DNA from: Clostridia bacterium
GTDB lineage: Bacteria; Bacillota; Clostridia; Oscillospirales; CAG-272
Assembly: GCA_017399145.1 (NCBI GenBank)
Contig: JAFQEG010000012.1
Span: 1 to 58,178 of the forward strand
Direction: 5' to 3'
DNA: 58,178 nucleotides
Below the pieces are notes generated by a model. That model saw only the letters and a program-made list of their open reading frames with translations, was not told the DNA's origin and ran no database searches. Made by a program: the position numbers and the translations under genes. Of this stretch, positions 1 through 58,178 are shown piece after piece. Position 1 is the first letter of the stretch. Each line of letters opens with the position of its first letter.

Positions 1-1
1 A

Positions 2-136
2 GCTAAGGTTAAGGTTTACTGCTGTGGCTATTGCTTGATTCAAACACCTAGTGGTGTTGCTTCATACTATGCAAACAACGGCACAGTTACCGAAACATTA
101 AGTGGTGCTACAAGCTACGAAGCACTTCAACAATAA
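2..136 (+). CDS. 3' end of an unidentified small protein (partial)
   Basis: An open frame enters from the left edge and ends at TAA 134-136, giving 44 visible residues. They include a CCxxC-like cluster (YCCGYC) followed by a Ser/Thr/Gly-rich tail ending in EALQQ. The start is outside the window. It lies 15 nt upstream of a 55-codon gene on the same strand with its own ribosome binding site, so the two are probably co-transcribed. I do not recognise a family. The Cys cluster could bind metal or could belong to a peptide precursor, but nothing visible decides between these. Confidence 0.55.
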   Translation, partial: AKVKVYCCGYCLIQTPSGVASYYANNGTVTETLSGATSYEALQQ

Positions 137-151
137 GAAAGGAGATTGAAA

Positions 152-319
152 ATGTATATTTCACCAGAATACAAGCTTGAAGTAATTTCAAGCGAGGACA
201 TAATGGAATTTTCACCTAACGATATTGTTACAACAAAGGAAACCTTTGACTTCGGCGAGGGCGAAGTTGAGGTAACTAAGGGTACATCTACCGCAGACAT
301 TAAAGACTTACTATTCTAA
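152..319 (+). CDS. 55-aa acidic small protein, unknown function
   Basis: ATG 152 is preceded by AAAGGAG at a normal distance, and the frame closes at TAA 317-319. The peptide begins MYISPEYKLEVISSEDIM, is acidic, has no Cys and no membrane segment, and ends in DIKDLLF. The opening, a Tyr/Pro stretch followed by a hydrophobic strand and an acidic-Asp-Ile-Met turn, resembles a class of very short proteins I have seen in gut Firmicutes genomes that have no assigned role. A strong terminator follows 5 nt later, so it ends its transcription unit. It could be a peptide precursor, but no recognisable modification or export gene is in view. Confidence 0.6.
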   Translation: MYISPEYKLEVISSEDIMEFSPNDIVTTKETFDFGEGEVEVTKGTSTADIKDLLF

Positions 320-323
320 CAAC

Positions 324-359
324 AAAAAAGGCTTGACGAGATTTCGTCAAGCCTTTTTT
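324..359. terminator. bidirectional Rho-independent terminator
   Basis: A 16-bp perfect stem (324-339 with 344-359, loop GATT) has its GC-rich core GGCTTGACGA flanked by A-run and T-run. It can therefore terminate both the rightward small-peptide unit and the leftward ZIP transporter gene, whose stop codon overlaps the right arm. Confidence 0.9.
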
Positions 360-1062
360 AAATCAATCCATTAAAAACAATCATCAAGCAAAAGCCAAAT
401 AGCAAAGAAAAAACTGAGCTTTTTTCGCCCTTTAGCATATCATCGTTGATAACGTAAAGCATACAACCACCTGCAAAGGCTAAGAAAAAGGGAAGAATAG
501 CACTTGAAATTCCAATAGCAAAGTAGCCAAAGAAGGTGCCTATAATTTCGGAAAGGCCTGTAAATAAGGCGATTAAAAAGGTCTTTTTCTTACTAAAGCC
601 AAGGGACAAAAGGGGAGAAATAATAACCATACCCTCGGGTAGGTTTTGAAGTGCTATACCAATTGCCACGGTTAGTGCGTGACCCAAGTCCTCTGACCCA
701 AAGGCAACACCCGTTGCAATTCCCTCGGGAAGATTGTGTATTGCAATAGCAAAAACAAATAGCAATACCCCCTTGCTTTTATCAGGGGAAAGCCCTGAAA
801 AGCTATCTATATTTGGCACAAATTTGCCAACGATAAAAATAACTACGGCACCACAAAATATTCCTAAAATAGATATCCAAAGAGAGTATTCAAGGGCAGG
901 AATAATAAGCCCAAAAATTGATGCAGAAAGCATAACTCCATTTGCAAAGCCCATAATGGCAGAACTGAATTTTTGCAAGGAGCTTTTAAAAATAAAGCCT
1001 AGAATACCGCCCAAAATAGTTGAAAATCCAACACCAAGGGCGGTTAATATAACGATTTTCAT
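358..1062 (-). CDS. ZIP family divalent metal transporter
   Basis: A 234-aa integral membrane protein with about eight hydrophobic segments. Transmembrane helix 4 carries HNLPEG and helix 5 carries QNLPEG, the paired metal-site motifs of ZIP (Zn/Fe permease, ZupT/BbZIP-like) carriers; Gln in place of the first His in helix 5 is found in the BbZIP type. It would import Zn2+ or related divalent metals. The longest frame starts at a TTG at 1077, but the ATG at 1062 has a GAGG ribosome binding site at normal spacing and is preferred. It is monocistronic, ends in the shared terminator and runs divergently from the Nudix operon. Metal specificity cannot be read from the sequence. Confidence 0.9.
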   Translation of the reverse strand: MKIVILTALGVGFSTILGGILGFIFKSSLQKFSSAIMGFANGVMLSASIFGLIIPALEYSLWISILGIFCGAVVIFIVGKFVPNIDSFSGLSPDKSKGVLLFVFAIAIHNLPEGIATGVAFGSEDLGHALTVAIGIALQNLPEGMVIISPLLSLGFSKKKTFLIALFTGLSEIIGTFFGYFAIGISSAILPFFLAFAGGCMLYVINDDMLKGEKSSVFSLLFGFCLMIVFNGLI

Positions 1063-1137
1063 ATTTACCTCAATCAAAGTGTTCTACTAACATACTATGT
1101 AAAATGGTAATATTATCTATAAATATTTATAAAAAAG

Positions 1138-1166
1138 TTGAAATGCCTTTTTAAATGTGTTAAACT
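1138..1166 (+). promoter_or_regulatory. sigma-A-type promoter of the Nudix operon
   Basis: TTGAAA (1138-1143), 17-nt spacer, TAAACT (1161-1166). It sits 18 nt upstream of the Nudix gene start. The spacer end and -10 context closely match the promoter at 7992-8019 in front of the esterase pair. Confidence 0.6.
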
Positions 1167-1184
1167 AAAAAAAGAGGTGATTTT

Positions 1185-1658
1185 ATGCAAAACACAACGT
1201 TGTGCTACATAGAAAACGACGACAATAAATATCTAATGCTTCACAGAGTGAAGAAGAAAAACGATATAAACAAGGGTAAATATATCGGCATAGGTGGACA
1301 TTTTGAGGAAAATGAAGGACCCTTTGATTGCGTTGTAAGAGAGGTATTTGAGGAAACAGGACTAGTAATCCTTGACCCCAAATATAGAGGAATAGTTACC
1401 TTTGTAACAAACGAGGGCGAAAGTGAGCAAATGCACCTTTTTTCAGCCACTAAATACAGAGGCGAAATGATAGAATGTAACGAGGGCAACCTTTGTTGGG
1501 TAGATAAGTCAAATCTTGAAAAAATACCAATGTGGCAGGGCGACATTATATTTTTAAGGCTACTTGATACTGAAAAGGACTTTTTTAGCCTAAAGCTTGT
1601 ATATGAGGGCAATACCCTAGTAAACGTAGAAAGAGATGGCAAGAAAATTGCCTTTTAA
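1185..1658 (+). CDS. Nudix hydrolase (MutT/8-oxo-dGTPase-like)
   Basis: A 157-aa protein with a perfect Nudix box: G38-x5-E44-x7-R52-E53-V-x-E56-E57-x-G59-L60. The Glu residues bind the catalytic Mg2+ or Mn2+ used to cleave a nucleoside diphosphate linked to a group X. The N-terminal TLCYIENDDNKYLMLHR and the size fit the group of Firmicutes enzymes annotated as 8-oxo-dGTP diphosphatase. AGAGGTG lies 6-8 nt before ATG 1185. It is the first gene of a run of close or overlapping genes reaching at least to 3964. The substrate is inferred from family resemblance only. Confidence 0.9.
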   Translation: MQNTTLCYIENDDNKYLMLHRVKKKNDINKGKYIGIGGHFEENEGPFDCVVREVFEETGLVILDPKYRGIVTFVTNEGESEQMHLFSATKYRGEMIECNEGNLCWVDKSNLEKIPMWQGDIIFLRLLDTEKDFFSLKLVYEGNTLVNVERDGKKIAF

Positions 1659-1664
1659 AACAAT

Positions 1665-2096
1665 ATGAAAAAGATACTTGTAAGCGCCTGTCTTTTAGGC
1701 ATACCTTGTAGATACGACGGCAAATCTAATCCAAATCAAGAGGTAATTAGCTTAAAGGATAAATTTGAGCTAATACCAATTTGCCCAGAGGTGTTAGGCA
1801 GACTACCAACACCACGAATACCGGCAGAAATACAGGGTGAAAGGGTAGTACGCAGTGACGGAGTGGACGTAACCCTTGAATACATCGAGGGTGCTAAAAA
1901 GGCTCTTGAAATTGCCAAGGAAAAGGATTGTGACCTAGCAATTTTAAAGGCTAAAAGCCCTTCATGTGGCAACAGGGAAATATACGACGGCACATATACA
2001 AAAACACTTATAAAGGGTAAGGGCATAACTGTAAAGCTCTTTGAAAAAAACGGAATAACAGTAATAAACGAAAGCGAGATACATAAATTAAAATGA
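1665..2096 (+). CDS. DUF523 family protein (TudS-like Fe-S desulfidase fold)
   Basis: A 143-aa protein covering the whole DUF523 family. Visible motifs are VSACLLGIPCRYDG at the N terminus, CPEVLGRLPTPRIPAE, and LKAKSPSCG. The conserved Cys residues (C9, C15, the CPE Cys and the SPSCG Cys) are those expected to ligate a [4Fe-4S] cluster in this family; one member, TudS, is a thiouracil desulfidase. The start lies 6 nt after the Nudix stop with no clear ribosome binding site, so translation is probably coupled. It overlaps the next gene by 4 nt (ATGA). The physiological substrate here is unknown. Confidence 0.85.
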   Translation: MKKILVSACLLGIPCRYDGKSNPNQEVISLKDKFELIPICPEVLGRLPTPRIPAEIQGERVVRSDGVDVTLEYIEGAKKALEIAKEKDCDLAILKAKSPSCGNREIYDGTYTKTLIKGKGITVKLFEKNGITVINESEIHKLK

Positions 2097-2827
2097 AGAT
2101 AATAGCAAGTGATTATGATGGAACAATATGTTATCAGGGTAAGGTGTCAGACGAGGACAAGGAAGCTATAAGGCGCTTCAGAAAAGCAGGAAATAAGTTT
2201 GGCATAGTAACAGGTCGTGACGTAGAGCTTGCTCAATGGATTAAGCAGGAAAACGGCTTTGAATTTGACTTTGTAATATGCTGTACAGGTGGTACAATAA
2301 AGGACGGAGAGGGTAAAATTATATACACAAAAAAGGGCAAGGTTGAGCCCTTCTTCAACGAACTTATAGAAAAAGCAATTGAGCTAGGGTCAAACTTCTT
2401 TACAATAGGCGACACTCTTTTAAAATGCTACGTAGATACTAAGGGGCAAATACCACTTCAGCTTGACCCAATCAAGGAGTTTACTCACGCAAACGTAGGC
2501 TTTGAAAAGGATGAGAACGCAGAGAAATTCATAAAATACGTTCGAGAAAATTATAGCGATAAAATCAGCGCATATCAAAATGGTTGGCACGTAGATATGC
2601 CACCAGCAAAAACCTCAAAGGTAACAGGCATTTACGAGTATGCTAAGCTATTCAAGGACCAAAACCCAAGGGTTTACACAGTAGGTGACAATCTAAACGA
2701 TATTCCTATGATTAAGGAATTTTGTGGCTTTGCCGTTTCAAACGCAAAAGAGGATGTAAAAAAGGTAGCAAAGCACCAATGCAATCGCATTGCTGACATG
2801 ATAGACTATATAATGAATGAAGAATAA
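2093..2827 (+). CDS. Cof-type HAD superfamily phosphatase
   Basis: A 244-aa HAD hydrolase of the Cof (IIB cap) type. Motif I is SDYDGTI (nucleophile D7, acid/base D9), the cap region lies between about residues 85 and 180, a motif III Lys lies in PPAKTSKVTG, and motif IV is VGDNLNDIPM (from D199), which binds Mg2+. Such enzymes dephosphorylate sugar phosphates, flavin nucleotides or other small phosphates. The start overlaps the DUF523 stop (ATGA), indicating translational coupling. The substrate cannot be assigned. Confidence 0.9.
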   Translation: MKIIASDYDGTICYQGKVSDEDKEAIRRFRKAGNKFGIVTGRDVELAQWIKQENGFEFDFVICCTGGTIKDGEGKIIYTKKGKVEPFFNELIEKAIELGSNFFTIGDTLLKCYVDTKGQIPLQLDPIKEFTHANVGFEKDENAEKFIKYVRENYSDKISAYQNGWHVDMPPAKTSKVTGIYEYAKLFKDQNPRVYTVGDNLNDIPMIKEFCGFAVSNAKEDVKKVAKHQCNRIADMIDYIMNEE

Positions 2828-2848
2828 TTTAAGGAGAATATAGAAAAA

Positions 2849-3451
2849 ATGAACGCAAGAGACAGATTTATCAAGATTTTTAAAGAGAAAATCAAAAGAG
2901 AGGGCGCAGATAAGCTACTTGAGTTTATTATGTCCCCTAGCTCAGACTTTTTTACAGCGCCAGCAAGTGCAAAGTATCATAGCGCCTATGAGGGAGGCTT
3001 GTGTGAGCATTCCTTAAACGTTTATGATTGCCTATGCGATTATCTAAACAGAGACGTTGCAAGGGAAAAATACGGCTTAAATTACTCAGAGGAAACTATT
3101 GCAATCGTATCACTTCTTCACGACCTTTGCAAAATGAACGTATATAAGGTTAATTTCCGTAATGCTAAAAACGAGCAAGGACAATGGGAAAAGGTACCAT
3201 ATTACGAATTTGACGACTCACTTCCTTATGGTCACGGAGAAAAAAGCGTGTATATGATTAGCCCATTTATCCGTCTAACAAGAGAAGAGGCATTCGCTAT
3301 AAGATATCATATGGGCTTTTCAGGTGCAGACTCAACAATTGCAACTAACTCAGTTAGCAAGGCGTTTGAAATGTTTCCACTTGCATTCGCTCTCTCAACT
3401 GCCGATATGGAAGCAACCTACTACATAGAATCTGATAAGAGAAAGAAATAA
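2849..3451 (+). CDS. HD-domain phosphohydrolase
   Basis: A 200-aa protein with an HD-type metal site: CEHSLNVYDCL near residues 50-60 supplies the first His, SLLHDLCKM near 88-97 supplies the His-Asp pair, and further His and Asp residues lie in the C-terminal half (RYHMGFSG, STADMEA). HD proteins hydrolyse phosphate esters of nucleotides or nucleic acids. It lies 21 nt after the HAD gene with GGAGA before ATG 2849, in the same operon. The exact substrate is unknown. Confidence 0.85.
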   Translation: MNARDRFIKIFKEKIKREGADKLLEFIMSPSSDFFTAPASAKYHSAYEGGLCEHSLNVYDCLCDYLNRDVAREKYGLNYSEETIAIVSLLHDLCKMNVYKVNFRNAKNEQGQWEKVPYYEFDDSLPYGHGEKSVYMISPFIRLTREEAFAIRYHMGFSGADSTIATNSVSKAFEMFPLAFALSTADMEATYYIESDKRKK

Positions 3452-3460
3452 GGAGAATAT

Positions 3461-3964
3461 ATGGATTTAAAAATTGTTGGCTGGACAGACTACGATTCAA
3501 GCTATCCAAGCATTACTGTATCAAACGAAGAGGTAGTACCTCTAATTCAAATTATAATTGATGAAATTTTGGAAAATGGTTATATGATATCAGGCACAGA
3601 CCACCAAAATCAAGACGCCTGCGTGCCTGTATTTGACAACGGCTATTGCTTCAGAGCCACAATGCGTGCGTGGGGAAGCGTTATGAGCTTTGCTTACCAA
3701 GAAATCGACGGAAAAGAAACAGGCTATATGGACTTTTATATGTCAACCCCTACACAAAGAAAGCTACCCGAATATAAAAAGCTTGACGTTGAACCTGCCG
3801 ACTCCGACAACTTCAATGGATTTTTACTCCCACAGGACGGCGAGCTACTTACCCAATCTATTCAAGCAGGTATGCCTCTTATGACCACCGATAAGGCACT
3901 GATTAGAATCGGTGAGCTTCTAAAAAAGAGAATGGAAGACCAAGGCGACGAAGACGAGGAATAA
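3461..3964 (+). CDS. conserved-looking cytosolic protein, unknown function
   Basis: A 167-aa soluble acidic protein starting 9 nt after the HD gene, with AAGGAG 6-8 nt upstream. It has no signal peptide or membrane segment, mixed alpha/beta character and a very acidic C terminus (DQGDEDEE). I do not recognise a family. Tight spacing with the HD-domain gene suggests joint expression with the nucleotide-metabolism genes upstream. Confidence 0.7.
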   Translation: MDLKIVGWTDYDSSYPSITVSNEEVVPLIQIIIDEILENGYMISGTDHQNQDACVPVFDNGYCFRATMRAWGSVMSFAYQEIDGKETGYMDFYMSTPTQRKLPEYKKLDVEPADSDNFNGFLLPQDGELLTQSIQAGMPLMTTDKALIRIGELLKKRMEDQGDEDEE

Positions 3965-3991
3965 TCAAGGCACATAAAAGGAACCTTAAAA

Positions 3992-4744
3992 ATGAAAATA
4001 AAAATTTTTTCAATAGTGTTATTGGTGCTCTTGGCTACAACGAGTGTATGTAGTTGTGATGTCAATTTAGATCCAGACTTTGGACCTGAAATTTGGATTG
4101 ACGATATCCAATATAGGGAAGAAGAGGAGGGGATATATAACATACTTTGGATACAAGACAAAAACAGAGAGGATAACGTTATATATGTCCCCGATATGAT
4201 TGGAGATAAAATTGTCAATAGAATTGGTGGGTGGTCAGAAAAATTCATAGATAGATCATATAGCTTTGCTGCAGATATCTCTCACACTGAAATAGTATAT
4301 TTTCCTTGGTCTATAGAAAGAGTTTGCTATGATTCAACTTGGTTTTCATCAGAGGGCGAATGTCCGTTAAAGTATATAATTTCAGCAACCACGGCAAATG
4401 AAGTTGATCGTGGGCATCCTGATTACTGGCAATCTGTCGCTCCAAGAGTAGCGTACTTGCGTGGATACAGCGACCTTCCTGCAAATATAGCATATTTTTT
4501 CAACTATGAAGAAAATCCCAATAACGGATATTTCTTTGTTGATTTATTAGAGGAAAGCGGAAAACTAACAAAGCCCCCCTATGACCCAAGAAGAGAGGGC
4601 TACACCTTTGCAGGATGGTATAAGGATGCCGAATGCACCGAGCAATGGGATTTTGAAAACGATGAGGTAATAATAAGCTTCGACGAGGAACAAAACCGAA
4701 TATATGAAGAAATTTGCCTTTACGCAAAATGGATAGCTGAGTGA
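3992..4744 (+). CDS. secreted or lipid-anchored protein with a C-terminal Flg_new (InlB-type) repeat
   Basis: A 250-aa protein. The N terminus MKIKIFSIVLLVLLATTSVCSC is a signal peptide, and the Cys after VCS or TSV could be a lipoprotein Cys, though the lipobox is imperfect. The C-terminal ~60 residues (REGYTFAGWYKDAECTEQWDF ... LYAKW) form one Listeria-Bacteroides (Flg_new/InlB B) repeat, common in cell-surface proteins of Gram-positive gut bacteria. The middle is unassigned. Start ATG 3992 has AAAGGAA upstream. It lies 27 nt downstream of the operon above and ends at a strong terminator. Confidence 0.75.
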   Translation: MKIKIFSIVLLVLLATTSVCSCDVNLDPDFGPEIWIDDIQYREEEEGIYNILWIQDKNREDNVIYVPDMIGDKIVNRIGGWSEKFIDRSYSFAADISHTEIVYFPWSIERVCYDSTWFSSEGECPLKYIISATTANEVDRGHPDYWQSVAPRVAYLRGYSDLPANIAYFFNYEENPNNGYFFVDLLEESGKLTKPPYDPRREGYTFAGWYKDAECTEQWDFENDEVIISFDEEQNRIYEEICLYAKWIAE

Positions 4745-4755
4745 TAATAATTCAT

Positions 4756-4796
4756 AAAAAAAGATAACCAACGAATCTTCGTTGGTTATCTTTTTT
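4756..4796. terminator. bidirectional terminator
   Basis: A 13-bp stem (4763-4775 with 4778-4790) is flanked by an A-run on the left and a T-run on the right. It sits between the convergent lipoprotein gene (+) and the FKBP-like lipoprotein gene (-), and can serve both. Confidence 0.9.
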
Positions 4797-4797
4797 A

Positions 4798-6234
4798 TTA
4801 TTGCTCACTTGGTGTCTTTTCGTCGGCGAGTATTTCGCTAATTGATGTGTAGGTTTTATCTACCATCTTAATGTTAGCCTTTTCCTTGAAGAAATCGTCA
4901 ACGAGAGTAAACATAACGTTTTCATAAACGTAGCTAGCGCCTAGGCTATCAACAAAGCTTACAGCTTGGTCGTATGCAACGTCACCACTCATGCTAGTAT
5001 TTTGCATATAGTAATTCTTATAGTAGTTAATTAGGTTAGACCTTTCGTTTACAAGCATTTCCGAGGTTGGAATTAATCCGTTTTGCTGAGAAATAGCATA
5101 GTAAATCATTTCAGTCTTCATATTAGACTTAACGTACTCATCACGAGACATAGAGTAGTTTTCTCTAATATATGTGTCAAGCTCAACACCGTATTCTGTC
5201 TTAAAGGAAGCCTCAACGTCCTTCAATTCCTTGTGTGCGTCGTTGTATTCATTTGTAGGATAGCTGATTATTTTACATTCCTTGAGCACGTAATCGTACA
5301 TGGCAGCAATAACGTATTGTCTTACTAGGTCGTTTTCAAAGTCCTCGGTTGTGTCGAATTTGAAATAAGCCTTAACAAAAGCATTATCATAAACAGGTGC
5401 AACGTAAAGGTCCTTTACGTAAACTCTAAATAAAACTGTTTCGCCATTTAGCTTTTCGTCACCGTAGTCCTCAGGGAAGGTAGCTAAAAATTCCTTTGAG
5501 TGGTCCTCACCAATAAACATACCAACGATATTGTTTTCAAAATCGTCAATTGCAAGCTTTGAGCCAAGGAAGAAGCTAGTTGCGGAGGACTCGTCAAACA
5601 TTTCATCCTCGCCCTTATCATTCTTTTTGATGTTGCCTTCATCATCAAGTAGGTATCCCTTGTAGCTTACAGAAACAACGTCACCAAGCTTGATTTCCTT
5701 ATTCATAATCTTTATATCAACAAAAAGCTCGTTTTCAATGTAATCATTAAGCACCTTGCCCTCTGGAAGAGTAATGTCAGGCAAAATATCCTCAAGCTGA
5801 TTCTTTGGGAACTTGTTGTTTATGATATTACCAATGCTAGAGCCTAAAATTGCATTTTCAAGATAGCTACCAAGCTTACCTGAGCCAACAACAAGCTTCA
5901 TATTAGTTTGTGAAAGCTCCTCAACCTTGTCTCCCTGTTGGTCGTAGGTTTTGCCGGTTGTTTCATCAACTAATGTTTTAACATAGTAGAAGGTTACGTC
6001 AACGTAAATTTCATCGGAAACAGTAACAGTGTATTCCTTAGAATACTTTAAAAGCTGAGTGTCAATTGATGCCTGCATAGAGTCACGCAAAAACTCAACC
6101 TCGTGACCTATAAAGTCAGGAATTGTAATATAGTCAGCCATAATGTAGTCGTACTTATTCTCGCTCTTAAAGCAAGAGGTAAGTGCCAAAAGCATAACTA
6201 AAGCAAGTAAAACGCAAATTATTTTCTTTTTCAT
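4798..6234 (-). CDS. lipoprotein with FKBP/trigger-factor-like peptidyl-prolyl isomerase domain
   Basis: A 478-aa exported lipoprotein: signal peptide MKKKIICVLLALVMLLALTSC with a good lipobox (LTSC). Residues about 170-265 (from LGDVVSVSYKGYL through FPEDYGDEKLNGETVLFRVYV) resemble an FKBP-type isomerase domain as in trigger factor. The remaining helical C-terminal half looks like a trigger-factor or SurA-type chaperone arm. It probably assists folding of exported proteins at the membrane surface. The ATG at 6234 has TTGGAG upstream; the 4-codon longer form would start at the TTG that overlaps this binding site. It is downstream of a membrane-protein gene with 17 nt between them. Confidence 0.75.
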   Translation of the reverse strand: MKKKIICVLLALVMLLALTSCFKSENKYDYIMADYITIPDFIGHEVEFLRDSMQASIDTQLLKYSKEYTVTVSDEIYVDVTFYYVKTLVDETTGKTYDQQGDKVEELSQTNMKLVVGSGKLGSYLENAILGSSIGNIINNKFPKNQLEDILPDITLPEGKVLNDYIENELFVDIKIMNKEIKLGDVVSVSYKGYLLDDEGNIKKNDKGEDEMFDESSATSFFLGSKLAIDDFENNIVGMFIGEDHSKEFLATFPEDYGDEKLNGETVLFRVYVKDLYVAPVYDNAFVKAYFKFDTTEDFENDLVRQYVIAAMYDYVLKECKIISYPTNEYNDAHKELKDVEASFKTEYGVELDTYIRENYSMSRDEYVKSNMKTEMIYYAISQQNGLIPTSEMLVNERSNLINYYKNYYMQNTSMSGDVAYDQAVSFVDSLGASYVYENVMFTLVDDFFKEKANIKMVDKTYTSISEILADEKTPSEQ

Positions 6235-6251
6235 TATTTTCTCCAATATAT

Positions 6252-6968
6252 TTATTGATTTTTAGAGGTAACGTGGTCCTCACCATAGCGATAGCAGAGG
6301 AAGTAGCCCAAAGCATAAATGCCATACTGTACAATTAAATAATAAGCTGTATAGTCAACTAATGTAAGTATTATATCCCAGAATTGCCACTGGTATATTG
6401 ACCAGTTGTTTTCGATAAGGAATGGGAATATATTAAAGCCAAGATGTGCAAAAAGGTTTATTCCAAATATAACAAGAGTAGTAATAATCATACACCTGTG
6501 AATTGGATTTTTCCAAGAAATAAAGCTTGTTAGACGTCTTGCGCCCTTTTCGGTAAGCTTATAAGTAAGGAAAGCAACAAGCACACCGGGAAGAAGCTGA
6601 GAAATAACACAGCTACCAAGACTAAAGTAAATTGAATAGATAACAAAATCAATGTCAACCTGACCTTGGTCAATACATGCACCAATTACCTGATAAAGAT
6701 AGGAAATGAAAACAGAAATTCCAAAAATTCCTATTGAGTAAATAGCATCTCTTGCTTGATACCTTGAGTATGCATACATAATAATTGCATAGCCAGTAAA
6801 AACAGCAAGCAAGTCAAAGGTCCTTTTTGCGTAATAGGCAACCTTAACAAGCCATACAGGCTCAACAAGGTAATTATCTGCAAGATAATAAAGTATGGCA
6901 AAGATAACAGACAAAACAGCGGTTATAGTTACCATAAGAATTGAAGATTTAATAAATTTTTTTCTCAT
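6252..6968 (-). CDS. multi-pass membrane protein, unknown function
   Basis: A 238-aa protein with about six hydrophobic segments spread over its length, short basic loops and a charged C-terminal tail. ATG 6968 follows TGAGG with good spacing. It is the promoter-proximal gene of a two-gene operon with the FKBP-like lipoprotein, so it may act at the same membrane site, but no family motif is visible. Confidence 0.7.
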   Translation of the reverse strand: MRKKFIKSSILMVTITAVLSVIFAILYYLADNYLVEPVWLVKVAYYAKRTFDLLAVFTGYAIIMYAYSRYQARDAIYSIGIFGISVFISYLYQVIGACIDQGQVDIDFVIYSIYFSLGSCVISQLLPGVLVAFLTYKLTEKGARRLTSFISWKNPIHRCMIITTLVIFGINLFAHLGFNIFPFLIENNWSIYQWQFWDIILTLVDYTAYYLIVQYGIYALGYFLCYRYGEDHVTSKNQ

Positions 6969-7071
6969 AAAACCTCACATAACCATAATATACTACATTG
7001 TAACATATTTAATTATAAATTAAAAGCATAATTTATAAATTTTCATAAAAATTTCACATAAGGAGAAAAAT

Positions 7072-7983
7072 ATGGAGCAATTAAAGGAATTAACAAGCAA
7101 GGATTTAAAGGAAATCCTAGACGGACTAACGCAAAAATACGAGGAATTTTCCTATTCCTATTTAGGAATGAGTCTTTTATCAAGACCAATCCCTATAATA
7201 ACCCTAGGAGACAAGCGTGCCACAAAAAGCGTTTTATATGTTGGCACCCACCACGCAACCGAAAATATATGCACAAACATACTTTTAAGACTAATAAACG
7301 ATTATCTTTGCGCCTATAAGAATTTCAAGCAATTGTATTCAATAAACTCTCGCTATCTTTACAAAATGCGAAAAATCCACATAATCCCTATGCTAAATCC
7401 GGATGGGGTAGAATACCGACTAAACGGAATAGACGCAACAAATCCACTTTATCAAAGAGTGCTAAAGTATAACGAAAACGAAACCGATTTTTCAAAATGG
7501 AATGCCAACGCAAGAGGGGTTGACCTAAATCATAACTATAATGCAGGCTTTACAGAATATAAACAGCTTGAGAGGGAAAGAGGAATTTTGCCGGGAAAGA
7601 GCAAATATAGTGGGGAATTTCCCGAAAGCGAGCCTGAGGTAAGTGCCCTTTGTAATTTTATAAGATTTAATCAAGAGGAAATTCAAGGCGTAATATCACT
7701 TCACACACAGGGCGAGGAAATATATTATACCTCGGGTGATAAAATTCCTAAAAAATCAAAGCATATAGCCGAGATAATTTCAAAAATGACAGGCTATAAG
7801 CTATCAACCCCAGAGGATACCGCTTGCTATGGTGGACTTACCGATTGGCTAATAAGAGAAATGGATATTCCTGCCTTTACTCTAGAGTGTGGCTTAGGTC
7901 AAAATCCACTTGATATAGCCTCGGTAAAGTCTATTTATGCACGAATAAAGGAATTACTTTTTACTTTTCCCATTTTATTTTAA
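7072..7983 (+). CDS. M14-family zinc carboxypeptidase (gamma-D-Glu-DAP peptidase-like)
   Basis: A 303-aa protein with the M14 metallocarboxypeptidase signature: zinc ligands H61-x-x-E64 in THHATENICT, the substrate-binding NPDG and RGVDLNHNYN motifs, third zinc ligand H211 in SLHTQGE, and the catalytic Glu near residue 272 (FTLECGLG). The layout fits bacterial cell-wall peptide hydrolases such as gamma-D-glutamyl-meso-diaminopimelate peptidase I. There is no signal peptide, so it probably acts on recycled muropeptides in the cytoplasm. AAGGAG precedes ATG 7072. The peptide substrate is inferred. Confidence 0.88.
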   Translation: MEQLKELTSKDLKEILDGLTQKYEEFSYSYLGMSLLSRPIPIITLGDKRATKSVLYVGTHHATENICTNILLRLINDYLCAYKNFKQLYSINSRYLYKMRKIHIIPMLNPDGVEYRLNGIDATNPLYQRVLKYNENETDFSKWNANARGVDLNHNYNAGFTEYKQLERERGILPGKSKYSGEFPESEPEVSALCNFIRFNQEEIQGVISLHTQGEEIYYTSGDKIPKKSKHIAEIISKMTGYKLSTPEDTACYGGLTDWLIREMDIPAFTLECGLGQNPLDIASVKSIYARIKELLFTFPILF

Positions 7984-7991
7984 TAAACATC

Positions 7992-8019
7992 TTGAAAAAA
8001 GCCTTAAATGTGTTAAAAT
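7992..8019 (+). promoter_or_regulatory. promoter of the esterase pair
   Basis: TTGAAA (7992-7997), 16-nt spacer, TAAAAT (8014-8019), located 37 nt before the first SGNH gene. It shares a run of near-identical sequence ending in AAATGTGTTAAA with the promoter at 1138-1166. Confidence 0.6.
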
Positions 8020-8055
8020 GATAGTATCAATATTAAAAAAACGAGGTAAGTAAAT

Positions 8056-8703
8056 ATGATACTCCAAGGCAAAAAATTCAACTTTTTAGGTGACAGCATT
8101 ACAGAAGGTCACGGCACAAGCGATTGGGCAACTAAGCCATACCACCAACAGTTAAAGGCTAACGCAGGGTTAGCTGAGGCTAGAAACTATGGTATCGGTG
8201 GCACAAAAATTGCAAGACTTCAAACAGTAACCGACCACCCCTTTGACCAAGACTTTAACCTTCGTGCGCCTACAATGGATAAGGACGCAGACGGCGTAGT
8301 AGTTTTCGGTGGCACAAACGACTTTGGACACAGGACAATTCCGCTAGGCACCTTTGAGGACAGAGACGTGCATACATTCTATGGTGGACTTCATACCCTT
8401 TGTCTATATTTGATTAAGGAATACGTTGGCAAAACTATCGTATTTATGACACCTATTCATAGATTAGAGGAAAAAGCGGATCCAAACAATGAAGTTTCAA
8501 GACCTCTTATCTGCTTTATTAAGGCTATAAGAGAGGTTTGTGAGTATTACTCAATTCCTGTACTTGACTTGTATAAGGAAAGTGGAATGCACGGCAACAT
8601 TTGGGCATGGTGCGAAAAGTATATGTCTGACGGACTTCATCCAAACGACCTAGGTCACGAAATAATTGCAAGCAAGCTTCAAAAATTCTTGGAGAGACTA
8701 TAA
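8056..8703 (+). CDS. SGNH/GDSL hydrolase, copy 1
   Basis: A 215-aa SGNH-fold esterase. Block I FLGDSITEG contains the nucleophile S14, GIGGT supplies the block II Gly, GGTNDFG is block III (Asn), and DGLHPNDLGH is block V with the Asp-His pair. It lacks a signal peptide, so it is intracellular; likely activities are deacetylation of sugars or acyl-ester hydrolysis. GAGGTAAG lies upstream of ATG 8056. The stop overlaps the start of copy 2 by 1 nt (TAATG). Confidence 0.9.
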   Translation: MILQGKKFNFLGDSITEGHGTSDWATKPYHQQLKANAGLAEARNYGIGGTKIARLQTVTDHPFDQDFNLRAPTMDKDADGVVVFGGTNDFGHRTIPLGTFEDRDVHTFYGGLHTLCLYLIKEYVGKTIVFMTPIHRLEEKADPNNEVSRPLICFIKAIREVCEYYSIPVLDLYKESGMHGNIWAWCEKYMSDGLHPNDLGHEIIASKLQKFLERL

Positions 8704-9347
8704 TGGAGTTAAAAAATAAGAAGTTTATATTTTTAGGTGACTCCATAACCGAGGGTGTTGGCACAGTGCCATTTCATCAGCAATTAAAGGAAATGGTAGG
8801 CTTGAAAGAGGCTATCAACTATGGTATCGGTGGTACACGTATTGCAAGACAAAGCGAAATGAAGGACCCTATCCGTGACAACGACTTTAATATGCGAGTT
8901 GACGCACTTGACAATGATATTGACGGTATAGTTGTAATGGGTGGCACAAACGATTACGGAAACGGTCAAGCACCACTCGGCACCTTTGAGGATAGACACG
9001 TATTTACCTTTTATGGCGCACTACATACTCTTTGCGTAAACCTAATTAGAAAATACGTTGATAAAACAATTGTATTTATGACCCCGCTACATAGGCATAA
9101 CGAATTTGGAGAGGGCACCTGGAAGCCCGAGGGCGTTGTGCAACACCCCCTTAGCGACTACGCACAAGCCGTACGCGAGGTTTGCGAGCATTATTCAATC
9201 CCTGTCCTTGACTTGTATAAGGAAGGCAGAATCCACGGCAACAATTGGGACTGGTGTAGAGAATATATGCCCGACGGACTCCACCCCAACGAAAAGGGCC
9301 ACGCAATAATAGCCGATAAGCTAAAAAAATTCCTAGAAAGCCTATAA
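8703..9347 (+). CDS. SGNH/GDSL hydrolase, copy 2
   Basis: A 214-aa paralogue of the preceding gene with the same block order: FLGDSITEG (S14), GIGGT, GGTNDYG and DGLHPNEKGH. The two proteins share long identical stretches (for example LGTFEDR, YSIPVLDLYKE, DGLHPN), so they arose by tandem duplication and have since diverged, mainly in loops between blocks I and III. Translation is coupled to copy 1 through the TAATG overlap, suggesting equal amounts and perhaps a heteromer or complementary substrates. A terminator follows directly. Confidence 0.9.
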   Translation: MELKNKKFIFLGDSITEGVGTVPFHQQLKEMVGLKEAINYGIGGTRIARQSEMKDPIRDNDFNMRVDALDNDIDGIVVMGGTNDYGNGQAPLGTFEDRHVFTFYGALHTLCVNLIRKYVDKTIVFMTPLHRHNEFGEGTWKPEGVVQHPLSDYAQAVREVCEHYSIPVLDLYKEGRIHGNNWDWCREYMPDGLHPNEKGHAIIADKLKKFLESL

Positions 9348-9350
9348 TAC

Positions 9351-9383
9351 AAAAACGCACTTCAACCGAAGTGCGTTTTCTAT
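9351..9383 (+). terminator. terminator of the esterase operon
   Basis: A 12-bp stem AAAACGCACTTC/GAAGTGCGTTTT with loop AACC and a following T-rich stretch, beginning 5 nt after the copy-2 stop. Confidence 0.85.
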
Positions 9384-9391
9384 TTAAAAAT

Positions 9392-9678
9392 ATTACCCAT
9401 TGCAGTTTATTGCAACGGGTAATAGAACATCAATCTACTTACTCTAATTTAAGAGTTGAAAACAACTGACTTTAAAAGATTTACCAAACAATCAAATCTA
9501 AATCAAGGCATAAGCCTTGTATATCACCAATTCCACAGGAATTGCATATCACCAACACAGAGTGTTGTATATCATCAAGTCGCAGAGAAATATAGCCTTC
9601 GGCAATGATATACACGCCAAAGCGTGATGATATACACCACACTTCGTGTGGCGATGATATACCAAGCCTGCGACTTGG
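9392..9678. repeat. array of short hairpins with TATATCAYC/GATGATATA linkers
   Basis: No gene is visible here. The stretch is a string of short perfect inverted repeats: 9392-9423, 9441-9456, 9504-9519, 9528-9544, 9553-9567, 9595-9603, 9613-9626, 9637-9651 and 9662-9678. In the right part the hairpins are separated by a linker reading ATATCACC, ATATCACC and TATATCATC on the left and its complement GATGATATA on the right. The linker orientation therefore flips near 9590. An outer pair, AAGTCGCAG (9577-9585) with CTGCGACTT (9668-9676), encloses the right half. It probably belongs to a dispersed palindromic repeat (MITE/REP-like) family. Confidence 0.7.
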
Positions 9679-9687
9679 ATAAAAAAG

Positions 9688-9718
9688 AAAAGCCGACTTT
9701 TTAGTCGGCTTTCTTTTT
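9688..9718. terminator. terminator abutting attL (ancestral tRNA operon terminator)
   Basis: Stem AGCCGACT/AGTCGGCT (9691-9698 with 9703-9710) flanked by A- and T-runs on both sides. It lies immediately next to the left attachment core. Without the prophage it would sit just downstream of tRNA-His on the minus strand, so it was probably the tRNA operon terminator before integration. Confidence 0.8.
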
Positions 9719-9719
9719 A

Positions 9720-9738
9720 TGGGGTGGATGATGAGATT
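9720..9738. other. attL core (left attachment site)
   Basis: TGGGGTGGATGATGAGATT is identical to positions 44152-44170, which form the CCA end, acceptor stem 3' strand and T-arm edge of tRNA-His (minus strand). The next base differs (T versus C). Confidence 0.9.
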
Positions 9739-9839
9739 TGAAAGATATAATAAAACAGGGGTAAAGTGGGGGCGAAAAGTAAGAAAAAAGGCAAAAATTA
9801 TTGAAAAAAACGATAAAAAAGGATGGGAAAATAAATTTC

Positions 9840-9861
9840 TGTACCTAAAAATGTACCTAAA
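9840..9861 (+). promoter_or_regulatory. paired arm-type integrase sites (attL side)
   Basis: TGTACCTAA occurs at 9840-9848 and again at 9852-9860 as direct repeats 12 nt apart, about 100 nt inside the left core. Related repeats TGCACCTAA and TGTACCTAA lie at 44063-44071 and 44074-44082 near the right core. This is the arrangement expected of integrase arm-binding sites. Confidence 0.6.
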
Positions 9862-9881
9862 TTTGTGTGGAAAATTGAATG

Positions 9882-9931
9882 AAAACAGGCTTTTTTTGAG
9901 GTGCTTAAGCGCCTTGAAATAAGCCTGTTTT
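9882..9931. terminator. large hairpin between attL and the late operon
   Basis: AAAACAGGCTT (9882-9892) pairs with AAGCCTGTTTT (9921-9931) around an inner near-palindrome AGGTGCTTAAGCGCCT. The T-rich right end makes it terminator-like. In the excised circle it would lie between the integrase gene and the late genes and could block read-through. An operator role is possible. Confidence 0.5.
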
Positions 9932-9995
9932 TCGTGGGGAAAAGCGATTGTGGGTAAATTGCAGATAAGTTGTAGATTTATTGCAGATTGGTTTG

Positions 9996-10004
9996 TGCTA
10001 TGAT
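9996..10004 (+). promoter_or_regulatory. possible late-operon promoter (extended -10)
   Basis: TGCTATGAT resembles an extended -10 (TGnTATnnT), 42 nt before the first terminase gene, but no -35 matches consensus at a proper distance. A promoter needing a phage activator, such as the sigma-like protein at 33961-34353, would look like this. Confidence 0.35.
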
Positions 10005-10046
10005 TTTAATAGGAGCACAAAAACACTTTAGAAAGGGGGCTTAGAG

Positions 10047-10529
10047 ATGCAGGGAGCAAAGACAGATGATGCGATAAAAGAAAAGGCAAGGGCATTGCTT
10101 GCGAGTGGTGAGAGTGTTAATTCTGTGCATGATAAGACAGGAATACCGTTATCGACGTTATACACGTGGCAAAAGAAGGACTTTTCTAAGGATGATGAGT
10201 TTGTAAAACTTCGTAACGAAAATAAAGAGAAGGTTATCAAGAAGGCTTGGTCGCATATTGATAAGGCAATGAGTGTGATAGGCTCCAAGCTTCAACGTGC
10301 GATTAAGCACGAGAAAAACCTTGAGTCCTTGCTTAAAAAGATTGAGGACAGCGACGAGCTAACCGATTGGCAGCTTAGAGAGCTAACAAGCAAGGTTACT
10401 CTTGCTAACAGTGTAAGCTTAGGTGATGCAGTTCGTACAGTCGGTGTTTTAGTTGACAAGATAAACCTAATGTCCGGAGAGGCAACGCAAAACGTATTCG
10501 TTTCGGGTGCAAAATTTGAGGATTTATAA
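10047..10529 (+). CDS. terminase small subunit
   Basis: A 160-aa protein with an N-terminal helix-turn-helix (about residues 18-45, SVNSVHDKTGIPLSTLYTWQ) followed by a helical oligomerisation region. It lies directly before the large terminase gene, with a TAATG overlap. Small terminase recognises the phage packaging site and delivers DNA to the large subunit. AGGGGG precedes ATG 10047. The family is inferred from fold type and position rather than a specific motif. Confidence 0.75.
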   Translation: MQGAKTDDAIKEKARALLASGESVNSVHDKTGIPLSTLYTWQKKDFSKDDEFVKLRNENKEKVIKKAWSHIDKAMSVIGSKLQRAIKHEKNLESLLKKIEDSDELTDWQLRELTSKVTLANSVSLGDAVRTVGVLVDKINLMSGEATQNVFVSGAKFEDL

Positions 10530-12310
10530 TGCTAAGGCTTAAGGATTTGGTGGAAAAACGAAAGAAAAGATGGGAAGAATTGCACAGTATCGAGCACGAC
10601 ACTGCGCTAGTAAATGCAATTGCAGACAAAATTCTTGACTCAAAGGAGCTTCGAGAGGAGATAAGAGAAAAGCCCTGGCTTTTAATCGAGTGCTGCTTTA
10701 GCCTGGTTGACAAGAAAAAGAGAAATGTCCCATTCTTTTTTAACAAGGTGCAAAGAGATTTTATTGAAAAGCTAGAGCAATATGGCAGAAAAAAGCCTTT
10801 TTTTGTGCTTAAGGGCAGACAACAGGGCTTTACAACAATTATTACTGCAATACAACTGGCGTTTGCAATTGTAAGACGCAACTTTTCAGGCTTTACGTTG
10901 GCAGACAGAGACGACAACACAAAGACTATATTCATTGACAAGGCAAAGGTAATGTACAACGCATTGCCCGAGAGACTAAAGCCACATGAAAAGCTAAACT
11001 CTGTCAATGAGTTGTTTTTTGATAAGCTTAACTCTTCTTGGCGTGTTACATCGGCATCTGCAAACGTTGGACGAAGCAGAACACTGTCCTTTATTCACTA
11101 CTCAGAAATAGCATTTTTTAGGTGTGATTTAAGCGATTTGCAGAAGTCAATACAAGAGGCAGCAATTGAGGATGCACTTTGTATTTACGAGACAACGGCA
11201 AACGGCTTTAACGAGGCTAAGGAGCTTTGGGACAGCGAAAGCTGTGTCAATTTGTTTTACGAGTGGTGGCAAAGCGAGGAATACAGCTGTACTGAATACG
11301 AGTATTTGGACGTAGCAGACGAGTGGCTTTCCAAACGGCTTGCTGTTTTAGAAAAAAAGGGCTTGTCAAGAGAGCAATTAGCCTGGTATGCAAAGAAATA
11401 CAAGTCCTACATTGACAAAACTGCAATAAGGCAAGAGTATCCTTGCACTCCTGAGGAAGCATTTGTGTCATCGGGTGATTGTATATTTGACAAGGATGCT
11501 ATATCTAACTACTTAAGCACGTTTGACGTCAAGTCTAAGCTTGGCTACTTTGAATACAAGGAAGTAGTTAAGGAAATTAAAAACGAAACAGGAATATTAG
11601 GATACACAACGGAAATAAAGGATATTTCCTTCAAAGAGGACAAAAACGGCTATATATCCATCGTTGAGGGACCATACGTCGAAAAGAAGGGTGGGACTAA
11701 GATGGTTAAACCTTACGTTATTGGTGCAGATACAGCTGGTGCCGGACTTGACTACTTTACTGCAAAGGTCCTTGACAATACCACAGGACGTTGTGTTGCT
11801 ACTCTTCATAAGCAGAGGATTGACGAGGATTTGTTTGCCAAGCAGATATATTGCTTAGGCAAATACTACAATGACGCACTTGTGGCAGTAGAAACAAACT
11901 ATTCCAGGCATCCGGTAAGAGTGCTAAGAGAGCTTGGCTATTCTAATTTGTATGTCGCAAAGAAGATAGGCACGGCAATGGATACACCGGAGAATTATTA
12001 CGGCTTTGTTACCTCGTCAATAACAAGACCGATTATTATATCAAATTTAGTGTCTGTAATGCGTGAGGACATAACCCTTGAAACAGACAGACAAACTCTT
12101 AAGGAAATGACAACCTTTATTAAGAGGGCAGATGGCAGAAGAGCTGCAGCTGCAGATGGTACACACGACGACTTGGTTATGGCAAGCGCGATAGCGCATT
12201 TTATCGGAATTGACTACGAGCACCAAATTAAGACTATTGATGAAGGCTTTGACGTGCTGGCTCAATTCTATAATGACACAGATACAGGAAATTCTTATGT
12301 TGAATGGTAA
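10529..12310 (+). CDS. terminase large subunit (packaging ATPase/nuclease)
   Basis: A 593-aa packaging motor. The ATPase domain has the Walker A-like GRQQGFTT (96-103) and Walker B FIHYSEIAFF (188-197, catalytic E193). The C-terminal RNase H-like nuclease has its first acidic residue D401 in IGADTAGAG, a second conserved acidic segment VAVETNYSRHP, and D547/D548 in THDDLVMA. It cuts the concatemer and pumps DNA through the portal. Start and stop fit tight coupling with the small subunit gene and the 59-aa gene that follows. Confidence 0.93.
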   Translation: MLRLKDLVEKRKKRWEELHSIEHDTALVNAIADKILDSKELREEIREKPWLLIECCFSLVDKKKRNVPFFFNKVQRDFIEKLEQYGRKKPFFVLKGRQQGFTTIITAIQLAFAIVRRNFSGFTLADRDDNTKTIFIDKAKVMYNALPERLKPHEKLNSVNELFFDKLNSSWRVTSASANVGRSRTLSFIHYSEIAFFRCDLSDLQKSIQEAAIEDALCIYETTANGFNEAKELWDSESCVNLFYEWWQSEEYSCTEYEYLDVADEWLSKRLAVLEKKGLSREQLAWYAKKYKSYIDKTAIRQEYPCTPEEAFVSSGDCIFDKDAISNYLSTFDVKSKLGYFEYKEVVKEIKNETGILGYTTEIKDISFKEDKNGYISIVEGPYVEKKGGTKMVKPYVIGADTAGAGLDYFTAKVLDNTTGRCVATLHKQRIDEDLFAKQIYCLGKYYNDALVAVETNYSRHPVRVLRELGYSNLYVAKKIGTAMDTPENYYGFVTSSITRPIIISNLVSVMREDITLETDRQTLKEMTTFIKRADGRRAAAADGTHDDLVMASAIAHFIGIDYEHQIKTIDEGFDVLAQFYNDTDTGNSYVEW

Positions 12311-12319
12311 GGAGCAAAT

Positions 12320-12499
12320 ATGTTTGGAAAAAAGAAAATAGAAGCATTGGGAAAAAGAATTATGGAGCTTGAACAAAAGGTAAAAGCTCTTGAGACTTCG
12401 CAAAACGCGCAAGGAAGCACCGACGGAAAGGAAGGCGTTACCTACGGACAAGTGATAGACGAATGGTTTAATGGGCAGGAAGGGGGCGCTAAGCAGTGA
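12320..12499 (+). CDS. 59-aa coiled-coil protein between terminase and portal
   Basis: ATG 12320 follows AAGGAGCAAAT and the frame ends at TGA 12497-12499, which overlaps the GTG start of the portal gene (GTGA). The peptide starts MFGKKKIEALGKRIMELEQK and has one short predicted coiled coil plus a C-terminal segment YGQVIDEWFNG. No family is recognised. Position suggests a structural or packaging accessory protein. Confidence 0.7.
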   Translation: MFGKKKIEALGKRIMELEQKVKALETSQNAQGSTDGKEGVTYGQVIDEWFNGQEGGAKQ

Positions 12500-14451
12500 A
12501 GGATAACAGCGAAAATATAACCAATCTATGGAAGCTATATCGCAAGGGAATTGACTACCAAAATTCAATAGGATTAAGGACACAAATACCTAAATTTGTT
12601 AAATTTTTTGAAGGTAAGCAATGGCCTGATGCAACAAAGAATACTAAAAATCTACCAAGACCGGTGGTTAATATAGTTAAGCTAATATGTAGAATTAAAA
12701 AGGCAGCGCTTCTGTCAACACCTGTAAGGCTTGTGTATAAGAGTGATAGTGCGACTGCAGACGTTAAAGCCTTTAATCACTTTGCAGAGTACATACAAAA
12801 GGAAATGAAGCTGGACCAGCTTGACAAGGATTCTGTTGATGATAGCGTAAAGAAGGGCTCTTTCTTCCAGCATTTCTACTGGGATGCGCAGGCGAGAGGT
12901 AAGAAGGGTAAGGTTAGTGGTGCACTAAGAGGTGAACTAATTGACCCACTTAACATATTTTTCGAAAACCCTTGTTGCCTAGACGAGCAGAAGCAGGGAT
13001 GGATAATCATAGTATCGCGTGAAAACGTAGACTCTGTCCGTGCAATGGCTGATAAATCGGTAAATCTTGAGGAAATAGTTTCCGATTCAAGAGAAAATAA
13101 TGCTTACAACTCGGTGGAGCAGGACGAGGACAAGCTTTGTACTGTTATAACGAGGTATTTTAGGAAGGACGGCAAGGTATATTGCGAGAAGGCAACCAAA
13201 AGCGTTGTTATTAATGAGCCTTTTTCGATAATTCCTAACGTTGAGCAAGCAAAAAAGGAGCTTGGTTATATCGAGGATGCACCCAACAACGCACTTCCGG
13301 ACAACATAGAGGAAATTGACAAGGGTGAGGGTGAGGAATACGAGCTTTATCCTATCGTTGCAGGCTACTATGAGAAGCGTGAGCAGTGTATTTACGGCCT
13401 GTCTGAGGTTGAGGGCTTAATACCAAACCAAACGGCAATAAACTTTAATATTGCAATGAGCTTGCTTAATGCCCAGGAGATGGCTTGGGGCAAATATATT
13501 GCTTTGCCAAATGCTCTTAAGGGGCAAAAGATAAACAACGAGCCAGGGCAGGTGCTTATTGATTATACAGGCACAGGACAGGGCATTAAAAAGCTATCAG
13601 AGCAAGCACTTCATAGTACACCTGCAGAGCTATCCAATACTATAATAGCTATGACGAGAAGCGTAACCGGTGCAACCGAGGTAATGAATGGAGAAAGCAT
13701 CGGCTCTAACATGTCAGGTGCAGCAATTGCACAGCTTCAAGCACAGGCGCAAACTCCTATTGAGGAGCTTAGAGACACGTTTTGGTTAGCAAAGCAAAAG
13801 CAAGGCTTAGTATTGGCGCAGTTTTACAAGCATTTTTACTACAAGAAGGACTATATCTACACCGAAAAGGTCAAGGATGGCGAAGAGCAAAAGGCTGACG
13901 TGTTTAGCTCAAACCGATTTAAGGACCTAGACTTTAGTGTAGTTGTTGAGGCAACCCTTGGTACAAGGTCCTCCCTTGCATCGGATATAAGCTTACTAGA
14001 TGCGTGCTTGAGAAACGGAAGCATTTCGATAGAAACGTATATTCAGGCTTATCCTGAGCAAGCGATAGGTAATAAAAGTGAGCTAATTGAGATACTTAAA
14101 GCCGGCAGAAACAACAGAGAGGCACAGTTGAGCGCACAAATTCAAGAATTGCAGGGACAAATTGCAGAATACCAAAAGACATTTAGCACAATTAGTGAAA
14201 CGGTCAATAAGGTCTCCTCAATTATAAGCGAGAATACAAGGCTTAAGGAGCAGAACATAGAGCTTGCAAGTGGAAATATTGAGCTGCTTAAGACCATAGA
14301 GAAGATGCGAAACGAGGGAGAGGCTAAGATAAGCAAAGCCAATGAGATAATGCTAAGGCTCCACAAGGATGCACAGGAGCTTGCAGAGGGCTATCTAAGG
14401 AATCAAGGGCAGGGGGACAACCCACCTATTGATATTGAAGGGGAAGAGTAA
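12496..14451 (+). CDS. portal protein (P22-like)
   Basis: A 651-aa protein directly downstream of the terminase. The N-terminal region (YRKGIDYQNSIG ... FFEGKQWPD ... PRPVVNIVKLICRIKKAALL) and the size fit portals of P22-type short-tailed phages. The last ~110 residues are a long coiled coil (about 545-635), as in the barrel extension of such portals. It forms the 12-subunit DNA gate and the base for head assembly. It starts at GTG 12496 with GGAAGGGGG upstream, 4-nt overlap with the previous gene. Confidence 0.85.
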   Translation: MKDNSENITNLWKLYRKGIDYQNSIGLRTQIPKFVKFFEGKQWPDATKNTKNLPRPVVNIVKLICRIKKAALLSTPVRLVYKSDSATADVKAFNHFAEYIQKEMKLDQLDKDSVDDSVKKGSFFQHFYWDAQARGKKGKVSGALRGELIDPLNIFFENPCCLDEQKQGWIIIVSRENVDSVRAMADKSVNLEEIVSDSRENNAYNSVEQDEDKLCTVITRYFRKDGKVYCEKATKSVVINEPFSIIPNVEQAKKELGYIEDAPNNALPDNIEEIDKGEGEEYELYPIVAGYYEKREQCIYGLSEVEGLIPNQTAINFNIAMSLLNAQEMAWGKYIALPNALKGQKINNEPGQVLIDYTGTGQGIKKLSEQALHSTPAELSNTIIAMTRSVTGATEVMNGESIGSNMSGAAIAQLQAQAQTPIEELRDTFWLAKQKQGLVLAQFYKHFYYKKDYIYTEKVKDGEEQKADVFSSNRFKDLDFSVVVEATLGTRSSLASDISLLDACLRNGSISIETYIQAYPEQAIGNKSELIEILKAGRNNREAQLSAQIQELQGQIAEYQKTFSTISETVNKVSSIISENTRLKEQNIELASGNIELLKTIEKMRNEGEAKISKANEIMLRLHKDAQELAEGYLRNQGQGDNPPIDIEGEE

Positions 14452-14541
14452 ATTCCCAAGCGTTTAAGAATTTGAGCCTAAGGGCACAAAGATATATCGC
14501 AGGAACGCAGTAAAATCCAAAATTTAGAAAGGTTTTTTGAA

Positions 14542-15357
14542 ATGGAAAACGAAATCAAAGACAATGCCGAAGTAACAAAAGATGCCAACAATAATCCTGC
14601 AGAGGTAAGCGCTGACGCAAGTGCAGGAAACGCAGGGCAAGCAGGCTCCTCGGCTCCTGCTAAAAATAGCGAAAATAAAGAGGTTGAGCTTAAAGGTCAA
14701 AAGCCTCAACAGGACAGTGCAACAAATAAAGCCTTCCAAAACATGCGCAAGGAGCACGAAAGGGCTCTAAAAGAGGCGCAACGACAGGAAAGGCTTAAAA
14801 CAATCAAGGAAATGCACCCCACTAACCCTTACAATAATAAGCCTATCGAGGACGAGTACGACGTCCAGGAATTTCTTTTGATGCGAAGAATTGAGCAAGA
14901 GGGTGGAGACCCACTCAATGATTATTCTGCTTATCTCAAGAAAGAAAATAAGTCAAGACAGGCAGAGCAAAAAAGCGCAGAGGAGCAGAAAAGAGCAAAT
15001 GACGAAAAGGTAACAAACGACCTTGCAGATTTTGCGCAAAAATATGCTGACGTAGACGTCAAAGAGCTACTTGCAGACGAGACGTTTCGTGCCTTTGCAG
15101 ATGGAAAGCTTGAAACAAGGTCTTTAAGTGAGGTGTACGAGCAATTTTTGCCAATCAAAAATATGATTGACGAAAAAAGAAAAAGGATAGAGCAAGAGGC
15201 TACAGATTTGGCGAACAAAAAGGCGTCGCCCGGGTCCTTATCCAGCCCACAGCCAAATGCAGAAGAGTTCTTCACAAAGGAGCAGGTGCTTAAAATGTCA
15301 GCTGACGATATAAAGAAGAACTTCGACAAAATAAGAAAGAGCCAAGAGAGGTGGTAA
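14542..15357 (+). CDS. capsid scaffolding-like protein
   Basis: A 271-aa protein rich in Lys, Glu, Gln and Ala. It has a disordered N terminus (~60 residues), a helical coiled-coil middle and a final amphipathic helix (DIKKNFDKIRKSQERW). Composition and position between portal and major capsid gene are typical of scaffolding proteins, which direct coat assembly and then leave. The 90 nt before it show no ORF. Its 3' end lies in a 52-bp segment that is repeated 72 bp downstream. Confidence 0.7.
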   Translation: MENEIKDNAEVTKDANNNPAEVSADASAGNAGQAGSSAPAKNSENKEVELKGQKPQQDSATNKAFQNMRKEHERALKEAQRQERLKTIKEMHPTNPYNNKPIEDEYDVQEFLLMRRIEQEGGDPLNDYSAYLKKENKSRQAEQKSAEEQKRANDEKVTNDLADFAQKYADVDVKELLADETFRAFADGKLETRSLSEVYEQFLPIKNMIDEKRKRIEQEATDLANKKASPGSLSSPQPNAEEFFTKEQVLKMSADDIKKNFDKIRKSQERW

Positions 15358-15431
15358 GTATGGTAAACGAAGTTTCCTCAATTACAAGAGAAAATCGACA
15401 AAATGAGAAAGAGCCAAGCGAGGAGGTAAAA

Positions 15432-15722
15432 ATGGCAAACGAAATTACATTAAAAGAAACAGCAGACAAAATGACAGACCCCAATTACAAAACAAGGTTT
15501 AAAGCCGAGTATTTTCAACTGAAAATTAGGCTTGCAAAGCTAAGAGAGTTTAATACAAAAATCAAAGCATCAAAGTTGAGTAATGGAGAGGTTGAAATGC
15601 CAATTCACGATTGCCCTGACGAATTACTCGTGGAGCAAGAAAAAGTAATGACACACTACTTGCGAATCCTTGAAATAAGGGCAAAAATAGAGGGTGTAGA
15701 TTTAAGCGCCCTTGACGACTAA
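15432..15722 (+). CDS. small helical-hairpin phage protein (possible Acb2/Tad1-hairpin family)
   Basis: A 96-aa protein from ATG 15432, which has the strong site GCGAGGAGG; an in-frame ATG at 15360 would add 24 residues encoded by a duplicated segment. Two long helices are predicted (RFKAEYFQLKIRLAKLREF and LLVEQEKVMTHYLRILEIR) joined by a short turn. The pattern of a charged helix ending in KLxxF, a short link, LLxxQxxxMxxYxxILExR, resembles the small phage proteins of the Acb2/Tad1-hairpin (crAss001_48-related) group, some of which sequester cyclic-nucleotide immune signals. This match is by eye and unproven. It sits between scaffold and capsid. Confidence 0.55.
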   Translation: MANEITLKETADKMTDPNYKTRFKAEYFQLKIRLAKLREFNTKIKASKLSNGEVEMPIHDCPDELLVEQEKVMTHYLRILEIRAKIEGVDLSALDD

Positions 15723-15748
15723 AAAAATTAACTATAAGGAGAATTATT

Positions 15749-16591
15749 ATGGCATATACAAATTTTATCCCATCAGTATGGGCAGAATCAATTAACAGAG
15801 AACTAGAGAGAGCTTGTGTGTTTGTAGAGGACTGTAACCGTCAATACGAGGGTGCAGTATCAAAGAAGGGTGATAGCGTACATATCCTTGGTATTGGCAA
15901 GCCTACAATCAAGAAGCTAGAGCGCACTAACGCAAGTGGCAATATAGACGAGGCAGAAGAGGTTGAGGACAACTCCGTTATTCTTAACATTGAGCAAATT
16001 CGCTACTTTAACTACAAGGTAGGCGATATCGACAAGGCACAAGCAGTAGGTGGCTTGATGGATGCACTAAGTGCAGAAACCTCTGAGGGCTTGGCAAACG
16101 AAATGGACAAATACATTGCAGACTTTGCAACCGATTCGGGTGTTACTAAGCTAAATTCAGCTGCACTTGTTGCAACAAAGGAAAATGTTCTAGATATCCT
16201 TGACGACGCAATCGAAAAGCTACAGGAAAACGACGTTAACTTTGCATCCGGTGTTATTGTAACCGTATCCCCTCGCTTCTATAAGCTATTTAAGCAGGCT
16301 TACATCGACAAGAATACCGACAACACAGGCGACCTCAAGAATGGTAAGGTTGCTATGTATGGTAACGTAACAATTAAGCTTTCTAACAACGTTTGCAAAA
16401 CCGAGGACGGCACCGTTGACAACATTATGATTAGAACAAAGCGAGCTATTGCCTTTGTAAATCCTTTGACTCACACAGAGGCATACAGACCTGAGAAGTC
16501 CTTTGCTGATGCAGTAAAGGGTTATGTACTCTTTGACGGTAAGGTAGTAAGACCAAAGGAAATTATCAATATCAATGTAAAATACGCTTAA
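15749..16591 (+). CDS. major capsid protein
   Basis: A 280-aa protein starting MAYTNFIPSVWAESINRELE, with YEGAVSKKGDSVHILGIG, an FNYKVGDIDKAQA stretch and a central helix of Asp/Glu/Lys-rich residues. The arrangement matches the compact coat proteins of Firmicutes phages with P22-type portals. It has a strong ribosome binding site (AAGGAG) and follows the scaffold gene. A terminator-like hairpin follows, which would set a high capsid-to-tail ratio. Confidence 0.88.
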   Translation: MAYTNFIPSVWAESINRELERACVFVEDCNRQYEGAVSKKGDSVHILGIGKPTIKKLERTNASGNIDEAEEVEDNSVILNIEQIRYFNYKVGDIDKAQAVGGLMDALSAETSEGLANEMDKYIADFATDSGVTKLNSAALVATKENVLDILDDAIEKLQENDVNFASGVIVTVSPRFYKLFKQAYIDKNTDNTGDLKNGKVAMYGNVTIKLSNNVCKTEDGTVDNIMIRTKRAIAFVNPLTHTEAYRPEKSFADAVKGYVLFDGKVVRPKEIININVKYA

Positions 16592-16630
16592 TTATACGCC
16601 TTTGCTATAATTAGCATAAAAATCTAAAGA

Positions 16631-16680
16631 CAAAAAGCAAGGAGTTAGCTGTTATATACTGCGAGCTTCTTGCTTTTTTT
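16631..16680 (+). terminator. terminator-like hairpin after the capsid gene
   Basis: AAAAAGCAAG (16632-16641) pairs with CTTGCTTTTT (16669-16678) around a 27-nt internal segment and is followed by more T residues. It lies 40 nt after the capsid stop and 20 nt before the next gene, so termination is probably partial. Confidence 0.7.
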
Positions 16681-16698
16681 AGAATAGGAGATGAAAAA

Positions 16699-17334
16699 AT
16701 GAAGCTAGGAGAAATTAAGCTAGAGACCCTTATGATGATATGTCCCGGGGAGCAGTTTGAGTATGATACTGACACGCTTAAGGATAAGCTTTTTGACTTG
16801 CGACAAAACCCTAATTTTAGTGACTTTTTGGCAAGCATGCCGTCTGCAATAAACCGTTGCTTTGCTTCCTTAGAGCAAAAGGGAATAATACCAACTAAGC
16901 AAGTGGAATTAACCAAAGAAAAAGCCTCGCTTGTTGGTGGAAGGCAAAGGTATTTGCTAAGCGAAATTATTACGGATTTTGGAAGCGTTGACAGGGTGGC
17001 ACATTACTCAAGCAACGAATATACAGAGGCTTGCGATTATTCCTTTGAGAGTGCAGATGTGCTATTGCTCGAGGACATAAGTGGCACATACGTTGTAATT
17101 TACACTCCAAAAATAGAGAGAGTCCATTTAATAACAAGCGAGGAAAAGGAAATAGCCTTGCCACACGATATATGCAGTATTATTCCGTACTTTGTTAAAA
17201 GCGAGATACTTCGCAGCGAATCACCTGACGAGGCATCTATTGCAAGGAATATATACGAGCAGATGGCAGGGGAGCTTATTACCCACAAGGACTCTTATCA
17301 AGCAAGCGTTAAGAACACATACAGAATTGATTGA
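16699..17334 (+). CDS. head-tail adaptor-like protein
   Basis: A 211-aa protein. The C-terminal half (IALPHDICSIIPYFVKSEIL ... DEASIARNIYEQMAGEL) reads like the end of the ring-forming adaptors of short-tailed phages, where a Leu-Pro turn precedes helices that close on the portal. It lies between capsid and tail-nozzle genes, the usual place for such an adaptor. The family is inferred from position and helix pattern. Confidence 0.5.
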   Translation: MKLGEIKLETLMMICPGEQFEYDTDTLKDKLFDLRQNPNFSDFLASMPSAINRCFASLEQKGIIPTKQVELTKEKASLVGGRQRYLLSEIITDFGSVDRVAHYSSNEYTEACDYSFESADVLLLEDISGTYVVIYTPKIERVHLITSEEKEIALPHDICSIIPYFVKSEILRSESPDEASIARNIYEQMAGELITHKDSYQASVKNTYRID

Positions 17335-17348
17335 TTTGAGGTGAAATT

Positions 17349-20303
17349 ATGAGAATTAATCAATCCTATGCAAAAAAACAAAAAATCTATACTTTAGATA
17401 CCATAAAAGGAGTTGACACAACCTCACTCCCATTAAAGGTTAAGAAAAACAGGGCAAGCTACATGCTCAACATGATAAACGAGGGTGGGGTCAATCGGAA
17501 GAGAAACGGCTGGAAGGAAATATGCCGGCTTGAGGATGAAAACGACAAACCCTTAAGGATTAATGGCATATATGAGTATAGGGAATATACCGACGAGGGT
17601 GAGACAACAAGCCTAGTGGTGCATGCAGGGAAGAGTTTTTATAAATGTAATACGGATTTTTCTGTGTGCAACAAAATAGGCATACAGGGTGCATGCACAG
17701 TCAAGGACCAAAGAAGCCAGGGCTTCTTCAAAAATAAAAAGCTATGGATAGTTGGTGCAGGTGATTATCTTGTGTATGACGGCAAGAAAATAATGGCTGT
17801 TAAGAACAGTGAGCACGCCTACATTCCAACCACCTCAATTGGTATAACGGACAGAGATAACGGTGCTAACTCAACCTCATTTGAGGGAGTCAACCTGTTT
17901 ACTAAGAGGAGAAAAAACAAGCTTGTAGGTAGTGGAACAGGAACAAGCTTTTATCTTGATGGAAAAATAAATCTAGACGACATCGTTGAAGTGAAAGCAG
18001 AAATGGAGCTCGGGGGAGAGGATACAAATCAAGATAATTTAGCAAAGACGAGATACTATTTTGAAAACGACTCAGTTTTGTTAGGAAGTATAGACGCAAT
18101 TATATCCAGCACCGAGCAAGACGATTTAAGCGCATTGAATGGATTGTTAACAGTTAACGGAGTGAGTGGCGAATATAAATCATCAGAAATTAAAATAGTG
18201 CTCAAAAAGCCGGTTATAGTAGAAAGACTAGAAGTAACTCCTTACAGTGGCAAAAAGCTTCCAACTTTTTGTTTTGTAAAAACCAATGGCGAGCGCATAA
18301 TTGTAGACGATTACACAGATACGACAGTTGGTATAACTATTTCACAAATTAATAAAAATGCTATAAGTGAAATCTATGTGTACTCAAGAAAACCGAGTGA
18401 CAATTTAACAACAAACGACGATAATCTTAAATTGGGAAAAATGCAAATTCAAGGCACTAAGCTCTACACAGGAAATGTGTCTTTGGAATATTTTCTGGAA
18501 AAAAGTCCTTCATTGTCAAATCAATCCAAGTCAACCACGCCAGTGGTTAGAAACGAGGATGGCGAAGAGGTAAAGCTATATGAGTACAACGTAGATTTGA
18601 TTGCATATAGCTTCGAAAATAGAGGCAAAGGAGAAGTGCACTTTGGCAGTCCAATACCTAGCGCAACACTTGGCGAGGATAATATCGAGGTAACCTATAC
18701 TGCAGATTACGAGCAAGCGGACGTCTGCCTTAATTGTGTCTGCGAGCATTCTGTTAGTGCAGGAGAAAGCGTTTTGTTTGTTGGTAAGGATAACCTTGTG
18801 TACTTTGGCACGGTTGGTAAGGATTACGGCTACATTGCAGATAACTGCTATATCGCTTTAGGCAGTGATAAAGAGAGTATTACTTCCTTGGCATCCTCGC
18901 AAGAGGGGGTATGTGCCTTTAAGCGAAGTGAAAGCTATTTAGTTGATATCGACGCAAAGGGCTCTGACGAGGACGGTGTTGTTCTTGTACCATCGGTCAA
19001 GAGATATTACCAGGATTTCGGGTGCGAGGGACACTTTACTCAAGCAAGCTTAAATGGAGATTTACTTGCATTTACAAGCACCGGTGTAATGGGCGTTGCC
19101 TCAAGCTCAAATATAGGCTTTTATTTAAGAAGTGACACTATACAAGAGGACTTGAAGAAGTATAGTGCCGAGCAAGTCAAAAATGGGTTTGCTTGCGTGC
19201 ATGACGGCAGATATTACTTATTTATCGAGGGTAAGGTTTATATTGCCGACTCAAGGTTTAAGTGCTACGAAAGCAATCGTCTTGATACTAGCTTTAGCTA
19301 TGAATGGTGGGTATGGGACAATTGCCCCGGGACTTGTGCTTTGTCCCTTGATAGTAAATTAATCATCGGCAAGGAAAATGGTGCAGTAGCGATTTTCGGG
19401 CAGGAATATAGCGATAGGTCGAGCGTTAAGGTCAAGGAAGGAGAGCTTGTTTACAATAATGGGCTTTTCACCTTCTCGCCAACAATAGGCGCTTACTCGG
19501 TTACTGTTGAAAACGGAGACGAGGTAAGCATTTCGGGTGCACTTGAGATAATAAGTAAGTCAAAGACGTGCCAATATGAGGGAGAATATCTTTTAATTGA
19601 TACCAATGCAGGGGATATCTACAGAAACACAGACAAGGACCCTACAAGTTGGGAAAGCAGACTATATTTAGGCATGAGGCTTGTCTTATACAACGAGGAA
19701 AGCTATCTTGAGTGCCCTGTTGAAATTGTAGGAATAACAGAGGACTATAAGCTTAAAGCGACTTGTCTATCGAGAATTAAGATAGATACTACAAGGACCT
19801 ATGATTTGTGCGCACAGGCGACAAAATACACAGTAACAGAGGCAAGAGGCGCTCAAGGTAAGCTATGTGACAAATACGGAAATTTAGTAGAATTTAGAGC
19901 TTATGAGAGCATAAGCGCAACAATTGAAAGAAACAAGAGCGTAAGCTGTGAATTTCACACTGCAATGGTTGATTTTGGTACAAATATATATACTAAAACA
20001 TTACAAAAAATTGTAGTGGTGCCAACTGCTGATACAGCAGGTGAAATAGAGCTTGGCTATGAGACAAACAGGAGCATCGAGTACAAAAAAAGGCAAGTAG
20101 GAGAAGGGCTTGACTTTGACGAGCTTGATTTTAATAGCTTTTCCTTTGACTCAAGCTTTGTAAAGAGCTATATTAAAAGGGTTTTTGAAAGGAATTTTAA
20201 CTATATTGTTTTTCGCTTTGCTTCCCATAGCAATAAGCCGTTTGGCATCCAAGAAATGAGCTGCAGCTACATTATCAACAACGAATTGAGAGGAGATAGA
20301 TAA
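17349..20303 (+). CDS. tail nozzle/DNA-stabilisation-like protein
   Basis: A 984-aa, beta-rich protein. The N terminus (residues ~15-60: TIKGVDTTSLPLKVKKNRAS ... NMINEGGVNRKRNGWK) follows the pattern of P22 gp10/T7 gp12-type nozzle proteins: a short gene-specific start, a list of measured positions, then a Gly-rich turn before RNGW. Repeated beta segments follow, consistent with a propeller-like ring. It probably plugs the portal and carries the fibres. It overlaps the next gene by 1 nt (TAATG). It could be a generic tail protein instead. Confidence 0.55.
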   Translation: MRINQSYAKKQKIYTLDTIKGVDTTSLPLKVKKNRASYMLNMINEGGVNRKRNGWKEICRLEDENDKPLRINGIYEYREYTDEGETTSLVVHAGKSFYKCNTDFSVCNKIGIQGACTVKDQRSQGFFKNKKLWIVGAGDYLVYDGKKIMAVKNSEHAYIPTTSIGITDRDNGANSTSFEGVNLFTKRRKNKLVGSGTGTSFYLDGKINLDDIVEVKAEMELGGEDTNQDNLAKTRYYFENDSVLLGSIDAIISSTEQDDLSALNGLLTVNGVSGEYKSSEIKIVLKKPVIVERLEVTPYSGKKLPTFCFVKTNGERIIVDDYTDTTVGITISQINKNAISEIYVYSRKPSDNLTTNDDNLKLGKMQIQGTKLYTGNVSLEYFLEKSPSLSNQSKSTTPVVRNEDGEEVKLYEYNVDLIAYSFENRGKGEVHFGSPIPSATLGEDNIEVTYTADYEQADVCLNCVCEHSVSAGESVLFVGKDNLVYFGTVGKDYGYIADNCYIALGSDKESITSLASSQEGVCAFKRSESYLVDIDAKGSDEDGVVLVPSVKRYYQDFGCEGHFTQASLNGDLLAFTSTGVMGVASSSNIGFYLRSDTIQEDLKKYSAEQVKNGFACVHDGRYYLFIEGKVYIADSRFKCYESNRLDTSFSYEWWVWDNCPGTCALSLDSKLIIGKENGAVAIFGQEYSDRSSVKVKEGELVYNNGLFTFSPTIGAYSVTVENGDEVSISGALEIISKSKTCQYEGEYLLIDTNAGDIYRNTDKDPTSWESRLYLGMRLVLYNEESYLECPVEIVGITEDYKLKATCLSRIKIDTTRTYDLCAQATKYTVTEARGAQGKLCDKYGNLVEFRAYESISATIERNKSVSCEFHTAMVDFGTNIYTKTLQKIVVVPTADTAGEIELGYETNRSIEYKKRQVGEGLDFDELDFNSFSFDSSFVKSYIKRVFERNFNYIVFRFASHSNKPFGIQEMSCSYIINNELRGDR

Positions 20304-21376
20304 TGGACTACAAAATAACCGACGAAACTTTAAATAAAATACTACTCTCGTCCCCTTCTGCCTTGCCTCTTTCCCCTAAGGAGGCAGGGATGAAGGGCGA
20401 GAGGACTAAAGCCTTCTTTTACGCCTTTATTAAGCTACTAGTTGATGCAATCAATGAAAGCTTAGATTCTGTAAAGAAGGATTACGACACAATTCCTACT
20501 CAAATAAACCAACACAACAAAAAGGAAGAAGGGGTGCATCCGTTTATTATCAATTTAATAAGCACTCTTAGTGGAAGAGTTGAGGACGTTGAGTTTAAGG
20601 ACAAGGAGCTAGGAAATGCAATGCAGGGCTACGTTGACACCCACAATGCAAGGGAAGAAGGGGTGCATCCATTCTTGCAAGCAATGATTGAGGCTGCAAG
20701 CGACGTGGCAAGCAAGGCGTACAATTTGGCGCTTGGTAGGTCTAAGATATATCCTTTGTATGGAATTGATGAGCTGATTACAGCCTTATCTAGCGAGGAA
20801 TACAATCTAGGAGATACCTTTATTTTTGCAGGTGAGGGTATTCCGGATTTAGTTCTATTCGAAAAGGGTGTAGATAAGCAAGAGAACGACATCGATATTG
20901 AGCAAGGTTTATCAGAGGACAAGGAGCTTGAGCCTGGTGCTACTTACTTTGCTTATGGTAATAGATTAGTAAGCCAGGAAAGTGGCTACGACCACTCCAA
21001 GCTTGCGCTAAAGACCGAGCTTGAGGCACTAGCTTCCGAGGTTGCGCTGAAGGAATACGCAAAGGTTGTTAAGACAGAAACGAAAGAAACGGTTACCCTG
21101 GCAAACAAAACTGAATTTAATTTGGGTCTAAGGACAAGTGTAATTGTTACTTTGCCCGAGATAGTTGACAATGACTTTGAGGCAATAGTCAATTTTCGTT
21201 CAGGTACAGTGGCAACAAGCTTTGATGCACCTACTGAGCTTGTTTTCTGCCAGGACGACTGTAACGATGGGCACTTCTATCCTTATAGCAATAGAATCTA
21301 TGAAATCAACATAAAAAGTGTTGGTGGTGTGCTTGTTGCAAGAGTAGGTGGTGCAGATTATGAGGTGGTTGAGTGA
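20303..21376 (+). CDS. tail fibre or head-fibre-like structural protein
   Basis: A 357-aa protein with two copies of a short repeat, HNKKEEGVHPF near residues 72-82 and HNAREEGVHPF near 113-123, each followed by a helix. This His/Gly/Val/Pro signature recurs in phage fibre and collar proteins as a trimer-linking element. The C-terminal part (about 250-357) looks like a compact beta domain with mention of DDCNDGHFYPYSNRIYEI. It overlaps the next gene by 4 nt (GTGA). The precise location on the virion is unknown. Confidence 0.55.
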   Translation: MDYKITDETLNKILLSSPSALPLSPKEAGMKGERTKAFFYAFIKLLVDAINESLDSVKKDYDTIPTQINQHNKKEEGVHPFIINLISTLSGRVEDVEFKDKELGNAMQGYVDTHNAREEGVHPFLQAMIEAASDVASKAYNLALGRSKIYPLYGIDELITALSSEEYNLGDTFIFAGEGIPDLVLFEKGVDKQENDIDIEQGLSEDKELEPGATYFAYGNRLVSQESGYDHSKLALKTELEALASEVALKEYAKVVKTETKETVTLANKTEFNLGLRTSVIVTLPEIVDNDFEAIVNFRSGTVATSFDAPTELVFCQDDCNDGHFYPYSNRIYEINIKSVGGVLVARVGGADYEVVE

Positions 21377-23355
21377 GATACTTCGAGGAGCACAGGAGAA
21401 AGCTTATAAAAAGTAAAAAAATGATAGGTGCACCCTCAACAGTAAGTGCTAGCGAGGGCGAGGAGCTAAGGCTGAGAAATTGTAGTGGAGAGATTGTTAG
21501 CTTGAGTCTTGAGGGCAATACAGTGCAAGATGGAACGCCTGAATTTGTACCCAGCAGTACGGAGCAAGTATCCGAGACATATACAGAAAGCTTTGTACCC
21601 ATAACGCAGGCAGACGGATTGTTGAAGGGCTTTGACGAGGAATATGCCTCTCTTTATACAGATAGTTATCCTATTGATATTTTCAGCAAGTTCCCGTCTA
21701 ATGCAGACAGTATAACCCTTACCCTTGAGCCTGTTGGATTAACAAAATTTGCAGGCTTGACTGTCGCTATATCCAGCACATGGTCAGCAAACCCAAGCGA
21801 TTACAAAAACCTTTATTCATGTAGCAGTATAGATGCAGGTGTAACAGAGAATTATAGTGATATAACGATTAATAAGGCTGACTACCCTAATGGAATTTAT
21901 ATTAGCATAGGAGACACTTTGACTAGGCTTACAAGCACAACCGAGCAGATATGCAAGGAGTGGTGGAAGGTACTTACTATCATCGCAACAACGGTTGTAG
22001 TAACAAGCATCACAACACCTGCAACTATTATTCCTGCACCTATAATCAATGCCGGCGATGGAGGATTGGATGTTGAGTTGAGTGGTGTGAATTTATTTGA
22101 CAATTCGACAAGAATATTTGCACAAATTTCAACTTTTGAGAGCACCGATACTGGCTTCAATGTAATTTCAAATGTTAAAAATAATGTTGCTTATGTTGTA
22201 TTGCAGAAGATAGAAGCAGAGGCAGGAAAGAAGTATTTTATAGATTTTGACTGTGCATTTTTTAATTCAGCTCCTACTTCAGTAAGACCAAATGAATTAC
22301 ATATAAGAGCTTCCAACAATGAAGGTGTGAGTACGACCGGAGACAAACTCATTGCTTATCCAAAGTTAGGCACAAGTGAGCAGACAACACACAAACGTTT
22401 TAGTATAACAATGCCAAGTGGATACAAATACCTTAAATTGTTGTTTTATTGTTCAGTTATCTCCACAACACTTGTTGATTACAAAGCAGTTTTTACAAAT
22501 TTCATTGTTTCCAAAGACGAAGAAAAACCTTATCAGCCATATTTCGCTCCTGTAACAGTAAACATTCCAAGTGAAGTTACACTCACAGACGGAACTGTTG
22601 TGCCATTGAGATTTGCAAAAGTAAGCAAAGCAGATTATATGCTTGTCGATAAGTTAAATAATTCGGTTAAATATGTGCGTAATATTGGCTACATAAAATC
22701 TCCAAAAGGCACATATGCGTATAAGTATAACAATATGAATGGTGTACAATGTGCTAATTCGTTAGAGCAACAATTAAACAGAGCAAAAGGGAAATGTACT
22801 CATTCTCGTAGAGTAGGAGATTTTTACACGGAAAATTCAATTTGGGTTGGGGTTAGCAGTAGTAAAAATGTTTATTGGGTTGGAATATTTGATGTTTTAG
22901 GCATAACCACGGTTGAAGAATTTAATGCTTGGGTTAATGAGCAAGAGGCAAATGGCACACCTGTTGAATTGTTGTACGAATTAAACACACCAATCGAATA
23001 CGACCTAACAGACACTGACCTTGGTAAGCAGTTGCTTGCACTAGCTATTCCTTATGGCAATGATGGAATAATTACGTTCGACAGTGATGGCTTGTTGCCT
23101 AGTGCAGTTAAATGTGAGTATGAAACTATTGACGACACTCTTGAGGACAAGCTGTCCTTGACTATCTTCTATAAGGACACAGAGGGGAACGAGCTTGCGC
23201 CTAGCCAGGTGCACCTATTAAGAAAGGACACGTCGTTTAGCGTTGTGCCAATAGATATTCCTGGCTATATGAGTATGGGTAGCTATGAGGGTGTAATTAA
23301 GGAAGATACTGAAATTACGATTGAGTTTTTAGGAGGAAGTAATGAAAGCGTATAA
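21373..23355 (+). CDS. tail fibre/receptor-binding-like protein with MucBP-like C terminus
   Basis: A 660-aa protein that starts at GTG 21373. The middle contains NLFDNSTRIFAQI and a beta-sandwich-like stretch (about 225-390) of the kind seen in phage fibre proteins. The last ~60 residues (LTIFYKDTEGNELAPSQVHL ... GYMSMGSYEG) resemble a mucin-binding (MucBP) domain, suggesting binding to host surface glycans or mucus. It is the best candidate for the host-range determinant. It overlaps the next gene by 14 nt. Confidence 0.6.
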   Translation: MRYFEEHRRKLIKSKKMIGAPSTVSASEGEELRLRNCSGEIVSLSLEGNTVQDGTPEFVPSSTEQVSETYTESFVPITQADGLLKGFDEEYASLYTDSYPIDIFSKFPSNADSITLTLEPVGLTKFAGLTVAISSTWSANPSDYKNLYSCSSIDAGVTENYSDITINKADYPNGIYISIGDTLTRLTSTTEQICKEWWKVLTIIATTVVVTSITTPATIIPAPIINAGDGGLDVELSGVNLFDNSTRIFAQISTFESTDTGFNVISNVKNNVAYVVLQKIEAEAGKKYFIDFDCAFFNSAPTSVRPNELHIRASNNEGVSTTGDKLIAYPKLGTSEQTTHKRFSITMPSGYKYLKLLFYCSVISTTLVDYKAVFTNFIVSKDEEKPYQPYFAPVTVNIPSEVTLTDGTVVPLRFAKVSKADYMLVDKLNNSVKYVRNIGYIKSPKGTYAYKYNNMNGVQCANSLEQQLNRAKGKCTHSRRVGDFYTENSIWVGVSSSKNVYWVGIFDVLGITTVEEFNAWVNEQEANGTPVELLYELNTPIEYDLTDTDLGKQLLALAIPYGNDGIITFDSDGLLPSAVKCEYETIDDTLEDKLSLTIFYKDTEGNELAPSQVHLLRKDTSFSVVPIDIPGYMSMGSYEGVIKEDTEITIEFLGGSNESV

Positions 23356-23626
23356 AGACGTTTACAAAAACGAGGGTGGCACTCTTGTGCAAAATACAGA
23401 AAATAAAATTGATTATATCGACGAAACAGGGCAAAAAAGGACTATAACTAACCCCTCTTATAGAGATTTTGAAAGGGTGGAAATGTATCCTTGTCGATAT
23501 ATCAACGACCCACCCGAGTATGACGAGCAAACAGAGGAAGTTTACGAGGAAATAAGCCTTGGTGATTGGCAAGGCAGAGCTTATTGGGAAATAGTTTACA
23601 AAATAAGGAAAAAGGAAGTGATTTAA
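23342..23626 (+). CDS. 94-aa phage protein, unknown
   Basis: ATG 23342 follows AGGAGGAAG and lies inside the end of the fibre gene. The product is small, acidic and rich in Tyr and Glu, with no membrane segment. It ends with TAATG overlap into the next gene. It may be a fibre chaperone by position; no family is recognised. Confidence 0.65.
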   Translation: MKAYKDVYKNEGGTLVQNTENKIDYIDETGQKRTITNPSYRDFERVEMYPCRYINDPPEYDEQTEEVYEEISLGDWQGRAYWEIVYKIRKKEVI

Positions 23627-24186
23627 TGAAAAAGCTATTTAATTCTTTATTGTGTGCATTGATTATTTGCTTGTTTTTTTGCATTTGTGCATCTGCCCAG
23701 GAAGTAAGTGAGCAGACAAGTCCAAACGAGCAAGAGATAGTAGAGGATGCAGAGGGCTTTAATGTCGAGGAATACATAAAGGAAAAAATAATCCCTATTG
23801 CAGTTGGTGTGCTAACGGCAATAGCAGGCCTTCTTGCAACGTTGAGTACCATTATTAAGGCCTTGAAGGGCTTGAAGGACGCAAAGGATTGCTTTAATAA
23901 GGAAGCCGAGGAAAGAAGTGCGCATTTTTCTTATCAAAGCGAGGAGCTGGAGGAAAAAACAGAGGAGCTAAAGGAAATGTGCAAGGATGTACCGAAGCTA
24001 CAGGATGCAGTTGATAACTTAGAGGCAGAGATAAAAAGCTTGCAAGCGAGTACAGCTATTGCAGCTAGGATTTTAGCCCTGGGCTTTAGCTCTAGCAGTG
24101 AGGTTGTAGCCTCGGGCAAGGGTAGGCAAATGAATTTGCTTCTTAAAACCTTAGAGAAGGGAGAGGGCGAAAATGAAGAAGCTTAA
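23626..24186 (+). CDS. exported or membrane phage protein with coiled coil
   Basis: A 186-aa protein from ATG 23626 (AAAGGAAGTG upstream); an upstream in-frame start would run through the previous gene and is rejected. It has a signal-peptide-like N terminus (MKKLFNSLLCALIICLFFCI ... ASA), a second hydrophobic segment around residues 55-80 (IPIAVGVLTAIAGLLATLS) and a long coiled coil from about 85 to 140. Such proteins can be lysis spanins/holins or membrane-facing ejection factors. It overlaps the next gene by 14 nt. Confidence 0.65.
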   Translation: MKKLFNSLLCALIICLFFCICASAQEVSEQTSPNEQEIVEDAEGFNVEEYIKEKIIPIAVGVLTAIAGLLATLSTIIKALKGLKDAKDCFNKEAEERSAHFSYQSEELEEKTEELKEMCKDVPKLQDAVDNLEAEIKSLQASTAIAARILALGFSSSSEVVASGKGRQMNLLLKTLEKGEGENEEA

Positions 24187-24583
24187 GCTTCCACTTTTGT
24201 ATTTACTATCTTTTGTGTGTAGTGTGGGCCCTGTTTTGATATTTTTCTTTATCAATTTGGAAAGGTACACTAAGACGGTACCACAGACAGTAAAGTTAAG
24301 CGCCGGTGGCATTATCGTCCTTATTATTGCGTTTCTTAAGGTAATAGGCAAGCTTAAGTTACCGTCAAGAATGACAGTATTTGCTATTGTGTTTTTGCTC
24401 ACGTATCTTTTAGAGTCAGTGATTAGTGATATCATGATATTATCCTTCCTTGCACTAGTGGGTGAGGTGTTAGATGCGATAGTAAGCATTTTTATTAAAC
24501 GTGAAAAGCAAAAAAACACAGAGGAAAAGACGGCACAAATTACTGCAGACGTAGTAAAAAAGGCACTTAGTGGAAGGGTGTAG
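24173..24583 (+). CDS. small multi-pass membrane protein (holin candidate)
   Basis: A 136-aa protein with about four hydrophobic helices and a charged C-terminal tail (KREKQKNTEEKTAQIT). The size and topology are within the range of phage holins. It lies in a cluster of three consecutive membrane-protein genes with no recognisable endolysin nearby, so a lysis role is only possible. Confidence 0.6.
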   Translation: MKKLKLPLLYLLSFVCSVGPVLIFFFINLERYTKTVPQTVKLSAGGIIVLIIAFLKVIGKLKLPSRMTVFAIVFLLTYLLESVISDIMILSFLALVGEVLDAIVSIFIKREKQKNTEEKTAQITADVVKKALSGRV

Positions 24584-24591
24584 TGTGAATT

Positions 24592-25482
24592 ATGAAGAAA
24601 AATAACTTTACTGAAATATTCTATAAAAACGCAGGATACGTTGTCGTAGTTCTAATATCCTTGGTTTACGTTGCAAGCTCTCTGATTATGATTTCCAAGA
24701 CAGGAAAGAGTGTAGGAGAGATTATTGGCACCGGTGCCCTTAGTATGATTGTGGGCTTGCTTATCAATGGCGTCTTTCGCTCTATTGGTGTACGCAAGGG
24801 TGACGAGGACGAAAGGACAATTGCGACAAATACGCTTCACACTACAACGGTTGAGAGTATTACTCCGTACATAGACAAGCTTGACGATTTTTGTGAGATA
24901 GAAACAAGGAGCACAATTAAAAGCTTAAGGACAAAGATACTTGCAAGGCAAGGGTTAAAATACGAGGACTGCTTTGATAACGAGGGGGTGGCAAGGGCTT
25001 TTCCTTGCCAACTCCCTAAAGAGCCTAAAAAAGAGGAAATAAAAGCCTACAAATGTAAGCTTAAGGCTTATCAAAAAGCCTGTAATCTAAAAATAAAGCC
25101 GTTGCTTGCATCTAATTTAACGTCAGATGGCGCAAGGGCAGAAAACCCCTTTGATTTTGGAAGGAGCAAGAAGCAGTTTACTAATCAGCAAAATGCCTCT
25201 GATATTTTATCAAGGGTTTTAATGGCAGTAATATTCGGCTATTTTGGTGTAACCTTGGCAAGTGAAATAAACGTTGCATCACTTATATGGAATTCACTGC
25301 AGATAATAATGTATGTTTGTGGTGGAGTCGTTCAAATGTACACCTCTTATAGCTGGGTGGTGGACGACTACAGACAGTCAATTATTAAAAAAATTGACGT
25401 ATTGGAAAAATTCAAAATATATGCGGAAAAGGAGCAAGAAAAAAATGTCAGTAGGAAATCAGTTGACGATACAGGACTATGA
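24592..25482 (+). CDS. membrane protein, unknown function
   Basis: A 296-aa protein with two hydrophobic segments near the N terminus (YVVVVLISLVYVASSLIMI and a Gly-rich one about 45-65), a soluble basic middle (residues ~75-195), and two more hydrophobic segments at about 205-260. The start ATG 24592 has no strong ribosome binding site. It overlaps the next gene by 38 nt. The cluster of membrane genes just before the ejection-protein candidate suggests a role in genome delivery or lysis. Confidence 0.6.
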   Translation: MKKNNFTEIFYKNAGYVVVVLISLVYVASSLIMISKTGKSVGEIIGTGALSMIVGLLINGVFRSIGVRKGDEDERTIATNTLHTTTVESITPYIDKLDDFCEIETRSTIKSLRTKILARQGLKYEDCFDNEGVARAFPCQLPKEPKKEEIKAYKCKLKAYQKACNLKIKPLLASNLTSDGARAENPFDFGRSKKQFTNQQNASDILSRVLMAVIFGYFGVTLASEINVASLIWNSLQIIMYVCGGVVQMYTSYSWVVDDYRQSIIKKIDVLEKFKIYAEKEQEKNVSRKSVDDTGL

Positions 25483-26488
25483 GAGCTTTGTAAAGAACTC
25501 TGAAAAAACAAAGAAGGCAAAGGGGAATAAATCGCTTTCAAGCCTTGAAAATCAGCACAATAGGGTCTTATATGACCAATATGTAAGAGAGGCAGAGCTG
25601 GGAAATCAAAAGAAGGTAGCCTTAGAAACAAATGCAGCAAGTAAAAGTCAGTCGTTGAGGGACAATGCAGTATTGACCGAGAAGGCAAAAAGGTACCTGG
25701 AGCAAAAGGCTGTGCTCGAGGGCAACGCAAATTCGGGAATTGCACAAAGCAATCTTATTGACCTTTATTCGCAAAGCGCACAGAATAGAGCAAATATAGG
25801 CGCTAGCTACGACCAAAAGGAAAGCGATTTGTTGCTTGAGTATGACAAGGCTATTAACGAGTCAAAGACAAGTGCTAATCAGAGTCTTTTGGAGTTAGAG
25901 CAAGCTGAGGCACAGCAAAAGGAGCTTGATAGGCAGGAATATGCTGCCTTGCTCAGTCAAAAGCTAACTGAGTATGAGAACAAGGTAGCAAGTGGAGATA
26001 TTGTCGATGCTGACCAAGGATTACAGGACACATACGATAAATACAAGGATTATTTAGATGCTGAAAAGGATTATGAGCTTATTGACAAATATACAAGTGT
26101 ATTAGAAAGAGGGAAAAATAGAGCTAGTATTGCAACGCAAGTAGGATTGAACTTAGATAGCACCTTTTCTATTGACGAAATCTCCGACCAAACCTTCGGA
26201 CAGTGGCATTCGACTGCAGCTAATGCACTCAAGGAGCATTACAAATACGGAACTCTTGACAAGTACGTAGAGGAAAGTGGGGGCAATCCAATTGTAATTG
26301 ACATAGACGGCGACAATAGGAATGAGTATTGGGTGGTTTATGAAAATGGAAAACTTCACATAGTGAATAAAGCAGATGGCAATGTGCCACAAAAGGCTAA
26401 TAATTCAAAAGGCTTTAATTACTTTAAGATGGATAAGAACGGAAATCTGTTCAATGCAGGAACCAAGTATGCTGTAAAGCAAAGCTAA
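25445..26488 (+). CDS. coiled-coil protein preceding the polyvalent protein (internal virion protein candidate)
   Basis: A 347-aa protein from ATG 25445, which has AAGGAGC upstream; a longer frame from 25313 lies inside the preceding gene and is not preferred. Residues ~20-210 are strongly helical and rich in Gln, Ala, Glu and Lys. The C-terminal part contains DIDGDNRNEYWVV, a DxDxDxx-type loop typical of calcium-binding or FG-GAP-like turns. It lies 12 nt before the giant gene, so both probably enter the virion together. Confidence 0.55.
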   Translation: MSVGNQLTIQDYESFVKNSEKTKKAKGNKSLSSLENQHNRVLYDQYVREAELGNQKKVALETNAASKSQSLRDNAVLTEKAKRYLEQKAVLEGNANSGIAQSNLIDLYSQSAQNRANIGASYDQKESDLLLEYDKAINESKTSANQSLLELEQAEAQQKELDRQEYAALLSQKLTEYENKVASGDIVDADQGLQDTYDKYKDYLDAEKDYELIDKYTSVLERGKNRASIATQVGLNLDSTFSIDEISDQTFGQWHSTAANALKEHYKYGTLDKYVEESGGNPIVIDIDGDNRNEYWVVYENGKLHIVNKADGNVPQKANNSKGFNYFKMDKNGNLFNAGTKYAVKQS

Positions 26489-26500
26489 GGAGGAGCAAAA

Positions 26501-29500
26501 ATGGGAATTAAGGACTTAGATGGTAAGGACGTAGTAAATACAGCTTTAAGGTTGGCTGCAACATTATACGAGCCACAGACACGCATATCTAAGGGCACCT
26601 ATAAGACATTAGAGGGCATTGTTGATTATGGTGCAGGCCTTGTTGGTGGTATAGGTGGTTTATTCAACAAGGATTTTCAAGATAACGTCAGAAAGTTTAT
26701 AGAAGTTGATGCAGTTGGAAAAATGTGGGACGGATTAGGTCTTAGCAAGGTAGAGGAAATGTCCTATGTAAACGAGCTTGGCTTTGTGGGTGAAGTTGGA
26801 AGAGACGTTGCCGAGGGTGTTGGTGGAATGCTTCCAAGTCTTGCCTTGAGTCTAATACCAGGTGTGGGACCTGCAATTGGTACTGCAGTAACAGGTGTAA
26901 GTGCAGGTGGTAAGAGCATGGAGAGTGCTTTGGCAAAGGGGGCTGGATATGGAAATAGTCTTGCTTATGGAACTATTGCCGGTGTTGCCGAGGGTGCAAT
27001 CGAAAAGCTTGGTGGTGCAGTGCTTGGAGAGGGTACCTCACTTGTGGGCAAGGCACTTGCCGGTACTGCACTTGGAAATGCAACCTCAAAGGGGCTTGGT
27101 AAGGTTGCAATGACCTTTGCCTCAGAGGCAGGAGAGGAGCTACTCTCGGACGTTATCGACCCACTCAATAGCTTTGTAACAGGAGTTGACAAGAACATAG
27201 GAGAGAACTACAAGGAAACATTTAAGCCTGAAAATTTACTGAAAACTGCTATTGTAGGTGGAACTGTTGGCTCTGTTATGCAGGGTGGCAACGTTGCGAT
27301 GAACGCAAGCAAAAACAAGGCTACAGGTAGAGGTGGACTTAAAGCCACCTTTGCCGACGATTCTCTGAGGTACATACAAGAGGTATCAAAAAATTATGGC
27401 AATGACGCCGTTAAAAATGCAAAATATGACAAGGCTATTGCAATGAGCTTGAACGAAATATCAAAGAATATTACCAAGCTTGACGAGGGCTCACGTGCAA
27501 ATTATCTCAATAGCATAGGACCACTAAAAAATGCGTTTGACGATAAGGGAAACGTAAAGAGTACAGCAATGGCCAAGGATGTAAATCAAGAGGCTATTTC
27601 AAGCAATCTAAGGGCTATATCGGGCACTGTAAAGTATGCGCCTGTTAAGTCAAGTGAGACTATAAGTGAGGGTGCAAGGAATGTTAAGAGTACAATAGAA
27701 AAGGTTATAGGAGAGGGCGCAAACGTTGTTATCACAAACGATGCAGTATCAGGTGATGCACTCTTTAATCCTGATGACGACGTTATTTACGTAAACAATA
27801 AGGCAAATATCACCCAAAAATCTTTGGCATATGCTATTGGATTACACGAGGTTACTCACGCAACAGAGGGTACAGAGGCTTACGTGGAGCTCATGAATAC
27901 TCTTGAGGAATTAACAAAGGACGAAAAAACTCCACAAGAGGTCCTTGACATAATAGGCGATATAAGGTTAAGAAAGCTAAAAACTGCTTTTGCTTATCGA
28001 AAAGACCTAGAGGAAAGAGGCGAAAAGAGCGCAAAATATCTTATTGACACCGAAGTAGGAAGCGACCTTATGGGCGACCTTCTAGGCAATGATTACTTTA
28101 TCGAAAAGCTTGCTCATAGAAACGATAGCCTTGTAAAGAAAATGTACCACTCAATTACAAGTCTTATAAAAAGAAAAAATGCTGACTTGAGCAAAGACAG
28201 CATAAAATATTTGAATAAGCTTGCAAGCAAATTTGCAAGGGCAATTGACAACCGTAGAGGTGGTGTCAAGCTTTCCGACATCGGCGCCATGGACGACGAG
28301 TGGGAAGAAAATGAAGTTGAAAACGTTGACATTGATAGCAATGAGAGGTATAATAAAAAAAGAGGTACATATAGCCAATATAGAAGTTTAGCTATGCAAT
28401 GGGCAAACGCAACAAACACAAAAAAAGGTTCTACTAAAATGCTATATAATGCTCTAGATAACACTTGGAATTTGATAGTGGCGGACGACTCGGATATGGG
28501 TTATAGCGAGTTAGTATCTGTAGAAGACACAAAACAGAATAAAAACTATATAAATTCTTTATTTGATGAGGTGAAAAATGAAAGCGACAGAGGAGAACAA
28601 GAAACTGATAAAAGCATTTCTGAGGATTTTGTATCATATTGGGATGAATCGGGATACAGCGATAATGATAACGATGATGCTTCAAAACAAGGAGCAAATG
28701 GACGAATTGGTGATTTTTATGCAAAACAATCGTCAAGCGACGGATTTGGAGATTTTAGAAAAAGCTACTCAGATAGTGGACGCATAAACGAGAATGAAGT
28801 TAAAAACGAATCGGATAAATTTGATAGCGAAGGGAATAATCTTTCCTTAGAGCAAGCAAAATACTTTGCCAATAGTAAGGTGCGCGATAAAAATGGTAAT
28901 TTGCTTGTGGTGTATCATGGTACCGAAAACGACTTCAATGTTTTTAAGAGTAGTAGTGGCTTTAATGAGTTTTTCTTCACTGATAGCATAGAAGCAAGCA
29001 AGGATTATGGAAGCAAAACTAAAACTGTTTATCTAAATCTTGAAAATCCATACGTAATTGATTATGAGGGAGGCTTTGATAAGCAAATACTCGACGATAT
29101 TGATTACGCAAAAGCAAAAGGATACGACGGAGTAATAGCATTAAATACCTATGATGGAGCTAATACACATAACCAGTATGTGGCATTTAAGAAAAACCAA
29201 ATTAAAAATGTTGACAATAAAGCTCCAACTGACAAATTCGACATTCGCTACTCAAGAAGGACCACAGGAGACGATTTAGACGTTGATTTTGTTAAGGACG
29301 AGGACGGAAGTATAAGAATTACAACTAACGACCTGGAGCGTGCGCAGAAGCTTGAGAAAAAGAGAAGAAACAACTCCGGCGAGGATAAGCTTGAGGTCGC
29401 AGAAGAGCAAAGAAAAGAAAGCTTAAGAGGTCTTATAGGTGAAGAGGTTATAGAAGAGGTTTCTGCCTCTAATGAGGTAACAAGGCTAAGGAAGTATATT

Positions 29501-32500
29501 GCAGACAATATGCATCTTAAGAAGTACGACTCTAAGGATGCTATTGCTATAATCGACGAGCTTATGGGAATAATTGAGCTTTCTGATGAGAAAAATCCTG
29601 TTTTTGCAAAGCTAAAGGGCAAGAAGCAAACAGAAGTAAAGAGAATGCTTGTAGATGCGCTTAACACCAAGGAGCCGGGCGAAAGAAACGGTGTAGCCTT
29701 AGAAATTGCAAGATACTTAATCTACAATACAACTATAACCGACGCTTACGAGAGTAACGAGGACGTTGGTCTGGCGCTTAACATTATTGAGACGCTTAAG
29801 CCTTACCTTCACGGCATCAACCTTGACAATATTAAGGGTGAAATAAACGTAAAATATGACAAGAACAAGTCGGCTTACGCAATGTGGAGCAAGAAAAAGG
29901 GCGAAAGAGGAGTGTCTGCCGATATGGTTGCGCAAGCCCTCGAGGACGAGCTTGGTATTAAAGTTGAGGCGATAAACGAGGCAGATATATTTCTTGAGCT
30001 CGACGATATGTACCGAAACGCAAAGAGGGTTATAAGGGAGTCAATACCTGAAAAGTCAATCCTTGGAGAGGTGCTCAACTCTAAAGAGGCACACGAGCTT
30101 GAGCAAAAGCTTGCAAAGGAAATTCTTTTAGCATACGACAAGTATGGAAAGGAAACAAAATTCTCTAAGCTACAGCAAAGGTACGAGGGTAAAATTAGCG
30201 ATTTGACAAAGAGGCTTAAGGATGCAGGCATAAGAAACACCTTAGAAAACAGGATTCTTAAGGAAATACAAAAGCTTAAGGACTCTAAAAATGGTAAATA
30301 TGCTAATGCTACTCAGCATCACACAGAGGCATTAAACGGCATTAAGAGCTTGCTTTCTAAAATCAATTCAAGAGAGCAGATTAATAGAAGCTCAACAAGA
30401 GAAATCTTGTCAAAGCTGGACGAGTGGTACACAGACGACAACCCGATTTTGACAAATAACGCCGTAAAGGACGATAAAAACAAGGAAAGCAAGGGTTTTT
30501 ACTCTTCTGCAGTAAAAGAAATGCTAAGCTACTTTAAGGAAACGGTGGAGTACGTTGAGAATGGAGAGGGCGAGGCTGTTAAGAAGGCAGAAAAGCCTCT
30601 TACAACAACAGAGCTTGAAATGGTAAACAAGGTGCTTGCTCACGTAAACCACGTTATTGAAAATTACGGTAAAATATTCCGTTTTGGAAAGTATGTTGAG
30701 GCAGGGGACATTTCAAGCGAAATGCAGGATGTTTTGACAGAGGCTAAAGAAAATCAATCAGGCTTTGCCTCTATGCTACAAAGAAGCTTGCTGACAAATG
30801 CAGTTACCATTAAATGGGCACAATACTTTAGCGACGTTGAGCTTGTTATGTCGCAATGGGATGGCCACGAGGATGGATTCTTTAGTCAATCCTACAGAGA
30901 GCTTGTGCTTGGTCTTATAGGTCAAAAGGCTGACGAAATGGAGATTCTTCGCGAATATGATGAGTTCGAAAGGACTCACAAAAAGTATATGAAGAAGCTT
31001 AAGAGCGACAAAAATACCATAAACGTTACCTTTACAGTCAACACAAGAGAGGGAACGATTAAGGATATTAACATTCCAAGGTATGCAGCAATTGACTTGT
31101 ATATGGTATCGAAAACCGGCGAGGCAATGAAAACTCTTGAGGAGACAGGCTGGTACCTAGACACAGACGAAAGCCATGAAAGAAAGGATGCAAATCCTAT
31201 CACCAAGGAGCAGATAAAGGAGCTTGAAAAGCAATTTACCGAAGAGGATAGGGAGCTTATTAAGATACTTGAAAAGGTTTATAACGAGGATTGTAAAAAG
31301 CTCAAGCACAATACAGATATGAAGAGGATGGGATTCTCTAATATAATTACAGGCTATTACTATCCAATACATAGAATATCCTCAACGAGCATAGACTCAA
31401 ACGAAATGCTTGTTGAAATGGAAAGAGTTAGCAATATTTCAGCTAACAAGAGTCGTGTTAAGGGTGCAAAAAATGCTATAATAGTAGGTAACTGCCTAAC
31501 GAAGTTCAAAAGGCACGTAAATGCAGTGACTAGATATGCAAATTTGTCTATTCCTATTGAAAATATCAATGTGCTACTCAACTTAGACACAAACGATAAT
31601 CCAAACAAGCCAACCTCTATAAGAACAATGATAGAGTCCTCAAAAATGTGGAATGGCGCAATTGATTATTTAAGAAAGCTAGCAGATAGCGTTCAACAGG
31701 TAGGAGTAAAGGACGACGTTGGTGGTAAAATAATATCATTCTTGCGTGGCTCCTTTGCAAAGTATCAGCTGGGCGCTAATCCTAAGGTATGGTTTTCGCA
31801 GCTTTCATCCTACCTTGCAGCCTATGGTGAATTAAGATTTACTTCTCTTGCAAGGGCAGGCACAATTAAGGGAGCTATTAAGGATTCCGACGTTGACAAA
31901 TACTGTCAGCTTGCAGCAATCAGACACTATGAAATGGGTGCAACTAAGGCAATGGCAGTAAGCGAAAGAATTGGGGCTGTAGGTGAGCTTCTTAGCAAGC
32001 CTATTGAGGCAGTTGACAGAGGTGTTATTAAGATGCTATATGCAGCTTGTCAGGCAGAGGCAGAGTCGGTGCATAAGCTAAAGGTAGGCACCGAGGAAAA
32101 CAAGATTAAAGCCGGAGAGATATTGGAAAGGGTAATCCTACGCACTCAACAAAATCAGCTTGTAACCGAGCAGAGCGCTGCAATGAGAAGCAAGAGCGAA
32201 TTTGTAAGGGCATTCACCATGTTCAATGCCGACTCTATGAAGATGGTGAGCAGATGGCTACAGTCTGTAGGTGAGCTTTCAACTCTTATCCGTAAGCTAA
32301 AGAAGGCTAAGGAGAGGGGAGACACTAAGAGAATCGAAGAGCATAACACCAGGATAAAGAAGGCAAGGAAAAGCCTGGCTAAATATTCTGCATCTATTAT
32401 TGCGATTTCAGCCTATATGACCCTTTTAGCAAAGGGCTTTAAGTTGCTTTATAACAAGGACGACGAGGAGCCGTTTTGGGATTGGTTTTTTGGTGGAATT

Positions 32501-33538
32501 TGGGATAATATGATTGGTATGCTACCACTTGTAAGAGACGTTTATTCCTATTACAATGACGGCTATGAGGTAGATACATTTCTTACCGAAACTGTAAACA
32601 ACGTGCTTTCATCCACTAAGCAAACAATGGATATGTTTGGCGACCTTGTGGACGGCAAGGCAGTGTCTGAGCAGGATATCGCAAAAAATACAAAAGCGCT
32701 AGTGTATGCAATAGGACAGGTTTTTGGTATTCCGTTTAGAAATATGTATAATTTTGTAACAGGAATTACCAGGAGAATTAACGACGGAGCCGGTCTTGCA
32801 GTTGATTCCTTCTTTCAGGAGCCAAGCGAGGCAAATATCAAGGACAAGCTAAGCAAGGCTATAAGCGAGGGTGACTCTGTTACCGAAAGAGTATCAATTG
32901 ACTTGTTGCTATCAAACAGAGATATTTCCATCGAGGACAACGTTCTTAAGAAGGAAATGGACCGACTTATTAAGCTCAATTTGACAAAGGAAGAGACGGA
33001 CAAAAACGATTATAGTCCGTTCATTCGAAAAATACCCGAAATTTTGACAATTGATGGCGAAGAGGTAGAGATTTCCACAAAGGATAAAAACACCTTTAAA
33101 ACGGGCTTAAAAACGGCTGAAAGAGATAATGCGAAAATGGTTAAGACGCTTATGTATAAGAAGCTAGATGATGAGAGCAAGGCTTATTGCTTACGAGTTG
33201 TGTATAACTTCCACCATCAAAGCTCGATGGCAAGCACCTCGGACGAGGCAAAGACTAGGCTTGTATATTTCGGTGGGTCCGTTGAAATCAATATTCTTGC
33301 GCTGATTATGGCATTTGCAAAGGATGCTAAGAGCGATACAAGGCAGAGCAGAAGGGAAAAGATAGAGGCTTACGTAAGAAGCTTTGGTCTTAGCCCTGTA
33401 AAAGCCTCACTAGCGCTTAGATGCGTAGGCTATAGTGACAAGGACAGAGACGGAATGGTAGAAAGATACATTAACAGTATGAGAGGGCTTTCCAAAGAGG
33501 AAAGAGACGAGTTTTTGCACTATGCTAAAATAGGATAA
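26501..33538 (+). CDS. 2345-aa phage polyvalent protein (metallopeptidase + ART-like + C-terminal helical domain)
   Basis: A very large late protein, probably packaged and injected with the DNA. Residues ~95-240 are Gly/Ala-rich and hydrophobic (membrane-active region). HEVTH at 449-453 within a polyvalent-type metallopeptidase region supplies a zinc HExxH site. Residues ~785-922 carry VVYHGTENDF (H806) and end FDIRYSR, matching the ADP-ribosyltransferase domain of phage polyvalent proteins (ART-PolyVal). Long coiled coils fill ~960-1400. Residues ~1830-2025 resemble the C-terminal polyvalent-associated (LPD38-like) region, with a hydrophobic helix near 1963. AAGGAGGAGC precedes ATG 26501. 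Individual family names are from memory; the domain layout is directly visible. Confidence 0.8.
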   Translation: MGIKDLDGKDVVNTALRLAATLYEPQTRISKGTYKTLEGIVDYGAGLVGGIGGLFNKDFQDNVRKFIEVDAVGKMWDGLGLSKVEEMSYVNELGFVGEVGRDVAEGVGGMLPSLALSLIPGVGPAIGTAVTGVSAGGKSMESALAKGAGYGNSLAYGTIAGVAEGAIEKLGGAVLGEGTSLVGKALAGTALGNATSKGLGKVAMTFASEAGEELLSDVIDPLNSFVTGVDKNIGENYKETFKPENLLKTAIVGGTVGSVMQGGNVAMNASKNKATGRGGLKATFADDSLRYIQEVSKNYGNDAVKNAKYDKAIAMSLNEISKNITKLDEGSRANYLNSIGPLKNAFDDKGNVKSTAMAKDVNQEAISSNLRAISGTVKYAPVKSSETISEGARNVKSTIEKVIGEGANVVITNDAVSGDALFNPDDDVIYVNNKANITQKSLAYAIGLHEVTHATEGTEAYVELMNTLEELTKDEKTPQEVLDIIGDIRLRKLKTAFAYRKDLEERGEKSAKYLIDTEVGSDLMGDLLGNDYFIEKLAHRNDSLVKKMYHSITSLIKRKNADLSKDSIKYLNKLASKFARAIDNRRGGVKLSDIGAMDDEWEENEVENVDIDSNERYNKKRGTYSQYRSLAMQWANATNTKKGSTKMLYNALDNTWNLIVADDSDMGYSELVSVEDTKQNKNYINSLFDEVKNESDRGEQETDKSISEDFVSYWDESGYSDNDNDDASKQGANGRIGDFYAKQSSSDGFGDFRKSYSDSGRINENEVKNESDKFDSEGNNLSLEQAKYFANSKVRDKNGNLLVVYHGTENDFNVFKSSSGFNEFFFTDSIEASKDYGSKTKTVYLNLENPYVIDYEGGFDKQILDDIDYAKAKGYDGVIALNTYDGANTHNQYVAFKKNQIKNVDNKAPTDKFDIRYSRRTTGDDLDVDFVKDEDGSIRITTNDLERAQKLEKKRRNNSGEDKLEVAEEQRKESLRGLIGEEVIEEVSASNEVTRLRKYIADNMHLKKYDSKDAIAIIDELMGIIELSDEKNPVFAKLKGKKQTEVKRMLVDALNTKEPGERNGVALEIARYLIYNTTITDAYESNEDVGLALNIIETLKPYLHGINLDNIKGEINVKYDKNKSAYAMWSKKKGERGVSADMVAQALEDELGIKVEAINEADIFLELDDMYRNAKRVIRESIPEKSILGEVLNSKEAHELEQKLAKEILLAYDKYGKETKFSKLQQRYEGKISDLTKRLKDAGIRNTLENRILKEIQKLKDSKNGKYANATQHHTEALNGIKSLLSKINSREQINRSSTREILSKLDEWYTDDNPILTNNAVKDDKNKESKGFYSSAVKEMLSYFKETVEYVENGEGEAVKKAEKPLTTTELEMVNKVLAHVNHVIENYGKIFRFGKYVEAGDISSEMQDVLTEAKENQSGFASMLQRSLLTNAVTIKWAQYFSDVELVMSQWDGHEDGFFSQSYRELVLGLIGQKADEMEILREYDEFERTHKKYMKKLKSDKNTINVTFTVNTREGTIKDINIPRYAAIDLYMVSKTGEAMKTLEETGWYLDTDESHERKDANPITKEQIKELEKQFTEEDRELIKILEKVYNEDCKKLKHNTDMKRMGFSNIITGYYYPIHRISSTSIDSNEMLVEMERVSNISANKSRVKGAKNAIIVGNCLTKFKRHVNAVTRYANLSIPIENINVLLNLDTNDNPNKPTSIRTMIESSKMWNGAIDYLRKLADSVQQVGVKDDVGGKIISFLRGSFAKYQLGANPKVWFSQLSSYLAAYGELRFTSLARAGTIKGAIKDSDVDKYCQLAAIRHYEMGATKAMAVSERIGAVGELLSKPIEAVDRGVIKMLYAACQAEAESVHKLKVGTEENKIKAGEILERVILRTQQNQLVTEQSAAMRSKSEFVRAFTMFNADSMKMVSRWLQSVGELSTLIRKLKKAKERGDTKRIEEHNTRIKKARKSLAKYSASIIAISAYMTLLAKGFKLLYNKDDEEPFWDWFFGGIWDNMIGMLPLVRDVYSYYNDGYEVDTFLTETVNNVLSSTKQTMDMFGDLVDGKAVSEQDIAKNTKALVYAIGQVFGIPFRNMYNFVTGITRRINDGAGLAVDSFFQEPSEANIKDKLSKAISEGDSVTERVSIDLLLSNRDISIEDNVLKKEMDRLIKLNLTKEETDKNDYSPFIRKIPEILTIDGEEVEISTKDKNTFKTGLKTAERDNAKMVKTLMYKKLDDESKAYCLRVVYNFHHQSSMASTSDEAKTRLVYFGGSVEINILALIMAFAKDAKSDTRQSRREKIEAYVRSFGLSPVKASLALRCVGYSDKDRDGMVERYINSMRGLSKEERDEFLHYAKIG

Positions 33539-33545
33539 AAAAGAA

Positions 33546-33576
33546 ACGACCACAGCTTTTTGTGGTCGTTTTTTTG
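33546..33576 (+). terminator. late-operon terminator
   Basis: ACGACCACA (33546-33554) pairs with TGTGGTCGT (33561-33569), followed by a run of T. It lies 8 nt after the giant gene's stop and closes the late transcript. Confidence 0.9.
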
Positions 33577-33688
33577 GTAAAAGTATAAAATTACACCAAA
33601 AAAAAGTATTTTTGGACATAAAAATGCGTAATTTATTAGTAGAGGGGTTTGGTAGAATTGTTGTTTGAGATTTTTTAGGAGGATTAAG

Positions 33689-33796
33689 TTGTCACAATTT
33701 TTGAACACTCCTGTCCTTGAGGTAAGTCCCTTGCAGGAACTGTGCAGACCTAACTGCATAAGTTGGGTATTCTTGAGTGGAAAAACATTGCTCTAG
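33689..33796 (+). CDS. possible 35-aa ORF inside the RNA region
   Basis: TTG 33689 lies 6 nt after a full AGGAGG site (33677-33682). The frame ends at TAG 33794-33796 and contains LCRPNCISWVF with two Cys. The strong binding site makes translation plausible, but the unusual start codon and overlap with RNA stems leave it open whether this is a leader peptide, a small protein or chance. Confidence 0.35.
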   Translation: MSQFLNTPVLEVSPLQELCRPNCISWVFLSGKTLL

Positions 33797-33920
33797 CAGA
33801 GCCTCATCCGTAGAGCGTAAACATGATGTTTGCAATAGCTTATCCGCAATTACGCCTGTTTTGAGATAAAAACAGAAAAGGGGCTATTGCCATACTCAAG
33901 ATTCAAGGAAAACAAATAGG

Positions 33921-33957
33921 AAAGACCGTTGGAGTGGTGCCCGACGGTCTTTTTATT
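33921..33957 (+). terminator. terminator of the RNA candidate
   Basis: AAAGACCGT (33921-33929) pairs with ACGGTCTTT (33944-33952), followed by TTATTTT. The T-run is on the right, so it acts on plus-strand transcripts, supporting rightward transcription of the preceding 300 nt. Confidence 0.8.
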
Positions 33958-33960
33958 TTG

Positions 33961-34353
33961 TTAGCAAGACAATTTAATTAAAATCTCTTTCACCTGTTGT
34001 TGAATGCGAGAGACCGAGCAATCTCGTTTTTTGGCAATATCCTTGTAGGGCTTTGCGTCCAAATAAACGTCTTGAAAAATTGCGTGCTCTTGAGGCTCTA
34101 AGGACTCTATTCCACAAGAGTATTTTGTCAAAATCTCGATGGATTTGTCGATATATTTGTCAGCATTTAGATTTGAAGATATACTTTTAAATCTCTCTAT
34201 CTTATCTTTGCTGCATCCGGGTATGCTAGACAATGACTCGGCGCGACCTTCTGCAGATACAAAGACGTCGATAATGTAAAGTAGCTTGCGAGACGCCTTT
34301 TTTAGTTCACTTAGGTCCTTGCGCACCCTTGAATATTTGTCCTTTCTCTTCAT
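33961..34353 (-). CDS. sigma-70 region 4-like regulator (late activator candidate)
   Basis: A 130-aa protein from the ATG at 34353 (AGAGG upstream). The C-terminal ~50 residues (EHAIFQDVYLDAKPYKDIAKKRDCSVSRIQQQVK) form a sigma region 4-type helix-turn-helix. Small sigma-like proteins at the end of phage early operons (ArpU/RinA-like) switch on the late genes. Its place as the last gene of the leftward operon fits. It overlaps the upstream gene by 4 nt. Target promoter not shown. Confidence 0.65.
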   Translation of the reverse strand: MKRKDKYSRVRKDLSELKKASRKLLYIIDVFVSAEGRAESLSSIPGCSKDKIERFKSISSNLNADKYIDKSIEILTKYSCGIESLEPQEHAIFQDVYLDAKPYKDIAKKRDCSVSRIQQQVKEILIKLSC

Positions 34354-34538
34354 AGCTTTAAACCTCTTTCCTCGATGGTAGAGAGGGGCTCCTTCCAATT
34401 AAGCATTGTTGTTTTATTCCATTCTGTTTGGAGAGTTGCGATTCCGTCCTCAATTTCCGTAATAGTCCACTCTAAAGGGTTTTCCATACTGCCTAGTGGT
34501 AAGAGGACTCTGTCTCCTACATTAAATTTAGTTTCCAT
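34350..34538 (-). CDS. 62-aa phage protein, unknown
   Basis: Starts METKFNVGDRVLLPLGS and contains a beta-strand-rich core with KOW/SH3-like character (GDRVLLP ... WTITEIEDGIATLQ). It overlaps its neighbours on both sides (4 nt and 11 nt), so it is part of the early operon. No function can be assigned. Confidence 0.6.
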   Translation of the reverse strand: METKFNVGDRVLLPLGSMENPLEWTITEIEDGIATLQTEWNKTTMLNWKEPLSTIEERGLKL

Positions 34539-34968
34539 TTGTAAGCTCCTTGATATGTATATTGTGTACGTGAAGCATTAGCTTCTTTTTAAGGCGATAA
34601 GCCTGTGTCTTTGTCGCCTTGCTCTTGGTATCCTCTACAATTTTATTTCCGTATTTATCCCTGTACACAAAGTCGGCAACGTAGGTTATACCTTTTTCGA
34701 TTAGCTTGCCCTTGTGAAGTCCACCTCGCTTGCCAACCGTTGCAGGCTCTCGTTTTTCGGGAATAAGCACAAAAGGCACTTGCACCTTAAGCTCCGTTAT
34801 TTCGCCTGCCTTTTGGAGCATTAGAAGCTCACCATAACGATTAGCCTCGAACATAGAGTCGAACTCTATGCCGAAGGCTTTTGTTTTCTGTGCGTTATAC
34901 TTATTTTGCTTAGGCACCTTAATGCCTAATAGCCTTTGTGCTTCCTTTTCGCTGATATTCCAAGCCAT
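34528..34968 (-). CDS. DUF1064-type phage nuclease (VRR/RusA-like context)
   Basis: A 146-aa protein with KYNAQKTKAFGIEFDSMFEANRY, then ELKVQVPFVLIPEKR, then YVADFVYRDKYGNKIVEDTK and a final KKKLM segment. This order (FDS-E, then AD(F)-x-Y, then VEDxK) is the DUF1064 family, which has a PD-(D/E)xK-type nuclease fold and replaces Holliday junction resolvases in some phages. It likely processes replication intermediates. It lies 7 nt downstream of a membrane peptide gene. Confidence 0.85.
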   Translation of the reverse strand: MAWNISEKEAQRLLGIKVPKQNKYNAQKTKAFGIEFDSMFEANRYGELLMLQKAGEITELKVQVPFVLIPEKREPATVGKRGGLHKGKLIEKGITYVADFVYRDKYGNKIVEDTKSKATKTQAYRLKKKLMLHVHNIHIKELTNGN

Positions 34969-34975
34969 AGCTATG

Positions 34976-35113
34976 TTACCTCGTCAAAAGCCAAAACTTC
35001 AACCATTCAGGTAGGTTGCTTGTTGCTATTGCCTGTGCAACAAAAAAGCTAATTATACCAACTGCAATTGCTATTGCAAAAATAGTTAAAAACATTATTA
35101 TTTCGTGTTTCAT
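34976..35113 (-). CDS. 45-aa single-pass membrane peptide
   Basis: ATG 35113 follows AGGAGAAATAAA. Residues 8-30 (FLTIFAIAIAVGIISFFVAQAI) form one transmembrane segment, with a short charged tail. It overlaps the upstream gene's stop by 4 nt (ATGA). A longer frame extending upstream is only the neighbour's shadow. Function unknown. Confidence 0.65.
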   Translation of the reverse strand: MKHEIIMFLTIFAIAIAVGIISFFVAQAIATSNLPEWLKFWLLTR

Positions 35114-35403
35114 TTTATTTCTCCTTTTAGAAGAGGGCACCAGGTAGGGGTTTCCCCACCACCAACGTAAACGTCTATTGTTTTTCGTTTCATTGCCTTG
35201 CACTTGCAAAGGCCACCGTTGTCGTATGCTGTTCTAGGATATTGACAATAACCACAGCTCTCGCATTTTGGTTTATTTTCGGCATTGGATTGCTTTTGAT
35301 AGCAAGCCTTACAAATGTGCTTTGTCCCCTTTGTATACTTAAGCTCGCAAATTTTCTTACAAACAGGGCACACTACGAATTTGCTTATATCAACAAGTCC
35401 CAT
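35110..35403 (-). CDS. zinc-ribbon-like phage protein
   Basis: A 97-aa protein with many paired Cys residues: CPVCKKIC, CKAC, CESCGYC, CKC and a final WCPL. These would form two or more zinc knuckles. It has GGAG upstream of ATG 35403. Such proteins usually contact nucleic acid or stabilise a partner; no specific function is visible. Confidence 0.65.
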   Translation of the reverse strand: MGLVDISKFVVCPVCKKICELKYTKGTKHICKACYQKQSNAENKPKCESCGYCQYPRTAYDNGGLCKCKAMKRKTIDVYVGGGETPTWCPLLKGEIK

Positions 35404-35404
35404 A

Positions 35405-35818
35405 TCATTCTCCTTTATCTTTTATGTATTTCTTTTTGAGTTCGGTTTCTGCGTGTGCGATTGCGTTCTTAAACACAGTAAGTAATAGCTCCTTGTTTGT
35501 CATATAGTTTATAACCAAATTTTTAAATTCTTCTATTATTTCGCTTGAAACCTCTTGCTTGGCTTGAGCAATAATCGGTGCGTGGCTTTCTGCTTTGAGT
35601 AACTTCGCCCACAGGTCTTGTTTTTCGTATTTTGCTTTCAGCTCCTCATACTCGCTTCTCGGTACGAATAACTTTGTTGGAAATCCTGTCTTATCATCAT
35701 CTTCAAGTATTTCTTTTATCATCAATGCGTTTGCTCTTGAATTTAAAATCAATGCCAATTTGTTATCTTCATATATTCCATAATCGCAAACAACATCTTT
35801 AACCTCGTATTTTGCCAT
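35405..35818 (-). CDS. hypothetical early phage protein
   Basis: A 137-aa soluble protein, mostly helical in its second half (YEELKAKYEKQDLWAKLLKAE onwards). It lies in tight order between the zinc-ribbon gene and the DUF3102 gene, with GGAG before ATG. No recognised domain. Confidence 0.65.
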   Translation of the reverse strand: MAKYEVKDVVCDYGIYEDNKLALILNSRANALMIKEILEDDDKTGFPTKLFVPRSEYEELKAKYEKQDLWAKLLKAESHAPIIAQAKQEVSSEIIEEFKNLVINYMTNKELLLTVFKNAIAHAETELKKKYIKDKGE

Positions 35819-35819
35819 A

Positions 35820-36833
35820 TCATTCTCCTAACTTAGCAGCGAATATTTCTTTAGCAACTGCTTTAGCTGCAAAAAGTAACTTTTTAGCCATTTCAAAGTC
35901 GGTTTTTTCGACGGTTGCGATTATAGAGAGCAGTTTATCACCGTCCTCTTGAAAACGGTTAAAAATAGCCTCAAATTCGCTTACGTTTCTGTCAGAAAGC
36001 TTTACTTGCTTTTCAAGCTCCTCTATCTGTGCTTTTGCAATTTGTGCAGTTGCCTCTGCCTCTAGCTTTTCCTTGAGCAATATTTCCTCGCGTTTTTTTG
36101 CTTCCTCAAGCTGTTCCTTAAATTTGGCGAGGGCTTGCTCCTCAGCATGGGCTCTTAATTCGTTCATTGTATCTTCGTCGACGGCAGTATTGTTGGCCAT
36201 ATCTTGAAGCTGCTGCTCCTTGGCAGAAAGTGTGTTTTCAAGGCTTGAAATTTTGCTTTCCAAGGATTTCTTTTCGTGTTGGACCTTAAGCAAGTCTGCC
36301 TCGGCAGAATTAATCTTAAACTCGCTATCCTCTGCCTTCTTTTTGTATTTAAGGAGCTCTTGTGCCTCTTTTTCTGCATTTTCAGCGCGTTTGCGTTCCT
36401 CGTCACGTTCCTTGATAAGCTTTTGGATTTCGCGTGAAGAGAGGGAGTCAATGTCGTTCTGCTCGATAAATTCAGCACGGTCCTCTTTGTTCAGCGTTAA
36501 TAGAGCAATAGCTTTGGAATAAGACAATTTCTCAAGCGCTTGGGAATTTGGCATAAAGCCAAGCAGGGCAGAGTCCGGAGAGCCGAATTCCTCGTAAATC
36601 TTCATGTAGTTATTGGCTGTTGACTGGGAGTAATTAACCTTATCATTTAGCCAATTTGCCCACTCACCATGAGGGAGCATTGTTTTAGCCTCTTTTAACC
36701 TTCTTCCAAGCTCTATTATGTAGGCAATAGCCATAGTTTTAGCTTGTGCAGTTAAAACGTTTATCTCTTCTGTTACAGTGTCTATATCACGCACTGATAG
36801 CTGCTGGTTTTGTTGTGGTATTAGATTTTCCAT
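35820..36833 (-). CDS. DUF3102 protein with long coiled coil
   Basis: About 337 aa. The N-terminal ~110 residues (LGRRLKEAKTMLPHGEWANW ... YSQSTANNYMKIYEEFG) match DUF3102, a DNA-binding-like domain common in Firmicutes phages, and the rest (about 130-285) is a long coiled coil. It overlaps the PcfJ-like gene by 47 nt. The longest frame starts at 36839, but the second ATG (36833) has the better-spaced AAAGGAG. A role in replication or partition is inferred from family context. Confidence 0.8.
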   Translation of the reverse strand: MENLIPQQNQQLSVRDIDTVTEEINVLTAQAKTMAIAYIIELGRRLKEAKTMLPHGEWANWLNDKVNYSQSTANNYMKIYEEFGSPDSALLGFMPNSQALEKLSYSKAIALLTLNKEDRAEFIEQNDIDSLSSREIQKLIKERDEERKRAENAEKEAQELLKYKKKAEDSEFKINSAEADLLKVQHEKKSLESKISSLENTLSAKEQQLQDMANNTAVDEDTMNELRAHAEEQALAKFKEQLEEAKKREEILLKEKLEAEATAQIAKAQIEELEKQVKLSDRNVSEFEAIFNRFQEDGDKLLSIIATVEKTDFEMAKKLLFAAKAVAKEIFAAKLGE

Positions 36834-38514
36834 TTTCATTCTCCTTTACTTTCTTGCAGTGTTTAATCCATTTTTTTGCAAATTGAAGTGCATCTGCCGG
36901 TGGGTCACAGTTTTTGAAGCCTCTGTTTTGTAAAATTTGAATGCGTTTTTCATCAAATTCAACGGTGTAGAGTGGCACGGTTGGTTTTTCTTTGTTGCGA
37001 ATAAAGAAAATTGCTGTTCTTCCACTCATATACGAGGTTTTGTAGTTCGAATAAACGCAATGATGGAGCTTGTCGCCTTCCTCGTACAGCTCCGTTTCAC
37101 TCTTACAGGGGACAATAGTATATTTTCCTTGCGAAAAAATGAATTTTTCCAATTGCTCGTATCTCTTTGTAAAGATGGCTGCATTTTTTTCGGCTTCCTT
37201 TGATGCCTTCTCTTGACGTTGCCTTGCTTGCTTTTCTTTGTATCGTTCCATAATGTAATCGTGTGCCTCAACCAGGTCACGAGGAAAGATTTCGCTATTT
37301 GACTTGAGCCTTTTGCGAGTGGTCAAATAATCTATGTAGAAGTCCCAGGATATGCTTACATTTTTTTGCTTTGAGGCTTGTCCCCTTAGGTACTTAATTG
37401 CTTTCCTTAGAGTAAAGCCCTCAAGCTTGTCTATGAACGGATAGAGCTCCTCAAGAGTGTCGTTGCAAAGAGAGAGCTTGTCAGAATAATCGTACTTCAA
37501 AAGTCCCTTTAATTCGTCGTATTGATTGAGAGCAAAGGACTTTTTATTGTGAGAGAAGGCACGCATCATAAAGAGGCTTGCTTTCTTTTTCTTTAGGTAC
37601 TTATATTCATCCCTGGTTAAGCCTAATATCTTGTGTGGCTCCACCTTTTCTAACAAAAGGTCAAGCTTTGTTAATGCAAGAGTTTTTTTAGGGTGTACAT
37701 AGTGCCGGGATTCGAATTTAATCATTTTTTCGATATGCTTCTGTATAGGCTTTGGGCCAAGGTCTGTAATAAGACTTTCTATGTTAGGGCATTTACAATA
37801 AAGATACATATACAAAGCAGGGTGACAAAGGTCCTGCTCCTTTATATATCTATCAAGCTTACAATATGGAAGCTCACTTGTATCTATGATGCTTTTATCG
37901 AATGGAAATAGATGCCGAGGCTCCATTTCGCGTATTCCGTCGCTAAAGTTATCTAGCAGGTACCAGTTGCAGTAATAGGAGATACTACCCATATACCACC
38001 CACAGGCGCTTACCTTGAAGCAGCCCTCGTGTGAAAAAATATTTCCCTCGACGGCGTTTATATCGTATCTAATTTCTCCGGTCCTAGAGAGTCTTTTCTC
38101 GATATTCCAGGATAAAAGACAGATGGCACCATCTATGTTGTGTACTGATACTAAATAGGACGTGCCGACACGGATTGATAGACGTTTGAAGTCAGAGAGG
38201 GGGACAGGCATTACATAATGCTTGCATTCGGGACATTCAGTTTCTCGCCAAGGCTCAATGCACTTGTTTGTTAAATCGTTAAAAAAGCTCATTCTGCCTT
38301 TGCTATCTGTGGTGCGCCCCATCTTAAAGCTACTTTTACAATGGGTGCAGTAAACGTCAACGCAAGACCTTTTAAGGTCAGTAAGAGGCTCGTAATAAAA
38401 GCCCCTTCGATAGACAAGATAATGCTTTGCAATAAGGCCTTGCTCGTGAAGATATTCAACTGCACCATCTAACGTTTCCGGTAGCTGTGCAACAATTTCT
38501 TGTATATTTGCCAT
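36787..38514 (-). CDS. PcfJ-like protein
   Basis: A 575-aa protein. The C-terminal part (about residues 478-560: EEGDKLHHCVYSNYKTSYMS, AIFFIRNKEKPTVPLYTVEF, IQILQNRGFKN) carries the PcfJ family signature with its His-His-Cys and Asn-rich end. The N terminus contains CxxC-type Cys pairs (YCTHC, ECPEC) suggesting zinc binding. PcfJ is best known from conjugative plasmids and is also found in phages. It follows the PcfK-like gene by 9 nt. Its biochemical role is unknown. Confidence 0.8.
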   Translation of the reverse strand: MANIQEIVAQLPETLDGAVEYLHEQGLIAKHYLVYRRGFYYEPLTDLKRSCVDVYCTHCKSSFKMGRTTDSKGRMSFFNDLTNKCIEPWRETECPECKHYVMPVPLSDFKRLSIRVGTSYLVSVHNIDGAICLLSWNIEKRLSRTGEIRYDINAVEGNIFSHEGCFKVSACGWYMGSISYYCNWYLLDNFSDGIREMEPRHLFPFDKSIIDTSELPYCKLDRYIKEQDLCHPALYMYLYCKCPNIESLITDLGPKPIQKHIEKMIKFESRHYVHPKKTLALTKLDLLLEKVEPHKILGLTRDEYKYLKKKKASLFMMRAFSHNKKSFALNQYDELKGLLKYDYSDKLSLCNDTLEELYPFIDKLEGFTLRKAIKYLRGQASKQKNVSISWDFYIDYLTTRKRLKSNSEIFPRDLVEAHDYIMERYKEKQARQRQEKASKEAEKNAAIFTKRYEQLEKFIFSQGKYTIVPCKSETELYEEGDKLHHCVYSNYKTSYMSGRTAIFFIRNKEKPTVPLYTVEFDEKRIQILQNRGFKNCDPPADALQFAKKWIKHCKKVKENENGKSNTTTKPAAISA

Positions 38515-38523
38515 AATATTACC

Positions 38524-38880
38524 TCACAAAAAATCTGCTAAGTTTACTTTTCTGCGTGGTTGAGAGGGCGTTGTCTCTTCAATGGTTAGTTGCTCTGCGT
38601 TGGGTAATCCATAATGCTTTCTAACTATGGAATCGGCAACAGGTGGAGTGATACAAAATGCTCCTGCACCCTTGTGGTTTTTCTCTGCGTATTCCTTAAT
38701 CTTTTTTGCAACCTCTTTGATTGAGCCTTGAGGTTGGTCTAGGTCATGGAGCAGGAGCTCGGCGCATTTGGTGGAGCTCCTTGCTATTTCTTTAAGGAGC
38801 TCGCCTGTGCAGTATTCAAGGGAGCTTTGACTAAGCCCCTTTTGTTGCTCGTTTATCTTTTTTAATACTTTGTTTATCAT
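38524..38880 (-). CDS. PcfK-like protein (probable)
   Basis: A 118-aa protein. The stretch IKEVAKKIKEYAEKNHKGAG, then FCITPPVADSIVRKHYGLP, resembles the conserved part of PcfK-like proteins, and the gene is directly upstream of a pcfJ-like gene as in many mobile elements. A short amphipathic C terminus (RRKVNLADFL) could dock on a partner. The name rests on position plus weak sequence resemblance. Confidence 0.6.
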   Translation of the reverse strand: MINKVLKKINEQQKGLSQSSLEYCTGELLKEIARSSTKCAELLLHDLDQPQGSIKEVAKKIKEYAEKNHKGAGAFCITPPVADSIVRKHYGLPNAEQLTIEETTPSQPRRKVNLADFL

Positions 38881-39059
38881 TTGGAATTCCTTTCGTTTAG
38901 TCTAAAACAATGTGGGCAATAAGCCGGTGGCTTGTCCTCTTGCAGGTGAGTAAAATCCTTGTTGCACCTGGGACAATGGTAGATAGCTATTTTTAGCTCG
39001 TCAACTGACATCAGCACAAGCCATGTTCGTGCTGATTGAATTGGTTTGTCTGTACTCAT
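38877..39059 (-). CDS. 60-aa zinc-finger-like protein
   Basis: Starts MSTDKPIQSARTWLV and has a C-x-x-C pair (YHCPRCNKDF) and a second (AYCPHC), a compact zinc-ribbon. The frame extends far upstream only because it overlaps other genes; the start used here overlaps the stop of the 21-aa membrane peptide (ATGA). It overlaps the PcfK-like start by 4 nt. Confidence 0.6.
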   Translation of the reverse strand: MSTDKPIQSARTWLVLMSVDELKIAIYHCPRCNKDFTHLQEDKPPAYCPHCFRLNERNSK

Positions 39060-39121
39060 CTGCAGCTTAACACTCCTAGTACGTAGAAGAGTATAGAGGA
39101 TATAACTAACAATATTTCCAT
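39056..39121 (-). CDS. 21-aa hydrophobic micropeptide
   Basis: MEILLVISSILFYVLGVLSCR starts at ATG 39121 right after AGGAGATAATC and ends in TGA that overlaps the next start (ATGA). Its ribosome binding site is formed by the last codons of the upstream gene. It is almost entirely a single transmembrane helix. Tight coupling on both sides supports real translation. Confidence 0.55.
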   Translation of the reverse strand: MEILLVISSILFYVLGVLSCR

Positions 39122-39123
39122 GA

Positions 39124-39342
39124 TTATCTCCTGTATTTAACGTCGTAAATGTTGACAATAGTCTTTTGGTTGATGGTGGGGTAGCCGTAATACTTTTTGG
39201 TGTGGCAAGGATACAAAGTGTATTTATTGCCGTCACAGTAGGCTGAGGCAACCTGTGCAATTAAGCCTGCGCTATTGAGTTGTGCAAGGACCTTTTCGCC
39301 TCGTCTGTCGCCGTCAGAGATTATGTACCAGTATTCGCTCAT
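39124..39342 (-). CDS. 72-aa phage protein, unknown
   Basis: Starts MSEYWYIISDGDRRGEKVLA at 39342 with AAGGAAGG upstream; the 9-residue longer frame is not supported by a binding site. It contains YPCHTKKYYGYP and ends KYRR. Its last codons double as the ribosome binding site of the micropeptide gene. No family is recognised. Confidence 0.6.
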   Translation of the reverse strand: MSEYWYIISDGDRRGEKVLAQLNSAGLIAQVASAYCDGNKYTLYPCHTKKYYGYPTINQKTIVNIYDVKYRR

Positions 39343-40157
39343 TTTTTTACCTTCCTTTCCTTTTTCCAAACAGAGAGTATGAAATTATAGTGTGAGGTCG
39401 TAAAAGTGTAATTTTCAGCCATAAGGCCTAAGATTCTGCGTGAGTAGTGCTCTAACTCGTCAGTAGTAAGCTTTTTGTATAAATCATTGACCTGATTGTT
39501 AGAAATGAAGAGAGGGGCACCACAAATAAGCTGTTCCTTTAATATATCGTTTTCGTCGACAATATCACCTTCTACCTCGTGCGTGGGTGCGCACGCGCCC
39601 ACACATTCTTCTTTAATATCTTGATTATAATTTCTAGTATTTCTAGTTATCTTACTATCTAACTCTCTAATAGGCGTCACATTTTTGTCACTTTGTGACG
39701 GTAAAGCGTCACTTTGTGACGACGCCTCTAGTTTTTGTTGTAAAATCTTGTTTTTTTCGCGTAAACGTCTCATTCGTTCGGCAGAACTGCTTTCGCTACC
39801 TACAAGCTTGTCGTGATTTGAAATTTTTAACTTGTCTTGCTCGTAATGAATAAGACCAAGCTGCTTGTATAGTTCAAGCGCTAATTGAATAGAGTCGAAG
39901 CTGTATTCTTCACAGTTTTGAAAATAAGGGAGATAATTGGAATATATTTCCCTTGCATCAAGAGCAATAGAGTAGTCGCCAATTCTTTTTTCGAAAAAGC
40001 CATTGTAATTTGCAGTGTCGATACAAAGGTAAAGAAACAGGACAATGTATAAGGGGCCATTTCTTTGACGGAGAATAATCTTCATATGGTCGCTGTGCAT
40101 AAACCATTCCCACAACTTAATCCAGTAGAAATGAGCTTGTTTTTTCTTGTCTGCCAT
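39339..40157 (-). CDS. phage replisome organizer (N-terminal domain) protein
   Basis: A 272-aa protein. Residues ~8-110 (HFYWIKLWEWFMHSDHMKI ... GFFEKRIGDYSIAL) match the phage replisome organizer N-terminal domain (Phage_rep_org_N), a winged-helix DNA-binding unit. A Ser/Gln-rich linker (about 140-165) follows, then a C-terminal segment that likely recruits host helicase. The linker is encoded by the palindromic repeats at 39672-39727, so the origin probably lies inside this gene, as in lambda O-type systems. Confidence 0.85.
   Translation of the reverse strand: MADKKKQAHFYWIKLWEWFMHSDHMKIILRQRNGPLYIVLFLYLCIDTANYNGFFEKRIGDYSIALDAREIYSNYLPYFQNCEEYSFDSIQLALELYKQLGLIHYEQDKLKISNHDKLVGSESSSAERMRRLREKNKILQQKLEASSQSDALPSQSDKNVTPIRELDSKITRNTRNYNQDIKEECVGACAPTHEVEGDIVDENDILKEQLICGAPLFISNNQVNDLYKKLTTDELEHYSRRILGLMAENYTFTTSHYNFILSVWKKERKVKK
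39672..39727. other. candidate phage replication origin (iterons)
   Basis: GTCACTTTGTGAC occurs at 39687-39699 and again at 39708-39720, a period of 21 nt, with a further GTCAC at 39676-39680. The set is bracketed by AGGCGTC (39672-39678) and GACGCCT (39721-39727). Inside a replisome organizer gene, this is the classic placing of phage origins. Confidence 0.6.
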
Positions 40158-40164
40158 GATAACC

Positions 40165-40359
40165 TCATATCTTCACTTTGACTGCGTTTTTCCAAGCGTC
40201 GTGCTCGGTAACTAAGACCTTGCCGGCAATACCAAGCTTGTCACCTGTGCAGTGCTTGATGCTTCTGATGATTGAGCGAGCTTTGTCAATGCCACAGCCG
40301 TAAATGGTCATGATATCGCTTGCGTCGTAAAATTGCTTTTCGTTTGTTGGGTTATCCAT
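40165..40359 (-). CDS. small excisionase-like DNA-binding protein
   Basis: A 64-aa protein from ATG 40359 (GGAGGCTCTT upstream). FYDASDIMTIYGCGIDKARSI is a MerR/Xis-type helix-turn-helix start, and GKVLVTEHDAWKNAV is the usual basic wing. Because it is encoded in the early operon, it may aid excision or transcription. The longer upstream frame is not supported. Confidence 0.65.
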   Translation of the reverse strand: MDNPTNEKQFYDASDIMTIYGCGIDKARSIIRSIKHCTGDKLGIAGKVLVTEHDAWKNAVKVKI

Positions 40360-40369
40360 AAGAGCCTCC

Positions 40370-40669
40370 TTAATTGTGCCAGTGCAGTATGCATCCAAAT
40401 TCACCTGCACGGTAGATTGTACATAATGAGTAGTCAAGTGGTGCCTTGTCGTAAACAAGACCGGTATCGTCGTAGATTTTTAGCCAAGCTTTAGAGGTGT
40501 GTATCTCGGTGTAATGTGAGCCGATTTCAACATCGCCAAAGCATTCGTATGCGCTATAGCTTCCATCCTCGCCAAAGTTGAGCTCGCAAACTCCTGCAGA
40601 GTCTCTTAAAACGAGAGAGGCAATGTCGCTTATGCCTAAGTTTACTTTTTTACAATCCTTGTAATTCAT
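40370..40669 (-). CDS. 99-aa phage protein, unknown
   Basis: A soluble, acidic and Tyr-rich product with beta-strand character (GEDGSYSAYECFGDVEIG). GGGGGTAAGC precedes ATG 40669. It lies between the Cro-like gene and the excisionase-like gene, so it is expressed very early. No domain recognised. Confidence 0.6.
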   Translation of the reverse strand: MNYKDCKKVNLGISDIASLVLRDSAGVCELNFGEDGSYSAYECFGDVEIGSHYTEIHTSKAWLKIYDDTGLVYDKAPLDYSLCTIYRAGEFGCILHWHN

Positions 40670-40671
40670 GC

Positions 40672-40875
40672 TTACCCCCTATTAATGTCGCAAAGATAGT
40701 CCATTGAGCATTTAAGGACCTTTGCAATTTCAATTGCCATTGTTAGAGAGGGAAACTTGAGCCCTTTTTCGATTTGGTTAATCATTGAAGGTCTAACTCC
40801 AATTTTGTCGGCAAGGGTTGATTGTGTAATTCCTTGCTCCTCTCTTACTGTGTGTAGATTTGTGCCAAAAGCCAT
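40672..40875 (-). CDS. Cro-like XRE regulator
   Basis: A 67-aa XRE-family helix-turn-helix protein (MAFGTNLHTVREEQGITQST ... GVRPSMINQIEKGLKFPSL). It is the first gene of the leftward early operon and diverges from the repressor gene, the usual Cro position. Start is the ATG at 40875, 7 nt after AAAGGAG; the annotated TTG two codons earlier overlaps the spacing. It presumably binds the shared operators. Confidence 0.85.
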   Translation of the reverse strand: MAFGTNLHTVREEQGITQSTLADKIGVRPSMINQIEKGLKFPSLTMAIEIAKVLKCSMDYLCDINRG

Positions 40876-40954
40876 AATCAATCTCCTTTCTAAAAATATT
40901 GACTTTAATTAATTTGTGTGGTAGTATTAAATCAAAGTTGTTAACCACAGTTAA

Positions 40955-40984
40955 ATTATATCAAACAAATTTGTTTGCTGTCAA
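40955..40984 (-). promoter_or_regulatory. early leftward promoter with operator in the spacer
   Basis: On the minus strand TTGACA (40984-40979), 18-nt spacer, TATAAT (40960-40955): a full consensus promoter. The spacer is almost entirely the palindrome CAAACAAATTTGTTTG, so bound repressor would block polymerase. A second palindrome TTAACCACAGTTAA (40941-40954) covers the start point. Confidence 0.85.
40962..40977. promoter_or_regulatory. operator 1, perfect palindrome
   Basis: CAAACAAATTTGTTTG, a perfect 16-bp palindrome inside the early promoter. A close copy is at 41033-41048, and an AACAAACAAAA half-site is at 40990-41000. Confidence 0.75.
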
Positions 40985-41032
40985 GTCAAAACAAACAAAA
41001 AAGATAATTTTGTAAGAATTACCAAAAATGTG

Positions 41033-41048
41033 CAAACAAAATTGTTTG
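41033..41048. promoter_or_regulatory. operator 2
   Basis: CAAACAAAATTGTTTG, the same two half-sites as operator 1 with two spacer bases, immediately upstream of the repressor gene's ribosome binding site. It would allow self-regulation of the repressor. Confidence 0.7.
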
Positions 41049-41070
41049 TTTTGCACGAAAGGAGAAAAAT

Positions 41071-41514
41071 ATGGAAAATGTATTTAGCGATATTCTTGTA
41101 AAGATATCCGATTTATTACAAAAACAAAACAAAACACAAAAAGAATTGTGTGATTATTTAGGGATAAATGGAAACGTTTACACTGCTTGGAAGAATGGAA
41201 GAAACAAGTCCTATACAAAGCACTTACCCAAAATTGCTCAGTTTTTTGAAATTTCAGTAGAAACATTACTGGGAAAAGAAAAAAGCCCTGCCGGAGCAGA
41301 GCTTGAGGAAAAGGATAGATTGTTGATTGAAGCTTATCACAGGGCAGAGCCTGTTATTCAAAGCACAGTAGATAAGCTTTTAGGAATTGATGAGAGGGAA
41401 ATGGTTACTCTCAAGATTGCTGCACGTGGTGGCAGTGGAAACGTTGAAGAAAGGGAAATAACCAAGGAACAGTGGGAGCAAATTAAAAAAGCCACTGACT
41501 TGAAGGGTGTGTGA
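41071..41514 (+). CDS. XRE-family phage repressor (CI-like)
   Basis: A 147-aa protein with an N-terminal helix-turn-helix (LLQKQNKTQKELCDYLGING ... TAWKNGR, about residues 14-60). It lacks an S24 peptidase domain, so it is not self-cleaving through RecA; instead the prophage carries an ImmA-type peptidase (42324-42884), which suggests ImmR/ImmA-style induction. It is divergent from the Cro-like gene and leads into the lipoprotein gene. AAAGGAG precedes ATG 41071. Confidence 0.85.
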   Translation: MENVFSDILVKISDLLQKQNKTQKELCDYLGINGNVYTAWKNGRNKSYTKHLPKIAQFFEISVETLLGKEKSPAGAELEEKDRLLIEAYHRAEPVIQSTVDKLLGIDEREMVTLKIAARGGSGNVEEREITKEQWEQIKKATDLKGV

Positions 41515-41515
41515 A

Positions 41516-42307
41516 ATGAAAATCAAGCCAAAATTTTGCGTGTTATGCTTGTTATTACTTGCTTTAGGTTTGCTTTGCTTTGCAAGTTGCAGTGGCAATA
41601 ATGAAAATTCTAATGGTGATGAAGAATTATCGAATGTAAGCATAGAAGAAAAAGAAAATGCAAAATCGGAAATTGATGAATATATATCTAAGATACTTCC
41701 GACGTTAAATTATTTGTCAACAAACGATGTAGTAAATCTGAAATATGAGTATTTTTCCAAAATTGATGAAGCTACACAAAGTGTAGAAAAAGTAAAAAAA
41801 GAGTGTCTGCTGAAAATCGAATTAATATATATTAAAGATTGCAAAGAGCAAGAAATAAGGCTTATTCACAGTGAATATGACTATCGTATAAGTAATCTTG
41901 AAAACATTATTTCTGACATAGAGGAGACTGGTTATTATACTGGAACTCGGAACAATTACGAGTCAGAGTTATCTTCTTTGAGTGCTGAATTAAGAGATAT
42001 AGAGGTTAATAGGACAAAAGAAAAACAATATGTAAGACAGCAGGCTATCATAAATGGTTATGGAAACTCGGGAGTGTTGCAAAATGAATTGGCGGCAGTA
42101 GATAAAAAATATGACCAGCAACGAGCGAATATAGAAGCTGAAAAAGAGTATTTAGAGGTAATGTGGGAAAACCGAGAACGATACGACGAAGGAAACAGTA
42201 TTTTGTTGTCAATGAAATCTGAGCTCCAGGAGTTAATAGACGAAGCGAACAACGAGTATACAAGGAGAAGTTTGGAGATTGAAAGTGAATTAAAATCAAT
42301 AGGTTGA
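41516..42307 (+). CDS. prophage lipoprotein with coiled coil (lysogenic conversion candidate)
   Basis: A 263-aa exported lipoprotein (KFCVLCLLLLALGLLCFASC, lipobox FASC) starting 1 nt after the repressor stop. Most of the rest is a long helical coiled coil (about residues 45-260) of Glu, Lys, Arg and Ser. Being cotranscribed with the repressor, it would be made in the lysogen. Lipoproteins at this place in other temperate phages can block superinfecting phage DNA entry. No family is recognised. Confidence 0.7.
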   Translation: MKIKPKFCVLCLLLLALGLLCFASCSGNNENSNGDEELSNVSIEEKENAKSEIDEYISKILPTLNYLSTNDVVNLKYEYFSKIDEATQSVEKVKKECLLKIELIYIKDCKEQEIRLIHSEYDYRISNLENIISDIEETGYYTGTRNNYESELSSLSAELRDIEVNRTKEKQYVRQQAIINGYGNSGVLQNELAAVDKKYDQQRANIEAEKEYLEVMWENRERYDEGNSILLSMKSELQELIDEANNEYTRRSLEIESELKSIG

Positions 42308-42323
42308 AAAACAGGATGTGTGA

Positions 42324-42884
42324 TTAGCGACGATTAGCCCTAATAAACCTTACAAATTGCCTAAACACCTTCCTTTCGAGAGGGTGCGACAAAAACTTAT
42401 TGCGTGAATAGAGGACTCTCATACGATTCATACGATATTCGGCTGCTTGGTGGCTGATTTCGCAAAGCTTCATAATGTCCTCAGGCGTCTTGACGTTACA
42501 ACCCCATAACACGCATGCAGGAGCTAAGAGTCTTGATGCAAAGATATTTGCCTCTGTTTCAATAGGATTGTCTGATGGAGAGGGCTCTCGGTTGACAAGC
42601 TCATATTTACCAACGTGGCCGAGAATGATATGTCCTAGTTCGTGGGCGATAGTGAATCGCATCCTGGCTGTACTGACCTTTTTATTTGAGTTGACGATAA
42701 TGATGGGTGTTTTGTCGTACATAACGCTTATACCGTCCTCGTCGGTGTTGAGAGGGATAGATTTAACCGATATTCCTATTTTGTTGCACAAATCGGTTAT
42801 TTTTATTGGCAATTCTTTGATTTTTAGGGCAACAAGCAGTTGCCAGGTTGCATTACGTGAATTTTGATAACGTTTGTAATTCAT
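42324..42884 (-). CDS. ImmA/IrrE-family metallopeptidase
   Basis: A 186-aa protein with the zinc-peptidase motif H81-E-L-G-H85 (AHELGHIILGH) and a third ligand region ETEANIFASRLL. It is the family that cleaves phage and ICE repressors when DNA damage occurs (ImmA of ICEBs1). It is convergent with the lipoprotein gene and divergent from the integrase. GAGGTATC before ATG 42884 is also the left arm of a palindrome. It probably removes the XRE repressor. Confidence 0.88.
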   Translation of the reverse strand: MNYKRYQNSRNATWQLLVALKIKELPIKITDLCNKIGISVKSIPLNTDEDGISVMYDKTPIIIVNSNKKVSTARMRFTIAHELGHIILGHVGKYELVNREPSPSDNPIETEANIFASRLLAPACVLWGCNVKTPEDIMKLCEISHQAAEYRMNRMRVLYSRNKFLSHPLERKVFRQFVRFIRANRR

Positions 42885-42887
42885 ATT

Positions 42888-42919
42888 GATACCTCTTTTT
42901 TATTTCATTATGAGGTATC
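42888..42919. promoter_or_regulatory. inverted repeat in the immA/int divergent region
   Basis: GATACCTC (42888-42895) and GAGGTATC (42912-42919) form an 8-bp inverted repeat with a 16-nt spacer. The left arm doubles as the ImmA ribosome binding site. A TTGTCA (42920-42925) follows at the integrase side, so this may be an operator for both genes. Confidence 0.5.
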
Positions 42920-42964
42920 TTGTCAAAAAAAGAAATATTTATTTAAGTAAAGGAGAGTGAGCAG

Positions 42965-44059
42965 ATGGCAAGCTTTGAGCAAAACAAAAATAACAAAAAA
43001 TGGTCTGTGCGCTTTCGTGATACAATAGACGGAGTGGAAAAAAACATGCGCCTTTCCGGTTTCAAAACCAAAAAAGAGGCGCAAGCAGCATATATTGAGT
43101 ACGAGAACAAGAGAAAGCTTGAGAGGGAAAAAGAAGAGCAGAGCAAAATCGACTTTGCTAAAGATATGTACTTTGAAACCTTAAAAGAAAAGTATCTTGA
43201 ACATGTCAAAACACGAAATAAATATAGCTCCTGGTACTCAACTCAAAATAAGATTGAGAAGAATATAGCTCCTTACTTTGACGATAAGCAGATAAAGGAT
43301 ATAACACCCTTGGAAATACTGAAATGGCAACAAAGCATTGATGCGTTATCTTTCAACTACAAGAGAGGGCTGAGAGCTCTCTTGAATAGTATATTTAAGT
43401 TTGCCGAAAGATACTATGATATCAAAAATGTGGTTGCAAAGGTGGAGCCTTTCCGTAATTTAGAGGCTAAAAAGGAAATGCTCCATTGGACGTTGGACGA
43501 ATTTCAAAAATTTATTGAAAAAGTTGACTATGAGTACGAAATGTTTTTTAGATTTCTCTACATCACAGGATGCAGAAAGGGAGAGGCTTTAGCCCTAAGC
43601 TGGAATGACTTTTTGTTTGACGATGGAAAAGTAATCATTAATAAGAGCATGACAAGGAAGGCGCAGGAAGGAGCTTATGCAATAACAACACCAAAGAACG
43701 TAACCAGTAACAGAACAATAGACTTACCGGAGAACTTTATAGAACAACTAAAAAAATATAAAAAATGGCAGCAGGATAATAAAAAGAAATGCGATTTCGT
43801 GTTTGGTGGAGAACGACCTTTTGCAGAAACCACGACTGATAGACTTTTTAGGAATGCGTGCGAAAGAGCAGATGTAAAAAGAATTAGAATCCATGATTTA
43901 AGGCACTCGTGTGCATCTCTCTTGATTTCAGAAGGTGTTAACATTGTTGCAGTGTCAAAACGATTGGGCCACAAAAACATTGAGCAAACTCTTAACACGT
44001 ACAGTCACATGATGCCTGACGACGTTACAAAGATGCTTAGAGTGCTGCAAAATATATAG
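42965..44059 (+). CDS. tyrosine-recombinase integrase
   Basis: A 364-aa integrase. An N-terminal arm-binding (AP2-like) domain is at about residues 1-60, a helical core-binding domain at ~65-170, and the catalytic domain carries R204 (TGCRKGEA), H310-x-x-R313 (HDLRHS), H336 (LGHKN) and nucleophile Y346 (NTYSHM). It sits just inside attR next to the tRNA, as expected for integration at the tRNA-His 3' end. Its direction is towards attR, so in the circular phage it reads across attP. Confidence 0.95.
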   Translation: MASFEQNKNNKKWSVRFRDTIDGVEKNMRLSGFKTKKEAQAAYIEYENKRKLEREKEEQSKIDFAKDMYFETLKEKYLEHVKTRNKYSSWYSTQNKIEKNIAPYFDDKQIKDITPLEILKWQQSIDALSFNYKRGLRALLNSIFKFAERYYDIKNVVAKVEPFRNLEAKKEMLHWTLDEFQKFIEKVDYEYEMFFRFLYITGCRKGEALALSWNDFLFDDGKVIINKSMTRKAQEGAYAITTPKNVTSNRTIDLPENFIEQLKKYKKWQQDNKKKCDFVFGGERPFAETTTDRLFRNACERADVKRIRIHDLRHSCASLLISEGVNIVAVSKRLGHKNIEQTLNTYSHMMPDDVTKMLRVLQNI

Positions 44060-44062
44060 TTC

Positions 44063-44082
44063 TGCACCTAATTTGTACCTAA
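44063..44082 (+). promoter_or_regulatory. paired arm-type integrase sites (attR side)
   Basis: TGCACCTAA (44063-44071) and TGTACCTAA (44074-44082), direct repeats 11 nt apart, matching the TGTACCTAA pair at 9840-9860. They lie about 70 nt inside the right core. Confidence 0.6.
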
Positions 44083-44118
44083 CTTTAACAAAACACAAAA
44101 TATTGTGCCCGAAAATGA

Positions 44119-44148
44119 AAAAATACCCCAAAATATTGGGGTATTTTT
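44119..44148. terminator. phage-borne terminator abutting tRNA-His
   Basis: AAAAATACCCCA (44119-44130) pairs with TGGGGTATTTTT (44137-44148), 3 nt from the tRNA 3' end. On the minus strand it can end the tRNA operon transcript, replacing the ancestral terminator now separated at 9688-9718. On the plus strand it can end integrase transcripts. Confidence 0.8.
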
Positions 44149-44151
44149 GTT

Positions 44152-44170
44152 TGGGGTGGATGATGAGATT
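44152..44170. other. attR core (right attachment site)
   Basis: Identical 19 nt to the attL core at 9720-9738. It is the 3' end of tRNA-His, including the encoded CCA, so the tRNA remains complete after integration. Confidence 0.9.
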
Positions 44171-44229
44171 CGAACCCACGGCCTTCAGAGCCACAATCTG
44201 ACGCTCTAACCAGCTGAGCTACACCCACC
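44152..44229 (-). tRNA. tRNA-His (GTG), CCA encoded
   Basis: Reading on the minus strand from 44229: G-1, acceptor GTGGGTG paired with CATCCAC (one G-T), D-arm GCTC...GAGC, anticodon loop TTGTGGC with GTG, T-arm with TTCGAAT, discriminator C73 and CCA. The extra G-1 is the tRNA-His identity element. It is the phage integration target. Confidence 0.95.
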
Positions 44230-44277
44230 AAAGAAATATAGTCTTACCACAAGGGGCAAGACCCCAAGCCTTTCGGC

Positions 44278-44354
44278 TGGCGTACCTGGAGGGACTCGAA
44301 CCCCCGACCTACTGCTTAGAAGGCAGTTGCTCTATCCAGCTGAGCTACAGGTAC
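44278..44354 (-). tRNA. tRNA-Arg (TCT), CCA encoded
   Basis: Acceptor GTACCTG/CAGGTAC, anticodon stem ACTGC/GCAGT around CTTCTAA (anticodon TCT), T-loop TTCGAGT, discriminator G and CCA at 44280-44278. It is the middle gene of a leftward tRNA operon. Confidence 0.93.
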
Positions 44355-44367
44355 ATTTACAAAAAAA

Positions 44368-44441
<74 letters not shown>

Positions 44442-44464
44442 ATATATTTCGTTTTTGCCTAGAT

Positions 44465-44493
44465 ATATTATCACATAAAAAAGTCTTTGTCAA
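44465..44493 (-). promoter_or_regulatory. tRNA operon promoter
   Basis: On the minus strand TTGACA (44493-44488), 17-nt spacer, TAATAT (44470-44465), ending 24 nt before tRNA-Gly: a strong sigma-A promoter for Gly-Arg-His. Confidence 0.9.
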
Positions 44494-44554
44494 TAGTTTT
44501 TAGTAATTTTTTATAAAAATTTTTAAGACAAATTTTGCACCTTGACGGAAAAAG

Positions 44555-44580
44555 AGAAGTAGGTGACAAAACCTACTTCT
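44555..44580 (-). terminator. terminator of the C39-like gene
   Basis: AGAAGTAGGT/ACCTACTTCT with loop GACAAA. On the minus strand it is followed by CTTTTTCC, so it ends the leftward gene that stops at 44590. Confidence 0.8.
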
Positions 44581-44589
44581 CATTTCCTT

Positions 44590-45735
44590 TTATTCAATAA
44601 CCAATGCGTAAGCGCCCATTTGTGAAAATCTCATTTCAAACAATTCCATATCAATATCGAAGATAGTACCGGCAGGGTCGGCAAGTGTAACTGTGCCCTC
44701 GTCGTAGTTGTAGCCAATCAAAACCATAGTTGAAATATTTGATTTTACGTAAAGTGTTTCGCCCTCAATCACCCAAATATGAGAAATTTGTGGGTCAATA
44801 TCGAAATTCTCACAAGCCCAAACAATAACAGGCTTGTCCTGTGAAACGTAAGAGTAAAGGGAATGGGCATCAATTCCACTTATATCCTTAGCCACGTAGC
44901 TACCACCATTAGCAGACACAAATTTTTCTGTTGCCTTAACTAAAACAGGTGGCATACAGCCGAATGAGTTATAAGCGCTTTTTGGATTGCCTACGTTAGC
45001 CTTGAAAAAGCTTGTATATCCAACAGGACCCTTTTCAAGATACATATCGCAAAGGTCAACTATGTTTATATCATATTTAAGATACTTCAAAACCATAGCA
45101 AGAGAGGTAATTTCATCACCACTTGGCAAGGCTGGAAATTGTGAAATATGCTCAAGGTTGATTAAGTGACCTTGTGGCAAGGTGATATTGCCATCGTTTA
45201 GCATAATTTTACCACTAGCACTCAAGCCCTCTAAGGAAACACCGTTTTCCTCAACCTCAAGAGATAGATAAGCACTAATGTTAAGCACGTCGCCAAAGGA
45301 TTCATCAATTGCTTGCGCATGAGTTGTCAAAAGGGTGGTTGTGCCAACGGTTAAAGCACTATCAAATTCCTTTTTTACGTCATTTATCATAATGTAGCCA
45401 GTGCCTGTTTTTGTAATTGTATCAGGTGTATCTAGATACAATTCAATGCTAATGTATGATTTGTCGTCCCCTGTGGGCTTTATAGTTGACCATTCAATTC
45501 TAAGAGATGACGAGGTCAAATATTCGCCATAAATTGACCCACTAAGCATTGTGTCATCTGGCACAAAGGTGTCGTTAGTTAAGCCGTTATCACTACCTGT
45601 ATCGGTAGTAACATTTGAATTTGTGTCGGCTGGTGGTGCCTCGTTTTGCCATAAATCACTTGCATTTACATAAAACACCATAGCACAGATAAGACAGAGA
45701 AGAATAAGCACAGCACAAGATACGTATTTTTTCAT
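44590..45735 (-). CDS. exported C39-like domain protein lacking catalytic residues
   Basis: A 381-aa protein with an N-terminal signal/membrane segment (CAVLILLCLICAMVFYV), a Thr/Asp-rich linker, a beta domain (~65-185) and a Peptidase_C39_2-type domain from ~195. The normal GCE active-site motif reads LPSGDEITSLAMVL, with D207 in place of the nucleophilic Cys. The later HavvxxGY motif reads STMVLIGYNYDEG, so the His is also absent, while the final LADPAG is kept. It therefore looks like a non-catalytic peptidase relative, perhaps a binding or scaffold protein on the cell surface. Confidence 0.8.
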   Translation of the reverse strand: MKKYVSCAVLILLCLICAMVFYVNASDLWQNEAPPADTNSNVTTDTGSDNGLTNDTFVPDDTMLSGSIYGEYLTSSSLRIEWSTIKPTGDDKSYISIELYLDTPDTITKTGTGYIMINDVKKEFDSALTVGTTTLLTTHAQAIDESFGDVLNISAYLSLEVEENGVSLEGLSASGKIMLNDGNITLPQGHLINLEHISQFPALPSGDEITSLAMVLKYLKYDINIVDLCDMYLEKGPVGYTSFFKANVGNPKSAYNSFGCMPPVLVKATEKFVSANGGSYVAKDISGIDAHSLYSYVSQDKPVIVWACENFDIDPQISHIWVIEGETLYVKSNISTMVLIGYNYDEGTVTLADPAGTIFDIDMELFEMRFSQMGAYALVIE

Positions 45736-45789
45736 TTTTTTATTCTCACTTTCTTTTTATGTAGCCCGAGGGCTTGTCCTTGTGTCTTT

Positions 45790-45817
45790 ATTATACTGTA
45801 AAAAATTGCCACTTCAA
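45790..45817 (-). promoter_or_regulatory. promoter of the C39-like gene
   Basis: On the minus strand TTGAAG (45817-45812), 16-nt spacer, TATAAT (45795-45790), 55 nt before the start codon. Confidence 0.65.
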
Positions 45818-45923
45818 CAGGATTTCATCGACCTAAAAAGCCCTATTACGACAAACCGACACAATTCACCAAGGAAACAGGTCGAAGATGCAAGGGAAAT
45901 GAAAAATAATAAGGCAAACTTTC

Positions 45924-45952
45924 TTGAATTTTTTACTCAAATATGGTATAAT
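45924..45952 (+). promoter_or_regulatory. ligA promoter
   Basis: TTGAAT (45924-45929), 17-nt spacer, TATAAT (45947-45952), 29 nt before the ligA start. The 45736-45923 stretch otherwise holds no supported gene. Confidence 0.8.
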
Positions 45953-45978
45953 ATTTATAATCTTTATTTTCGAGGTAA

Positions 45979-47988
<2,010 letters not shown>

Positions 47989-48003
47989 AAAAGGAGGTGC
48001 AAT

Positions 48004-49332
48004 ATGCTTAACATTAGCAAGGGTGCAAAATTAGCTCTTTCTATGCTTCACGAGGCAGGCTACGAGGCTTACTGTGTAGGTGGCTGTGTCCGTGATATGA
48101 TAATGGGAAGAGAAGTAAACGACTTTGATATAACCACAAATGCAACCCCCGAGGAAATGAAGATTGTTTTCAAAAATGAAAGAATTTTGGAAACAGGAAT
48201 TAAGCATGGCACCTTAACTCTTCTTTATGAATACGAGCCTGTGGAAATTACCACCTATCGAATAGAGGGTGAATATAAGGATTCTAGACACCCCTCAAGC
48301 GTTTCCTTTACAGGAAATTTAAAGGAAGACCTAGCAAGACGTGATTTTACAATGAACGCACTTGTATATAACGAAAGCGAGGGAATACTCGACCTTTTTG
48401 AGGGTAAGTGTGACATAGAAAACAAAAAAATAAGAGCAATTGGCGACCCCTATGCTAGATTTACAGAGGACGCGCTAAGAATATTAAGAGCAATACGCTT
48501 TAGCTCAACCTTAGGCTTTGAAATCGAAGAAAATACAAAAAAAGCAATGGTGGAATGTGCACCCTTGCTTCACAAAATTGCAGGTGAGAGAATACAGGTA
48601 GAGCTTGAAAAATTTCTACTTGGTAAAAACGTAAAAAATGCTATTTTGCAAAACTATGAAATACTAGGCATCTTGTGCCCTGAGCTTGCAAAAATGCATG
48701 GCTTCGACCAACGCAACAAATGGCATATTTACGATATTCTTGAGCATACAGCAGTAGCTGTTGAAAACGCACCGAGGGTTCCTTATATAAGACTTGCAAT
48801 GCTACTTCACGACACAGGTAAGGTCCATACCTTCACAAGTGACGAAAAGGGTGTAGGACATTTCTATGGACATAATGATAAAAGTGCAGAGATAGCAAGA
48901 GAATTTTTAAATAAATACAAATACGACAACTTTACAAAGGCAGAGGTTTATAATCTAGTCAAGGTACACGATACCCATACTGACCTTGATAGAGTCCTTG
49001 TAAAAAAGCGACTTAACCGAATGGGCAAAAATAGATTTTTGGACCTTATAAAAATCCAACGTGCCGACAACCTAGCCCAAAACCCCGAGCTTGTAAATTT
49101 AGAGCATTTTGATAAGCTAGAGCAATTAGCAAACGACATCATAAACGAAAGCTGTTTTTCTCTTGCCAGCCTAAAAATTAATGGTAGCGACCTTGTATCA
49201 AACGGCATACCCACAGGCAGACTAATAGGCATTATTTTAAATACCCTTCTTGCCGAGGTAATTGATGAAAAGCTACCAAACGAAAGAGAAGCACTTCTAA
49301 AAAGAGCAATGGAAATAAAAAATGAGAGTTGA
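48004..49332 (+). CDS. cca: CCA tRNA nucleotidyltransferase (HD-type)
   Basis: A 442-aa class II nucleotidyltransferase: GGCVRD and the metal-binding D40-F-D42 in the head, the RRDFTMNA and EDALRILRAIRF motifs of the neck, and an HD domain (LLHDTGK) in the C-terminal half. It adds or repairs the CCA end of tRNAs; three tRNAs in this window already encode CCA, so repair is its likely main task here. A strong AAGGAGG precedes ATG 48004. Confidence 0.95.
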   Translation: MLNISKGAKLALSMLHEAGYEAYCVGGCVRDMIMGREVNDFDITTNATPEEMKIVFKNERILETGIKHGTLTLLYEYEPVEITTYRIEGEYKDSRHPSSVSFTGNLKEDLARRDFTMNALVYNESEGILDLFEGKCDIENKKIRAIGDPYARFTEDALRILRAIRFSSTLGFEIEENTKKAMVECAPLLHKIAGERIQVELEKFLLGKNVKNAILQNYEILGILCPELAKMHGFDQRNKWHIYDILEHTAVAVENAPRVPYIRLAMLLHDTGKVHTFTSDEKGVGHFYGHNDKSAEIAREFLNKYKYDNFTKAEVYNLVKVHDTHTDLDRVLVKKRLNRMGKNRFLDLIKIQRADNLAQNPELVNLEHFDKLEQLANDIINESCFSLASLKINGSDLVSNGIPTGRLIGIILNTLLAEVIDEKLPNEREALLKRAMEIKNES

Positions 49333-49353
49333 CAATCAACTCTCATTTTTTTG
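49321..49353 (+). terminator. terminator overlapping the cca stop codon
   Basis: AATGAGAGTTGA (49321-49332) pairs with TCAACTCTCATT (49336-49347) and is followed by T residues. The left arm contains the last codons and the TGA of cca, so termination and translation end are linked. Confidence 0.88.
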
Positions 49354-49361
49354 TTAGTCGC

Positions 49362-50039
49362 TTATTCTGTAACAGATACGCTTAAAACGATTTTTTCCGC
49401 CTCGTCAAAGGTAAGCATAGGCGGACATTTTATTAAAAATATGTACTCCTCACTTGCCCACACGAAAACGTATTGGTCATACTTTTGAGTGTAGTACAGG
49501 TCTTTTTCACCAACACTTGTTTTTTCATATCCCGAAACAGCATTGTCCAAGGTCTTTTCATAGCTTGAATTTAGAATGTCTTGTGTGAAAACTAATGTAT
49601 TGCCGTCCTCATTTTTCCACATAGCTTGAATGTGAAAACCATCATTTGTGAGGCTATCTTGGGTAAAGCCTTGAGGTATATACGTAGGCAAATATACCTC
49701 TTTAATTTCCTTTGGAGCACCACCATCAACAGAAATACTGATAAAGCTCTCAAATATGTCAACAAAAAAGTTGACAATTGGCGTGCGTATTGCTGAAATA
49801 CTCATCATTAAGCAAAATGTCACAAGGACAGCTACAAGCACAATGCCAACACGTCTCGGAATAGTTTTGGTAGCTTGCCAAACAAAGGATTTTCGTTTCT
49901 TGGCAAGGGAATGAAAATTCCTTTCACAATCTAAAGAGGGAGTAAAATCTTGGTCGGGAAGAGCTTCAAAAAAAGCTAATTCCTGTCGCTCAACACTTAA
50001 CAAAGCGCTTTTTAAAATATCAATTTCGTAGGTAGTCAT
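49362..50039 (-). CDS. DUF4367 anti-sigma-like membrane protein
   Basis: A 225-aa protein: cytosolic helical N terminus (~75 residues), one transmembrane segment near 70-95 (VGIVLVAVLVTFCLMMSISAI), then an extracytoplasmic DUF4367 domain (YLPTYIPQGF ... through KIVLSVSVTE). This is the standard layout of anti-sigma factors paired with clostridial ECF sigma factors. It overlaps the sigma gene by 4 nt, so the two are made together. It presumably holds the sigma factor at the membrane until an envelope signal releases it. Confidence 0.85.
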   Translation of the reverse strand: MTTYEIDILKSALLSVERQELAFFEALPDQDFTPSLDCERNFHSLAKKRKSFVWQATKTIPRRVGIVLVAVLVTFCLMMSISAIRTPIVNFFVDIFESFISISVDGGAPKEIKEVYLPTYIPQGFTQDSLTNDGFHIQAMWKNEDGNTLVFTQDILNSSYEKTLDNAVSGYEKTSVGEKDLYYTQKYDQYVFVWASEEYIFLIKCPPMLTFDEAEKIVLSVSVTE

Positions 50040-50584
50040 TTTCTGTGCTCCTTGAACTTTTTAGCTATAAGCTCCTTGCCCTTGTAAAATCTATCCTTGA
50101 CAGTTGATACGGGTAGGGACAGGGAAGAGGCAATCTCTCTGAAATTTAACTGGTGTATGTAATAAAGAGTAAGCACGTCTCTGTGCTTTTCGTCTAAAGC
50201 TTTGATAAAATCAAAAATTTCCTTTAACATCTCCTTTTTCTCAACACCTTCGTCAACACTACTGTCCTGTGAGGGCGAGATTTTATCGTCAAGAGTAACT
50301 GGGTTGTTCTGTGGTAAATTATTGCTTCTTAATATGCTAATTGATGCGTTTTTTACGCATTTGAATAAATAAATTTTTAATTTTTCCTCGTCTAAGTCTC
50401 TAACCATGTCAAAGCATTTTGCAATTCCAACAAAGGCAACCTGTAAAGCGTCCTCTGAGTTGTGATAATTCTTAAGGTAGGAATATGCCACCTTGAACAT
50501 TGCCTTGTTATACGTGTTGTACAATTTGGTAAACTCATCCTCATCCTCAGGATTTTCAAGAATTGATAAATAGAATAATAGCAT
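50036..50584 (-). CDS. ECF-type RNA polymerase sigma factor
   Basis: A 182-aa sigma-70 family protein with region 2 (about residues 18-90: FTKLYNTYNKAMFKVAYSYL ... SEDALQVAF) and region 4 (about 125-180: LDEKHRDVLTLYYIHQLNFR ... STVKDRFYKG). It would direct transcription of an envelope-stress or similar regulon and usually its own operon. The start has only a weak ribosome binding site. It forms a two-gene unit with the downstream anti-sigma gene. Confidence 0.92.
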   Translation of the reverse strand: MLLFYLSILENPEDEDEFTKLYNTYNKAMFKVAYSYLKNYHNSEDALQVAFVGIAKCFDMVRDLDEEKLKIYLFKCVKNASISILRSNNLPQNNPVTLDDKISPSQDSSVDEGVEKKEMLKEIFDFIKALDEKHRDVLTLYYIHQLNFREIASSLSLPVSTVKDRFYKGKELIAKKFKEHRK

Positions 50585-50614
50585 TTTCCGGCTCTTTTTT
50601 AATTATACTTCTTA

Positions 50615-50644
50615 ATTATACAATAAACCACAATAATTCGTCAA
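50615..50644 (-). promoter_or_regulatory. promoter of the sigma/anti-sigma unit
   Basis: On the minus strand TTGACG (50644-50639), 18-nt spacer, TATAAT (50620-50615), 31 nt before the sigma start. It is a vegetative-type promoter rather than an obvious ECF autoregulated one. Confidence 0.65.
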
Positions 50645-50746
50645 GGCATATCACGTGAATAAATTTTTATAAATTTTAAAAAAACTCCGACTTTTTTCCA
50701 CTTTTGCTCGTTTATATTTACAGAGATAAAAACAAAAGCCTTGTCA

Positions 50747-50775
50747 TTGACAAGAATAATACCTTGTTGTATAAT
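50747..50775 (+). promoter_or_regulatory. consensus promoter in front of the broken membrane-protein copy
   Basis: TTGACA (50747-50752), 17-nt spacer, TATAAT (50770-50775), a perfect sigma-A promoter. The -35 lies in a short palindrome CTTGTCATTGACAAG. Apart from this and a REP-like copy, the 50585-50881 stretch holds nothing recognisable. Confidence 0.85.
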
Positions 50776-50798
50776 AAAATTAGGAAAGAGACAAAAGC

Positions 50799-50828
50799 GA
50801 CAGGGACAAGGAACCGTCCCCTGTCTCC
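50799..50828. repeat. REP-like palindrome copy
   Basis: GACAGGG...GGAACCGTCCCCTGTCTCC, a degenerate member of the GACAGGGGACGGTTCCCTGTC repeat family found repeatedly from 50.8 to 53.3 kb. Confidence 0.7.
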
Positions 50829-50881
50829 ATAAATGTATAATAAATTTAATAAAAAACAACAAATTAAGAAGGAAGAATGTT

Positions 50882-51327
50882 ATGAAAAGAATACTAAAAA
50901 AACATGTATACTTGGATTGACTTCAATCACGAGCGCTATGGTGATTTTTATTCTCACCTGCATTGCTTATATTCTGTTTGCATTCTCAGATAATGCAAAC
51001 GGAATTGGAGTGTCAATAGTTGTTCCAATTATTGTTTTCAATATATATCTGATCAGTGTTTTTGTGTTTTTTCTAAAGATAAATTTTAAGTTTTATTCGA
51101 TATACGCAGTTTTACATTTGCTGTTAACAACGGCAATGTGGTTTTTGCTCTTTTTCTATTTATCGCATTGGTTTATTTCTTTGTTTAATGTTTCAGAAAC
51201 AGGTGACATAGGTGGAATTATAGTTTTATTTACAATAATACCAATTTTAGCAGAACTTGTGTTAGCCACTATTGCTTTTATAGTAATTAAGATAGTTGTC
51301 AAGAGTAAAAACGTGAAGACAGGGTGA
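50882..51327 (+). pseudogene. frameshifted copy of the 148-aa membrane protein
   Basis: Nearly identical to the intact gene at 52774-53220, but the A-run after codon 5 has 7 A instead of 8. Translation from ATG 50882 would stop after 12 codons; the rest of the frame is open and unchanged, so the break is recent, phase-variable or a sequencing error. An in-frame ATG at 50833 lacks a ribosome binding site. The product would be a four-helix membrane protein of unknown function. Confidence 0.75.
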
Positions 51328-51392
51328 AGACAGGCAAACTTTCTCTCCCAAGGGCTGACAATTAATTAACTAAAAAAGGGACAAGGGTGCCT
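50882..51392 (+). repeat. ~510-bp direct repeat, left copy
   Basis: Matches 52774-53284 with only scattered substitutions and one A-run difference; the duplication covers the whole membrane-protein gene plus about 65 nt downstream, ending in the GGGACAAGGGTGCC repeat. Flanks differ, so it is an insertion or recombination between repeats. Confidence 0.85.
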
Positions 51393-51490
51393 TTTGGCAC
51401 CCAACGTCTCATATTAACCCATTCTGTCCCCTGTCTTCAATAATTCGAAAAATTTATGATTTTGTATGCAATTTATTTGGGTGGTAAAAA

Positions 51491-51708
51491 ATGAAAAAAT
51501 TCGTTTTAATTGTAGATAAAATTATCATAATTTTAAACGTAATTATGCATGGAATACTTATTTAACTGACGGAGATACTTTGACCGAAGGGTTTACGTAT
51601 GGAGTAAATACTGGTATGATTGTTTTTGTTGCAAGTCTAATTTTTGGTCTTTTGGTTACAGGTAGTGTAAATGCACCAGTAAACAGGCCAATTCCAGCAT
51701 ACCAATAG
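51491..51708 (+). pseudogene. broken small membrane-protein gene
   Basis: ATG 51491 opens a frame reading MKKFVLIVDKIIIILNVIMH that stops after 24 codons. A shifted frame continues directly, reading TYLTDGDTLTEGFTYGVN and then a hydrophobic segment (GMIVFVASLIFGLLV), ending at TAG 51706. A single-base shift near 51553-51560 would join them into about a 72-aa protein with two membrane helices. Family unknown. Confidence 0.6.
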
Positions 51709-51719
51709 AAAGGAAAAAT

Positions 51720-52382
51720 ATGAAAATAATAAAATTATTTAATTATCTTTTGTTATGTCTTACCGTGGCGTCTTTGCCTATATCGTTTGCTTTATGCAAC
51801 ATGATAGGCGAATCTGATATATTTGGTATTTTTGGAACTGTCAGATACTCTTGGGTGATGATGCTTTTTTCTGTAATACCAATTTCTTTAATAATTTTAG
51901 GAGTGTCATTAAAAAAGAAGAGTGATTACTTTTATAAGATTAATTTTGCTGTTGGAATAATTTCGTTATTTTTATTAATAGTTTTTGGATCGTTTAGGTT
52001 TATGTTCACAAATGTATCATACGATGTGGAAGTAGTCGATTACACTGAAGAAACAACAGGAGTTGAGTTGCCAGACGATATAAAGGTTGCTTCTGTTGAA
52101 TTTGAGAGTTATAACATTACTTATATTAAGCTAAACAATGAAAACGAAAAAGAAAACTTCATAGCCAACATAAAAGCAAGCCATTCGTGGAATGAAACAC
52201 TAAGCGATTCGATGTATAGAGCTTTACCTATAAGCATTCAAGCACAAGCGAAAAATTTTGACTACTTTGTATCTTATAACAAAACAATAAATCAATTTAG
52301 CTCTTATGTTAGTGATGAGTTTAGTTACGTAATAATGTTGCTTGATGTGGAAATGTCAAGAGTTATAATTTGGGAAAATTAA
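51720..52382 (+). CDS. membrane protein, unknown function
   Basis: A 220-aa protein with three hydrophobic helices in the first ~100 residues (about 5-28, 43-62, 74-95), followed by a soluble domain (~120 residues) that probably faces outward. AAAGGAA precedes ATG 51720. It lies between the two repeat clusters and has no recognisable relatives by eye. It probably belongs to the same accessory island as the duplicated membrane gene. Confidence 0.65.
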   Translation: MKIIKLFNYLLLCLTVASLPISFALCNMIGESDIFGIFGTVRYSWVMMLFSVIPISLIILGVSLKKKSDYFYKINFAVGIISLFLLIVFGSFRFMFTNVSYDVEVVDYTEETTGVELPDDIKVASVEFESYNITYIKLNNENEKENFIANIKASHSWNETLSDSMYRALPISIQAQAKNFDYFVSYNKTINQFSSYVSDEFSYVIMLLDVEMSRVIIWEN

Positions 52383-52740
52383 ATGGAGATAGAAAGACAG
52401 GGACGGCAGAAAGACAGAGAAAGACAGGGGACGGTTCCCTGTCTCCAAAATATAGAAAGACAGGGGACGGTTCCCTGTCTCCAAAATATTGACATTCAAT
52501 TAATTCAAAAAGGGACTAGGGTGCCTTTTGGCACCCGGTGTCTTCACAAAAGATATGTCGATAAAACAAATAAGCAGATTGACAGGTGAAACACGGAAGA
52601 CAGGGGACGGTGGTGTGTCTTGACAAAACGTAAGACAGGGGACGATTCCTCGTCTCCAACGGAATGACGATTAATTAACTCAAAAAGAAGACAGGGGACG
52701 GTGGTGAGAAGACAGGGGACGGTGGTGTGTCTTCAAAGTT
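52383..52740. repeat. cluster of REP-like palindromes
   Basis: No gene is supported here. The palindrome GACAGGGGACGGTTCCCTGTC occurs in two tandem 37-nt units (52423-52453 and 52460-52490), and further degenerate copies (GACAGGGGACGGTGGTG...) run to about 52735. A second unit, AGGGTGCCTTTTGGCACCC, is at 52517-52540. Such GACAGGGGACGG repeats resemble REP elements mobilised by REP-associated tyrosine transposases, none of which is seen here. Confidence 0.8.
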
Positions 52741-52773
52741 AGGATATGAATACAATGTTCGAGGAGGCTGGTA

Positions 52774-53220
52774 ATGAAAAGAATACTAAAAAAAACATGT
52801 ATACTTGGATTGACTTCAATCACGAGCGCTATGGTGATTTTTATTCTCACCTGCATTGCTTATATTTTGTTTGCATTCTCAGATAATGCAAACGGAATTG
52901 GAGTGTCAATAGTTGTTCCAATTATTGTTTTCAATATATACCTGATCAGTGCTTTTGCGTTTTTTCTAAAGATAAATTTTAAGTTTTATTCGATATACGC
53001 AGTTTTACACTTGCTGTTAACAACGGCAATGTGGTTTTTGCTCTTTTTCTATTTATCGCATTGGTTTATTTCTTTGTTTAATGTTTCAGAAACAGGTGAC
53101 GTAGGTGGAATTATAGTTTTATTTACAATAATACCCATTTTAGCAGAACTTGTGTTAGCCACTATTGCTTTTATAGTAATTAAGATAGTTGTCAAGAGTA
53201 AAAACGTGAAGACAGGGTGA
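52774..53220 (+). CDS. 148-aa four-helix membrane protein (intact copy)
   Basis: ATG 52774 follows CGAGGAGG at good distance. The protein has four hydrophobic segments (about residues 13-34, 43-62, 73-95 and 118-140) and ends VKSKNVKTG. The intact 8-A run near codon 7 distinguishes it from the frameshifted copy at 50882. No family recognised. It is flanked on both sides by REP-like repeats and was probably duplicated with them. Confidence 0.75.
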   Translation: MKRILKKTCILGLTSITSAMVIFILTCIAYILFAFSDNANGIGVSIVVPIIVFNIYLISAFAFFLKINFKFYSIYAVLHLLLTTAMWFLLFFYLSHWFISLFNVSETGDVGGIIVLFTIIPILAELVLATIAFIVIKIVVKSKNVKTG

Positions 53221-53259
53221 AGACAGGCGAACTTTCTCTCCAAAGGGCTGACAATTAAT

Positions 53260-53308
53260 TAACTAAAAAAGGGACAAGGGTGCCCTTCGGCACCCTTGTC
53301 TCGACAAA
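53260..53308. repeat. REP-like copy after the intact membrane gene
   Basis: GGGACAAGGGTGCC...GGCACCCTTGTC, the same hairpin that follows the broken copy at 51370-51402, here with a TTCG loop (CCCTTCGGC). Confidence 0.7.
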
Positions 53309-53323
53309 TATAAAAAAACGATA

Positions 53324-53362
53324 AAAAAATACAAGAATGTCTGCTGACACTCTTGTATTTTT
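53324..53362. terminator. terminator downstream of the epimerase gene
   Basis: AAAAATACAAGA pairs with TCTTGTATTTTT (53351-53362) around a 14-nt loop, flanked by A- and T-runs. It ends the leftward gene that stops at 53366. Confidence 0.8.
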
Positions 53363-53365
53363 TGT

Positions 53366-55225
53366 TTATCTTCTATCAATTTTATATGTAGGCACAAGCT
53401 CCTTTACAAGGTCCTTCATTTTCTCGCTCTCGGCATAAGCCTCGTTGTATAGCTTATCAAGAGTTTCGAATAGCTTCTTGTCATCAATTTCAAGGGGCTT
53501 ACCAATGCTAATTCTATTGTTAGAGGTCTTAGTAAGTCCTTCCTCTGCCATGAGCCTTTCCTCATAGAGCTTTTCACCGGGACGAAGACCTGTAACCTTA
53601 ATTTCAATATCCTTGTGGGGCTCAAGACCTGATAGCTTAATAAGGTTTACTGCAAGGTCGTAAATTCTAACCTGCTCACCCATATCAAGAACGAAAATCT
53701 CTCCACCGTTAGCCTGTGCACCAGCTTGTAGAACAAGGCTAACTGCCTCAGGAATTGTCATAAAGTAACGAATAATATCCTTGTGAGTTACAGTAACAGG
53801 CCCACCCTCTTCAATTTGCTTTTTGAATAGTGGAATAACAGAGCCGTTTGAGCCAAGCACATTGCCAAATCTAACTGCCACAAAGCAGGTTTTTGACCTT
53901 CTTGAATATGCTTGAATAATCATTTCACAAACACGCTTTGTAGCACCCATAATATTAGTAGGATTTACAGCCTTGTCAGTTGAAATTTGTACAAACTTTT
54001 TAACCTCATATTTATCGGCACATTTAACAACCTTGTATGTACCGATAATATTATTTTTAACAGCCTCATTAGGGCTTGTCTCCATAAGAGGCACGTGCTT
54101 GTGGGCAGCTGCATGGAAAACTATGTCAGGACGATATTTTTTGAACACGTCGTCCATTTTTACGCTATCACGAATTGAAGCGATAAGAGTAACCAAATTC
54201 AAATTAGGAAGCTTTCTCTTTAATTCCTGCTCAATGTCATAAGCATTATTTTCATAAATATCAAGAATGATTAGTTGCTTAGGATTATGCTCGGCAATTT
54301 GACGACAAAGCTCACTACCGATTGACCCACCGCCACCTGTAACCAAAACAACCTGGTCCTCAATGTAGCCCATAACCTCGGCTAAGTTAGTTTTTACAGG
54401 GTCACGACCAAGTAGGTCATTTACGTCAACGTTACGAAGTCTTGAAACGGAAATGGCTCCGTCCATCAATTGATAAAGACCGGGAAGTGTTTTAACCTCG
54501 CACTTTGTATCAATACAATAGCTTGTAACTCTCTTAATGGTTTGTGCATTTGCAGAGGGCATTGCAATGAATATTTGTGAAACGTTGTTTTTCTCTGCAA
54601 TTTCCTTTATATCCTCGCATTTTCCAAGGACCTTAACACCTAGAATAAAGGTGCCAATTTTGTTTGGGTCATCATCAACAAATCCAACAGGCTCAAGTGC
54701 GATTTTATCGCTAGAAATAATCTCGCGAAGAATCATACTACCACCCTCGCCGGCACCTACAATAAGAACTCTTTTCTTGTCAGGTGCAATTCTGTATGTA
54801 AGAGTGTGTCTAACAGACCTAAACAGTCTGTATGAAAATACAGCAACTAATGAGAAAATAAAGTTTACAGCAAAGGTTAGAATACACCAGTCAAGCCCTA
54901 TTTTCACACTTGCTTGTTGATTGAATGGCAAAAAGTGAATAATAATCAGTGAGATAAGCAAAAGGAATGATAAAATAAATACCTTCACAATCTCATATAT
55001 GCTTGCGTGTCTAAAGGATGAAGCATATAGCCTTGAAATAACAACGCTTAATGCAATTACTACTGCACCTACAATTAAAGGAATATAGCAGGTAGAAAAG
55101 TAGTTTTCTAGGGTAACGCTATCAACTAAAGCAGTAGCGATAATAGTTGATAGAAAGAAGCTTGTCACAAGCATTGCAATCAAAAGCAATGCCCTGACAA
55201 TAGGATATTGATAGATTCTTTTCAT
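53366..55225 (-). CDS. membrane-bound nucleotide-sugar 4,6-dehydratase/epimerase (CapD/EpsC-like)
   Basis: About 619 aa from the ATG at 55225. Four membrane helices in the first ~130 residues, then two Rossmann units: a CoA-binding-like fold (VLIVGAGEGGSMILREI) and the catalytic short-chain dehydrogenase domain with VLVTGGGGSIGSEL, AAAHKHVPLMETSP and a later catalytic Tyr region. Such enzymes modify UDP-GlcNAc for cell-surface polysaccharide or glycoprotein synthesis. A longer frame from 55315 would use the promoter's -35 as its TTG start, and MAKF (55282) would be leaderless; I prefer 55225 with AGGAG 13 nt upstream, though the spacing is long. Confidence 0.85.
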   Translation of the reverse strand: MKRIYQYPIVRALLLIAMLVTSFFLSTIIATALVDSVTLENYFSTCYIPLIVGAVVIALSVVISRLYASSFRHASIYEIVKVFILSFLLLISLIIIHFLPFNQQASVKIGLDWCILTFAVNFIFSLVAVFSYRLFRSVRHTLTYRIAPDKKRVLIVGAGEGGSMILREIISSDKIALEPVGFVDDDPNKIGTFILGVKVLGKCEDIKEIAEKNNVSQIFIAMPSANAQTIKRVTSYCIDTKCEVKTLPGLYQLMDGAISVSRLRNVDVNDLLGRDPVKTNLAEVMGYIEDQVVLVTGGGGSIGSELCRQIAEHNPKQLIILDIYENNAYDIEQELKRKLPNLNLVTLIASIRDSVKMDDVFKKYRPDIVFHAAAHKHVPLMETSPNEAVKNNIIGTYKVVKCADKYEVKKFVQISTDKAVNPTNIMGATKRVCEMIIQAYSRRSKTCFVAVRFGNVLGSNGSVIPLFKKQIEEGGPVTVTHKDIIRYFMTIPEAVSLVLQAGAQANGGEIFVLDMGEQVRIYDLAVNLIKLSGLEPHKDIEIKVTGLRPGEKLYEERLMAEEGLTKTSNNRISIGKPLEIDDKKLFETLDKLYNEAYAESEKMKDLVKELVPTYKIDRR

Positions 55226-55286
55226 ATACAGTGAAAATCTCCTAATAAAAGTATAAAATTCGAAATTTGCGAATTTTGCCATTTTA

Positions 55287-55315
55287 ATTATACCTAAATT
55301 CAACAAAAATGTCAA
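55287..55315 (-). promoter_or_regulatory. promoter of the epimerase gene
   Basis: On the minus strand TTGACA (55315-55310), 17-nt spacer, TATAAT (55292-55287), a full consensus promoter. Its expected start site is near 55280, right at the ATG of the MAKF frame, which argues against the longest ORF. Confidence 0.85.
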
Positions 55316-55351
55316 TGACTAAAAATAAAATTCACAAAGTTGTAAAAACTC

Positions 55352-55380
55352 TTGCAAAACTAAAAAAAATAGTGTATTAT
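55352..55380 (+). promoter_or_regulatory. ftsZ promoter
   Basis: TTGCAA (55352-55357), 17-nt spacer, TATTAT (55375-55380) preceded by TG, 45 nt before ftsZ. Confidence 0.75.
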
Positions 55381-55424
55381 TATAATGAATAATTATGTAC
55401 ATAACTTATTGGAGGTAAAAAACG

Positions 55425-56531
55425 ATGGCATTCGAATTAGATAATGATTTTGAATCTGGTGTAGATATAAGAGTTTTAGGTGTAGGCGGTGGCGGTAACA
55501 ACGCGGTAAACCGTATGATATCATCAAATATAAAGGGTGTTGAATTTATCGCAATCAACACAGATAGACAAGCCCTATTAAAATCAGGTGCTGCTAAGAA
55601 AATTTGTATCGGTGAGCAAATCACAAGCGGTAAGGGCGCAGGTGCAGACCCAGAAAAGGGTGCTAAGGCGGCAGAGGAAAGTGCTGACGAAATCAAGGAA
55701 GCAATCAAGGGCGCAGATATGGTATTTGTAGCTACCGGTATGGGTGGCGGCACAGGTACAGGTGCAGCACCAGTAGTTGCTAGAATTGCAAGAGAAATGG
55801 GTGTGCTTACGGTTGGTATTGTAACTAAACCATTTAAATTTGAAGGCCCAAGAAGAATGCTTCAGGCAGACCAGGGTATAGCTGAGTTAAAGAAATACGT
55901 TGACTCCTTGGTTGTTATTCCTAACGAAAAGCTAAAGGAAATTTCCGACCAAAAGATTACACTTATGAATGCATTCGGCATTGCCGATGACGTTCTAAAA
56001 CGTGGAGTTAAGAGTATTTCAGACCTTATTAACGTTGCAGGCTTTGTAAACCTTGACTTTGCAGACGTTTCCGCAGTAATGAAGGATGCAGGTATGGCGC
56101 ATATGGGCGTTGGCGAGGCAACAGGCGAGAATAAGGCTGTTGAAGCCGCTAAGATGGCAATTTCTAGCCCACTTCTTGAAACATCTATCAAGGGTGCAGA
56201 TGGTGTGCTTATTAGCATCACGGTTTCCGAGGGCGTTGAGCTTGACGAGGCTGATATTGCATCATCAATGATTACTAATGAGGCAGCTGCTGATGCTAAT
56301 ATTATTTGGGGTGTAAACTTCGACGAAAGCCTTGAGGATACAATAAGGGTAACTATCATCGCTACTGGCTTTAATAAGAAGGCTAGTCCTGTAAAAATCG
56401 GTGATGATGAGGAAATCAATATCGTTGGACCTGGCAAGGTTGATGACGACGAGTCTATTGACGATATCCTTAAAATGATAAATGACAATCGCAGAAGTGC
56501 AAACACTGGCGATTTTGATGACAAATATTAA
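55425..56531 (+). CDS. ftsZ: cell division GTPase FtsZ
   Basis: A 368-aa FtsZ. The N-terminal [13 protein letters not shown] and the tubulin signature [11 protein letters not shown] (about residues 105-115) bind GTP; the T7 loop region ([11 protein letters not shown]-like [11 protein letters not shown]) completes catalysis. It polymerises into the division ring. The gene is away from a dcw cluster, between the epimerase and ribosomal genes. The C-terminal tail is short and its conserved peptide is divergent: [14 protein letters not shown] instead of the usual DIPxFLRxR. AGGAGGT precedes ATG 55425 (as TTGGAGGTAAAA). Confidence 0.97.
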
Positions 56532-56540
56532 TATAAAACT

Positions 56541-56564
56541 GAGCCTTAACATTTGTTGAGGCTC
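56541..56564 (+). other. stem-loop after ftsZ
   Basis: GAGCCTTAAC pairs with GTTGAGGCTC around ATTT, just after the ftsZ stop. The following bases are not T-rich, so it may stabilise or process the mRNA rather than terminate it. The rest of 56532-56690 shows only short AT-rich repeats. Confidence 0.5.
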
Positions 56565-56694
56565 TAGCTATCTAAAAAACGCTTAAAAAAGTCATATTTT
56601 TGTCATGAATGCACAAAAAAGTGCACAAAAAATTTCTAAATCACTAAAAACATTTGTGCAAAAGGGAGAAAAATTCTAACAAAAATTCTTCTGC

Positions 56695-56723
56695 TTGACA
56701 AGAAAAATATGAAATGATATAAT
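56695..56723 (+). promoter_or_regulatory. str operon promoter
   Basis: TTGACA (56695-56700), 17-nt spacer, TATAAT (56718-56723), a perfect consensus promoter. It leaves a leader of about 110 nt before rpsL, long enough for regulation, though no known element is recognised. Confidence 0.92.
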
Positions 56724-56840
56724 ACAACTGTATGTGCCTTGCGATAAGCTATAACTATGCCTATTAAAAAGCACTACATATACAATCGTGCCAATGGCAC
56801 CTGCGTATAAACATTTATTTTTTAAAGAAGGAGGAAGAAG

Positions 56841-57257
56841 ATGCCAACCTTTAATCAGCTCGTTAGACAGGGAAGAAGCAACAAGACTTACAAGTCACAA
56901 ACCCCAGTTCTTCAAACAGGCTTTAACTCTTTGAAGAATAAAGCGATTGATCAAAGCGCACCTCAAAAGAGAGGCGTTTGTACAAAGGTTACAACAACCA
57001 CACCAAAGAAGCCAAACTCAGCTCTTCGTAAGATTGCAAGAGTTAAGCTTACAAATGGTATGGAAGTAACAACCTACATCCCCGGTATTGGTCATAACCT
57101 ACAAGAGCACTCAGTTGTTCTTATCCGTGGTGGTAGAGTACGTGACTTGCCTGGTGTACGTTACCATGTAATCCGTGGTACACTTGACGCACAAGGTGTA
57201 GCAAACCGTAACCAAAGCCGTTCAAAATACGGTGCAAAGAAAGCTAAGAAGAAGTAA
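56841..57257 (+). CDS. rpsL: 30S ribosomal protein S12
   Basis: A 138-aa S12: [12 protein letters not shown] at the start, the [20 protein letters not shown] loop that lines the decoding site, [18 protein letters not shown] and a Lys-rich tail. The Lys in TPKKPNSA that mutates in streptomycin resistance is the wild-type residue. AAGGAGGAAG precedes ATG 56841. It is the first gene of the str operon. Confidence 0.99.
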
Positions 57258-57419
57258 TAGTTCGCTTAGCAGGTAAGTAAAGTTAAATTTTTTAATCGTT
57301 CCTAACTTTGATGCTGAAATAAATGTTTATTATGTCAGTGGCAACTTGTTTGGACACGACGGGAGAAATTTCTTTCGAGTACCAATGATATCATATTTTT
57401 AATGAAGGAGGGAAGAACA

Positions 57420-57890
57420 GTGCCTAGAAGAGGTCAAATTTCCAAGAGAACAGTATTACCAGATCCACTTTATGGTTCACAGCTCGTAACAAAGCTCATC
57501 AACAACATCATGCTTGATGGTAAGAAGGGTGTAGCACAAAAGATCGTTTACGACGCATTTAAGATTGTTGAAGAAAAGACTGGTGAGAATGGTCTTGAAA
57601 TGTTTGTGCAGGCTCTTAACAACGTTATGCCAGTTTTGGAGGTTAAGGCTCGCCGTGTAGGTGGCTCTAACTACCAGGTTCCAATGGAAGTAAGAGAAGA
57701 GAGACGTCAAACTCTCGGACTACGTTGGATCACCTTGTACTCAAGAAAACGTGGTGAAAAGACAATGGCAGAGAGACTTGCTGCAGAAATACTTGATGCG
57801 AAGAACAGCATGGGCGGAGCATTCAAGAAGAAAGAAGAAACTCACAGAATGGCTGAAGCTAATAAGGCTTTTGCTCACTACAGATATTAA
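57420..57890 (+). CDS. rpsG: 30S ribosomal protein S7
   Basis: A 156-aa S7 starting [20 protein letters not shown] from GTG 57420, with AAGGAGGGAAG upstream; the longer frame from ATG 57402 runs through this binding site and is rejected. The [16 protein letters not shown] and [12 protein letters not shown] regions are typical. S7 nucleates 16S 3'-domain assembly and contacts E-site tRNA. The 163-nt gap after rpsL contains no obvious terminator. Confidence 0.98.
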
Positions 57891-57969
57891 TTGTCGCCCT
57901 TGTGATGACAAGACGTATGCTCAAGCATCCTAGTATGTTCTGAGCGCAAACTTTTGAAAGGATAAACAG

Positions 57970-58178
57970 ATGGCAAGAGAATATTCACTTGAAAATACCC
58001 GTAATATTGGTATTATGGCGCACATTGATGCAGGTAAGACCACTACTACTGAGCGTATTTTGTTTTACACTGGTAAAACACATAAAATAGGTGAAACTCA
58101 CGAAGGTTCTGCTACCATGGACTGGATGGAGCAAGAGCAAGAAAGAGGTATTACAATTACTTCTGCTGCTACAACATG
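57970..58178 (+). CDS. fusA: elongation factor G (5' part, runs off the window)
   Basis: The first 69 codons of [23 protein letters not shown] followed by [11 protein letters not shown] (P-loop) and [11 protein letters not shown] (switch I, Thr), which bind GTP and Mg2+. GAAAGGAT precedes ATG 57970. It translocates tRNAs on the ribosome. Gene order rpsL-rpsG-fusA is the usual str operon. Confidence 0.97.

Follow-up and report, generated by a model that had tools for sequence, protein, structure and literature searches.

The DNA analysed here, called the window below, is the whole of a 58,178-nucleotide contig (C8), one of 44 contigs in a 1.83-Mb genome of a Clostridia bacterium, and it contains a prophage whose limits are at about 9720 and 44170. 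Both prophage ends carry the 19-bp sequence TGGGGTGGATGATGAGATT, repeated exactly and in the same direction (9720–9738 and 44152–44170); the right copy coincides with the 3′ end of a tRNA-His gene and is adjoined by a tyrosine integrase gene (42965–44059), and the two repeats are probably the attachment sites. The late genes of the prophage lie on the plus strand, the last of them encoding a 2345-aa protein that ends at 33538, and the early genes lie on the minus strand, starting near 40 kb and finishing with a sigma-70-region-4-like gene that ends at 33961. The RNA region described here sits between the plus-strand late module and this convergent early operon, and its borders are formed by the following features:

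33544–33571, both readings: terminator hairpin of the late module, with 11 pairs and a T-rich tail in its minus-strand reading
33714–33953, plus strand: FuFi-1-like RNA core, matched by Rfam family RF02986 over its full length
33919–33957, plus strand: intrinsic terminator with loop AGUGGUGC, located by terminator scan and folding
33961–34398, minus strand: last gene of the convergent early operon, with a sigma-70 region 4 domain and a weak likeness to Q-type antitermination proteins

The initial annotation had placed one terminator after the late module and a second, plus-strand one at the end of the RNA region. The first is borne out by the hairpin at 33544–33571, which in its minus-strand reading could also serve as the end of the convergent early operon. 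The second was found at 33919–33954 and has the most pairs among the four terminator-like sites in 33000–34600.

A few observations on the surrounding genes may be recorded here. The 2345-aa late protein (26501–33538, plus strand) carries an ART-PolyVal ADP-ribosyltransferase domain (Pfam E 4.4e-19) and is of the polyvalent protein type, and its C-terminal 400 aa are 34–45% identical in four relatives of the same genus. Outside the prophage, two nearly identical proteins that look hydrophobic by eye are encoded about 1.5 kb apart on the plus strand (50833–51327 and 52774–53220), and a Pfam scan of the first gave no match. To the left of the prophage lie two adjacent similar plus-strand genes (8056–8703 and 8703–9347), the first of which matches GDSL-lipase families.

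The region had been flagged as a candidate structured RNA with its own terminator that could be matched to no class familiar to the annotator (6S, GOLLD, ROOL, OLE). When the window was searched against Rfam at gathering thresholds, three tRNAs alone passed. A permissive search of 33530–34000 returned the FuFi-1 family (RF02986) at 33714–33953, aligned over positions 1–175 of 175 with 45.3 bits and an E-value of 1.1e-8, and the runner-up, a family on the opposite strand, had an E-value of 0.21; none of the four classes named above was among the 21 weak permissive matches. The FuFi-1 match is thus full length but its score falls below the gathering and inclusion cut-off of 59.6 bits, at which curated membership is granted, so that the window RNA should be regarded as a divergent relative of FuFi-1 and not as a formal member. 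A model built independently of the window (R1, from an alignment, A1, of 19 viral sequences) matches 33712–33954 over positions 1–164 of 164 with 35.7 bits and an E-value of 9.6e-8 on a rough calibration, or 8e-7 when the same match is made in a larger search. The Rfam match, model R1 and covariation in relatives thus uphold a structured RNA with its own terminator, and it is the assignment to an unknown class that falls, since a catalogued family lies so close.

The window RNA shares with FuFi-1 the full-length match, the order of helices, the P2 stem, the 3′ linker and the terminator; it differs in scoring below gathering, in a P2 loop that is 2 nt shorter, in a long P5, and in lying between late and early modules instead of beside repressor genes. 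FuFi-1 is listed in Rfam as type sRNA and was reportedly discovered by Weinberg et al. in 2017. To our knowledge it is a named class without a reported function, and searches of one open-access library by family name and by the accession RF02986 found no work on it. Of the identity of the window RNA as a divergent FuFi-1 relative, and of its anatomy, we are confident; we also think it likely that the region is a prophage small RNA gene, probably regulatory, by a mode of action that we infer below. The parts of the RNA, all on the plus strand, are these:

33712–33717: 5′ strand of P1 as placed by R1, 5 of its 6 pairs with the strand that follows AAGU being formed, including two G-U pairs
33744–33763: P2 hairpin, GCAG-ACCUAA-CUGC and then AUAAGU, its loop 2 nt shorter than the consensus and a U replacing the G after AAGU
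33771–33778 and 33894–33901: P3, a perfect 8-bp helix identical with the long stem of the initial annotation; arms TCTTGAGT and ACTCAAGA as DNA, UCUUGAGU and ACUCAAGA as RNA
33786–33797: P4 segment CAUUGCUCUAGC, complementary (G-U pairs included) to 33928–33939, in and beside the terminator loop
33832–33839 and 33883–33890: second stem, spanning 33832–33890, where the variable P5 lies in other members; arms GCAATAGC and GCTATTGC as DNA, GCAAUAGC and GCUAUUGC as RNA
33815–33820 and 33850–33855: GCGTAA and TTACGC, arms of a proposed crossing helix
33904–33918: 3′ linker CAAGGAAAACAAAUA, which corresponds to the conserved UAGGGUAAACAAAUUU

All six arms that had been listed earlier were located in the sequence with the pairings given for them, and the second stem is probably P5, with which we equate it by position. 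Folding of 33676–33960 gives −93.8 kcal/mol with a z-score of −4.97 (0 of 200 shuffles as good), and the longer stretch 33580–33960 gives a z-score of −3.70 (0 of 100). Within 33714–33915 there are two perfect 8-bp stems where mononucleotide shuffles lead one to expect 0.32, the probability of two or more being 0.06.

The pseudoknot suggested by the initial annotation, in which GCGTAA pairs with TTACGC, is rejected: the arms exist, yet 53.5% of 1000 shuffles contain a crossing helix of at least 6 bp, which places it at chance level. Relatives do support another pseudoknot, formed by the loops of P4 and of the terminator, and it is best seen in the family as a whole.

Relatives were gathered with sequence patterns and with models. 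A degenerate pattern for the P2 hairpin led to 29 viral contigs, 10 of them over the Rfam cut-off, and three further patterns to 40 additional records, 20 of them over it. The pattern found 60 loci among genome contigs; 28 of them have an R1 score of at least 45 bits, and of these 27 are clostridial by title and one is labelled just "bacterium". Most members were found with the P2 hairpin as seed, so its invariance is partly a matter of selection; loci L002, L135–L137 and L198–L200 came through model searches and not through the P2 seed. Matches in whole genomes amount to at least 4 of 38 genomes of relatives at E 0.001 (three of these later judged weak), at least 3 of 391 genomes of the class at E 1e-6 and at least 3 of 197 genomes of the order with R1; these are minimum counts, as the first-look filter failed to pick up the copy in the window itself. 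One copy in a genome of the same genus (L002, genome G018) scores 53.2 bits and has a 470-aa ORF 443 bases downstream, which is probably the single transposase-domain match in a tally of neighbouring genes that does not name its members.

Direct DNA searches of phages with the window, L036, L106, L043 and L037 gave no match, nor did a search of plasmids with L106. The same kind of search with L041 gave a match to Fusobacterium phage Funu2 that covers the linker and terminator, 17% of the query, and a match of 24 bases to an Enterococcus phage. In Funu2 (L208:4001–4048) the 3′ linker and terminator alone remain of the RNA, and this piece is either a remnant or a recombination joint.

The A1 alignment of 19 sequences has 38 pairs in six helices, with 94.0% of cells paired and 33 of the 38 pairs changed on both sides, a level that 0 of 500 shuffles reach; when the partners are slid by one to three columns, pairing drops to 31–46%. 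Covariation in relatives had been put forward as a check on the region, and it is strong at the family helices. An alignment of 60 sequences that includes the window has 31 pairs, 93.4% paired, and a covariation score of 0.778 against 0.240 in shuffles, although it was fitted to the structure and so leans towards it, and one of its five covariation measures, both-side changes, is unexceptional (35 of 500 shuffles reach it). In this structure-fitted alignment the window row keeps 29 of 31 family pairs standard across P1, P2, P3, P4 and the terminator. Its P1 has one pair missing and two G-U pairs; at P2 the GCAG/CUGC stem is kept, the loop is two bases short, and AAGUU stands where the family has AAGUG. 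As read from the aligned sequences, the FuFi-1 architecture comprises P1, a hairpin with a GCAG/CUGC stem, P3 with P4 and P5 inside it, a 3′ linker rich in purines, and a terminator.

A further trait is a kissing helix that joins the loops of P4 and of the terminator, which are complementary to each other; in A1, 94.7% of its cells are paired and six of seven pairs have changed on both sides. Before the loop-swap test, L003, L004, L005 and L058 were dropped as weak matches in which the layout is missing by eye, L140, L149 and L171 were dropped as the same stretches as L135, L002 and L127, and five exact duplicates were removed. In 55 of the 61 distinct members, at most 6 of 57–60 foreign loops then pair as well as the member's own; the exceptions are the window, L002, L123, L124, L127 and L153, the last being partial and having no scorable region. 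The near-duplicates L170, which is from Blautia parvula NBRC 113351, and L195, the partial L153 and sometimes L200 were omitted from the duplex-energy, window-pair, promoter and offset counts and from some neighbour counts. Duplex energies were computed for 60 members and scored for 56 (two had no terminator found and two no P2 match), giving a median of −11.6 kcal/mol for the own loop against −5.7 kcal/mol for foreign ones. A limit stricter than that of the loop swap, allowing no more than 2 of 55 foreign loops to do as well, is passed by 33 of the 56 members. The position is also regular, in that the best pairing stretch begins 21–27 bases past AAGU in 52 of 58 members when offsets of 14 to 50 are searched. 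Of 58 members, 26 carry a U-turn motif (YUNR) at the 5′ side of their P4 kissing stretch, whereas random positions give 16%; this is suggestive only.

For the window itself the picture is less sharp. Its kissing pair, CAUUGCUCU with GGAGUGGUG, has −10.0 kcal/mol, several G-U pairs and an offset of 22. By duplex energy 2 of 55 foreign loops are as good, and by the simpler loop-swap score, where it failed, 54 of 60 are; the shuffle p runs from 0.04 to 0.42, varying with the amount of loop counted. Judged from these alignments and energies, the covarying kissing helix is a family trait of which the window appears to carry a weaker version. The printed Rfam structure of FuFi-1 shows no such helix, but since an Rfam printout cannot show pseudoknots, the authors of the family may know of it.

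The RNA could also be a protein-binding or scaffolding molecule, in which the P2 loop and the 3′ linker bind a host or phage protein and which possibly forms a homo-oligomer through intermolecular kissing. We find this rather doubtful as the main explanation. In its favour, P2 and the 3′ linker have unpaired positions that are invariant across A1 (for P2 the invariance is partly by selection), and the kissing sequences vary from copy to copy yet match within one RNA; there is precedent as well, in that GOLLD, ROOL and OLE form homo-oligomers according to PMC12286853. The kissing may, however, equally be intramolecular, and no partner gene was found among the neighbours.

A second family trait lies upstream of the RNA. 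In the window it consists of the following plus-strand elements:

33650–33658: candidate extended −10 element TGGTAGAAT, without a good −35, placed roughly as in relatives
33677–33682: Shine-Dalgarno sequence AGGAGG
33689–33796: short ORF with a TTG start, putatively coding for 35 aa (MSQFLNTPVLEVSPLQELCRPNCISWVFLSGKTLL), its N-terminus fitting M-x-x-[LF]-L-x-x-P

The earlier description of the region as ORF-poor therefore needs correction, as a 35-codon frame begins with TTG at 33689 behind a Shine-Dalgarno sequence. A Shine-Dalgarno-led short frame with a common motif precedes the RNA in 48 of 64 loci, the window among them, with TTG as start in 39, ATG in 7 and GTG in 2; among the controls, such a frame turns up in 3.2% of shuffles and on 3 of the 64 reverse strands. 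A stricter form of the motif is found in 40 of 64 loci, against 0.2% of shuffles and 1 of 64 reverse strands. The family consensus is near MTKLLTLPC, and the window frame begins MSQFLNTPV. Some copies have the frame abutting the core, others have about 100–150 bases between, and because the Rfam FuFi-1 model begins at P1, the frame falls outside it. Loci L105–L118 have an extra stretch between frame and core, roughly 100 bases 5′ of the core, in which complementary pieces such as GATACGGCG and CACCGTATC were noticed by eye and left uncounted.

Of 46 loci, 37 have a sigma-A-type promoter scoring at least 10 ahead of the frame, a score that 3.9% of mononucleotide shuffles reach, and 38 have TG in the extended −10 position. 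The window has no clear promoter upstream of its frame, as its sigma-A score of 7 is at control level (control mean 7.7).

So regular a frame raises the question of whether the short peptide is the conserved product, which would make the transcript a small mRNA whose 3′ structure controls stability or translation. We hold this to be unlikely. Beyond the motif counts, an alignment of 42 of the 48 frames (38 distinct) has no stop in the putative frame, whereas frame +1 has 35 and frame +2 has one; all four CCN codons are used for the proline of the motif, and longer variants of the frame retain the motif in frame. However, 103 of 300 column permutations reach the pN/pS of 0.74 seen over nine codons, and the ratio for frame +1 is equally low (0.70 vs 0.71 over eight codons), so that nucleotide constraint explains the conservation equally well, and the C-terminal parts of the short frames are free to vary. 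An intracellular action of the peptide, such as one on repressor-type regulators from neighbouring genes, we likewise regard as improbable.

The genes around the family copies were surveyed with a plain ORF scan and not a gene finder, and Pfam was run on 79 of 79 minus-strand and 61 of 90 plus-strand ORFs on the 3′ side and on 68 of 102 minus-strand and 0 of 82 plus-strand ORFs on the 5′ side. Of the 3′-side ORFs, 24 of the 79 on the opposite strand and 30 of the 61 on the same strand have an HTH_3 domain, and the 61 same-strand ORFs also include 8 with an S24 peptidase and 6 with CI-repressor domains. On the 5′ side, 9 of 68 opposite-strand ORFs have HTH_3, and the antirepressor domains pRha, Bro-N and ANT were found once each. 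A convergent ORF of at least 55 aa on the opposite strand ends between −40 and +80 bases from the RNA end in 34 of 61 loci, and 13 of these 34 ORFs match HTH_3. Many copies thus adjoin phage genes of the Cro/CI type, and the abundance of such neighbours makes the immunity region a common place for the RNA, often opposite early genes. The window is unusual, its convergent neighbour being the sigma-70-like gene and the repressor-type gene lying 7 kb off.

How the unit came to lie there is suggested by the flanking genes. The C-terminal 400 aa of the late protein match in 7 of 57 genomes of relatives, the window's own included, and no viral contig encoding a relative of this part was found. In L202, from the same genus, a late protein (43% identity over 408 positions) and a sigma-like gene (29% over 133 positions, E 1.6e-7) are separated by about 40 bases that hold a terminator, and R1 found no RNA in the locus; this is one relative with both neighbours conserved. 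Across L202–L206 (3.6–4.2 kb each) R1 found nothing except a 6-bit fragment in L205; in L203–L206 the late protein is present and the convergent gene was undetected, and L207, a short late-protein match, lay outside the R1 search. The absence of the unit from L202 and its intact terminator fit an inserted moron cassette at this place, and the window unit looks like a moron that was inserted into the prophage, with loss in L202 as the alternative reading of the same sequences. Of the moron trait of having a promoter and terminator of its own, the terminator is clear and the promoter score is at control level.

Weakness of that kind recurs in the window copy, whose promoter, P1 and kissing helix all fall below those of relatives, and decay is accordingly to be considered. 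The unit might be a degraded, functionless FuFi-1 insertion carried along as a passenger, and phage Funu2, which retains linker and terminator alone, shows that remnants occur. We nevertheless give this little credence, in view of the perfect 8-bp helix P3, the intact terminator, the preserved P2 stem, the folding z-score of −4.97 and the open short frame.

A bolder reading, which we consider quite improbable, would join the two halves of the family and make FuFi-1 a two-part phage element, a translated short peptide together with an RNA that locks its terminator through a private kissing code, passed on as a moron and serving as a signal of self-recognition or of an immunity-like kind; each lineage would then keep its own loop pair, so that copies would recognise their own kind. 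The notion that there is no gene here and merely a terminator region with incidental pairings has in its favour that some pairings, such as GCGTAA/TTACGC, are at chance, and it is very improbable given the full-length matches of both RF02986 and R1 and the covariation of the family.

Returning to the reading of the region as a regulatory small RNA gene, its layout would be that of a Shine-Dalgarno sequence and short frame, a compact FuFi-1-type RNA and an intrinsic terminator, with a promoter that is weak at best. The unit would have entered the prophage as a moron and would be transcribed in the lysogen, and the kissing helix would fold the 3′ end back on the body of the RNA and so shield it. 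The RNA might then be a regulatory RNA of the lysogeny programme, as the traits of the family point to an RNA with its own promoter in the region where lysogeny versus growth is decided; a role related to lysogeny is plausible, and we put it forward tentatively. The simplest action would be on early transcripts that cross the same DNA from the other strand, as the 3′ tail of the early operon would do if it ended at 33544–33571. The geometry allows such pairing with an opposing early transcript in many copies, and we think it a rather unlikely way for the RNA to act.

Several known systems provide points of comparison. The c4 RNA of P1, the CI RNA of P4 and the sar RNA of P22 are phage immunity antisense RNAs and resemble FuFi-1 copies in being RNAs in or near an immunity region. 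GOLLD and ROOL are structured noncoding RNAs associated with phages or prophages and much larger than the FuFi-1-like unit; the window RNA is likewise structured and has no Rfam match to either. DicF and DicB of Qin, as described in PMC10448788, pair a prophage small RNA with a neighbouring small protein, and the window unit is like them in combining a small RNA and a putative small protein within a prophage, a working likeness that implies no kinship. Overall, the traits assembled here for the family, namely the kissing of the terminator loop, the upstream frame, the promoter and the repressor-gene neighbours, make FuFi-1 a testable class where it had been an orphan one, and its terminator loops, tied to the body of the RNA by covarying pairs, would offer a useful case for the control of RNA 3′ ends.
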